Made by a program: the position numbers and the translations under genes. Positions 1 to 37,562 of a stretch of DNA of 37,562 bases are shown here, one piece after another (position 1 is the first letter of the stretch; each line of letters begins with the position of its first letter). The notes beneath the pieces were generated by a model. The model made no database searches, was not told the origin of the DNA, and saw only the letters and a program-made list of their open reading frames with translations. The DNA is from Pirellulales bacterium. GTDB taxonomy: Bacteria; Planctomycetota; Planctomycetia; Pirellulales; Thermoguttaceae. Location of the stretch: contig JAFGDS010000057.1 in assembly GCA_016931995.1 (NCBI GenBank), forward strand, positions 1 through 37,562, read 5' to 3'.

Positions 1-18
1 AGAGCGTATGCTATTTCA

Positions 19-68
19 GGGCTCGCCGGAACGGCTTAGCCCCCAGGGTCGCACGGCCGTAGGCCGTG
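19..68. repeat. Paired intergenic hairpins at the left edge
   Basis: Two palindromes lie side by side. The first is a nested hairpin at 19-42 (GGGCT..CCG-gaa-CGG..AGCCC). The second is a 7-bp perfect stem at 52-68 (CACGGCC-gta-GGCCGTG). They lie just downstream of the sigma-factor stop codon at 120. This layout suggests a dispersed intergenic repeat or a structured 3' end, but no second copy is visible in this window. No gene is visible in 1-119, so any anti-sigma gene would have to lie beyond the left edge. Confidence 0.4.
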
Positions 69-119
69 GGTTTATGACGTACTAAAAGGTCGGTTCCTTG
101 GAAGTCCTCAATGAATTCT

Positions 120-698
120 TCACTTCTCCTCCAAACGCCCCGCCAACACTTCCCGCAGCCGTCGCCGGGCGCGGCTTAGTCGAGCCTCGACGGCGGCTTG
201 ACCGACGCCGAGGATCTCGGCGATCTCGACGGCCGACAGGTCCTCGAAATAGCGCAGCACGATCGGCTCGCGGTACTTGTCCGGCAGCCGCCCCACCGCG
301 CGGCGAATCTCCTCATGTGTCTCGTCGGCCGCCACCGGTTCGTCGCGGGCCACCGCCGCCTTGGCCAGCCACGGCAGCCACTGGCGGACCAGCCGCCCGC
401 GACGTCGGCGCGACCGGCAGCGGTTCACGGCGATCCGGGTCAGCCACGTCGAGAGCTTCGCGTCGCCGCGGAACCGTCCCAGGTGGACAAACGCGGCCAG
501 GAACACGTCCTGCACGACGTCCTCGACCCCGTCGGCCCCGTCCAAGAGGCGGCCCACTAGCCGCGCGATCCGGTCTTGGTGGTCGGCCACGATCTGGTCG
601 AAATCCGGCTGGCCCCGGTCCGCGCGCGCCTTTGTGCCCGCCTCGCTGGCGAGGTCGCAGCGCAACGGCCCGTGCAGTTCGGCGGCGGCTTCGTCCAT
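120..698 (-). CDS. ECF-type RNA polymerase sigma factor
   Basis: The 192-residue product has the two-domain layout of sigma-70 family ECF factors, which direct RNA polymerase to a small regulon. Region 2 (about residues 30-100) contains a DGVEDVVQDVFLAAF segment followed by the STWLTRIAVNRCRSRRRR core-binding and -10 recognition stretch. Region 4 (about residues 130-185) contains LPDKYREPIVLRYFEDLS and a helix-turn-helix with SAVEIAEILGVGQAAVEARLSR. The first 30 residues are low-complexity and poorly conserved, so the true start could be slightly internal. A TAATAT hexamer at 706-711 lies only about 8 bases before the ATG, so a leaderless transcript is possible. No anti-sigma factor is visible beside it. 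It lies downstream of flhB on the same strand, but a terminator-like hairpin separates them, so it is probably not part of the flagellar operon. Confidence 0.9.
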   Translation of the reverse strand: MDEAAAELHGPLRCDLASEAGTKARADRGQPDFDQIVADHQDRIARLVGRLLDGADGVEDVVQDVFLAAFVHLGRFRGDAKLSTWLTRIAVNRCRSRRRRGRLVRQWLPWLAKAAVARDEPVAADETHEEIRRAVGRLPDKYREPIVLRYFEDLSAVEIAEILGVGQAAVEARLSRARRRLREVLAGRLEEK

Positions 699-757
699 AA
701 CCGGGATATTAGACGCCCCGACCCAGCCTGGCTGACGCGATTCGGCAAGAACTGGCG

Positions 758-782
758 AAAACCCCTCTAAAGAAGGGATTTT
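758..782 (-). terminator. Possible terminator after the flagellar operon
   Basis: On the minus strand a 9-bp stem (AAAATCCCT / AGGGGTTTT, one G:U pair) encloses a 7-nt loop, and its descending arm ends in TTTT. It lies about 140 bases after the flhB stop and before the sigma-factor start, where an operon terminator would be expected. The stem is weak and the T-run is part of the stem, so the call is tentative. Confidence 0.4.
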
Positions 783-816
783 CGGACCATCCGGAACCCA
801 CGTAACCCGGAACCCA

Positions 817-891
817 CGTCATCCTGAGCGAAGCGAAGGATCTCGTCGGTTCGAATACGGGACCGGATGCTTCGCTTCGCTCGGCATGACG
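817..891. repeat. Dispersed hairpin repeat, copy 1 (CGTCATCCTGAGCG family)
   Basis: An imperfect inverted repeat has outer arms CGTCATCCTGAGCGAAGCGA and its reverse complement (TTCGCTTCGCTCGGCATGACG) around a variable centre. A second copy with a different centre is at 36231-36304. Both copies are outside genes. This one lies just after the flhB stop codon. Confidence 0.8.
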
Positions 892-922
892 GCGTCAAAC
901 CGATTCGGAACAGACTCCAGCC

Positions 923-2011
923 TCACGCTGCCCGGCCGGTTGCCCCGGGGATCTTCTTCCCCTTGAGCTGGTACACGTACGCCAGCACTTCGGCCACGGC
1001 GGCGTACTTGTCGGCGGGGATGGGTTGGTCGATATCGACCTCGCGGTACAGGGCTTGCGCGAGGGGCTTCCGCTCGACGATGGGAATACCGTTCTCCAGG
1101 GCGATCTTGCGGATCCGCTGCGCCATGAGCCCAGCGCCCTTGGCCACGACGATCGGCGCGGCCATCGTCTGGGGATCGTAACGGATGGCGACGGCCAGTT
1201 CGGTCGGGTTGGTCACGACGACGTCGGCCTTCGGCACGGCCTTGGCCGTGCGGCTTTGGGCCAACTGACGCTGCACCTGGCGCCGCCGCGCGCGGATCTC
1301 CGGATTGCCTTCCAGGTTCCTCATCTCCTCCCGCATTTCCTGCGGCGTCATCTTCAGGTCCCGCTCGTGCTTCCAACGCTGGAAACCGAAGTCCAGCAGG
1401 GCAAGCAGCAGCAGGGCAATGGCGATCTTGACCGACGTCCACAGGAGGATTTCGAGCAGATAGACGGTCGATTCACCCAGGCCAAGCGCGGTGAGCCCCA
1501 GGATCTCCTCGCGCCGCGCGTACAGGCTCGCGCCGGCCACCGCGCCGATCACAAGCACTTTGAACAGTCCAAACAGAAGCCGCATCGTGCTGGCCAGTGA
1601 AAAGAGCCGCCCAAAACCCTTCATCGGGCTGATCCGCGAGAGATCGGGCGCCAGCTTGTCGGGCAGAAAGAGAAACCCGATCTGCAGCACGTTCTCGGCA
1701 ATCGCCGCCAGGAGCAATAGGCCCAGGATGGGCAGCACGTACTTGGCCATGCCAAGCATGACGCTGCTCCAATGGACCATCACGGTGTCCACGTCGGTCG
1801 TGAGCCACGCCGGCCCGCCAAATTGAGCGGCCGAATACGCGCCCAGGTAGTCGATCAAATGCGGCCCGGCCATCCAAAGCACGAGGAGCCCCAATAGCAG
1901 CAGGATCGCCGAGCCCAGGTCCTGGCTCTTGGCGACTTGACCCTGTTTCCGGGCTTCCATCCGGCGATGCTGGGTCGGTTCCTGCGTCTTTTCGCCGTCG
2001 TGCTCGGGCAT
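923..2011 (-). CDS. flhB: Flagellar type III export switch protein FlhB
   Basis: FlhB is an inner-membrane component of the flagellar export gate. It switches substrate class from rod/hook to filament after self-cleavage of its cytoplasmic domain. The 362-residue product has the usual family length: a charged N terminus (HRRMEARKQGQVAKSQDL), four hydrophobic segments within about residues 30-215, and a cytoplasmic domain with the cleavage region VVTNPTELAVAIRYD. The canonical NPTH is NPTE here, and the codons AAC CCG ACC GAA can be read directly. The Asn-Pro scissile pair is kept. The end (ADKYAAVAEVLAYVYQLKG) is typical of the family. It is the last gene of the cluster. The leader before its ATG is pyrimidine-rich on the coding strand and shows no Shine-Dalgarno sequence. 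flhA, often adjacent in other genomes, is not here. Confidence 0.95.
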   Translation of the reverse strand: MPEHDGEKTQEPTQHRRMEARKQGQVAKSQDLGSAILLLLGLLVLWMAGPHLIDYLGAYSAAQFGGPAWLTTDVDTVMVHWSSVMLGMAKYVLPILGLLLLAAIAENVLQIGFLFLPDKLAPDLSRISPMKGFGRLFSLASTMRLLFGLFKVLVIGAVAGASLYARREEILGLTALGLGESTVYLLEILLWTSVKIAIALLLLALLDFGFQRWKHERDLKMTPQEMREEMRNLEGNPEIRARRRQVQRQLAQSRTAKAVPKADVVVTNPTELAVAIRYDPQTMAAPIVVAKGAGLMAQRIRKIALENGIPIVERKPLAQALYREVDIDQPIPADKYAAVAEVLAYVYQLKGKKIPGATGRAA

Positions 2012-2148
2012 CTAGGGAAAGCGGAAAGGGGAAACCGGAAAGCGGAACACCGAAAGCGAAGAACGGGAAGTGAAAACCGATTTTGAGCACTCGCTTTGAC
2101 GTTGGACTGCGCACCAGCCGCTTGCGGCTTCGCAATGAAACACGCGGA

Positions 2149-2943
2149 CTACGGTCCCGGCCCGGGCGACGGGTGGAGCGCGTCCAACAGCGCGTCCAGC
2201 GCCGGCTCGACCTGATCCTGGAAGATCATGATGCCGGCGCCGATGGTCAGGGCCATGACGCCGAAGGAGAGCATCGCGTTGAGGCCGAAACCGACGGCCA
2301 GGATGTTCAACTGCGGCAGCGTCCGGCCGATCAAGCCCATCACGAGCGTCGCCAGCAGCAGAGCGGTCACGGCGGGCGCGGCGGCGCGAAGGCCCAGCGA
2401 AAAGCTCTGCGTGACCAGCCGGTTAAGCGTATCGACGATCGGCAGGGGCACGGCCGCGCCGCCGACGGGGATCGTGCTGAACGTGTCCAACAGCCCGGCC
2501 ATCACCATGCGATGTCCGCCAATGCACACGAACGCCGCCATGGCCAGCAGGAACATGAGGCGGGAGAACAGGGGCACTTCGGCGTCCATCGCCGGGTCGA
2601 ACAGGTCGGCCAGCATCAACCCGCCGACGCGCCCGATCAACTCGCCGGCCAGTTGGATGCCCGAGAAGAGGATCACGATCCCCAGCCCCAGGCACAGCCC
2701 GATCAACAGCTCGCCGGCCACGAGCACCAGATAGTTGAGCATCGTGCCGGGATGCGCCAAGGGCGTGTGCCATTGCGTGGGCGTAACGAGCACGGCCAGC
2801 GCGAAGGCCAGAAGCCCGCGGACCTGCATGGGCACTTCGCGGGTGCCGTAGATTGGCGCGGTCATCACCAGCCCGCTCACCCGGATCAACACCAGCGTGA
2901 ACAGCAGGAACTTCTCGACCTGAAGCAGTCCGAGCCAAGCCAT
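2149..2943 (-). CDS. fliR: Flagellar export gate protein FliR
   Basis: FliR is a polytopic inner-membrane protein that forms the export-gate core with FliP and FliQ. The product has 264 residues, the normal family length, and is almost entirely hydrophobic. Features that fit FliR are the N-terminal segment FLLFTLVLIRVSGLVMTAPIYG, the short conserved region TREVPMQVRGLLAFALAVLVTP, and the internal motif GELLIGLCLGLGIVILFSGIQLAGELIG. Its place after fliP and fliQ and before flhB is the usual order. A repeat-rich spacer of about 150 bases separates it from fliQ, so these two genes are not tightly coupled. Confidence 0.94.
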   Translation of the reverse strand: MAWLGLLQVEKFLLFTLVLIRVSGLVMTAPIYGTREVPMQVRGLLAFALAVLVTPTQWHTPLAHPGTMLNYLVLVAGELLIGLCLGLGIVILFSGIQLAGELIGRVGGLMLADLFDPAMDAEVPLFSRLMFLLAMAAFVCIGGHRMVMAGLLDTFSTIPVGGAAVPLPIVDTLNRLVTQSFSLGLRAAAPAVTALLLATLVMGLIGRTLPQLNILAVGFGLNAMLSFGVMALTIGAGIMIFQDQVEPALDALLDALHPSPGPGP

Positions 2944-2971
2944 GCTAAATTGACGGCTCCATCAACGACTT

Positions 2972-2996
2972 CCCTCTCCCGCAAGGCGGGAGAGGG
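2972..2996. repeat. Perfect hairpin in the fliQ-fliR spacer
   Basis: CCCTCTCCCGC-aag-GCGGGAGAGGG is a perfect 11-bp inverted repeat with a 3-base loop. It lies beside a second palindrome pair (3027-3090) in the spacer between fliR and fliQ. Hairpins of this sort in spacers can be dispersed repeats or mRNA stabilisers. No T-run follows, so I do not call it a terminator. Confidence 0.7.
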
Positions 2997-3026
2997 GTTG
3001 TGGGCAAGGGGTCAACAACCGAACGT

Positions 3027-3090
3027 GTGCCACTGGCTCCGCCAGTGTTGTGGCATGCCGGATCGGACGCACTGGCAAAGCCAGTGGCAC
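3027..3090. repeat. REP-like palindrome pair (GTGCCACTGGC family), copy A
   Basis: GTGCCACTGGC-tcc-GCCAGTG at 3027-3047 is followed by its inverted partner GCACTGGC-aaa-GCCAGTGGCAC at 3069-3090. Each half is a hairpin, and the two halves are also inverted with respect to each other. The same family recurs at 10911-11010, 14633-14687, 23644-23706, 30362-30423 and 31072-31146, always between genes. Confidence 0.85.
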
Positions 3091-3096
3091 TCAGCA

Positions 3097-3363
3097 TCAA
3101 AACCGCTCCGGGATGCCAGCAATCAGGTCGTGCGAATACTGCACCATCATCGTGATGAGCCACGGCAACGTGAACGTCAGGGCCAGGAGCATGGCGACGA
3201 TCTTCGGCACGAAGGCGATTGTCTGCTCCTGGATTTGCGTGAGCGCCTGGAACAGCCCGATCACCAAACCCACGACCAAACCGGCCAATAGAACCGGCGC
3301 GCCGATCATGAGCGAAGTCATCAGGGCGTCGCGGGCGAGATCCACGGCTTGCTGCGGCGTCAT
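3097..3363 (-). CDS. fliQ: Flagellar export gate protein FliQ
   Basis: The 88-residue product has the family's usual size and two hydrophobic hairpin segments, SLMIGAPVLLAGLVVGLVIGLF and VPKIVAMLLALTFTLPWLITMM. Between them is the conserved FliQ core with LFQALTQIQEQTIAFVPKI. FliQ is one of the small membrane subunits of the flagellar type III export gate. It lies about 50 bases after fliP. No strong ribosome-binding site is seen before the ATG. The next gene downstream, fliR, is separated by a hairpin and a REP-like pair. Confidence 0.94.
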   Translation of the reverse strand: MTPQQAVDLARDALMTSLMIGAPVLLAGLVVGLVIGLFQALTQIQEQTIAFVPKIVAMLLALTFTLPWLITMMVQYSHDLIAGIPERF

Positions 3364-3412
3364 GGCGTCAACCGGGACAAGGCCCGGTGTGTGGATTCAT
3401 GGTTTTGCATCG

Positions 3413-4240
3413 TCACAAGAATGCCTGAAAACTCTCCAACAGCATCCCGACGATCAAATTCCAACCGTCCAAAAGGACGAATAGGAGCAGCTTGAAGGGC
3501 AGCGAGATCAGCACGGGCGGCAGCATCAACATGCCCATCGACACCATCACGCTGGCCACGACCATGTCCAATATCAGAAACGGCAAATAGATCTGAAACC
3601 CGATCAGGAAGGCGGTTTTCAACTCGCTGAGCATGAAGGCGGGCAGCAGGGCCAGGATCGGCACGTCGTCGTAGTCTTCGGGTGGATTGGCTTGCGTTTG
3701 GGGCATGTAGTCGAGGAAGAGATACACGTCGTCGCTGTTGCCGGTCCGCTCGATCTGCATGACCATGAACTTCCGGATCGGCGCCACGCCCGCCCGGCAC
3801 GCCTCGTCCAGCGAAAGCTGCTTGTTCGTGTACGGCACGACGGCGTCGTCGTAAACTTGTTTCCACACCGGCGCCATGACCACCAGCGAGATGAAAAGCG
3901 CCAGCGACGTGATGACCTGGCTCGGTGGGAGCTGCTGCGTGCCGATTGCCTGGCGCAACAGACCCAGCACGACGACGATCCGCACGAAGCACGTCGTCAT
4001 CAGGAGCACGGCCGGCGCGAGGCTCAACACCGTCAGGAGCAGCATCACCTGGATCGTCGAGCTGAGCCCCTCGGGGCTCGTCCACCGCTCGGGGCCGGCC
4101 GTCAAGCCGCCGGGCAGCGCCGCGTCGAGCGACATCGGCGCGTTGGGCGATTCCTGCGCCGGCGCGAGCGGCGCGAGGATCGCCGTCAGCAGCAGGGCAA
4201 CGCGGCAGCACCGGCCGATTCCTCGCGTGCGATCAGACAT
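3413..4240 (-). CDS. fliP: Flagellar export gate protein FliP
   Basis: The 275-residue product starts with a cleavable-looking signal peptide ([19 protein letters not shown]), as is known for FliP. Four membrane segments follow. Family hallmarks are [27 protein letters not shown], the [14 protein letters not shown] loop, the periplasmic domain, and [29 protein letters not shown], with [21 protein letters not shown] close to the end. FliP forms the pentameric core of the export gate. Its ATG overlaps the end of fliO by 8 bases, which suggests translational coupling. Confidence 0.95.
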
Positions 4241-5069
4241 CCATGCCCTCCCAGTCGTGGCGGGACCGGCCCGCGTAGCTTTCCGCGGGATACTCGGCGT
4301 AGTCCGGCTCTGGTTCGGTTTGTGGCTCGGTTGTTTCGCGGCTGAACTGGTGGAGAACTTGGCGGAAGACGGCCGTCGAGCTACCCGGCTGGGCCGCGCG
4401 GCACAGCCCAGCCAGACGATCCACCTCGACGGGATCCGCGATCTCGGTCAAGGTCTCCGCGCCGGACGGCGTGACCGAAACCAGGAGGAGCTTGTTGCCG
4501 CACCGCAACAGGTGCACGTGTTGCCGGGCCGCCAGCGGGGCGCGGCCGAGCACCTCGACCACTTCGCCAGGCAGTGCCGTCGCGCCGCGCGGCGCCGCGC
4601 GCCGCATTGCCCAGGCCAACACGAGAAAGAGCCCCAGCACCGCCGCCAGGGCCCCGCCGGTTGTGGTGAGCATCCCCAAGCCGCCGCGCGTGCCCGAGGT
4701 TGAACGACTTGCCCCGCGAGGCGGCAATCGGACGGCGTCCGGTTCGCCCCGCGGGGGAAGCGGCTCGGGCTGAACTTGGTGTTCGGGGGGCAACGGCGCC
4801 GTGGGGGGGACCGCCGCCGTGCCCGTTCCCGATGCCGCGTCGGCCGCCGGCTGGTTGAATCCCGCGGGGACGACGCCCAGGTCAAACCGCGGGCGGGTAA
4901 CGGAGGGTGTCTTATCCCCCGCGGATGTCGCGGTTGGCCAGTAGCCCGCTTGCGCCGTTCCCCCCAGGGCATGGGGCACGCCATCCAACTCGGATGCGGC
5001 CGCGAGAGAGCACGCGAGGACAATCAGAATGACCCCCGATAGGAGGGGCCGCGCACTGGTTCTGGTCAC
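4233..5069 (-). CDS. fliO: FliO-like flagellar biosynthesis protein
   Basis: FliO assists assembly of the FliP ring. This 278-residue product is longer than enterobacterial FliO. It begins with a signal-like hydrophobic segment ([17 protein letters not shown]) and has a long Pro/Ala-rich periplasmic stretch to about residue 145. One transmembrane helix follows ([21 protein letters not shown]), then the conserved FliO cytoplasmic domain with [22 protein letters not shown] and [20 protein letters not shown]. The assigned start is GTG, chosen because AAGGAAG lies about 8 bases upstream. The gene directly precedes and overlaps fliP. The 147-base gap to fliN (5070-5215) contains no recognisable gene. 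Confidence 0.85.
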
Positions 5070-5215
5070 GTTTGCACTTCCTTGTGCTTTTCCCTCAAGC
5101 CCGCCGGTCGCTCAAGCCGATACCGATACGGGGCGTGCTAGGCTTGGTCTTCCTTGACCGTTTGCCGGACCAGCCGGCGGGTTCCTCCGTCAGGCTGGCG
5201 CATTCTCCCCCTTCG

Positions 5216-5995
5216 TCACGCGCCCACGCCGGCGATCAGCTCGGCCACGCGGACACAGAAGTTATCGTTGAGCACGAGGACCTCGCCCCGGGCCACCAGC
5301 CGGCCGTTGACGAAGATGTCGACCGGATCGCCGGCCAGCTTGTCCAGCGGGACAACCGAGCCCTTGCGAAGCTTCAGGACGTCCTCGAGGTACATGTGCG
5401 TCCGCCCCAACTCGATTTGGACGTCCAGGTCCACGTCGCGAATCAAGTCGAGCGTGGCGATCTCCGCCGAGGCGGGCGCCCCGGTGAATTGCTGGAGGTG
5501 AAAGCTGTCGACGCCGGGAATCGCCCTCTCCGAGGTGGGCGCGTCGATCGATTCGATTGCCCGTTGGGCTTGCTCGAGCAGAAACTCGACGTCTTTGGCC
5601 GCCATGGTTCCCTCGCCGACCATGGTTCCCGCGCCCGCGGGCGACGGACCGACCGAGGCCGTCTTGGGCGGCGGTTCCATGACCGTTGTTGGCTTCTGGC
5701 CACCGGCCCCGGCCTTTGAAAGCAGCTTCTCGATGTCGTCCTGGGCCAACAATTTGTCGGCGTCGGCGGGACCTTCGGCAGCCGGCTTCGCGCCGCCGGA
5801 GAGCATCGCCTCGATTTCGGCCTGATCGATGGCCGATTCGGCGGCCTCGCCCGATTCCGCGGGAGGCGCTGGGGGCTCCTCCGCGCCGTCGGCGGGAGGC
5901 TTGGCCTCCGGCGAACCGCTGGGAGCCGATCGGGCCAGGAGCTTTTCAATATCGTTCTGGTTGACCAGATCGTCGTCAGCCATGGCGGAATCCAT
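5216..5995 (-). CDS. fliN: Flagellar switch protein FliN with extended N terminus
   Basis: The C-terminal 75 residues or so (about 185-255) are a SpoA/FliN domain: DVDLDVQIELGRTHMYLEDVL, KGSVVPLDKLAGDPVDIFVNGRLVARGEV, then VRVAEL. FliN forms the base of the C-ring and helps set rotation direction. The protein is 259 residues, about twice the usual length. The extra N-terminal part is Ala/Pro-rich and carries repeated short motifs like the CheY-docking peptide of FliM/FliY (LSQ-x-EID-x-LL): VNQNDIEKLLA (11-21), IDQAEIEAMLS (56-66), LAQDDIEKLLS (83-93), and a degenerate AAKDVEFLLE (132-141). No FliM gene lies next to it. A second in-frame ATG at 5983 is an equally possible start. Confidence 0.92.
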   Translation of the reverse strand: MDSAMADDDLVNQNDIEKLLARSAPSGSPEAKPPADGAEEPPAPPAESGEAAESAIDQAEIEAMLSGGAKPAAEGPADADKLLAQDDIEKLLSKAGAGGQKPTTVMEPPPKTASVGPSPAGAGTMVGEGTMAAKDVEFLLEQAQRAIESIDAPTSERAIPGVDSFHLQQFTGAPASAEIATLDLIRDVDLDVQIELGRTHMYLEDVLKLRKGSVVPLDKLAGDPVDIFVNGRLVARGEVLVLNDNFCVRVAELIAGVGA

Positions 5996-6036
5996 TCCAA
6001 AAATCGGGGGCGCCGTCCTTGCCCCCGGTGGTTGCC

Positions 6037-6627
6037 TTATTGCTCGATGTACGAGAAATCGCTGAAGATGACGCCTTTCAAAAGCGGCTTGCCAAGAATC
6101 TGGTTGGTTTTCTCCAAAATCCGCCTTTTGATCAACCCCAATCCGGGATCCGTGACGTCGGAAATGTTGGCCGCCCGGACGATGGCATTGACCTGTTCCC
6201 TCATTCGGGCGTCGTTCTCCTCCTTTAGGGTTAGTAGCTCCTTCTCATCCGATTGGGCGATCATTCCATAAAGGTGGAAGTCGATTCTCATCGTGGTGCT
6301 TGAGGACGGCTGAAAGGCCGTCACGGTGAATTCTCCGAGGTCCACCTCGACCTGGGGGGCCGTTTCCTCCGCCGCGAGGCTCTCCGTGCCCATGTCCTCA
6401 GTTTCCTCCACTCCGGCCGCCGCCTTGGCCTGGGACTCGGAAACCTGCGGGAGCCAGAGGGTGCCGATCGTGCATTCGGCCAGGACGACGAAGCCGACCA
6501 GCGCCAGCAGCTTGAGCTTGCCCCACAGGGACAGACGGGCGGGGGCGGGAACCTCCGCCGCGTTTTCGGGAGACGGATTATCGGGAGGTGTTTCGTTGGC
6601 CGGCATGATTCGGTTCGTGGTCGACAT
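6037..6627 (-). CDS. fliL: FliL-like flagellar basal body protein
   Basis: This 196-residue protein has a short Pro-rich cytoplasmic N terminus, one membrane segment (LKLLALVGFVVLAECTIGTLWLP) and a periplasmic domain. That domain includes VEVDLGEFTVTAFQPSSSTTMRIDFHLYG and ends with IKRRILEKTNQILGKPLLKGVIFSDFSYIEQ, matching the layout of FliL. FliL surrounds or stabilises the MotA/MotB stator. It comes directly after motB, which supports that role. The assigned start overlaps the end of motB by 50 bases. A second ATG at 6606 reduces the overlap to 29 bases. Neither start has a good ribosome-binding site, so coupling to motB translation is likely. The sequence is divergent, and the name rests partly on context. 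Confidence 0.8.
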   Translation of the reverse strand: MSTTNRIMPANETPPDNPSPENAAEVPAPARLSLWGKLKLLALVGFVVLAECTIGTLWLPQVSESQAKAAAGVEETEDMGTESLAAEETAPQVEVDLGEFTVTAFQPSSSTTMRIDFHLYGMIAQSDEKELLTLKEENDARMREQVNAIVRAANISDVTDPGLGLIKRRILEKTNQILGKPLLKGVIFSDFSYIEQ

Positions 6628-7348
6628 CGTGCCCGCGTTGGACGTCTATCGTCTCGTTCAGCACGAGCACCTCAACGCGGGAGTTGTCTTTCTGGAGCAG
6701 TGGGTCAGTGCCTTCGTACCTGAGTTCGTGGCCCGCGGCTGCGGTAACTCGCATTCGCTCAGGGCTGATACCGAGCTGGACCAGGAATTCCTCGACCTTT
6801 CGTGCCCGGGCGTAGGCTAAATCCCAGTGGTCGCGGAACGGCGAGCCCGGTGGCAGCGGGTGGTTTGACGTGTGGCCTCGGATTTCGATTTTTTGCGGGA
6901 TTCCGGCGATTTGGCGGACCAGTTGTCGCAGGACCTCCTTGCCTGGATCGGTCAGTTCGTCGCTGTCTTCGGCGAAGGGGACGACCCCGGCGATCGTGGG
7001 GTCGGCGTCCGGCCGCACGGCCGTGACCCGTTCCTCGTCGCCGATCGGCGCTTCGACGGGGGCTCCGCCCTTCATAAGGTTAGCACGGCGAGCCCGCCCA
7101 AGGCTGGCTAATTTGGCCAGGTCGGAGTTCTTTGGGGTGTGGACGCCGGGCGCGGAGGCCGCCATGGACAGGTCGTAGCCAAAAACCTGGTGCAGCGAAT
7201 CGAGCATGGCCTGAAATTTTTGCTCCTGACGGATCTCGCTCATCGAAAACAGCATGATGAAAAAAGTCAACAACAGCGACATCATGTCGCCGTAAGTCAC
7301 CATCCAGGCGGGAGCGCCCGGCGACGGGTCGGGTTCGGGTAGAGCCAT
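6578..7348 (-). CDS. motB: Flagellar stator protein MotB
   Basis: MotB anchors the stator to peptidoglycan and carries the proton-binding aspartate. The 256-residue product begins with PAWMVTYGDMMSLLLTFFIMLFSM, the MotB transmembrane helix. The Asp of YGDMM is the expected proton-binding residue. After a linker, an OmpA-like peptidoglycan-binding domain spans about residues 115-235, with IEIRGHTSNHP, the WDLAYARARKVEEFLVQLGI segment and the RVTAAAGHE..DNSRVEVLV end. The gene starts 3 bases after motA and its end overlaps fliL. The C-terminal tail beyond the OmpA fold is short and charged. Confidence 0.95.
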   Translation of the reverse strand: MALPEPDPSPGAPAWMVTYGDMMSLLLTFFIMLFSMSEIRQEQKFQAMLDSLHQVFGYDLSMAASAPGVHTPKNSDLAKLASLGRARRANLMKGGAPVEAPIGDEERVTAVRPDADPTIAGVVPFAEDSDELTDPGKEVLRQLVRQIAGIPQKIEIRGHTSNHPLPPGSPFRDHWDLAYARARKVEEFLVQLGISPERMRVTAAAGHELRYEGTDPLLQKDNSRVEVLVLNETIDVQRGHDVDHEPNHAGQRNTSR

Positions 7349-7351
7349 GTC

Positions 7352-8125
7352 TTACGCGGCTTCTTTCTCGGTCGCGCGGAACTTGGGGGGAATGAAGGTG
7401 CTGAGCTTTTGTTCGATCACCCGCGGATTGTCGCCCGACTGAATCCCCATAATGCCGCGAACGATGATCTCCATGACCAGGATCTCTTCCTGGTTGATGA
7501 AACCGAGCTTCTCGGCCATGGGAAGGCAGTAGAGGTTTGCCAGGATCGCGCCGTAGAGCGTGGTCAGCAAGGCCACGGCCATGCCGGAGCCGATCGTCTC
7601 GGGACTCATGTTGCCCAGCATGATGATCAGGCCGACCAGCGTGCCGATCATGCCGAAGGCCGGGGCAAAGCGCCCCAACTGCTCCATGACGTTCCGGCCG
7701 CTGCGGTGGCGCGCGGCCACCGCGTCCATCTCCGTCCGCATGATGCTCTCGATCACCTCGGGCCGCGTGCCGTCGACGGCCATCTGGACGCCCAACACGA
7801 TGAAGGGATGGGTGATCTCCTCGAGGCGGTTTTCCAGGGCCAAAAGCCCGTCGCGCCGAGCCGTCTCGGCCAGCGAGACGATCCGTTCGATCAGGTCCGG
7901 GATGTTCTCGTGCTTGTGAAACAGAACGTTCTTCGTGACGCCAAAGACGCTCAGCGCCGTCCTAAGCGGAAAGCAAATCAGAACGGAGCAGACGGATCCG
8001 CCAAGCACCATCATGATCGACGGGGCGTCGACGAACCCCATGAGCGTCGCGCCCTTGGAGATCACGATTGACATCACGATCAGCGTGCTCCCAAGCAGAA
8101 CGCCGACCACCGTGGCAATGTCCAT
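7352..8125 (-). CDS. motA: Flagellar stator protein MotA
   Basis: MotA forms the ion channel with MotB and pushes on FliG. The start at 8125 is chosen because AAAGGGTGG lies just upstream. An upstream ATG at 8143 would add six residues. The 257-residue product has four membrane segments. The cytoplasmic loop contains AETARRDGLLALENRLEEI, which keeps the Arg and Glu that in E. coli MotA interact with FliG. The segment FAPAFGMIGTLVGLIIML and the segment GSGMAVALLTTLYGAILANLYCLP are strong MotA/ExbB-type signatures. It is coupled to motB and follows flbD by about 25 bases. Confidence 0.96.
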   Translation of the reverse strand: MDIATVVGVLLGSTLIVMSIVISKGATLMGFVDAPSIMMVLGGSVCSVLICFPLRTALSVFGVTKNVLFHKHENIPDLIERIVSLAETARRDGLLALENRLEEITHPFIVLGVQMAVDGTRPEVIESIMRTEMDAVAARHRSGRNVMEQLGRFAPAFGMIGTLVGLIIMLGNMSPETIGSGMAVALLTTLYGAILANLYCLPMAEKLGFINQEEILVMEIIVRGIMGIQSGDNPRVIEQKLSTFIPPKFRATEKEAA

Positions 8126-8150
8126 GGTTCCACCCTTTCCCATCCGCCAG

Positions 8151-8363
8151 TCAATGGCCTTCGCGGCCGGGCGCCGCCGGCACCAGGTGTTTCGCCTGCT
8201 GGTAGACGACGGCGCGCCGCATCACCTCGCGCATCGACTCCGCGACGATGAGCCGCTCGCCGGTCGTGAGCGTAACGAACGTGTCCGGCCGGGCTTCGAC
8301 GTAGACGATCATTTCGGCGTTGAGCACGAACGGTTCGCCGTCCAGATGCGTGAGTTGGATCAT
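8151..8363 (-). CDS. flbD: FlbD-family flagellar protein (SwrD-like)
   Basis: This 70-residue protein has the typical FlbD/SwrD layout: MIQLTHLDGEPFVLNAEMI, a middle VEARPDTFVTLTTGERLIV, and VAESMREVMRRAVVYQQ. In other bacteria it lies between flgE and motA and raises motor torque or stator function, as SwrD does in Bacillus. The position here, between flgE and motA, is exactly that. It is not the Caulobacter response regulator also named FlbD. The start codon lies 4 bases after the flgE stop, so translation is probably coupled. Confidence 0.9.
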   Translation of the reverse strand: MIQLTHLDGEPFVLNAEMIVYVEARPDTFVTLTTGERLIVAESMREVMRRAVVYQQAKHLVPAAPGREGH

Positions 8364-8367
8364 TTCG

Positions 8368-10824
8368 CTACCGGCGCAAGGCCAACAGTTCGTCGAGCAT
8401 CTCTTGCGACGTGGTAATCACCCGCGTGTTCCCCCGGTACATGGTCGAGGCAAGAATCAAATCGATCAGATTCTTGCCGATGTCCGTGTTGGACAATTCC
8501 GTGGCCCCGGCGATCATGGTGCCGATGCCCTGCTGGCCGGGGTCGCCTTCGATCGGCAAACCCGAGTTGACGCCCGCCGCGAAAAGGTTTTCGCCTTTTT
8601 GCTCCAGGCCGGAGGGGTTGCCGAAGCGGGCCAGGCGGAACTGGCCCAGGTCGCGCGTGATGCCGTTGCTGAACACGCCGCGAATCGTGCCGTCCTCGCC
8701 GACGATGAAGCTCGTGAGGGTGCCGGGACCGGAACCATCCTGCCGCGAAACGGCCAGCGAGGCGGTCTCGGCCGCCAAACCGGAAATTTGCGAAAAGTTC
8801 AAGTCGAACTCCAACGGCGAGCGGGACGGCACCTGGCGTCGGAAGATGGACACGGTCGAGTTCGTGGCGCTGATGAAATTGCCTTCGCCGTCGAAGCTGA
8901 CAAGGCCGGTTCCCACGTTGATGTCGTAGCCCGAGATCGTCTGATTGTCCGGGCTGTCCGCGAACCACCGGTAGATCGTGCTCGTGTTGTCGCGCGACTC
9001 CATGACGGCGGTAAGCCGCACCTGGATCGCCATGCCCAACGAATCGTACGCGATGAAGTCCGTCACGGCGCTCTGACCGATGGCCGTTTGCGTGGACGAG
9101 AAGGGCATGTTGACCGTCTCGGACGCCGAGGCGCCGGTGGGCGTGAGCTTGAGGCCCGACAGAGAGATGCTCACCGCGTTGTCCACGCCGTTGTTGCTGG
9201 TGAAGACGATCTGGCCCGTGGACGCGTCGATCCGTCCGCCGGGCTGCGAGCCGGTTCCGCCGTCGACCGGGATGGGATGGGCCGCGTCGGGTCCCGGCGG
9301 CCGGACGATGCCCATCGCCTCCTCCATGAAAAGAACCATCTCCGCGACGGTCGTCGATGCGCCGATCGTGAAGTCCTTCGACACGATGCTCCGGCCGCCC
9401 TTCTTGCCCGAAAAGGACAACGTTCCCAGTTCAAACAGCGTGGGGTAGCTCGACCCGTCGCGGCTGATGATGTCCGTCAGCAGGGTGTTGTCGGTAATCT
9501 TCGGGCCGTCGAAATCGAGCGTGGGCTGCAGCTCGAGCGTGGCGTCCTGCATGTGGTCCGTGAAGTAGATGTTCGCCGTGTCGGCGTCCGAAAGAACGAC
9601 GCCCAGGTCGTACCACGTGTTGGGGCTGGTGTTCGTGTTGCGGTAGATCTTTCGGGCGATCCATTGATCGCCGGGCGTTTGGACCGGCAGGTCCCGCAGC
9701 TCCACGCGGCCTCCGTTGATGTTCTGCACGATCGCCGGCGAGGGACGGCTTTCGATGCCCGCCGCGTTGATGAACGTGACGTAATACGTGTAGTTGCCCG
9801 TCAGGGTCTCCGTGTTCAATTGAGGTTGGGTCGCCAAGACGGCGTCGGACATGACGTCGGGATAGGTCGTATCGACGTTGTTGCCCATGTTCGTCACGAG
9901 ATAGAACGGCCCATTGGCCTGGTCCACCGCGCTGCGGTAGATCAGCCGCGTGGCATAGGCGCCCGCCGTCGGATCGACGGGGATGTCGGCGAGGTCGATC
10001 ATGTTGTCGCCCGCCGCAACTGGGATGGCGACGGTGGCGGAGGCCATGCTTTCGGGGATGGTGGGCAACGTCGCCTCGCCGTCGCCGTAGACGATCCTGT
10101 AGTAGTAGGTGCCCGGCGTCATGCCGCCGGCTCCGTTGGCCGAATTGCCGGACAGGGGCGGAGGCCCGACGACGTCGGGGGCAACCGACGCGGCGGCCGT
10201 CGCGCCGCCGGCCGGTTGGGAGTAGGAGTCGTCGCCCAATGCCCCGGACCGAATGATCCCGGCCGTCGTGGCTACGTCGCCGGCCGGCGTCAGCGTGCCT
10301 TCCAGGTAGACGTTTTCCGTCGCCTCGGCCACCTCCGCGCCGCCGAGGTTGATCGTCAGCGGCACCAATTGCGTCCGCTCGATCTGAAACTGGCTGTCGA
10401 TCCCGTAGCCGAGCACGCGGTTACCCGTGATCGTTGTGATCTGATTCTCCGCGTTGAGCTTGAAGATGCCGTTGCGGGTGTAAAGCTGCTCGCCGCTGCC
10501 GCCCTGGACGATGAAAAAGCCGTCGCCTTGGATGGCCATGTCCATGGGGTTGGAGCTGATTTCGATGGTGCCCTGGCCGAAGTCGGGCGTGATGGCCGCG
10601 ACCATGGTTCCCAAACCGGTCTGACGCGGATTCGTGCCGCCGTTGTTCTCCGTCGGCTTCGACCCCAGGCTTTGCGTCTGCAGAAACTGCGTCGCGAAAG
10701 CCGCCTCGGAGGCCTTGAAGCCGACCGTGTTCGAGTTGGCTAGGTTGTTGCCCACGACGTCGATCGTCGTTTCGGCGGCGGTGAGGCCCGTAAGAGCCGT
10801 GCTGAGTGCGGATGCGAGACCCAT
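8368..10824 (-). CDS. flgE: Flagellar hook protein FlgE, enlarged
   Basis: FlgE builds the hook, the flexible joint outside the cell. The N terminus (LTGLTAAETTIDVVGNNLANSNTVGFKAS) and the SNPMDMAIQGDGFFIV segment are hallmarks of the family. The C terminus (DIGKNLIDLILASTMYRGNTRVITTSQEMLDELLAL) is the partner coiled-coil region. At 818 residues it is about twice the enterobacterial length. Part of the excess is two related modules at residues 238-337 and 343-437. Each has a YYYRIVY or YTYYVTF strand, an ARLIYR- or ARKIYR-type strand, and an ending like VLATQPQLN or TLELQPTLD. These would be surface domains of the hook. A strong ribosome-binding site (AGGGGG) precedes the ATG. Confidence 0.96.
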   Translation of the reverse strand: MGLASALSTALTGLTAAETTIDVVGNNLANSNTVGFKASEAAFATQFLQTQSLGSKPTENNGGTNPRQTGLGTMVAAITPDFGQGTIEISSNPMDMAIQGDGFFIVQGGSGEQLYTRNGIFKLNAENQITTITGNRVLGYGIDSQFQIERTQLVPLTINLGGAEVAEATENVYLEGTLTPAGDVATTAGIIRSGALGDDSYSQPAGGATAAASVAPDVVGPPPLSGNSANGAGGMTPGTYYYRIVYGDGEATLPTIPESMASATVAIPVAAGDNMIDLADIPVDPTAGAYATRLIYRSAVDQANGPFYLVTNMGNNVDTTYPDVMSDAVLATQPQLNTETLTGNYTYYVTFINAAGIESRPSPAIVQNINGGRVELRDLPVQTPGDQWIARKIYRNTNTSPNTWYDLGVVLSDADTANIYFTDHMQDATLELQPTLDFDGPKITDNTLLTDIISRDGSSYPTLFELGTLSFSGKKGGRSIVSKDFTIGASTTVAEMVLFMEEAMGIVRPPGPDAAHPIPVDGGTGSQPGGRIDASTGQIVFTSNNGVDNAVSISLSGLKLTPTGASASETVNMPFSSTQTAIGQSAVTDFIAYDSLGMAIQVRLTAVMESRDNTSTIYRWFADSPDNQTISGYDINVGTGLVSFDGEGNFISATNSTVSIFRRQVPSRSPLEFDLNFSQISGLAAETASLAVSRQDGSGPGTLTSFIVGEDGTIRGVFSNGITRDLGQFRLARFGNPSGLEQKGENLFAAGVNSGLPIEGDPGQQGIGTMIAGATELSNTDIGKNLIDLILASTMYRGNTRVITTSQEMLDELLALRR

Positions 10825-10910
10825 GGCGGGTTCCCCCTAGGATATGAGTTTCGGGTACAGTGGTTTGGCCCGAAGGCGGGCAATGGGTTCCAAAATAATG
10901 TCGAACGTGC

Positions 10911-11010
10911 GTGCCACTGACTTCGCCAGTGCCTTCCAGAACGTGTGTGCCACTGGCTTTGCCAGTGCCGCGGGACGTGGCATTCAGCGCACTGGCATAG
11001 CCAGTGGCAC
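10911..11010. repeat. REP-like palindromes, copy B (three units)
   Basis: Three hairpin units of the GTGCCACTGGC family lie at 10911-10931 (with one base change, ACTGACTTC), 10947-10967, and inverted at 10989-11010, in the spacer between flgD and flgE. This is the only site in the window with three units. The spacer, about 220 bases in total, holds no gene. Confidence 0.85.
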
Positions 11011-11043
11011 GCGAAACCAATCTCCAATTCTCGAAAGACGCCG

Positions 11044-11766
11044 TTACTCTTCCGTTGACGTATTCTCTTCCGTTGACGCGTTTTCCGAATCCGACTCGCC
11101 AATCACGTGCGTCAGGTCGGCCAGGTCCACGCGATGGCTGCCCACCATGAGCTTGATCGACCCGTCCTCCAACGCGATCTGATCCACGGTTCCCGTCACC
11201 ACCTCGCCGTCGCTGGCGACGCCAACGATGGACCGGCCCACCAGCTCGCCGGCGGCGGCGACCTTCTGCGCCATGAGGGCCAGGTCCTCGTCGTCGGCCA
11301 GGATTTGCGCGACGTTTGCCAGCGAAATGACGTGCTCGGTGGTCGCCTCCGGCACCAATTCCCCGGTCTCCGAATCGTAGTGCTCCGCGATCCGCTGGAT
11401 CAAATGCAGCTTCGCCTTGCCGTCTTCGATCACGGCGCGGTCGATGCCTCCGGTGACCATCTTTCCCGAGTCGTCCATGGCGACGACCGACTGGCCGATC
11501 AGGTTGGCGGCCGTGGCCAGGTTCTGGCCCAACAGCATTGCGTCGAGCGACTCGGAGAGCCGATCGTTCGAGCTGATCTCGCGGATCTGCCCGATCTGCT
11601 GGAGCATCTGCGTCGTGTCCATGGGGTTCATGGGGTCCTGATTCTGAAGCTCGGTGATCATAAGATTGATGAAATCGTCGGTACCGAGGTTGCGCATGGC
11701 GTCGGAGGTGGTCGCCTGCGCGCCCTGTTGGCCGTACACGTCAACCGTAGCGGATTGCACGGTCAT
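11044..11766 (-). CDS. flgD: Flagellar hook assembly scaffold FlgD
   Basis: FlgD caps the growing hook and is needed for FlgE polymerisation. The 240-residue product has the conserved N-terminal region LGTDDFINLMITELQNQDPMNPMDTTQMLQQIGQI, followed by LLGQNLATAANLIGQSVVAMDDSGKMVTG, both typical of FlgD. The remainder contains a repeated small beta module: a second LVGRSIVGVASDGEVVTGTVDQIALEDG unit mirrors the first LIGQSVVAMDDSGKMVTGGIDRAVIEDG. A ribosome-binding site (GAAAGGG) is present about 9 bases before the ATG. The last residues (SENASTEENTSTEE) are a short acidic repeat. Confidence 0.95.
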   Translation of the reverse strand: MTVQSATVDVYGQQGAQATTSDAMRNLGTDDFINLMITELQNQDPMNPMDTTQMLQQIGQIREISSNDRLSESLDAMLLGQNLATAANLIGQSVVAMDDSGKMVTGGIDRAVIEDGKAKLHLIQRIAEHYDSETGELVPEATTEHVISLANVAQILADDEDLALMAQKVAAAGELVGRSIVGVASDGEVVTGTVDQIALEDGSIKLMVGSHRVDLADLTHVIGESDSENASTEENTSTEE

Positions 11767-11824
11767 GATTTAGCCCTTTCCCAATGCGCCGATCCAATGG
11801 ATTCCCGCCGCGGCGGGCGAAACG

Positions 11825-13435
11825 TCACACAAACACGTCCAGCGTCGCGCCCTGCCCCGGCAGGGTCACGCCCCGCCGCGAGACCGGCTCGCTCGATTCG
11901 ACCGGTTCCGTCGCGGCGTCCCCGCGGCGGCCCGACTCACCCCGTCCGGATCGCCGGTCGTCCGGTCCCTCCGGCGAACCGCCGCCAAGGCCGCTCTGGT
12001 TGTACGTGACCTCGAATCGCTCGATTTTGATTTCTTGTTGGTTCAGCCGGTCGCGAAGCGCCGGAAGGTTGTCCAAGAGCAGATTCCTCGCTTCCGCCGT
12101 ATCCGTCTCCAGCCGCGCCGTCATGGCGCCGTCGCGCATCGCGATCTCGATCCGCATCAAACCCAACTCCGGCGGATGGAGCCGCATGCGGACCACGCCG
12201 CCCTCCCGCGAACTGGACCCAAACGCTCGGGCCACGCGCTCGACAAACCGCACGCGATCGACGCCCTGCGCCGTGCCGTCGTCCGCGCCGGTTGGCGCGG
12301 TGGCCGCGGGTCGGACCGTCTCGCCGGACGACCCCCGAACCTGACCGACGGCTTCGCGTCCCGAGGGCGCCGGCGCGGCCGCCGCCGTGTCCCGAGACGT
12401 CGTTTCCAACGTCGTGCTACCCGCTGACGCGGCTTTTTCCACGAGGGCTTCGCCCGCCGGCGGCGCGGTCGGCGGCGCGGCGTCCGCGGACGCGTCTTGT
12501 TGCGGCGGGGCCGCCTTCGACGCCTCGACGCGTTGCGCGGCGGCCGAGCGTCGCGATTCCTTCGTTCGCACGGCGTGGTCGCCCGCGGGCGCGGCCGACG
12601 GCTCCACCACGTCGGCTGTTGTCTCCGACAACGCCGGATCCGAAGGCGGGGTCTCGCTCGTCGTGGTCGCGTCCGCAACGGGCTTCGTCCGGACGCGGAG
12701 CTCCCTCGACGTGCCGTCCGCGTCCTTCTTCTCCGGGTCGCTCGAAGCCGCCAGCGCGGCGGGCTCGATGGGCGCGGGTGTCGCCGTCTCTGGCCCGGTC
12801 GGCTGTTGGTTTGCGGGCCGTGCGGCGGCCTGTTCCCTATCGACGGCCGCGCCGCGCCAGGAGGACGCGGCGATATCCTCCAACACCGGCGTCTGGGACG
12901 TTCCCTCGGTCGGCTGGCTATCACTCGTCTTGGGCAAGTCTTCCGTCGCGAGATCCTTCACGATCGCGATCGCGTCTCCCTCCGCGGTCGGATCGGGATT
13001 GTCGCCGCGATCTTCGGCCGTTGACTCCTCGTCCTTCTCCTCCTCAGCCGCGGACGACTCCGCCGCTTCCGTTTCCGTGTCCGCCGGCTCGTCCGAAGTG
13101 GAAGTCGGATTCGCGTCGGACTCCGACTTGGCGCCACCCGATTCGGCGGGTCGGGAGTCGGTCTGCTCGGCGGGCTGTTTCTCCTCGCGCCGGGGTTTGG
13201 GAGGCTTCGGGTCGTGGGCCGCCGGGCCGGATTGGGCGGCGGCCTTGGTCTTGTCCGGGCCGTCCGAATCGGAGGGCGCCTGGGGCGCGGCGGCGCGGTC
13301 CTCACCCGCCGCCCGACGCAAGTGCTCGTCGAAACGGCTTCCCTCCGTCCGGACCAAATCGAGCGCTCCGGGGACCGACCGCGCGCGAGCGACCGACGCG
13401 CCGGAGACAATCGTATCCACGTTCAATCGCGACAT
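11825..13435 (-). CDS. fliK: Flagellar hook-length control protein FliK
   Basis: FliK acts as a secreted ruler and triggers the FlhB substrate switch. The start at 13435 (MSRLNVDTIV) is chosen because TAGGAG lies about 9 bases upstream; the open frame extends further 5' but overlaps other genes. The 536-residue product is mostly low-complexity and rich in Ala, Pro, Glu, Asp, Thr and Ser to about residue 420, as expected for an extended ruler. The C-terminal FlgD/FlhB-interacting domain is recognisable from VRMRLHPPELGLMRIEIAM, ARLETDTAEARNLLLDNLPALRDRL and IERFEVTYNQ. It lies between a motE-like gene and flgD. Confidence 0.9.
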   Translation of the reverse strand: MSRLNVDTIVSGASVARARSVPGALDLVRTEGSRFDEHLRRAAGEDRAAAPQAPSDSDGPDKTKAAAQSGPAAHDPKPPKPRREEKQPAEQTDSRPAESGGAKSESDANPTSTSDEPADTETEAAESSAAEEEKDEESTAEDRGDNPDPTAEGDAIAIVKDLATEDLPKTSDSQPTEGTSQTPVLEDIAASSWRGAAVDREQAAARPANQQPTGPETATPAPIEPAALAASSDPEKKDADGTSRELRVRTKPVADATTTSETPPSDPALSETTADVVEPSAAPAGDHAVRTKESRRSAAAQRVEASKAAPPQQDASADAAPPTAPPAGEALVEKAASAGSTTLETTSRDTAAAAPAPSGREAVGQVRGSSGETVRPAATAPTGADDGTAQGVDRVRFVERVARAFGSSSREGGVVRMRLHPPELGLMRIEIAMRDGAMTARLETDTAEARNLLLDNLPALRDRLNQQEIKIERFEVTYNQSGLGGGSPEGPDDRRSGRGESGRRGDAATEPVESSEPVSRRGVTLPGQGATLDVFV

Positions 13436-13446
13436 GCCGCGTTCTC

Positions 13447-14151
13447 CTAGGGTTGTGCCGGCGCGGGTCGTTGGAGCGACTCCTCCGTCTGGCCGGCCAA
13501 CGCGGCCAACGGATAGCCCTCGCGGATCCGACGCAGAATCTCGGCAAGCTTGTCCTCGTCTTCCGGCTCTTTGAATTCGGCGGTGATGCGTTTGCGTTTC
13601 GAGGGGTTCATGCCCGCCACGAGGCGCACCACGGCGTCGATGTCGCCGTCGTCGTACATCTTCACGAGCTGGTCCTTGGCCTGGTTGGGTTTCATGTTCT
13701 GGAGAATGACGATGTTCTCCTCCATGCCCCCGCTGCCGCTGGTCTCGTTGATCTTGGACAACTGCGCCTCGAAGTCCTGGCGAACCTGGTTGAAATGGCG
13801 CAGGTCCTCCGTCTGTTTGCGCTGCTTGAAGCGGAATTCCTCCAAGGCCTGCGCGAGAGCCTGTTCGCGGAGTTCCAGGTCGCGGCTCTTCACGGCCCGG
13901 AGGTCGCGCAGCGCGTCGAACGACGGTTGCTCCGGCGGGACGATCTGGCGGAGCCGTTCGGCCTCGTCGCGCATCGCGGCCAGATCGTATCCCTGGGCAA
14001 TGGCGATCATCTGCTCGAGCTTGCGCGCGTCCATGTTCCACTTCGACCAGACGATAAAGACCATGACGCCGGCCGCGATGGCCGTGCCGACAAGGAAGAC
14101 CACCAGCAGCGTGCCGATCGCGCCGACCAGCCCAAGAAGGCGCCCCATCAT
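13447..14151 (-). CDS. MotE-like membrane-anchored coiled-coil protein
   Basis: This 234-residue protein has one N-terminal membrane helix (LLGLVGAIGTLLVVFLVGTAIAAGVMVFIV), a charged coiled-coil stretch (about residues 40-135) and a small C-terminal domain. That domain contains ENIVILQNMKPNQAKDQLVKMYDDGDIDAVVRLVAGMNPSKRKRI, like the MgtE N-terminal/FliG-type helical domain found in MotE. MotE is known as a chaperone or partner of MotC in some bacteria. The gene overlaps fliJ by 4 bases (ATGA) and is followed 12 bases later by fliK. The family assignment rests on layout and context, and no MotC gene is in view, so its partner here is unknown. Confidence 0.65.
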   Translation of the reverse strand: MMGRLLGLVGAIGTLLVVFLVGTAIAAGVMVFIVWSKWNMDARKLEQMIAIAQGYDLAAMRDEAERLRQIVPPEQPSFDALRDLRAVKSRDLELREQALAQALEEFRFKQRKQTEDLRHFNQVRQDFEAQLSKINETSGSGGMEENIVILQNMKPNQAKDQLVKMYDDGDIDAVVRLVAGMNPSKRKRITAEFKEPEDEDKLAEILRRIREGYPLAALAGQTEESLQRPAPAQP

Positions 14152-14600
14152 GCGATCGCCTCCCGGCCAACCCGCTGCATGGCCAACTCATCCATGAGTT
14201 TCACCTGGCGTTGGTCCTCGTCTTGCCGGTGACGCGCGAGCAGTCGCTCGCGCAGCTTCTCGAGGACGCGGACCTCGCGGTTCGCCTCGACTAGAGCCTG
14301 ACGGCGCCGGTCGATCTCGACGGCCACCGCCTCGCGCTGCTGCGCGACGTACTGCTGCTGCGCCTTCAGAAGAAGCTCGAATCGCTGGCTCTCAATCAGA
14401 CGGTCCACGTCCACAATCCCCGGCCGCACCGCCCGACGACACTCCTCCATCAATCCCTCCCGCTGGCAAACAAGCTCCTCCTGCTGCCGCTCGAGCAACG
14501 CGTCGGCTTCGTAGGCGCGGGCGAGCTCGCCGTGGCGCTCCTCGCGGACGCTTTCCTTCAGCCGCAACAGGGTGGCAAGTCGGAACTTGAATTTGGGCAT
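14148..14600 (-). CDS. fliJ: Flagellar export protein FliJ
   Basis: The 150-residue product is almost entirely alpha-helical and charged, as for FliJ, the stalk that docks into the FliI ATPase ring. The start MPKFKFRLATLLRLKESVREE is the characteristic FliJ N terminus. A central coiled coil and a Gln/Arg-rich helix (LLKAQQQYVAQQREAVAVEIDRRRQALVEANREVRVLEKL) follow. It lies after fliI, as in many genomes, but a repeat-bearing spacer of about 180 bases separates the two. The end overlaps the motE-like start by 4 bases. Confidence 0.9.
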   Translation of the reverse strand: MPKFKFRLATLLRLKESVREERHGELARAYEADALLERQQEELVCQREGLMEECRRAVRPGIVDVDRLIESQRFELLLKAQQQYVAQQREAVAVEIDRRRQALVEANREVRVLEKLRERLLARHRQDEDQRQVKLMDELAMQRVGREAIA

Positions 14601-14632
14601 GATCGGTCGGCTACGTTGTCATCAAACCGCGC

Positions 14633-14687
14633 GTGCCACTCTGGCCCCGCCAGTGCTTCCGTCGCGTGCCACTGGCTCTGCCAGTGC
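14633..14687. repeat. REP-like palindromes, copy C (two direct units)
   Basis: Two units in the same orientation, GTGCCACTCTGGCCCCGCCAG at 14633 and GTGCCACTGGCTCTGCCAGTG at 14666, lie in the spacer between fliI and fliJ. Elsewhere the units are usually inverted, so this copy is unusual in being a direct repeat. No gene or terminator is visible in the rest of the spacer. Confidence 0.8.
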
Positions 14688-14780
14688 TTCCCCTCAAATC
14701 TCCGCGCTCAAGGGCAATGGCAAAACCCCTCTCGCTCGAAGGCGTCCCTTGATTGTCATCCCTTCACCCTGGCGCATCTC

Positions 14781-16169
14781 CTAGTTGGCCGGCAGGCTGG
14801 GCACCGCGCTTTGACCGGCCGACGAGGCGCCCTGGGCCGCTTGGGCCTTGTGGCGGCCGAGCATCTGCGCCGCCTGATCCCGAAGCGCCGCAAGCCCCGC
14901 CACCGCCTCCTCCAAGGTCGATGGCTCCTCAACCCGTTGCGCCAAGTACTTCTTGATCGGCTCCTGAAGCTCCAATGCCACGTCCACGGCCGGGTTGCTG
15001 CCCCGCCGGTAGGCGCCGATGGAAATCAGGTCCTCGTGATCCCGGTACGCCGCCATAAGCTCGCGCAGAACCGTCGCGGCCTGTTGATGCTCGCGCGTGG
15101 TGACCTCGGGCATGAGCCGGCTGAGGCTCTCCAACACGTCGATGGCGGGGTATTGGCTCTTCGAGGCCAACCGGCGCGATAGCCAGACGTGCCCGTCCAG
15201 CAGCCCCCGGACCGCGTCGGCGATCGGCTCGTTTGGATCGTCCGCCTCGACCAGCACCGTGAAGAAAGCCGTGATGCTGCCCTCGGGACTTCGCCCCGCG
15301 CGCTCCAGCAACCGGGGCAACAGCGCGAACACGGACGGCGGATACCCGCGCGTGGTGGGCGGCTCGCCCGCGGCCAGGCCGATCTCGCGCTGGGCCAAGG
15401 CGAATCGCGTGAGGGAATCCATCAACAGGAGCACGTCCTTGCCTTGGTCGCGGAAATGCTCGGCAATGGCCATGGCCGTGCCGGCGGCGTTCACGCGTAT
15501 GACGGCGGGCTCGTTGCTCGTGGCCACGACGACGACGCTCTTCGCCAAACCCGCCGGACCGAGATCGCGCTCGATAAATTCGTTCACCTCGCGGCCTCGT
15601 TCGCCCACCAGGCCGATGACGATCACGTCGGCGTCGGTGTAGCGGGCCATCATGCCCAACAGCACGCTCTTTCCCACGCCCGAGCCGGCGAAGATCCCCA
15701 TCCGTTGCCCCCGGCCGCACGTCAACAGCCCGTCCAGCGCCCGAACGCCCGTCCCGAGCGCCGCGTCGATGTTGGGTCGGGTGCATGCGTGCGGGGGCTG
15801 GCGATCGAATCGGGTTCGCTCGGCCAGACAGGGTTGCGGCTTGCCGTCCACCGCGTTTCCCTCGGCGTCCAGCACGCGGCCGAGCATCTCGTCGCCCACC
15901 CGAAGCCACCGCGACGTCCGCGCGAGCCGAACGCGATTTCCCCGCCGCACGCCGTCCAGGCCGCTGAAGGGATACACCACCGTCAGCTTGTCGTGGAACC
16001 CAACCACCTGCGCCCGCAGCGGCGCGGACCCCTTCCGCTCGATCTCGACCAGCGCGCCCACCGGCGCCGGAAAATCGGCCACCGACGCCGTCATGCCCAC
16101 CGTCCGCGCCACGCTGCCGGTAAGCGCCGTCGGCATCACGGTTTCAAGCTGTTGGGCCAAATCGAGCAT
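14781..16169 (-). CDS. fliI: Flagellar export ATPase FliI
   Basis: FliI is the ATPase of the flagellar export apparatus. The 462-residue product has the F1-beta-like layout: an N-terminal barrel, then RTRFDRQPPHACTRPNIDAALGTGVRALDGLLTCGRGQRMGIFAGSGVGKSVLL-type sequence with the Walker A motif GSGVGKS. GLVGERGREVNEFIE follows, and a Walker B region LLLMDSLTRFALAQREIGLAAGEPPTTRGYPPSVF that is diagnostic for FliI/SctN. The C-terminal domain ends with a helical stretch. No Shine-Dalgarno sequence precedes the ATG; instead a G-rich heptamer repeat lies just upstream on the opposite strand. Confidence 0.97.
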   Translation of the reverse strand: MLDLAQQLETVMPTALTGSVARTVGMTASVADFPAPVGALVEIERKGSAPLRAQVVGFHDKLTVVYPFSGLDGVRRGNRVRLARTSRWLRVGDEMLGRVLDAEGNAVDGKPQPCLAERTRFDRQPPHACTRPNIDAALGTGVRALDGLLTCGRGQRMGIFAGSGVGKSVLLGMMARYTDADVIVIGLVGERGREVNEFIERDLGPAGLAKSVVVVATSNEPAVIRVNAAGTAMAIAEHFRDQGKDVLLLMDSLTRFALAQREIGLAAGEPPTTRGYPPSVFALLPRLLERAGRSPEGSITAFFTVLVEADDPNEPIADAVRGLLDGHVWLSRRLASKSQYPAIDVLESLSRLMPEVTTREHQQAATVLRELMAAYRDHEDLISIGAYRRGSNPAVDVALELQEPIKKYLAQRVEEPSTLEEAVAGLAALRDQAAQMLGRHKAQAAQGASSAGQSAVPSLPAN

Positions 16170-16175
16170 GGAACA

Positions 16176-16205
16176 TTAGGGATTGGGGATTGGGGATTGG
16201 GGATT
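16176..16205. repeat. Tandem GGGGATT heptamer upstream of fliI
   Basis: The plus strand has four G-runs (GGG at 16179, then three GGGG) separated by ATT, a tandem GGGGATT heptamer. This pattern can form a G-quadruplex. It is on the template strand for fliI, immediately upstream of the fliI start at 16169, in the fliH-fliI spacer. Confidence 0.8.
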
Positions 16206-16274
16206 TGACGATCGATACGATTCCTGATTTCCAGCCGCCGCTTGCGGCTTCGCACAAACCGCGACCAACCACTC

Positions 16275-16925
16275 CTACGTCAGTTCCTCTTCAATCCTCG
16301 CCAATTGCGACTCAAACGTCTGATCGATCGCGCCAAAACACGTCTCGACGCGACATCCGCCAAGGCTAATGGCGGGGTCGGCCGTGATCTCCGCGGGCGC
16401 CAACGGCGCCAATTCCGCGGCCAGCTTCTCCACGTCGGGACCAAGCGATTCCCAGTCGGCCGGGTTCAATCGGATCCGCAGCCGATCGCTCCCGACGGCC
16501 AACTCCAACGCCTCGCGGATCAACGTCATGGGAATCTCCGGCCTGCTGGCAAGCTCCCGGCGAATCGCCCTGGCCGCGATCGCCGAGGCCACGTGCACCG
16601 CGCTTTGCTCCCAATGCGCCAACCACGCCTGCTTCGCGTCGCGAATCCGACCGACCACCTGCGTCAGGGCCGGAAGCAGCGTCGCGATCCGTTGCGATTG
16701 CTCCACCGCCAGTTGCGCGCGAACCGCCGTTTCGGCCGCCTCGCGCCCTTCGATCATCGCCCGCTCGCGGATGGTTTCGGCTTCCCGCCGGGCCTCGGCC
16801 AGCATCGTTCGGGCTTGGTCGCGGTATCTGTCCAAATGGCGGTTGGCTTCGCCGTCCATGTCGGCGAAGTTGAAGGCCACGCTCTGAATGCTCGCGCCGC
16901 GATCGCTGGCTTTGATGACGGTCAT
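16275..16925 (-). CDS. fliH: Flagellar export ATPase regulator FliH
   Basis: FliH binds FliI and tethers the ATPase to the C-ring protein FliN. The 216-residue product has a charged helical N-terminal half: RHLDRYRDQARTMLAEARREAETIRERAMIEGREAAETAVRAQLAVE. The C-terminal half is typical of FliH/SctL and the V-type ATPase E subunit: AIAARAIRRELASRPEIPMTLIREALELAV, a LRIRLNPADWESL strand, then PLAPAEITADPAISLGGCRVETCFGAIDQTFESQLARIEEEL. It starts 6 bases after the fliG stop. Confidence 0.9.
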   Translation of the reverse strand: MTVIKASDRGASIQSVAFNFADMDGEANRHLDRYRDQARTMLAEARREAETIRERAMIEGREAAETAVRAQLAVEQSQRIATLLPALTQVVGRIRDAKQAWLAHWEQSAVHVASAIAARAIRRELASRPEIPMTLIREALELAVGSDRLRIRLNPADWESLGPDVEKLAAELAPLAPAEITADPAISLGGCRVETCFGAIDQTFESQLARIEEELT

Positions 16926-16930
16926 GGGCT

Positions 16931-17959
16931 TTACGCGGTCATCTGAAGAGTGGACGGGGTTTCGTGGTCAAGCTCGATCCGGCCCTCCAGGGAGAGCGCA
17001 AACGCCAGGTCGGCCAGCGCCTGCCGCGCCAACTCCACGTCGCTCAGACGCGTGGGCGCCAGGTGGCCAAGCTGATGGTGAATATCCCGCGACCGGTGGT
17101 ACGGCAATTGCCTGAGAAGCCGATCCGCCAGTATCGGCGGCGCGCCAACCAACGCGAGCGCCAACAGCTCCGGATCGGCCGTCTCCGCGATCGTCGCGAG
17201 CGCCGCGCCGCTAAACCCGGCAAGGTCGTCGAAGGCGATGGGATTCGTCTCGGGCCGCTCGGGTAGGAACTGATGGGCCAACCGCGGATCGTGCGCGACA
17301 AGGTTGTCCAGGATCTGCCGCCCCACGGTCCGGTCCGCCGCCTTGAGGATCCCGTGGACCGCCTCGCGGCCCGCCGCGCGACGCCGCGCCAGCGGCAACT
17401 GGACCAGTCGGGCCTCGATCCCGCGCTCCACCTCGTGGAGCACCTCGGGATCGGTCTCCTCCAAATCCACCAGCCGCCGGACGATCTCCGCCTGCGCCGA
17501 CGCCGGAAACTGAACCAGCACGGCGCCCGCCCGCGCCGGAGGCAAGTGCGACAGCACCAAGGCGATCGTCTGCGGCCGCTCACCCGAAAGCACCCGCGCA
17601 ATCTCGGCCTGCTCCGCCTGGCGAAGGCATCGGAAGGGCGGGCCGTCGGGGGGCCGGTTTTCCGCGCGGGGCAGGCCGCCGGAGGGGCGAACCCGTTCCA
17701 CCAGTCGCCGCGCCGCGCTGCCGTCCAACTCGATGCCCGACGGCTCCGCGCGCCCCCCGCCCGGCGCGGTCTTGAGAAACTCGGCCACGACCCGGTTTCG
17801 CTCCTTGGGGTCGATCGGCCCAAGCTGGACCACGGTCCGGCGCACCAGGTCGGCCTGGTCCGCGGCCATCCGCTCCAACAGCGCGTCGGCCGCCGGCGCG
17901 TCGAGCGTGTCAATGAGAATCGCCGCCTTGCGAAGTCCTTCGGGCGTCATGCGCATCAT
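16931..17959 (-). CDS. fliG: Flagellar motor switch protein FliG
   Basis: FliG connects the MS ring to the C-ring and transmits torque from MotA. The 342-residue product has the three-domain layout. The N-terminal domain binds FliF. The middle domain contains ERPQTIALVLSHLPPARAGAVL (the EHPQ motif reads ERPQ here) and an LVDLEETDPEVLHEVERGIEARL helix. The C-terminal domain includes NPIAFDDLAGFSGAALATIAE and APTRLSDVELARQALADLAF. Compared with the E. coli sequence as remembered, the charged torque-helix residues (DDRSIQR region) read SGAALAT. The start overlaps the fliF stop (ATGA). A third Met at 17950 with AGGA about 8 bases before it is an alternative start. Confidence 0.92.
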   Translation of the reverse strand: MMRMTPEGLRKAAILIDTLDAPAADALLERMAADQADLVRRTVVQLGPIDPKERNRVVAEFLKTAPGGGRAEPSGIELDGSAARRLVERVRPSGGLPRAENRPPDGPPFRCLRQAEQAEIARVLSGERPQTIALVLSHLPPARAGAVLVQFPASAQAEIVRRLVDLEETDPEVLHEVERGIEARLVQLPLARRRAAGREAVHGILKAADRTVGRQILDNLVAHDPRLAHQFLPERPETNPIAFDDLAGFSGAALATIAETADPELLALALVGAPPILADRLLRQLPYHRSRDIHHQLGHLAPTRLSDVELARQALADLAFALSLEGRIELDHETPSTLQMTA

Positions 17960-19623
17960 CCTTTACCTGTCGAGGCTCCAATCCAGCCGCGCAGGATGTT
18001 GGCCGCGGCGTCCGTGTCTTCGTGCACCAACTCCGAGAGCTCGTCCCGCAGCGACGCTCCGCTCTTGGCGAAGCGGGCAAGACGATTCTCGCGTTTTGGC
18101 GTCTCTTCCTCCGTCGCGTCCGCCGATGCCTCGTGGTGGCGCGCCTCGCCCGGCACCCGCGCGGCCCCTATCCGCGGCTCAGTCGGCGCCGAACGAATCA
18201 TCGACCGCAGCATCAACAGGCTGAAACCCACCAGGGCGAGCATCCCCAACGTGCTCCAGTACTGACCGAGCCAGGCCAGGAAGGTTTCGGCCATGGTTGG
18301 CTCGGGCAGCGGTTCCGGGGCAAGATCGCGCACGGACGAGACCGTGACCAGCGTTTTCTTGTCGGCAACCCCTTCAAAGTCGGGCAGGAGCCCCGCGACC
18401 ATGTCCGTGATCCGCGTGATTTCCCGCGTTTCGACGGCGGTCAGGTCGGCGGGCGTCGGTTTCTTTGGCTCCTCGCCTTCGGCCGGGGGATTCTGATCCC
18501 GCCAGAGTTTTTCAAAGTAGCTCGTCGGCACGCCCACGACCGCCTGCACCCGGGTGGGCATCATGGGCACTTGCTCCTTCTCTTCCGAGCTGCCGCCGAC
18601 GATCGCGTCTTCGGTCGTTTCCGATTCGCTGTCTGTTTCGGTTGAGCCCTTGAGATTGGCCGGGGCGATGGCGCCGGGTTGATTGGCCGCGAAGCCGGGC
18701 CGGCCCGCCGGCGCCGGACCCTCCTGCGTGCGGTCCCGGGTCTTTTCGGTGGTTCGCACGGGCGTGCCCTTCGTGTCTGGCGCGAGCGTGCGGGTGACGT
18801 GGCGTTTGACGTCGCTGAGCGTGACGTTCGTCTCGACCGTGACGCCGGGGATGTATGCGCCCACCACGCCCAGAATCTTGTCGCGCCACTGCGCCTCGTA
18901 GTAGCGTTTCGTCACGCCGCTCTTGTCGCCCAGCACGGCCCCGCCGCTGTCGAGGTCTCCGGGAAAGCATCGGCCCGTGGTCACGTCCAGGATGTTGACG
19001 TTCTCCGGCTTCGTGCCGGCGGCGTACGTCACGGCGGTGTTGCGGATGGCCAGCACCCGCTCCTCCGTGAGCGGATGACCCGGCTGCGTCTCGACAATGA
19101 TCGACGCGGTCTTCAGCGTGGTCCGCGGGAAGCGGCCTTGCGTGGTCGAGTCGAATTTCACCTGTGCGCGGGTGATGCCGGGCATGCCCTCTAGCGCCGT
19201 CTCGAAATCTTTCTCCTTCGCGGCCTCGCGTTGCGCGTCGCGGAGTTTGTCGCTGACGAAGGGGCTGCTGTTTTTGAGCGTTTCCTTGCGGGCTTGGTTC
19301 CAAACGGGTGGGAGCACGTCCGCGTCGACCAGCGCGCCCATCGCCTTGGACTGCTGGGCGCGGGGAACGCGGATCCGACCGTTATCGACCTTGTACTCGA
19401 CGCCCGCCGCGCCCAGGGTCATCTCAATCCGACTGAGGTACTGGTAGCCGAACGGCTCGCCGCCGAAGAGGTACTCGCCCGGATCGGAGATCTGGTAGGT
19501 GAACAGATACCCCACGCTCACCAGCACGACCGCCAGGAGCAAGCCCGCGGTGATCCGCGCGCCCGGCGTCATCGAACGGAACAGGTCGGTCAGTTGGGCG
19601 AACGCTTTGTTGAGGAAATCCAT
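17956..19623 (-). CDS. fliF: Flagellar MS-ring protein FliF
   Basis: FliF forms the MS ring in the inner membrane. The 555-residue product has an N-terminal transmembrane helix (ARITAGLLLAVVLVSVGYLF), ring-building domains (YQYLSRIEMTLGAAGVEYKVDNGRIRVP; FPRTTLKTASIIVETQPGHPLTEERVLAIRNTAVTYA), a long charged periplasmic insert near residues 285-345, and a C-terminal transmembrane helix (YWSTLGMLALVGFSLLMLRSMI). A cytoplasmic tail ends in EDTDAAANILRGWIGASTG, the FliG-binding peptide. GAGG lies about 8 bases before the ATG. Its stop overlaps the fliG start. Confidence 0.96.
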   Translation of the reverse strand: MDFLNKAFAQLTDLFRSMTPGARITAGLLLAVVLVSVGYLFTYQISDPGEYLFGGEPFGYQYLSRIEMTLGAAGVEYKVDNGRIRVPRAQQSKAMGALVDADVLPPVWNQARKETLKNSSPFVSDKLRDAQREAAKEKDFETALEGMPGITRAQVKFDSTTQGRFPRTTLKTASIIVETQPGHPLTEERVLAIRNTAVTYAAGTKPENVNILDVTTGRCFPGDLDSGGAVLGDKSGVTKRYYEAQWRDKILGVVGAYIPGVTVETNVTLSDVKRHVTRTLAPDTKGTPVRTTEKTRDRTQEGPAPAGRPGFAANQPGAIAPANLKGSTETDSESETTEDAIVGGSSEEKEQVPMMPTRVQAVVGVPTSYFEKLWRDQNPPAEGEEPKKPTPADLTAVETREITRITDMVAGLLPDFEGVADKKTLVTVSSVRDLAPEPLPEPTMAETFLAWLGQYWSTLGMLALVGFSLLMLRSMIRSAPTEPRIGAARVPGEARHHEASADATEEETPKRENRLARFAKSGASLRDELSELVHEDTDAAANILRGWIGASTGKG

Positions 19624-19667
19624 CCGTGGAACCTCGTCGTCCTGGGAATCGTCGGCTTACGCGCCGT

Positions 19668-19967
19668 TTAGACGCGGATGTTCTGGATCTCGTTGTACGC
19701 CTGAACCATCTTGTTTCGGATCTGCATCATCATGCGGAAGGCGATGTCGGCCTTCTGCACGGCGGTGAGCACCTCGGCGGGATTCACGTCGCCGCCGGCG
19801 GCCAATTGCTCGACCGCGCGGTCCGCGTCCTGCTGCATCGAGTTGACCTCGCGGATCGAATCGAGCAGATAGTCCTTGAACGACGCGGCGTCCTGGGGCG
19901 CTTGGGCCTGCCCCAGCTTGCCGGCCGGCACGATCGACGTAAACTGAAGATTGTTGATCGGGTTCAT
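19668..19967 (-). CDS. fliE: Flagellar hook-basal body complex protein FliE
   Basis: FliE links the MS ring to the rod and is the first substrate exported. The 99-residue product matches the family length and ends in the conserved stretch AEVLTAVQKADIAFRMMMQIRNKMVQAYNEIQNIRV. The N-terminal SFKDYLLDSIREVNSMQQDADRAVEQLAAG segment is also typical. It lies between flgC and fliF, its usual place. Confidence 0.94.
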   Translation of the reverse strand: MNPINNLQFTSIVPAGKLGQAQAPQDAASFKDYLLDSIREVNSMQQDADRAVEQLAAGGDVNPAEVLTAVQKADIAFRMMMQIRNKMVQAYNEIQNIRV

Positions 19968-19993
19968 GGGAGGGTCTCAGGTTCGGGGGCCCC

Positions 19994-20416
19994 TTAGGCC
20001 AGGATTCGCAGGGATTGGTTGATCATGTCCTTCGAGATTTCCATCGCGCCCAGGTTGGCTTCGTACGCCCGGGCGGCTTCCATGGCGTCGGTGAATTCGA
20101 TCATCATGTTCACGCCCGGGTAGGCCACCCAGCCCTTGCGCGGGCCGTCCTTGATCGCGTCGGGGTGGCCGGGCTCGTACTTCCAACGCGGCTCGACCTC
20201 CCGGTCCGTCTCGACCGAACTGACCCGCACTCCCGCCGCCCCGCCGGCGCCCACCGAATCGTCCGTCTGGAAGACGGGGAACCGCGGCTCGTAGGGCTTC
20301 GATTCGCCCGCCTCGTTGTGCGTGGTCGACACGTTGGCCAGGTTGCTCGAGATCGTGTTCATCCGGATCCGCTGCGCCGAAAGACCGCTCGTGCTGATGT
20401 CGATGGCCGAAAACAT
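19994..20416 (-). CDS. flgC: Flagellar basal-body rod protein FlgC
   Basis: FlgC is a proximal rod subunit. The 140-residue product begins MFSAIDISTSGLSAQRIRMNTISSNLANVSTTHNEAG, the rod signature with the ANxxT motif, and ends MMIEFTDAMEAARAYEANLGAMEISKDMINQSLRILA, the matching C-terminal helix. The GVNMM segment before it also fits. A strong ribosome-binding site (AAAGGAG) lies 8 bases before the ATG. It lies 35 bases after flgB. Confidence 0.95.
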   Translation of the reverse strand: MFSAIDISTSGLSAQRIRMNTISSNLANVSTTHNEAGESKPYEPRFPVFQTDDSVGAGGAAGVRVSSVETDREVEPRWKYEPGHPDAIKDGPRKGWVAYPGVNMMIEFTDAMEAARAYEANLGAMEISKDMINQSLRILA

Positions 20417-20451
20417 GGTTCGCTCCTTTCATCCCCCCGAAAGCCGCGTTG

Positions 20452-20988
20452 CTATGCCCGCTCGCTTATGGCCGCCTGCAACAGCCGGAACTGGCTGGTC
20501 ATCACGGCCAGGGCCATGTTGTGCTGAATGTGGTTTTTGACCATCTCCGTCACCTGATACTCGACGCCCACGTTGCTCTTGTCGTGGTGCAGGAGGTTCT
20601 TTGGATCGTCGGACACCTTCGCCACGGACGGCCGAGGGTTGTCGGGCGCCGTCTCGCCAGGCGAACGCACGGACGGGCCGACGGCGTAGTCGGAACTGCT
20701 TGCCGTGGAGTACGCCGAACTGCCCGACGACCAGAGCGAGCCCAGGTATTCGGCGGTGGCCGACGAATAGCCCAGTCCGCCCGAGCCGGAACCTGCCCCG
20801 CCGCGTCGCCGCTGGATCGCCTGGGCCAGCCTGGCCTGGAAGTCCTCGACCGAGAGGTCGCGGACCTTGTAGCCCGGCGTGTCCAGATTGGCGATGTTGC
20901 CGGCCAGGACGTTCTGCCGCGCCTGCGTGAAATTCACCACCTGCTCCATGACCGGAATCGAGGTGGAGTCGAACAGGGCGTTGAGCAT
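20452..20988 (-). CDS. flgB: Flagellar basal-body rod protein FlgB
   Basis: FlgB is the first rod subunit. The 178-residue product starts MLNALFDSTSIPVMEQVVNFTQARQNVLAGNIANLDTPGYKVRDLSVEDF, with the conserved NIANLDTPGYK motif, and ends EYQVTEMVKNHIQHNMALAVMTSQFRLLQAAISERA. A Gly/Ser-rich linker (about residues 82-115) lies between and makes it longer than typical FlgB. It is the first gene of the structural operon, about 65 bases downstream of the expected start site of a sigma-54 promoter. AGGA precedes the ATG. Confidence 0.95.
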   Translation of the reverse strand: MLNALFDSTSIPVMEQVVNFTQARQNVLAGNIANLDTPGYKVRDLSVEDFQARLAQAIQRRRGGAGSGSGGLGYSSATAEYLGSLWSSGSSAYSTASSSDYAVGPSVRSPGETAPDNPRPSVAKVSDDPKNLLHHDKSNVGVEYQVTEMVKNHIQHNMALAVMTSQFRLLQAAISERA

Positions 20989-21063
20989 CGCACGTATCCT
21001 AAAGCGAAACGACTGGGTGGATATCCGCTGTCTTGGTAAAATGGCGACTTCGGGGTCACGCCA

Positions 21064-21079
21064 TGCAACCGGCGTGCCG
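21064..21079 (-). promoter_or_regulatory. Sigma-54 promoter for the flgB operon
   Basis: On the minus strand CGGCACG-CCGG-TTGCA gives the canonical GG-N10-GC spacing, with the GG at 21078-21077 and the GC at 21066-21065. The consensus is TGGCACG-N4-TTGCW. Only the first base differs. Predicted transcription starts near 21053 and reaches flgB at 20988. The adjacent gene encodes an NtrC-type sigma-54 activator with an intact GAFTGA loop, which makes the site functionally plausible. Confidence 0.75.
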
Positions 21080-21186
21080 GCGGCGCGGCCCCTGTCCGCG
21101 CCTCCGGCGGTGCGCCGGCGATTTTACGTCTGTTGCCTCGGCACTTGCCTTGGTGATCCGTCCTTGGCTTTCTGTATCATTGGTTG

Positions 21187-21240
21187 GCCGGTCCGCCGTG
21201 GGCGGCTTCCGTTCGGCAGCTTTTGCGCCGGCGGACCGGC
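21187..21240. promoter_or_regulatory. 12-bp perfect dyad between the activator gene and its promoter
   Basis: GCCGGTCCGCCG at 21187-21198 is the exact reverse complement of CGGCGGACCGGC at 21229-21240, with a 30-base interval. It lies about 110-160 bases upstream of the flgB sigma-54 promoter, the usual place for activator-binding sites, and just after the activator gene's stop. It could also be a transcription stop or RNA hairpin, but it has no T-run. The role is inferred from position only. Confidence 0.45.
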
Positions 21241-21284
21241 AGGATTTGCCGATTTCGTCACGCGGACTTCCTCTCGTTCTTCTC

Positions 21285-22718
21285 CTATCCCGCCCTGCGG
21301 AACGATTTGGCCCGTGGAGCATATCCGTATTGGCGGAGTTTGCCGGAAAGGGTCCGCACGCCGATGCCCAGGGCCTGGGCGGTCTTGGCCCGATGGCCGT
21401 CGAACCGTTCGAGCGTGGCCTCGATCAGTTTCCGCTCCGTCTGTTCGAGACTCATGCCCACGCCAATCGCGCCGTCGGACGTCTCCGTCTGGGCGGCGGA
21501 CGACACGGCCGGATCGACCGCGAGCCAGCGGCGGAACTGGTCGGCGTCCACCCGGCGATCCATCGCCAGGACGCTCGTCCGCGTGATCAGATTCTCCAGC
21601 TCGCGGACGTTGCCCGGCCAGCCGTAACCGGCCAGAAGGTCGTACACCCCCGGGGTCAACTCGCACGCTTCGCGCCCCAGCCGGGCCGCGGCTTGCGCGA
21701 GGAAGAAGTCCACCAACTCGGGCACGTCCTCCGCCCGATCGCGCAGCGGCGGCACCACCAGCGGCAACACGGCCAGGCGGTAGTACAGGTCGGCGCGGAA
21801 TCGCTCGGCGGCCACTTCTTCATCGAGGTTGCGGTTCGTCGTGGCGATCACCCGGGCGTCGGCGCGAATCGTTCGACTGGATCCGACGCGCTCGAACGAC
21901 CGCTCCTGCAACACCCGAAGGAGCTTCGCCTGAAGGTTCAAGTCGATCTCGGTCACTTCGTCCAACAGGATCGAGCCGCCGGCGGCCAGCTCGAATCGAC
22001 CCGTCCTCGACGTCTCGGCGCCGGTGAACGCGCCCCGCTCGTGCCCAAATAGTTCACTTTCCATCAGATGGGCGGAGAGCACGGGACAGTTCAGGCTCAC
22101 CAACGGGCCGTTGCGGCGTTCGCTCTGGGCGTGCACGCTCCGCGCCACCAGTTCCTTACCCGTCCCGCTCTCGCCCGTGATCAACACCGTCTCCGACGTG
22201 GCGGCCACCTGGGCGATCCGCCGGCGAAGCTCCCGCATCGGGCGGCTCGATCCGATCATTGCCGGCGCCGCGCCCGCGGCGTCGGCCGCGTCCACCGGCG
22301 CGGCGGGCGCGTCGAGCAGCCGGCCGCGTTCGATCGCGCGGGCGACCAGCCGCTCGAGTCGCTCCACGTCGAACGGTTTCTCGATGTAGTCGAATGCCCC
22401 GTGCCGCATCGCCTCGACCGCCGTGTCCACCGAGGCATGGGCGGTGACCATGACCACCTGCGCCTCGTATTTCCGCCGTTCGAGCTGGATAATCAGATCG
22501 ACGCCATTCATGCCGGGCATCTTCAGGTCCGTCACGATGCAGTCGAATCGCTCCCGGCCGACGGCCTCGAGCGCCTCGGCGGCGCTCGAGCAGCACGCCA
22601 CGCGGTGACCCGACTGGCGAAGGACGTCGGCCATCGACTCGCGGGCCTGGCGGTGGTCGTCGACCACCAGCACGCTGCCGGGCGAGCCGTGGAGAACGGC
22701 GTGGGGGTCGGCTCTCAT
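21285..22718 (-). CDS. NtrC-type sigma-54-dependent flagellar response regulator
   Basis: This 477-residue protein has the full three-domain layout. The receiver domain (about 15-130) has VVDD, phospho-acceptor Asp64 in IVTDLKMPG, and Lys114 in EKPF. The central AAA+ domain has Walker A GESGTGKE at about 182-189, the GAFTGA sigma-54 contact loop at about 229-234, and Walker B ILLDEV. A Fis-type helix-turn-helix near the C terminus is RFDGHRAKTAQALGIGVRTLSGKLRQYG. It resembles FleR/FlrC flagellar regulators. The gene overlaps the histidine kinase by 4 bases and lies directly before a sigma-54 promoter that drives flgB, so it very likely activates the flagellar operon. Confidence 0.93.
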   Translation of the reverse strand: MRADPHAVLHGSPGSVLVVDDHRQARESMADVLRQSGHRVACCSSAAEALEAVGRERFDCIVTDLKMPGMNGVDLIIQLERRKYEAQVVMVTAHASVDTAVEAMRHGAFDYIEKPFDVERLERLVARAIERGRLLDAPAAPVDAADAAGAAPAMIGSSRPMRELRRRIAQVAATSETVLITGESGTGKELVARSVHAQSERRNGPLVSLNCPVLSAHLMESELFGHERGAFTGAETSRTGRFELAAGGSILLDEVTEIDLNLQAKLLRVLQERSFERVGSSRTIRADARVIATTNRNLDEEVAAERFRADLYYRLAVLPLVVPPLRDRAEDVPELVDFFLAQAAARLGREACELTPGVYDLLAGYGWPGNVRELENLITRTSVLAMDRRVDADQFRRWLAVDPAVSSAAQTETSDGAIGVGMSLEQTERKLIEATLERFDGHRAKTAQALGIGVRTLSGKLRQYGYAPRAKSFRRAG

Positions 22719-23575
22719 GCCGCGGCCTCCGAAAGGGTTTGAGAAATCGTGATGGTGAAGGCGGCGCCGCCCCGCGGACGGTTTTCCGCGCGGACGCGCC
22801 CGCCATGCACGTCGGCGATCCGCGAGACGATGGCCAGCCCCAGGCCCGTTCCGCCCGACTTCGTCGTGAAAAACGGCTCGAACACGCGGCCGGCCGCGCC
22901 CTCCGGCAGACCCTCGCCCGTGTCCGCCACCTCCAACTCCACGCTTTCGCGCGACGAAATCGCGCGGATGGCAAGCGTTCCGCCGCGGGGCATCGCGTCC
23001 AAGGCGTTCAAGGCGAGGTTCAACAAGGCCCGACGGAGCATTTCCCGATCGGCCGAAACCGTCAGCTCGTCCGGCACGTCGACCGCCGCGCGGATCGCCT
23101 GCGCGGCCAGTTGCGGGGCCAACGATTCAACCACCTCGCCGACCAGCTCGCCCAGCCGCACGGTCCGCCAGCGCGGATCGCGGTCCGACGTGAAGTGCAG
23201 CAGATCGTGCACCGTGGCGTCCAGGGCCGTGAAGCCGGCCTCCATCTTCCCCAACAACTCGACGCTGCCGGGATCGCCGACCACGCGCCGCCGCAACAAA
23301 CTCAGATACAGCGTGACGGGCACCAGGCTGTTGCGGACCTCGTGGGCGACGTGCGAGGCCATGCGGCCCAGGTCGGCCAGCCGGTTCTTCCGGGCCAACT
23401 CGCGGTTCTTCTCCTCCAACTCGTCGGTCAACCGCCGGACTTCCGCCCGCAGGGCCTCGTGCGTCTGCTCGAGCTGGACCGTGGCGGCGTGCCACGCGCA
23501 CAGGATCGTCTGGAGATCGCAGCCCTCGTTCAGGGCAAAGGTCTCGTCGACCGCGGTCGTCGCGTCGTGGGTCAT
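22715..23575 (-). CDS. Cytoplasmic two-component histidine kinase (FleS-like)
   Basis: The start at 23575 (MTHDATT) is chosen because upstream sequence in this frame is repeat-rich and has no family resemblance. The 286-residue protein has no membrane segment. A coiled coil of about residues 30-65 precedes the HisKA region with RMASHVAHEVRNSLVPVTLYLSLL, where His78 is the likely phosphorylated residue. The ATPase domain has NLALNALDAM (N box), DTGEGLP (G1), FFTTKSGGTGLGLAI (G2). It is coupled by a 4-base overlap to the sigma-54 regulator and probably phosphorylates it. It may sense an internal flagellar assembly state; no sensor domain is recognisable. A REP-like pair lies just upstream. Confidence 0.9.
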   Translation of the reverse strand: MTHDATTAVDETFALNEGCDLQTILCAWHAATVQLEQTHEALRAEVRRLTDELEEKNRELARKNRLADLGRMASHVAHEVRNSLVPVTLYLSLLRRRVVGDPGSVELLGKMEAGFTALDATVHDLLHFTSDRDPRWRTVRLGELVGEVVESLAPQLAAQAIRAAVDVPDELTVSADREMLRRALLNLALNALDAMPRGGTLAIRAISSRESVELEVADTGEGLPEGAAGRVFEPFFTTKSGGTGLGLAIVSRIADVHGGRVRAENRPRGGAAFTITISQTLSEAAA

Positions 23576-23643
23576 CGGCGGAAACTCGTGGGAACAGGTG
23601 GTTGTCTTGGCGGTCCAAGGTGACGTGGAACCGGCTCGGATGC

Positions 23644-23706
23644 GTGCCACTGGCTTTGCCAGTGCGTGAATTGCGGCATCTTGCGACACTGGCAGAGCCA
23701 GTGGCA
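23644..23706. repeat. REP-like palindrome pair, copy D
   Basis: GTGCCACTGGC-ttt-GCCAGTG at 23644-23664 and its inverted partner ACACTGGC-aga-GCCAGTGGCAC ending at 23706 lie in the spacer between the kinase gene and the FlgN-like gene. The overall layout is the same as copy A: two hairpins facing each other over about 20 bases. Confidence 0.85.
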
Positions 23707-23756
23707 CTCGAAACCAGTCTCGAATACGATCCCTCCTCAACAACGAGAGTACGACA

Positions 23757-24212
23757 CTAGAAGTCCGACGTGACGTCGAACCGGCTCGCGCCGCGCGGCA
23801 CGGCATCGAGATATCCGCGGCGGGCTTGCGCGGCGTCGTGGCTGCCTTGGAGCTGCCGGGCGGTCTCGTCGCGGCGCGCCACAAGCTCGCGCTCGCCTTC
23901 CTTCTCCTGGGCGACAATCTCCGCCAAGAGCGATTCGCATTGCGAGAGCCGCTCGGCGCAGCGGGCCCGATCGGCCGGGCAGCGCCACGCCCGGGCCTCC
24001 GGCTCCTCGTTGCGAAACGGATCGAGGGCCCGCTCGATCTGGTGCAGCCGGGCGATCGTCTGCTGCTTGACGGCCAGGACCTCCAACAGCGCGGTCATCC
24101 CCCCCTCGCGGACGAGCTCGAGCTGCCGCCGGCCCATGGCCGCCAGATCGCTCAGGCAGGCGTGCTTCGCGTCGATCAGGGTGGCAAGCCGGTCGGTATC
24201 CGATTCGGACAT
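23757..24212 (-). CDS. FlgN-like coiled-coil flagellar protein
   Basis: From the ATG at 24212 the product has 151 residues (MSESDTDRLATLIDAKHACL...). It is almost fully helical and charged, with a long LDAVPRGASRF tail. The pattern of an N-terminal helix with LATLIDAKHACLSDLAAMGRRQLELVREGGMTALLEVLAVKQQTIARLHQIERAL fits the FlgN family of export chaperones, which bind the hook-filament junction proteins FlgK and FlgL. FlgK and FlgL are not in the window, so the assignment rests on fold and context. It lies between the TPR protein and the kinase on the same strand. Confidence 0.6.
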   Translation of the reverse strand: MSESDTDRLATLIDAKHACLSDLAAMGRRQLELVREGGMTALLEVLAVKQQTIARLHQIERALDPFRNEEPEARAWRCPADRARCAERLSQCESLLAEIVAQEKEGERELVARRDETARQLQGSHDAAQARRGYLDAVPRGASRFDVTSDF

Positions 24213-24275
24213 GGCGGTGTTTCCGGATGGGGAATGCGGCGCCCCAACGCCGCGATTGCGTGATGAGGGCAACGA

Positions 24276-26786
24276 CTATCCCGCGGCCAAACGGGTCAGA
24301 AGCTCCTCCCACTCCCGTCGGCTGTGGTTGGTTGTCTCGGCGAAGTCGGCGCTCTTGTCCATCTGCTCCAGCACCACGCGCGCGTGCTGCAGCGTCCGCC
24401 GCGCCTGCTGCGGTTCGCCCAGCCGCTCGTAGGCCCGGACGATCTGCAAATAGGCTTGAAGCACGTCGGCCTGGGATTGATAACGGTTCGCGATGATCGA
24501 GTACGTCTTGATGGCCTCCCGAAAGTCGCCCAATTGGAAAGCGACGTCCCCGATCGAGAACAGGCAATTGCGGAGGATCCGCCGCTCCAACTCCGTTAAC
24601 TCGGTCTTGTCGCGGCGCTCGAGCAGCCGCCGCTTGAGCTCCTCGTACTCGCGCCGGGCGGCGTGGAGCATGTCCTGGATTTCCTTGGTGTGGGCAATGC
24701 GAGCGTTCTCGACCACCTCCTTTTGGAGTTCCTCGCGGGCGGCCTGCGCCCGGCGACGGTACGATTCGGCGGCCAGATACCGCCCCATCACCGCCCGGCG
24801 CGAATTCGGCTGACGCGCGACCGCCTCCTCGAGCCGTTGCGCCGCCTCCTCGAACCGGCCCAGGTCGTGCAACAACTCCCCCAGATCGAAAAGCGAATCC
24901 TGCCACACCTCGCTCTTCGGCGTGATTCCCTCGCCGTTGAGGTTCTCCTTCAGCAGCTTCTCCGCTTCCTCGAGCTTGTTTGTCTCGCGGCAGGCGCGGC
25001 TGGCCAGGAGCCGCGCGTGGCACGCCATGGCGTGCTTCGGGTGAAACTCGATGCACTGCCGCAATGTGTCGGCTGCCTCGTCGAATCGGCCCAGCGCCAA
25101 TAGCGCTTCGCCCAAACCCACCAACGCGCGCGGATTGCGCCGTCGCGATTCGTTATTCAAATACGTCCGGAAAACCCGCTCGGCGTCCCGGTACGCGTGA
25201 CCCGCCAGAAGGTTTTCTCCGGCGTTCCAGAGATCGTCGGGATACTCGGCCTCGGCGATCCGCAGCCGCGCCAGGCGCAGGAACATCTGCCCCGCCGCCC
25301 GCAGGTGCATCCGACCTTCCCGTTCCAGCGCCTCCGCCTTGGAAACGGGAACGTGCTCGGCTTGAGCCAGCAGGTTCTCGCCCCACTGGTGATACGTGTG
25401 GGCCGTCATCTGCATCGACTGCGCCCGCGAAACGAGCGGGTACATCAATCCGGCCAATTGCAGCGCGCTGGCGAAGTCCTGCGTGCGCTGGTAGTCGTCG
25501 TACGCCCGGAGGACCCGTTCGCGGGCCTCGGCTAGCGTGAAGTAAGGATTGGTGAACCTGTCTGGATCGGTGATCGCGCCGAGCAGCCGGCGGTAACAGG
25601 CCATCGCCGCCTTGTTGCGGCCGTGCAGACGGTTCAAATCGGCTTCCTGAAGATCCGACGAAAAGGCCTCTTCACTGCCGGGAAAGCGCGTCCGAACCTG
25701 ATTGAATTGCTCGACCGCCGCGCGGATGTCGCCCAACTCAAGGAAACAAACGCCAATCAAATACGTCGATTGGCGGGTTGCCTCGTTCACCAACGTGTCG
25801 ACCCCTTGCGCCGAGCGGAGCGTCTTGATGGCCGTCTCGATCAGGCCGCGGGCCTTGGAGCGCTCCTCCGCCGTCGCGCTCGCCTTGTCGCGGAGCTGCC
25901 TGGCCTCGCGCATGAGCAGTTGGCCGCGGACGACAATGACGCGGGAGTGCGCGAGCGAGTCGGTTGGAATCTGGTCCAGCGTCGCCGCGCACTGCGCGTC
26001 CCGGTTCATCCGCAGCAGAATCTGCGCTCGCTGAAGAAGACCCTCGTCGCGCTCGCGCTTGGAGAGAAACCGGTATTCCAGGTACTTCGTGTTATTCTCC
26101 AGGGCCGCGTCAAAATCGGGCGTCGCGTCCTGCATGCTCGCCTCCGCCAGAAGGCGGTGGATGTCCATCTGGATCCTGTCGTTCTGGTTTGCCCGCAGCG
26201 CCTCGCGCAGCACCGGTCGGCTGGCGGCGATCTGGCCGCTCATGAAAAGCGACTTGCCCAGCATGAGCAAACCCTCGGCTCTCCGACCGGTTGGAAAACC
26301 GCGGTCCCGCGACTCCTCGAGATAGCGCGACGCCAGCAGGTAGGACGGCTGCTTGTCCTTGGTCCACGTGTCCTCCGCTTCCTTGAAGGCGGCCGCGCCA
26401 AACACGTACGTCGGCCCGCCCGGCTCCTCCAGAGACGCCAACCTGCTCCGCCCCGCCAGAGCCCGCGCCCACTCCCTCGCCCTGGCCAAATCGCCGTGCT
26501 CCAGGGCGTCCAACGTCATCTCAAACGTCACGCGCGCGTACGGGTCGTGCCGAACCACTAAAACCAGGGTCGTGACCGCCGCCCCAAGAACCGACGCGAG
26601 CACGGCCACGCCCAACAAGGCGGCCTTGAGCCGATGCGCGTTCGCCCAACCGACCATGCGGCGAAAACGATCCGCCACGCCGGCCAACCGACCGCGCGGA
26701 GACGACTCCTCGGAGGTCTCCGCGGACGCCTCGTCCAGGCGGTCCTCCTGCCTCGGGTCGTCGGATTGGACCTGGTCCGCCGGCAT
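24276..26786 (-). CDS. Membrane-anchored TPR protein at the head of the flagellar locus
   Basis: The start at 26786 (MPADQVQ) gives 836 residues. An acidic cytoplasmic segment of about 60 residues precedes one membrane helix (LKAALLGVAVLASVLGAAVTTLVLVV). The rest is a helical-repeat domain with many tetratricopeptide-like units: AEGLLMLGKSLFMSGQIAASRPVL, RNPRALVGLGEALLALGRFDEAADTLRQCIEFHPKHAM and SLFDLGELLHDLGRFEEAAQRLEEAVARQPNSRRA are clear ones. A charged coiled-coil region (about 710-760) interrupts the repeats. It presumably binds other proteins outside the inner membrane. I do not recognise a named flagellar protein. It shares a strand and close spacing with the FlgN-like gene. Confidence 0.75.
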   Translation of the reverse strand: MPADQVQSDDPRQEDRLDEASAETSEESSPRGRLAGVADRFRRMVGWANAHRLKAALLGVAVLASVLGAAVTTLVLVVRHDPYARVTFEMTLDALEHGDLARAREWARALAGRSRLASLEEPGGPTYVFGAAAFKEAEDTWTKDKQPSYLLASRYLEESRDRGFPTGRRAEGLLMLGKSLFMSGQIAASRPVLREALRANQNDRIQMDIHRLLAEASMQDATPDFDAALENNTKYLEYRFLSKRERDEGLLQRAQILLRMNRDAQCAATLDQIPTDSLAHSRVIVVRGQLLMREARQLRDKASATAEERSKARGLIETAIKTLRSAQGVDTLVNEATRQSTYLIGVCFLELGDIRAAVEQFNQVRTRFPGSEEAFSSDLQEADLNRLHGRNKAAMACYRRLLGAITDPDRFTNPYFTLAEARERVLRAYDDYQRTQDFASALQLAGLMYPLVSRAQSMQMTAHTYHQWGENLLAQAEHVPVSKAEALEREGRMHLRAAGQMFLRLARLRIAEAEYPDDLWNAGENLLAGHAYRDAERVFRTYLNNESRRRNPRALVGLGEALLALGRFDEAADTLRQCIEFHPKHAMACHARLLASRACRETNKLEEAEKLLKENLNGEGITPKSEVWQDSLFDLGELLHDLGRFEEAAQRLEEAVARQPNSRRAVMGRYLAAESYRRRAQAAREELQKEVVENARIAHTKEIQDMLHAARREYEELKRRLLERRDKTELTELERRILRNCLFSIGDVAFQLGDFREAIKTYSIIANRYQSQADVLQAYLQIVRAYERLGEPQQARRTLQHARVVLEQMDKSADFAETTNHSRREWEELLTRLAAG

Positions 26787-26895
26787 GATCGTTCCCGCAT
26801 TGACCAAGGGCCGCCGTGGCGCGAAGGACACCGCCCGCCCGTCGCGGTCCCACACGAACCGCGGCCGACTTCGGCCCGGATGAGTCGAGGAAAAG

Positions 26896-26922
26896 GTGGC
26901 GGTTTGTACTCGAAACCGCCAC
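26896..26922. promoter_or_regulatory. Perfect 10-bp palindrome overlapping the TPR gene promoter
   Basis: GTGGCGGTTT-gtactcg-AAACCGCCAC is a perfect inverted repeat. It covers the -10 region and most of the spacer of the promoter proposed at 26903-26932, where an operator would be expected. It lies about 110 bases upstream of the TPR gene start. It could alternatively be a hairpin terminator, but no T-run follows on either strand. Confidence 0.5.
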
Positions 26923-26932
26923 GAGGTGTCAA
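26903..26932 (-). promoter_or_regulatory. Sigma-70-type promoter before the TPR gene
   Basis: On the minus strand a perfect TTGACA (26932-26927) is followed after 18 bases by TACAAA (26908-26903), a fair -10. It would drive the TPR, FlgN-like, kinase and activator genes. The spacer is one base longer than the ideal 17, and the -10 matches 4 of 6 positions. Confidence 0.5.
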
Positions 26933-27081
26933 TGTGGCTTCAAGATCACCCGAACGGCGGGAGGCCCAGCAGCCAAATGGCGATGAGAATCAACCAACCC
27001 AGATTGCCCGGTCGCCAGAGATCGCCCCGACGGACTGCCGCGGCATGGTCTCACGCCGTCCTTGGGCCAAAGACCGCCCTC

Positions 27082-27223
27082 TCATTCCGCCCGAAGGGCT
27101 TCGATGGGTTGCAGCGATGCCGCGCGGATGGCGGCGGAGCACGTCGCGGATTCCCCGCTCGGCCCGCTCCAGCGGGTCGCTCGGCTTGGCCTGGACGTAG
27201 ATCACGTTGGTCAGCCGCCGCAT
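27082..27223 (-). pseudogene. Remnant of a MacB/FtsX-type ABC transporter permease
   Basis: Two pieces of a permease lie back to back in different frames. The first reads MRRLTNVIYVQAKPSDPLER and then AERGIRDVLRRRH-like sequence, which fits the end of a MacB-type extracytoplasmic domain. The second reads AIRAASLQPIEALRAE and a stop, the family's usual C terminus. In an intact protein these are separated by well over 100 residues with three membrane helices, so an internal deletion plus frame change is the simplest explanation. Its 5' end overlaps the end of the PEP-CTERM gene by 13 bases. Between it and the TPR gene (26933-27081) a short frame reads NLGWLILIAIWLLGLPPFG before a stop; I do not call it a gene. 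Confidence 0.6.
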
Positions 27224-28899
27224 GGCCGCCGTCTTCCAAAATATCCGGCCAGTGCCAGCGCGGCAATGAGGACGAGCGCGCTCGGCTCGGGCACGGCGCC
27301 CGGAGCGGCGCCTTGCCAGTTGGCCGCGAGAATGGCCAGGTCCAGGTCGTCCACGAGGTCGTCGTCGTTGAAGTCGCCCTCGGCCCAGCCGACGCCGCCG
27401 GACATGAGCCAGTGCGCGGCCAGGGCCGCCACGTCGTCCTTGTCGACGCTGCCGTCGCCGTCGGCGTCGCCAGGCGCAAACGAAGTCCGATCGCCCTCAA
27501 TCACGATGTTGTCCACGGCCCAATACCAGTCGTTGTTGCCGTTTATGTAGCCGAACGTGAGGACCATGCCGCCCGCCCCGGCCGGATTGGCCAGATTCAC
27601 GGTGACCGACTCGTTCGGAGCGTCAGCCTTGTAGTAGGGGCTTCCCGTGTCCGCGTTCCAACGCAGCACCTCGACCGGGGCGGCGCCGTCGTAGGAGACG
27701 CTGATCGTGACGGTCTGATTGCCCCACGTCTGGAAACCGGAGTCGAACTTGAGCGTGGCCGTGCCCGCCGCAATGCCGGCCAGCGAAATCTCCGGCGTGC
27801 TCATGAACGTGTTCATCGTGCCGGGATCGTGCGGCGCATCGTCCCACTCGTCGCTGTCGGCAATGGCGATAACGACCTGGCCTTTGGTGAACAGCTCTCG
27901 GCCCTGACCCTCGGCGGCGGTCACCCAAAGGTCGGGCGGGGCAAAGCTCCAGCCGGAATACTCGGGCACGCCGCCGCCGGGCATTTGACTGTTGTCCACC
28001 GTCCAGCCGTCCGGCGGCGTGTGGGTGAAGGCGTTGGGGATGTTGACCGGCTCGACCGTGGCGCCGCTGGGCTCCCATTCGGGCGGGCCCAACGGAACGC
28101 CCTCGAAGTCCTCGCTCATCACCGTGCCGCCGCTGTGACTAACTTGCACGTTGTCGATCGCCCAAAACCAGTCGTTGCCGGCGTCGTGAAAGCCAAAACG
28201 GAGAATGGCTTCCGTCGCGCCCACCGGGTTGTTCATCCGCACCTGAATCGTGTCGTTCGTGGAGTTGTCGTCCTTGAAGTTGGGCGAGAATTCGTCGGAC
28301 TCCCACCGCATGATCTCCTGGAAGGAGGAACCGCCGTCGTAGGACACGTCAACCGTGGCCCGTTGGAAGGCGTACGGCCGCCAACACGAATCGAACTGGA
28401 GCACCGCCGAACTGGCCGCCGCGCCGGTCATGCTGACGGGATGGGTGAGCATCTCTGCTTTGAGCGTCCCTACGTACGCCGGGTCGCCCAGGTCGTCCCA
28501 TTCGTCGGCGTCGACGATCGCCACCGTGCCCAGGCCCTTGGTGAACTCGTCGCGGCGTCCGTCGCCCCCGCCGTCCGTGGCCACGCCTACCCACCAGTAC
28601 TTGTTGGCGAAGCTCCAGCCTTCCCATTCCGGCACGCCCACGTTGGGATCGCCCAGCGTGAAGACGGTGCCACGGTCGTTGGTCCATCCGGTCGGCGGCG
28701 TGTGGGTGAAAGCCGCGGGGTTGTTCGCCCAACCGTACGGCCCCGCGCCGTTGGGTTCCCACATGTTCGGCCCCAAGACCAACCCGTTGAAATCCTCGGA
28801 AAAAAGCGTCGTCACCGCGGCCGAACCGCACGACGCCGCGCCCATCCAAACGACCGCGGCCACCATCACGAGAACCGTTCCCTTGTTGCGCGGATTCAT
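27211..28899 (-). CDS. Secreted two-module protein with dockerin-type repeats and PEP-CTERM anchor
   Basis: This 562-residue protein starts with a signal peptide (GTVLVMVAAVVWMGAASCGSAA). Two homologous modules follow at about 33-255 and 262-468. Each has an opening SEDFNG or SEDFEG, an AFTHTPP-GW segment, a WSFA segment, an IADSDEWDD or IVDADEWDD segment, a VDVSYDG or ISVSYDG strand and an ending NDWFWAIDNV or NDWYWAVDNI. This looks like a jelly-roll carbohydrate-binding type of fold, though that is inferred. Dockerin-type calcium loops lie at 477-529 (GDADGDGSVDKDDVAALAAHW; GDFNDDDLVDDLDLAILAANW). The end VPEPSALVLIAALALAGYFGRRR is a PEP-CTERM sorting signal, normally processed by an exosortase. 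TAGGAG precedes the ATG. The 280-base gap to the next gene holds no further gene. Confidence 0.9.
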   Translation of the reverse strand: MNPRNKGTVLVMVAAVVWMGAASCGSAAVTTLFSEDFNGLVLGPNMWEPNGAGPYGWANNPAAFTHTPPTGWTNDRGTVFTLGDPNVGVPEWEGWSFANKYWWVGVATDGGGDGRRDEFTKGLGTVAIVDADEWDDLGDPAYVGTLKAEMLTHPVSMTGAAASSAVLQFDSCWRPYAFQRATVDVSYDGGSSFQEIMRWESDEFSPNFKDDNSTNDTIQVRMNNPVGATEAILRFGFHDAGNDWFWAIDNVQVSHSGGTVMSEDFEGVPLGPPEWEPSGATVEPVNIPNAFTHTPPDGWTVDNSQMPGGGVPEYSGWSFAPPDLWVTAAEGQGRELFTKGQVVIAIADSDEWDDAPHDPGTMNTFMSTPEISLAGIAAGTATLKFDSGFQTWGNQTVTISVSYDGAAPVEVLRWNADTGSPYYKADAPNESVTVNLANPAGAGGMVLTFGYINGNNDWYWAVDNIVIEGDRTSFAPGDADGDGSVDKDDVAALAAHWLMSGGVGWAEGDFNDDDLVDDLDLAILAANWQGAAPGAVPEPSALVLIAALALAGYFGRRRPCGG

Positions 28900-29178
28900 G
28901 TCTGCACACTCCTAAGTCGGTCAGAAACCAGGAAACACGGATCGAGCCAAGATGCCATCGCCGAAAGACCGCCCGACTCCGCGCCGCGGAGGCCGGCCGC
29001 GGATTCCCGCCCTTGCGTGTGACGCGGGCAGGTTGTCACATGTCATATCGTCATACTATTAGGCGGCTACAAAAAACCTCCGAGCAAGCCATGGCACGAT
29101 TGTACGGTCGCCGCGAAGGCAACGCCAGAGCCCCGGGGCAATAGCCCGCAGCTTGGCAGCCGGATCGACGGGAGCCCG

Positions 29179-30207
29179 CTACCCCGCCGTCCAAACGGGC
29201 AGCTCCAGCCGTTGCCCTTCGGCGGCGCTCCGCCAGGCCTCCTCGACGATGACCAACGCCCGAAACGCGTCGTCCAGATCGGCCGTCTTGCGCACGAGGC
29301 TGGTCACGGCGCGGTGGAATTGCGTCAGGAGCTGCTCGTCGACCGGCCGTTCGCTGTCCAGCGACTCCTGATGCCGCCCGGCCTCGTCGAACCAGATGAG
29401 CGTCGAGGGCAGATCGACAAAGGCCACGCCGTTGGCGCACGAAACCTGCAACGCGGCCAACGGCCGATAGCTCACGGCCTCGCGCCACGCCGCGGGAATG
29501 TAGCAGCCGCAACTGATCTGCGCCAGCGGCCCACTGCCCGGCGAGGCCCGCTCGGAAAAATCCAAGCTGAGCATCTGGTAATCCGCCTCGGCCGACTTGC
29601 CGTCGCCCGCGTGGAGCAAGCCCGTCACGTGCGTGGGCTCGCGTCCCACCACGTAGCAACACCAGTCCACCAGCTCAACGAGTTCCTTGCGGATCGGGTG
29701 GCGGCATTGCGCCGGATCCGCGCCGTTGAGGCATCCATCCGCCCCGAGACGCTGATGGCAAAACACCAGCCGCGGCTCGCCCAGCCGCGTGGCCACAAGC
29801 TCTTTCAACCGTAACGTGGCCGGGGCATGACGCCGCACGAACTCGGCCATGAAGGCCACGCCGGCCTCTTCCACCTCGCGCCGGATCCGCTGCGCCTCGG
29901 CCAGGTGCAGCTCCAGCCCCGCGCCGCAGTAGATCGCCTTGCCCGCCGCGCACGCCGCGCGGATCGGCAGCGCCCCGAACCAGCCGGGCGAAAAAACCAG
30001 AACGGCGTCGATGTCCTCCCGCTGAGCCAGCGTTTGGAATCCATCGACCGCCTGGGCGTGGAACTCGGCGGCGACCTGCCGCGCGCGATGGCCCACCGGC
30101 TCGCAGATCGCCCGGACCTCGAACCGGTCGATCAAAGCGCGCAGCGCCGGCCCCTGGCGCCGCGGCCACGCCTCTCCCACGCCGACAAGTCCGACCCGAA
30201 TCCGCAT
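29179..30207 (-). CDS. Gfo/Idh/MocA-fold protein, atypical active site
   Basis: The start at 30207 gives 342 residues. The N-terminal Rossmann segment MRIRVGLVGVGEAWPRRQGP and the following strands (FEVRAICEP, DIDAVLVFSP) match the NAD(P)-binding domain of the Gfo/Idh/MocA family, which oxidises or reduces sugars and related compounds. The C-terminal half has a mixed alpha/beta fold with ELVELVDWCCYVVGREPTHVTGLL. The motif that is normally EKP (CEKPLALTLAEA type) reads CGAGLELHLAEA at residues 94-105, so the usual lysine is missing. It may therefore bind a different cofactor or act on a different substrate. No neighbour points to a pathway. Confidence 0.8.
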   Translation of the reverse strand: MRIRVGLVGVGEAWPRRQGPALRALIDRFEVRAICEPVGHRARQVAAEFHAQAVDGFQTLAQREDIDAVLVFSPGWFGALPIRAACAAGKAIYCGAGLELHLAEAQRIRREVEEAGVAFMAEFVRRHAPATLRLKELVATRLGEPRLVFCHQRLGADGCLNGADPAQCRHPIRKELVELVDWCCYVVGREPTHVTGLLHAGDGKSAEADYQMLSLDFSERASPGSGPLAQISCGCYIPAAWREAVSYRPLAALQVSCANGVAFVDLPSTLIWFDEAGRHQESLDSERPVDEQLLTQFHRAVTSLVRKTADLDDAFRALVIVEEAWRSAAEGQRLELPVWTAG

Positions 30208-30361
30208 CTGGCTATCCAACGTTCCGGCGCGCGGGGCAAATCCTCCCGCCCCGATCCCACCTCGGACTCGTTCGGCGCGGCGCCCGTGCAAATATACACC
30301 ACTCCCCCAGCGGGGCCAATCGACGACGATGTAAAACTTGTGCGCAAAACCATTTGCGCGT

Positions 30362-30423
30362 GTGCCACCGGCTCTGCCCGTGAGGAACAGGCCGTATGGA
30401 AGCACCGGCAAAGCCCGTGGCAC
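30362..30423. repeat. REP-like palindrome pair, copy E (variant)
   Basis: GTGCCACCGGC-tct-GCCCGTG and the inverted GCACCGGC-aaa-GCCCGTGGCAC form the same layout as copy A, but ACTGG has become ACCGG and CCAGTG has become CCCGTG. Changes in both halves suggest that the pair evolves together. The rest of the 395-base spacer (30208-30602) holds a promoter and no gene. Confidence 0.7.
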
Positions 30424-30506
30424 TCAGCGATCCTGGGGCAACCGCATCTCCGCATTGCCCCAATCCCCCCGAACCGCGTAGAGCGTCAACTTTGGGCAAC
30501 TTCTCC

Positions 30507-30534
30507 TTGCGTCCGCGCGGTGCCCCGCTATACT
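30507..30534 (+). promoter_or_regulatory. Sigma-70-type promoter before the thioredoxin-fold gene
   Basis: TTGCGT at 30507-30512 and TATACT at 30529-30534 are separated by 16 bases. The -10 matches 5 of 6 consensus positions and the -35 matches 4 of 6. It is about 70 bases upstream of the GTG start at 30603. Confidence 0.55.
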
Positions 30535-30602
30535 GAGACCTTTGCGGCCCCACCCCGTTTCGTCCTGCCCCCCTCGCCCGTTTTCTCCCAAGGAACCTCG
30601 CG

Positions 30603-31028
30603 GTGAACGTTCTTGCGCTTGCCCTTCTGTTGCAGGTGTCGGCGGTGGCGGCCGACGGGGATTCCTACCGTGAGGCCCGACGGGAGACGACCGAAACCGG
30701 CCGGCCGCTGGTAATTCTCGTCGGGGCCGAGTGGTGCCCGGCCTGCGTCGAAATGAAGAAAGAGATCCTTCCCACCATCCGCCGCCGCGGCGTGCTCAAG
30801 CGGGTGGCCTTTGCCGTGGTCGATCTGGACCGTCAGCGTCGTCTGGGCCGCGAGTTGACCGAGGGCGGCCCCATCCCGCAGATGGTGATGTTCCGCAAGA
30901 CGCCCGACGGCTGGCGTCGCCGCACCCTCATCGGCGGCCAAAGCCCCGACGTGGTCGAACGCTTCATCCAACAAGGCATCGCCCTGGACGAAGCCGCGAA
31001 AAACGGCGGCAAGAAGAAATCCAGCTAG
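30603..31028 (+). CDS. Exported thioredoxin-fold protein
   Basis: The 141-residue product starts with GTG, with AAGGA 8 bases upstream. The first 17 residues (MNVLALALLLQVSAVAA) are a short signal peptide. The active-site motif WCPAC is at about residues 44-48, in AEWCPACVEMKKEIL, and a likely cis-proline lies in GGPIPQMVMF. This is a thioredoxin-like fold, probably a periplasmic disulfide oxidoreductase or a DUF255/thioredoxin_7-type protein. The lysine-rich tail (NGGKKKSS) is unusual for the family. The gene stands alone, reading away from the Gfo-like gene, so no partner is visible. Confidence 0.85.
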   Translation: MNVLALALLLQVSAVAADGDSYREARRETTETGRPLVILVGAEWCPACVEMKKEILPTIRRRGVLKRVAFAVVDLDRQRRLGRELTEGGPIPQMVMFRKTPDGWRRRTLIGGQSPDVVERFIQQGIALDEAAKNGGKKKSS

Positions 31029-31071
31029 CCCGCCGCGTCCTCCCGCAGGGTGGGTCGAGGTCGCGCGTCCG

Positions 31072-31146
31072 GTGCCACTGCCGGCTGCCAGTGCTCCCGG
31101 CTCCACTGCTCCGCTTGGGTGCCACTGCTGGCTCGTCCAGCAGTGC
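31072..31146. repeat. REP-like palindromes, copy F (two variants)
   Basis: GTGCCACTGCCGGCTGCCAGTG at 31072 and a longer variant GTGCCACTGCTGG-ctcgt-CCAGCAGTG at 31119 lie just after the thioredoxin-fold gene. The second has a longer stem than other copies. It may serve as the 3' end of that transcript. Confidence 0.7.
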
Positions 31147-31185
31147 TCCGGCCCACCGCTCCGCCGCGACCGAAGCCCCACCAAG

Positions 31186-31257
31186 CAACCCGGCTAGGAC
31201 TCGAACCTAGAACGAGGGAACCAAAATCCCTTGTGTTGCCAATTACACCACCGGGTT
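31186..31257 (-). tRNA. tRNA-Gln (anticodon TTG)
   Basis: The minus strand reads AACCCGGTGGTGTAATTGGC and so on, giving a 7-bp acceptor stem AACCCGG/CCGGGTT, a D arm, an anticodon stem AGGGA/TCCCT with loop TTTTGGT, and a T arm with GGTTCGAGTCC. The loop gives anticodon TTG, which reads CAA for glutamine. The discriminator base is G, as in other bacterial tRNA-Gln, and the CCA end is not encoded. The restriction island lies on its 5' side, which is not the classic integration side. Confidence 0.95.
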
Positions 31258-31416
31258 AGTGTCGCCGTAAGCCCTTCTTCAAAAGCCACTTAGCGGCCTT
31301 CCTCGCGTCATCCCCCCGCACGGCCCATCGGCTGGACCCGCCACCCCAGAATGCTGAAGTATATCAGCTTCCCGCCGGGGTTCAACGGAGAAGGTGCTCG
31401 CAGCCGCGCCGGAGCA

Positions 31417-31445
31417 TTGATCCAACGCCTTGACATACATAGGAT
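31417..31445 (+). promoter_or_regulatory. Possible promoter for the restriction-modification operon
   Basis: TTGATC at 31417-31422 and TAGGAT at 31440-31445 are separated by 17 bases, and each matches four of six consensus positions. It is about 50 bases upstream of the GTG start at 31494. A perfect TTGACA at 31430 lies inside the spacer but has no good partner. Confidence 0.4.
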
Positions 31446-31493
31446 TAAGCGAATCGTGGCTGGCTGAACGCAAACTCAGGCGAAGGTTGAAAA

Positions 31494-33752
31494 GTGGCAA
31501 GGCTGCCGCGTCTCAATTCACATTTTCCCGCAACCGCGAGACTCTCTGTCCCAGGAGTGGGCCTGACATTGACCACGGTGACGGAAGAACGCGCACAGCA
31601 CGTCCGCCAGGCAGCCAGTCTCCTTGTGCCACACCTAGAAAACAAGAAAGCCAACGACATTTTCGGCGATGTGTTTGGCTCTCGCTGGGATTGCGGCCAT
31701 GCGGGCGGCTCCCCGGAGGCACACTCTCTTCGGTCGGCATGGGCGCTCGTCAGCATGTGGCTTGTTGGCCAGCTTGTGGGTGCCATAGCTAGCAACGCAG
31801 ACTATCGGGACGCAGAGCATTGGTTTCTAGGTTCTTCCGACGAACGTTTGCGATCTTTGGCGGCACTAATTCCAAATGCCACAGCCAGTGAATCGCTAGC
31901 TGAACTTCGACAACCCCGATACGATGACGGATTTGCCGAATTGCTTCCTTACGTTTTGGATACGCACGGCCCAGGTAGCAGGCTGAGCGTTATGCGTGAA
32001 CCCGGCACCAAAGTGGCGCGATCAGCGAAACGGCGTGATGGGGTGTTCTATACGCCGGCTGATGTGGCAGAGTATATGGCGGGCGAAGTCCTCGGGGACA
32101 TTCGCAAGAAAACGAAGACCCCAAAGTGCCTCGATCCGTCATGTGGGAGTGGTGTGTTTCTTCGCGCGCTCCTCCACACGGCAGAGCTTTCCTCACCATC
32201 AAAACATTTCGATCGCTTTGCGTTTGCCCAAAACAGTCTCTATGGCTTCGACATAAGCGCACTTGCCGTTGAAGCTGCTTGTTTTGTTCTCCTTCACGAC
32301 ACTTATCGAGATATTGCGGCAGCCGTCCCTACCCCCTGGGTTGCATGGCATCTCCTACGGCTGAATTTCTCCGTGGTGGATTCGCTTTCTGTCACACGAA
32401 AGGAAGTTGCGCAGACGAAGGATTTGGAGAGACGTTCGCTGGCCTTGCGCCAACTTTGCAGCACTCCAGGCTTACGTGATGCTCAGAATATGGGCCTCAT
32501 CAGAGGAAAGTCCAAGAGGTTCGGTTCCGATAATCTCGACACGTTGCCGATTGCTCGCATATTCCCAGAAGCAGCCTCCGGCTTTGATGTGTTGATTGGC
32601 AACCCGCCATATTCGGCACTCAAGAATGCGCCAAGCCATCTCCATACCGCGAAGCAGTTTGTGTCTTTCCCGGACCGTCCTAGTGGCTCGGAGATGATTT
32701 ACAGCGCATTCATTGAGATGATGTGGCGGCTCACGGTCCAAGATTCTTCGGCATCTGGGTTGGTGGTCCCCCTGTCCATAGCCTATCACCAAGGAAAGCA
32801 ACTCACGGCTTGCAGGCTCGCAATTATGCAAGATATTGGACACTGGAGATTTGCGTTCTTTGACCGCGAGCCTCACGCACTTTTTGGGGAAGACGTCAAA
32901 ACACGCAACGCCATTCTGTTTCGTGTGGTTAGTCGCAAGAAAGCTAGATCCGTCAATGCAACACGTTTTCAGACCGGGCCTCTGCAAAAATGGACAAGCC
33001 GGAATCGGAGTGGCCTGTTTGCATCGCTGGACTTCACACCAATCAATGTCCCCGATATTTCACGTGGGATTCCCAAACTGGATGGACAGTTGCAGTGTCA
33101 GGCAGCGGCCATCCTGATGGAACGCACGGATCGTTTTTCTCATGGCTGGAAAAAAATCCGCACTTGCTTCCCATCGGATGCTTGTTCCAACGATGCCACT
33201 CCTGTCGTGTTCATTGCCAGCACAGCATACAATTTTCTCAACGTATTCCGTCCCCACAACACGTGTCCGGCGTTACGTGTCCCAATGAGTGAGAACAGGC
33301 TATTTCGGGTGGAGTATGCGTCCGAGAAGAGTGCTTGCGTTGCCTTTGCGATTCTGAGTAGCCGTTTGGTTTACTGGTGGTGGCATGTTCACGGAGACGG
33401 TTTCCATGTTGCACGATGGTTATTGGAAAGCATACCGTTCTGCGATAGCTCCTTTTCAAAGGGAGACCGTGAAAAATTGGCTGCGTGCGGTGGCCGTTTG
33501 TGGGATCAGCTTCAAAGCCATCAAGTGGTAAGCCTGAACCGGAACCGTGTCACAATCGCGTATCGTCCGCTGGCCTGTGAATCTGAGCGAGATGAAATCG
33601 ACGCTATCCTGACGCGCGCGGCCGCAGTACCTCAGTGCTTTTGCACGGAGTTGCGTCGTTTCGTACACAACGTGGTCGTAATTGACAATAACGACGAACG
33701 ACGCCAACACGTCCGTTCGCATTTTCGCCAAACAGAAAGTATCCATGAGTAA
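31494..33752 (+). CDS. N6-adenine-type DNA methyltransferase of a restriction-modification operon
   Basis: This 752-residue protein has the gamma-type amino-methyltransferase order. RRDGVFYTPADVAEYMA at about 180-196 precedes the AdoMet-binding motif DPSCGSGVFL at about 214-223. The catalytic motif NPPY at about 370-373 (VLIGNPPYSAL) indicates an N6-adenine enzyme. The C-terminal half (about 430-740) would be the target-recognition region. The size and layout resemble Eco57I-class methyltransferases. GTG is the start, with GAAGG about 8 bases before it. G+C is lower than in the flagellar region, which suggests horizontal acquisition. It overlaps the next methyltransferase by 8 bases and probably shares its transcript. 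Confidence 0.9.
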   Translation: MARLPRLNSHFPATARLSVPGVGLTLTTVTEERAQHVRQAASLLVPHLENKKANDIFGDVFGSRWDCGHAGGSPEAHSLRSAWALVSMWLVGQLVGAIASNADYRDAEHWFLGSSDERLRSLAALIPNATASESLAELRQPRYDDGFAELLPYVLDTHGPGSRLSVMREPGTKVARSAKRRDGVFYTPADVAEYMAGEVLGDIRKKTKTPKCLDPSCGSGVFLRALLHTAELSSPSKHFDRFAFAQNSLYGFDISALAVEAACFVLLHDTYRDIAAAVPTPWVAWHLLRLNFSVVDSLSVTRKEVAQTKDLERRSLALRQLCSTPGLRDAQNMGLIRGKSKRFGSDNLDTLPIARIFPEAASGFDVLIGNPPYSALKNAPSHLHTAKQFVSFPDRPSGSEMIYSAFIEMMWRLTVQDSSASGLVVPLSIAYHQGKQLTACRLAIMQDIGHWRFAFFDREPHALFGEDVKTRNAILFRVVSRKKARSVNATRFQTGPLQKWTSRNRSGLFASLDFTPINVPDISRGIPKLDGQLQCQAAAILMERTDRFSHGWKKIRTCFPSDACSNDATPVVFIASTAYNFLNVFRPHNTCPALRVPMSENRLFRVEYASEKSACVAFAILSSRLVYWWWHVHGDGFHVARWLLESIPFCDSSFSKGDREKLAACGGRLWDQLQSHQVVSLNRNRVTIAYRPLACESERDEIDAILTRAAAVPQCFCTELRRFVHNVVVIDNNDERRQHVRSHFRQTESIHE

Positions 33753-34671
33753 CAAGACCACTGCGGATATCAAAGAAAAAAGCCGGTTGACCAAGGAGGA
33801 ATGGCGGGAGTATACGAAAACCGTGTGGCAAATCGCCAACACGAGCCATCCCGACCACCCAGCCATCTTCCCTGACGAGATTCCCAAACGGCTTGTCAAG
33901 CTCTTCACATTCTATGGAGAAACCGTACTTGATCCCTTTGCTGGCACAGGAACCACCGCAGCGGTAGCGTTGTCCCTCGGTCGCAAGGCAATTTGTGTTG
34001 AGCAAAGCGAAGCATTCGTAGATATTATCCGAAGCCGTTGTCGGTCCGTCCACAACGGCCAGCCTTTCCAGAAGGACTCGCTCAAGGTAGTGCATGGTGA
34101 CAGCAGAGAAATGCCCTTCCTTGACGATGATTCCGTCGGCCTCATCGTGACCAGCCCTCCATATTGGAATAAGGCGGACTATGGGGCAGCAGAGATGAAT
34201 CTGGGCACGATTGAAAACTACGCGGCATTCCTGGATGCAATCCGGCCTGTCTTCAAGGAATGTGCGCGCGTCCTGCAACCGGGGCGAAAGCTATGCGTTG
34301 TGACCGCGAATGTTAATCAGCATACGGATCACGGGCTATTGACGTTTCCGCTTGCAGCGGACTTCACGGTGATTCTGCGAGAACTCGGCTTGGTAATGAT
34401 AAACGAAGTGATTTGGTCGAAGGACGGAACAGGAGGAAAGTGGGGTTCCTATGGAGCGCAGCGTCCTATTTTTGGGAGTTATCCATATCCGCCAAACTTC
34501 CTTTTCAAGAATGTCCATGAGTACGTCCTTATCTTCGCAAAACCTCCAAGACAGAAGACCAAAGGCCCAAAAGTACGGCCGTATGAAGTCCTGATGCGGC
34601 ATGATTTGCCGGAAAATGGCAGCCGCAAATCGCGTTCACGTTCCAGCAAAAAACAACAGAAGAAGACGTAG
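33745..34671 (+). CDS. SPPY-type DNA methyltransferase, probable N4-cytosine
   Basis: The start at 33745 overlaps the end of the first methyltransferase by 8 bases (ATGAGTAA). The 308-residue product has the AdoMet motif DPFAGTGTT at about 63-71, followed by CVEQSEAFVDI and then the catalytic motif TSPPYW at about 136-141. SPPY suggests cytosine-N4 methylation, although some such enzymes methylate adenine. The order, motif I before motif IV, is the opposite of the common beta class. The tail is Lys/Arg/Ser-rich. Paired with an N6-adenine enzyme and a nuclease, it fits a system in which each methyltransferase protects one strand of an asymmetric site. Confidence 0.88.
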   Translation: MSNKTTADIKEKSRLTKEEWREYTKTVWQIANTSHPDHPAIFPDEIPKRLVKLFTFYGETVLDPFAGTGTTAAVALSLGRKAICVEQSEAFVDIIRSRCRSVHNGQPFQKDSLKVVHGDSREMPFLDDDSVGLIVTSPPYWNKADYGAAEMNLGTIENYAAFLDAIRPVFKECARVLQPGRKLCVVTANVNQHTDHGLLTFPLAADFTVILRELGLVMINEVIWSKDGTGGKWGSYGAQRPIFGSYPYPPNFLFKNVHEYVLIFAKPPRQKTKGPKVRPYEVLMRHDLPENGSRKSRSRSSKKQQKKT

Positions 34672-34696
34672 TCAACCACCGATAGGGGATAGAGTA

Positions 34697-35782
34697 ATGG
34701 AATACGAGTTCCATTTGCAGGACCCGACATCACCGCTCACGGCATACCTCTTTGAAGCCTTGATGCACGCTGCCGAAGGAGCAATCGAGTGGAGAGGAAT
34801 GTTTGCATTTGCATCGCGTTCCGGGGTTGACTCACTGATATTCGACCCAGTTGTCCAAGACTTCCTCGGCACAGGATGCTTGTCACTGATCGTTGGAATT
34901 GACTCGATAACCAACCGCACGACATTGGAGCGACTGCAAGAACTCGCGGCGGCAAATGACCGTCTCGATGTGCGGGTATTCTGGAACCATAGCGCTGGCT
35001 TGTTCCATCCCAAAGTCTCTCACTTTCGTTACCATGACGGTCGTCAATCCCTGATCGTGGGGTCAGGGAACCTGACGCCAGGCGGTTTAAGGGAAAACTA
35101 TGAGGGTTTCAGTGTTGTCCGCGCGATGCCAAGGGAGGCCATCGACCTGACATCATGGTATCGTTTCTTTGACGAGCACCGATCTGACATTCGGGAGATT
35201 GACAACGAGGCTCTGGAACGCGCAGCACGTAACGTTGTTCGTGGTGGCAGACCGAGAGCGAGAGATTTGGAACCTGATATTTTAGTTCCAGAACCGGCCA
35301 CCATTTCAACGGAACCGGAGATTCTTCCTGTACCCTCGGAGTCAAGGGTGCTTGTTGCACAAATCCCAAAAGCAGGAAATCGCTGGGATCAAGGTCACTT
35401 CAATCGAGAAGTCATCGACCAATTCTTCCGCGTTACGCCGAACTCCGCTCAACGAGTCTACCTTCAATGTCAACGTATGGATGGTTCACTTGCCGATCAA
35501 GAGGTTCGGCCTTGCGTTTTCAGTCAACGCAATAAGAACCTTAAAATTGAAATTGGCGCTGCGCACGGGGTTTCCTATCCCGCGAAGGACGTTCCTGTAG
35601 CGGTCTTTCGAGAAGTTCAAGTGCGGACCTTCCACTATATGCTCTTGATGCCCAAAGATGCGGGTTATCAACCGATGCTTCGGCTCACGCAGAAACTTCC
35701 GAACCTAGGCCGAGGACTACCGCGAGTCTTGACTGATGTTGCGACTGTCAAACACGCTTGGCCAGCTTGCCCACTCTGCTAG
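34697..35782 (+). CDS. PLD-fold restriction endonuclease, BfiI/NgoFVII-like
   Basis: From the ATG at 34697 the product has 361 residues, close to the length of BfiI. The N-terminal PLD-type nuclease domain has one HxK...GSxN motif: His104 and Lys106 in LFHPKVSHF, then GSGNLTPGG at about 122-130 and a glutamate near 136. A single motif means the active site would form at a dimer interface, as in BfiI, a metal-independent enzyme. The C-terminal part, about 230-350 (FNREVIDQFFRVTPNSAQRVYL...), resembles the B3-like DNA-binding domain of NgoFVII-type enzymes. The gene lies 26 bases after the second methyltransferase and converges with an XRE gene, overlapping it by 35 bases. No metal-binding PD-(D/E)XK motif is seen. 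Confidence 0.85.
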   Translation: MEYEFHLQDPTSPLTAYLFEALMHAAEGAIEWRGMFAFASRSGVDSLIFDPVVQDFLGTGCLSLIVGIDSITNRTTLERLQELAAANDRLDVRVFWNHSAGLFHPKVSHFRYHDGRQSLIVGSGNLTPGGLRENYEGFSVVRAMPREAIDLTSWYRFFDEHRSDIREIDNEALERAARNVVRGGRPRARDLEPDILVPEPATISTEPEILPVPSESRVLVAQIPKAGNRWDQGHFNREVIDQFFRVTPNSAQRVYLQCQRMDGSLADQEVRPCVFSQRNKNLKIEIGAAHGVSYPAKDVPVAVFREVQVRTFHYMLLMPKDAGYQPMLRLTQKLPNLGRGLPRVLTDVATVKHAWPACPLC

Positions 35783-36002
35783 TCCACGCGTATGTGCGCC
35801 GTTGCACGCTGCGTTTCTTTGGCCGTGCGCGTTTCAGAGCACCTTCGATACGTTCGAAGGTGCGGAAGTCCTGCTTGTGCTTGCCGGATTCGAGGCGGGA
35901 AAGCGTCTCTTGGCGAATTCCCGTGAGCTTGGCCAATTGGGCCTGGGTCAGCCCGAGCTTCCGACGCTCGTTTAAGGTGTCCCACGCAATCGACGCGTGC
36001 AA
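35748..36002 (-). CDS. XRE-family DNA-binding regulator
   Basis: This 84-residue protein has a clear helix-turn-helix: LNERRKLGLTQAQLAKLTGIRQETLSRLESGKH at about 10-42, followed by a basic tail RARPKKRSVQRRTYAW. Such proteins serve as antitoxins of the HigA type or as control proteins of restriction systems. It is transcribed toward the nuclease gene and overlaps its 3' end. Its start codon is right at the join with a broken methyltransferase gene, so its N terminus and promoter may have been lost or replaced. Whether it is expressed is unknown. A 10-bp inverted repeat (GCACCTTCGA-tacgt-TCGAAGGTGC) lies inside the coding sequence at 35839-35863. Confidence 0.75.
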   Translation of the reverse strand: MHASIAWDTLNERRKLGLTQAQLAKLTGIRQETLSRLESGKHKQDFRTFERIEGALKRARPKKRSVQRRTYAWTSRVGKLAKRV

Positions 36003-36228
36003 GCGTCACTACGCCACGTTTCCCGATCGACTCGTGACGCCGATCATCCTGGCATGCAGCAAGCCGGGCGATCTGGTGCTCGACCCCTTCGCCGGGAGCG
36101 GGACGACCTGCCGGATCGCCGCAGCGCTGGGCCGGCGGTTTCTCGGCATCGAGCTGAACCCCGAATACGCCCGAATGGCCCGGGCCACGCTTCGCGTCTC
36201 AAAGCGTGTCCCACCGGCACGATCCTGA
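35998..36228 (+). pseudogene. 3' fragment of a DNA methyltransferase
   Basis: The frame reads KRHYATFPDRLVTPIILACS, then a KPGDLVLDPFAGSGTTC stretch with the AdoMet-binding motif, then RRFLGIELNPEYARMARATL, and a stop. This is the C-terminal third of a beta-class N4/N6 methyltransferase. Homology stops abruptly at about 35998, where the XRE gene begins on the other strand. The upstream part, with the catalytic motif and target recognition, is absent. The G+C-rich codons match the host regions rather than the restriction operon next to it, so it is probably an older resident gene cut by insertion of the island. Confidence 0.75.
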
Positions 36229-36230
36229 CA

Positions 36231-36304
36231 CGTCATCCTGAGCGCAGCGAAGGATCTCGTTGGCGCAGTACCGTTTGAGATGCTTCGCTTCGCTCAGCAT
36301 GACG
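36231..36304. repeat. Dispersed hairpin repeat, copy 2 (CGTCATCCTGAGCG family)
   Basis: CGTCATCCTGAGCGCAGCGA and the inverted TTCGCTTCGCTCAGCATGACG frame a short centre that differs from copy 1 at 817-891. It lies directly after the methyltransferase fragment. The remaining sequence to 36631, about 325 bases, is G+C-rich with no gene I can support. Confidence 0.8.
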
Positions 36305-36631
36305 AGTTTCGCGGGGATCGGGGAGAGGCTCTCAATCGTCACCCGCCGCGCTCCTCCCATGCCCGCAAACGGCCCCATTCATCCACCCAACGGGCGTGGA
36401 CACATTCGGGGAGCCCCCAGGGCTCCCTCGTGCTGCCGCCGCGGAGGCTCGGGACCTGCGGGCCCCGGAGGCTTGTCGCCCCGCCAATAATCCTCCTGCC
36501 GGAGAATGCTTTCCGGCGGTGGTTTGGTTGTCGCTCGGCGGGCTGGGGGCCCTGGGCTCGCGGGGCGACGAGGGAGATCGTCTCGGTTGGCGATCCGCGT
36601 TTCTTGCAGGGCCGTGAAAAGGAATAGAGCG

Positions 36632-37243
36632 ATGAAGGCCGTTGTGAAATCGTTGGGCGGCGCGGCCGCCTTGTTGGTGGTCCTCGGGGTGATGCATTCG
36701 CTCGCCTGGGCGGATAAGCTGGAAAAGGAAACGCCCGAGGAACAGTTGAAGGCCGTGGCCAAGGCTGCGCAGCCGGGCGAGGAGCACGCGAAGCTTAAGC
36801 CGCTCGCCGGCCGGTGGACCTATACGTGCAAGCTGTGGATGGATCCGAGCAAGCCGCCCATGGAGTCGGAAGGCACGATCGAACGCAACTGGGTCCTCGG
36901 CGGGCGGTTTCTCGAGGAGCGGTTCGCCGGCACGGGCGTCGCCGGACAATCCGACTTCGAAGGCGTCGGGCTGGTGGGCTACGACAGCGGACGAAAGAAG
37001 TACACGTGCAGCTTCGCCTGCAACATGGGCACGGGCATCTGCACCGGTCTGGGCGACGCCGATTCGGAAGGCAAGGTGTTCACGTTCCAAAGCGAGGCCT
37101 ATTGCCCAGTGGCACAAAAGGTCGTCCAAAGCCGCGACGTGGTCCGGATCGAGTCGGAGGACAGAGTGGTCATGGAGTCGTACCAGATCGAAAACGGCCA
37201 CGAGCGGAAGGTGATGGAGCTGGTGTCCGTTCGCCAGGAGTAG
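36632..37243 (+). CDS. Exported DUF1579-family protein
   Basis: The start at 36632 has AAGGA 9 bases upstream. The 203-residue product has a signal peptide (LGGAAALLVVLGVMHSLAWA). The mature part has HAKLKPLAGRWTYTCKLWMDP, GTIERNWVLGGRFLEERFAGT and FEGVGLVGYDSGRKKYTC, the pattern of DUF1579, a lipocalin-like beta-barrel family common in Planctomycetes and myxobacteria. Its role is not known. Four cysteines (in YTCKL, YTCSFACN and GICTG) could form disulfides, and others may exist near the end. A strong intrinsic terminator follows about 90 bases after the stop, so it is probably transcribed alone. Confidence 0.8.
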   Translation: MKAVVKSLGGAAALLVVLGVMHSLAWADKLEKETPEEQLKAVAKAAQPGEEHAKLKPLAGRWTYTCKLWMDPSKPPMESEGTIERNWVLGGRFLEERFAGTGVAGQSDFEGVGLVGYDSGRKKYTCSFACNMGTGICTGLGDADSEGKVFTFQSEAYCPVAQKVVQSRDVVRIESEDRVVMESYQIENGHERKVMELVSVRQE

Positions 37244-37334
37244 CGGTTTGCCCGGCCGAGTGCCCCGCGACGGGAAGTCCCCGGGGAGGGCGGACGTTCG
37301 CCGGATTGTCCGACACGGAAATGGAATGACAGGT

Positions 37335-37371
37335 GGGCCGAACCTTTCAAACAAGGTTCGGCCCTCTTTTT
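37335..37371 (+). terminator. Intrinsic terminator after the DUF1579 gene
   Basis: GGGCCGAACCTT pairs perfectly with AAGGTTCGGCCC over 12 bp with a 6-base loop, followed by CTCTTTTTCT. The stem and T-run make this a convincing Rho-independent terminator. Confidence 0.85.
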
Positions 37372-37516
37372 CTCGTAACGCCAACGGGATCCTTCGCCGC
37401 GCTCGGGAAGACGCGCGGCCTTGCGACGAGCACGACCCGGGACAGGCCCGCCACGCAAGGCGACGCCCGCCATGGGCCGTGTCCTGCCCCAGTCGGAATT
37501 GGAATTCTCGTTGTTG

Positions 37517-37533
37517 CGGGTTAGTATAACCCG
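37517..37533 (+). promoter_or_regulatory. Compact palindrome before the right-edge gene
   Basis: CGGGTTA-gta-TAACCCG is a perfect 7-bp palindrome about 17 bases before the ATG at 37551. Its TAGTATAA centre could also serve as a -10 element. It may be an operator or a structured leader for the gene that starts at 37551. Confidence 0.4.
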
Positions 37534-37550
37534 AAGCGAAGGAGGATTCC

Positions 37551-37562
37551 ATGAGTGGCAAG
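37551..37562 (+). CDS. Start of a gene cut by the window edge
   Basis: ATGAGTGGCAAG encodes MSGK. A strong ribosome-binding site (AAGGAGG) lies about 5 bases before it, which makes a real start likely. Four codons are not enough to identify the product. Confidence 0.6.

Follow-up and report, generated by a model that had tools for sequence, protein, structure and literature searches.

We found that a FliN protein of a Pirellulales bacterium carries, along a long N terminus, three motifs (M1, M2 and M3) resembling the peptide by which FliM docks CheY, followed by a separate conserved helix (M4) that precedes its SpoA domain. Because the number of motifs in related FliN proteins follows the presence of a motor-type CheY, and FlhF is without effect, CheY docking on M1–M3 is the best-supported reading that these sequence comparisons suggest.

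The window, by which we mean the whole stretch of 37,562 nucleotides analysed, contains fliN in a flagellar operon, flanked on the same strand by fliL and fliO; the names of further flagellar genes on this contig were assigned by eye from the open reading frames. The features considered here are the following.

5216..5995, minus strand: FliN open reading frame, 259 aa; a second ATG at base 5983 gives 255 aa.
5234..5446, minus strand: SpoA/FliMN_C domain, the C-ring part of FliN, aa 184-254 (Pfam and Foldseek).
5936..5962, minus strand: M1, NQNDIEKLL, aa 12-20, FliM-like, at the extreme N terminus; AlphaFold helix 13-23.
5801..5827, minus strand: M2, DQAEIEAML, aa 57-65; AlphaFold helix 58-65.
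5720..5746, minus strand: M3, AQDDIEKLL, aa 84-92; AlphaFold helix 85-96.
5546..5602, minus strand: M4, AAKDVEFLLEQAQRAIESI, aa 132-150, a separate conserved helix before SpoA; AlphaFold helix 133-151.
6037..6627, minus strand: FliL, the adjoining gene upstream of fliN (Pfam).
4233..5069, minus strand: FliO, the adjoining gene downstream of fliN (Pfam).

Homologous FliN proteins of relatives start at the residue encoded by the second ATG (base 5983; MADDD...), and the real length of the protein is therefore probably 255 aa rather than 259. Its sole known domain is FliMN_C (SpoA; PF01052, E = 7.7e-24), at aa 184-254. The protein scored 102.1 bits with the NCBIfam FliN model TIGR02480, above the cut-off of 84.05, and its top Foldseek matches in the PDB were FliN chains from C-ring structures (8wiw and 1yab, for example). 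No fliM lies between fliL and fliN; the single PF02154 gene of the genome is on contig C100, and the N terminus of this FliM, MSGDVLSQAEVESLLSAM, contains one LSQAEVESLL motif. A third SpoA protein (L006:6398-7312, contig C77, 305 aa) shows only a C-terminal SpoA domain in Pfam, and by eye its N terminus looks CheC-like. Contig C104 contains a CheA/CheW/CheD cluster with a stand-alone CheY (L109:13242-13604), contig C83 another chemotaxis cluster, of CheA and CheB with methyl-accepting proteins, and contig C106 groups FlhF and FlhG (the latter at L108:3825-4676) with FlhA and a FliA-like sigma factor, the last two read by eye. Within the window, a 234-aa open reading frame between fliJ-like and fliK-like genes (13447-14151, minus strand) had no significant Pfam match and, judged by its position, possibly encodes a MotE-like chaperone.

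The original prediction held that motifs resembling the CheY-docking consensus LSQxEIDxLL are repeated along the N terminus of this FliN, with KDVEFLL as a degenerate fourth copy. We searched the N-terminal 185 aa with a strict pattern, x-Q-x-x-[IVL]-[DE]-x-[LMF]-[LFI], and with a loose pattern, identical except that the Q is not required. The strict pattern matched exactly M1, M2 and M3; among 200,000 residue shuffles, 363 contained one match, 2 contained two and none contained three, which bears out the claimed repetition. With the loose pattern all four motifs were found, a number reached by none of the 200,000 shuffles, five of which reached three. The claimed resemblance was equally well founded, with M1–M3 fitting the docking consensus as given in PMC5677366 except that E replaces D, a replacement seen also in the FliM of the same genome. 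M3 is embedded in a longer conserved block, DKLLAQDDIEKLLSKAG. AlphaFold, run on the window FliN with 38 homologues, gave low confidence to most of the linkers, in a poorly ordered N terminus. Mean pLDDT was 84 for residues 11-20 (M1) and 81 for residues 81-90 (M3), and only 57-65 for residues 51-70, making M2 the least confident helix.

To the FliN proteins from 46 related genomes we added those from 80 named loci, 21 of which were dropped as duplicates of genomes already included; G002, G006 and G020, genomes whose SpoA matches were all weak, are outside the set. The resulting collection comprised 106 non-redundant proteins, of which 102 were anchored on SpoA and four (L046, L050, L135 and L161) were left out as unanchored. 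Counting as upstream motifs those located upstream of the last helix, we found that the motifs are conserved in related FliN proteins and that their number varies, from 0 to 5 among the 102 anchored homologues. At least one strict upstream motif occurred in 83/102 proteins, at least two in 59/102 and at least three in 26/102; with the loose pattern the corresponding figures were 88/102, 67/102 and 32/102, with a maximum of five. The longest FliN proteins (L175, L176, L178 and L180; 334-362 aa) have four to five strict motifs; in these Planctomycetaceae MAGs the upstream motifs, up to five, take the form SQSDLDALF. One locus titled Candidatus Nealsonbacteria (L127) shares its last 140 FliN residues identically with the planctomycete G016 and is probably a mislabelled or mixed bin.

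Sequence change within FliN is distributed as expected for motifs under purifying selection. Between the window protein and its closest homologue, L008, the residue was kept at 26 of the 27 motif codons, ten of these having changed synonymously, as compared with only 35 of 97 codons in the N-terminal linkers. Likewise, mean pairwise identity among 38 aligned FliN was 0.60 in the columns of M1–M3, 0.26 in the N-terminal linkers and 0.78 in SpoA.

The motifs also have individual identities. For the 25 proteins that combine M4 with exactly three upstream motifs, we asked to which slot the nearest neighbour of each motif in another protein belonged. For M1–M3 the slots agreed in 63 of 75 cases, whereas label shuffles gave a mean of 24.9 and a maximum of 39; M2 was the least distinct slot (16/25), and the nearest neighbour of M4 was M4 in 25/25. 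In M4, which includes KDVEFLL (aa 134-140), the acidic pair is followed by an aromatic residue or leucine and then by a conserved QAxxAL(A/E)S helix. Because it forms a sequence class of its own, differs in these residues and continues into this helix, M4 is not a decayed docking motif, and we rejected both its reading as a fourth docking site and the proposed degenerate copy. Its role is probably structural, or in binding an assembly partner.

To compare motif number with CheY, we used the 39 genomes with a FliN orthologue, leaving out eight divergent FliN that lack an array (L046-L053), and scored as motor-type any CheY whose best match to the window genome's own CheY had E < 1e-40. Genomes with a motor-type CheY averaged 2.29 upstream motifs (n = 28), against 1.00 in genomes lacking it (n = 11; Mann-Whitney p = 0.0002), with the qualifications that the cut-off was set after seeing the gap in E-values (1.3e-43 to 9.4e-30) and that a divergent motor CheY may serve genomes scored as lacking one. 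Some genomes are fragmented MAGs, in which an absent gene may be a gap; among those at least 85% complete (n = 32) the means were 2.17 and 0.89, respectively (p = 0.0008). When each genome lacking motor-type CheY was paired with its nearest CheY-containing relative on the SpoA tree, motif number was lower in 9, higher in 1 and tied in 1 (p = 0.021), and phylogenetic regression attributed to motor CheY between 1.2 and 1.4 additional motifs (p < 1e-4 under each of three lambda settings). A stricter test on the tree yielded 2 well-supported independent pairs, too few for significance. The relation was present within CheW-containing genomes alone (27 versus 5, p = 0.0023). Conversely, motif number bore no relation to FlhF (1.94 versus 1.86, p = 0.92).

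CheW was also considered as the explaining variable and rejected. In a pooled set of 86 genomes, from which the CheW search left out 9 of 59 non-redundant loci (four cut at the 5' end, the others including near-duplicates) as well as L170, at least three upstream motifs were found in 27/69 genomes with CheW and in 0/17 without it (Fisher p = 0.0009). Nevertheless, comparison with the nearest CheW-containing relative gave 6 lower, 1 higher and 10 ties, the 4 well-supported independent pairs on the tree did not reach significance, and motor CheY explained more.

Loss of the chemotaxis genes does not generally empty the array. At least one upstream motif was kept in 15 of the 17 genomes without CheW, and one or two in 8 of the 11 without motor-type CheY. 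The motif of FliM was likewise intact in 7 CheW-negative genomes, indicating that retention alone is no proof of CheY; one genome lacking CheW (G057) does have an orthologous CheY. In genome G012 (98% complete, with neither CheW nor motor-type CheY), M1 survives in damaged form (GDIEAQL) and both M2 and M3 are missing; its relatives G015 and L136 retain three and two upstream motifs, respectively. Decay of the G012 array by frameshift was considered and rejected, as the other two frames conceal no M2 or M3.

CheY and the CheY-like Cle proteins of Caulobacter use the FliM motif LSQxEIDxLL (PMC5677366). The N-terminal peptide of FliM is the target of CheY, which, once tethered there, is considered to go on to second sites, located on FliN in E. 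coli (PMC7355467). We consider it moderately probable that the array serves mainly phosphorylated motor CheY, with M4 distinct and with a second role besides. On this view, the long flexible N terminus of Pirellulales FliN would display FliM-type docking peptides in an array whose main ligand would be the phosphorylated motor-type CheY that is encoded beside CheA, CheW and CheD in the same genome. M1, M2 and M3 would each fold into a short amphipathic helix on binding, and these tethered helices would catch CheY-P as the FliM peptide does. Several helices per FliN would raise the local concentration of CheY at the base of the C-ring; one FliN might hold several CheY molecules, with possible consequences for switching. 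Since FliM keeps a single motif, the array on FliN would multiply the docking sites for CheY at this position; assuming the FliM-FliN3 arrangement described in PMC6946799, simple arithmetic would give nine FliN sites per FliM site. M4 would be a different, nearly universal helix beside SpoA, and a second role, independent of CheA, would belong to one or more of the motifs, usually M1.

The persistence of a motif without motor-type CheY or CheW suggests that CheY is probably not the sole partner, making a second one likely. The persisting motifs may reflect a second partner, for example FlhG, or else CheA-independent receivers like Cle, or slow loss. A division of labour by slot would account for this persistence, with M1, and perhaps M4, acting in assembly by way of FlhG or a different partner in the C-ring and with M2, M3 and any further copies added for CheY. 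This proposal, which we consider unlikely, agrees with the finding that slots are not interchangeable and that usually one motif is left when CheY or CheW is missing. Nevertheless, M2 is the slot with the weakest identity, slot identity may stem from descent and local linkers instead of from partners, and the leftover motif could serve CheA-independent, CheY-like receivers comparable to Caulobacter Cle (PMC5677366).

Alternatively, all the motifs could be docking sites for FlhG, the flagellar ATPase of the MinD family that loads FliM/FliN or FliY onto FliG, with extra copies capturing more FliN during C-ring assembly. FlhG binds the N terminus of FliM in monotrichous bacteria (PMC12826062), and in B. 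subtilis the binding of FlhG to FliY requires the first 36 residues of FliY, which also suffice for it (PMC12327844). The window genome encodes FlhF and an FlhG whose N terminus, MVDQASELRELM, agrees with the DQAxxLR motif quoted in PMC12327844, and persistence of motifs without CheW is also compatible with this proposal. However, copy number tracks CheY and is unrelated to FlhF, which marks FlhG, and genomes G008, G009 and G032 have two to three upstream motifs with no FlhF above the cut-off and no match to FlhG at 1e-12. FlhG was scored by presence at this threshold, which may miss divergent proteins, and was for this reason kept out of the statistics. Altogether, we judge FlhG a rather improbable explanation for the array as a whole.

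A very improbable alternative is that the helices bind within the C-ring, to their own or a neighbouring SpoA, to FliM or to FliH, holding the ring together, and that their likeness to the CheY peptide reflects a shared amphipathic form. M4 is nearly universal (79/102 homologues) and close to SpoA, and SpoA domains are known as platforms on which peptides bind, for example FliH (4yxc, among the Foldseek matches). Packing of the helices on SpoA is, however, unsupported by the single-chain AlphaFold model (pTM 0.32), a monomer model being blind to contacts between subunits, and this alternative leaves unexplained why copy number follows CheY. Finally, low-complexity coincidence, which an N terminus rich in A, P, E and S might have suggested, has virtually no chance of being correct, being refuted by the shuffles, the purifying pattern, slot identity and the recurrence of strict upstream motifs among homologues.

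Several known systems resemble the array in part. FliM shares the core Q-x-x-[IV]-[DE]-x-LL in a disordered context, at the extreme N terminus as for M1 of the window protein; conversely, FliM had one motif in 38 of 49 loci and never more, against three in the window FliN, which also lacks the FliM middle domain PF02154 in Pfam. The C-terminal CheY-binding helix of CheZ is the same kind of short helix and binds the same face of CheY, although as a single copy on a phosphatase. FliY combines an N-terminal EIDAL with a C-terminal FliN/SpoA part, and the SpoA part of the window protein scores well on the FliY model; nevertheless, the score on the full model (105.4) is far under the cut-off of 218, Pfam gives no CheC domain at E values up to 1, and FliY has one motif where the window protein has several. 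Activation of CheY reportedly does not improve its binding to T. maritima FliY (PMC7355467).

Full or degenerate EIDAL motifs occur sporadically in FliN and FliY (PMC6946799). We also examined 77 matching genomes of the phylum, which provided 41 FliN from other planctomycete families (the rest including the window genome and G051); by the same pattern, at least one motif was present in 17/41 and two in 5/41. The original view that FliN normally has none was, therefore, too strong. The sporadic FliN with a single EIDAL resemble the window protein in bearing a motif ahead of SpoA, and differ from its lineage, in which as many as five upstream motifs, each slot with an identity of its own, are accompanied by a separate M4. 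In the literature covered here (on FliN, FliM, FliY, CheY, EIDAL, planctomycetes and CheZ, with most subscription journals outside it) we found no published report of a tandem array on FliN. Thus, a single EIDAL on FliN or FliY was already published, and the tandem array is apparently new.

The profile search that yielded these 77 genomes also revealed motif arrays on long non-FliN proteins from two other planctomycete families, with up to 10 motifs under a pattern that permits V or M at the last position.

L245:9689-11407, L244:6654-8936, L248:8404-10431, L250-L254, L257 and L258: membrane-TPR carriers of family f29, with EIDxLL-like motifs.
L259-L266, L268 and L269: coiled-coil carriers of family f50, with near-identical GQDDIDALL motifs.

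Of 244 genomes, ten encode membrane-TPR proteins of this kind; all ten genomes belong to family f29, and the proteins have 1-10 motifs each, with at least three in 9/10. Among the eight f29 loci with visible upstream sequence, a response regulator lies directly upstream on the same strand in 6/8, and a response regulator or histidine kinase is nearby on the same strand in 8/8. The unrelated coiled-coil family was found in 11 genomes, all of family f50, with 2-10 motifs in ten proteins, the remaining one being cut. A third kind of array carrier, of 972 aa (L246:8182-11100), had no Pfam match and contains SQEDIDAMI and, by eye, several LDQxAIDALL repeats. By association only, the f29 and f50 arrays support docking of receivers. 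Tentatively, tandem EIDxLL arrays might be a multivalent means, of general use in planctomycetes, of capturing receiver domains. Pirellulales would bear the array on FliN, making the base of the C-ring a high-capacity CheY reservoir; in other families its carrier, with as many as ten motifs, would be a coiled-coil protein or a membrane-TPR protein whose operon also encodes a dedicated receiver and histidine kinase. We regard this generalization as possible, if somewhat doubtful.

These arrays bear on old questions of motor biology, namely the steep sensitivity of the switch to CheY and the path that CheY follows after its first contact with FliM. A lineage whose FliN proteins have from none to five putative docking peptides, in step with CheY, constitutes a natural dose series for relating docking valency to switch sensitivity. 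Should receivers indeed be caught by the arrays of unrelated proteins as well, the peptide known from FliM would represent a docking code that is portable and reaches beyond flagella.
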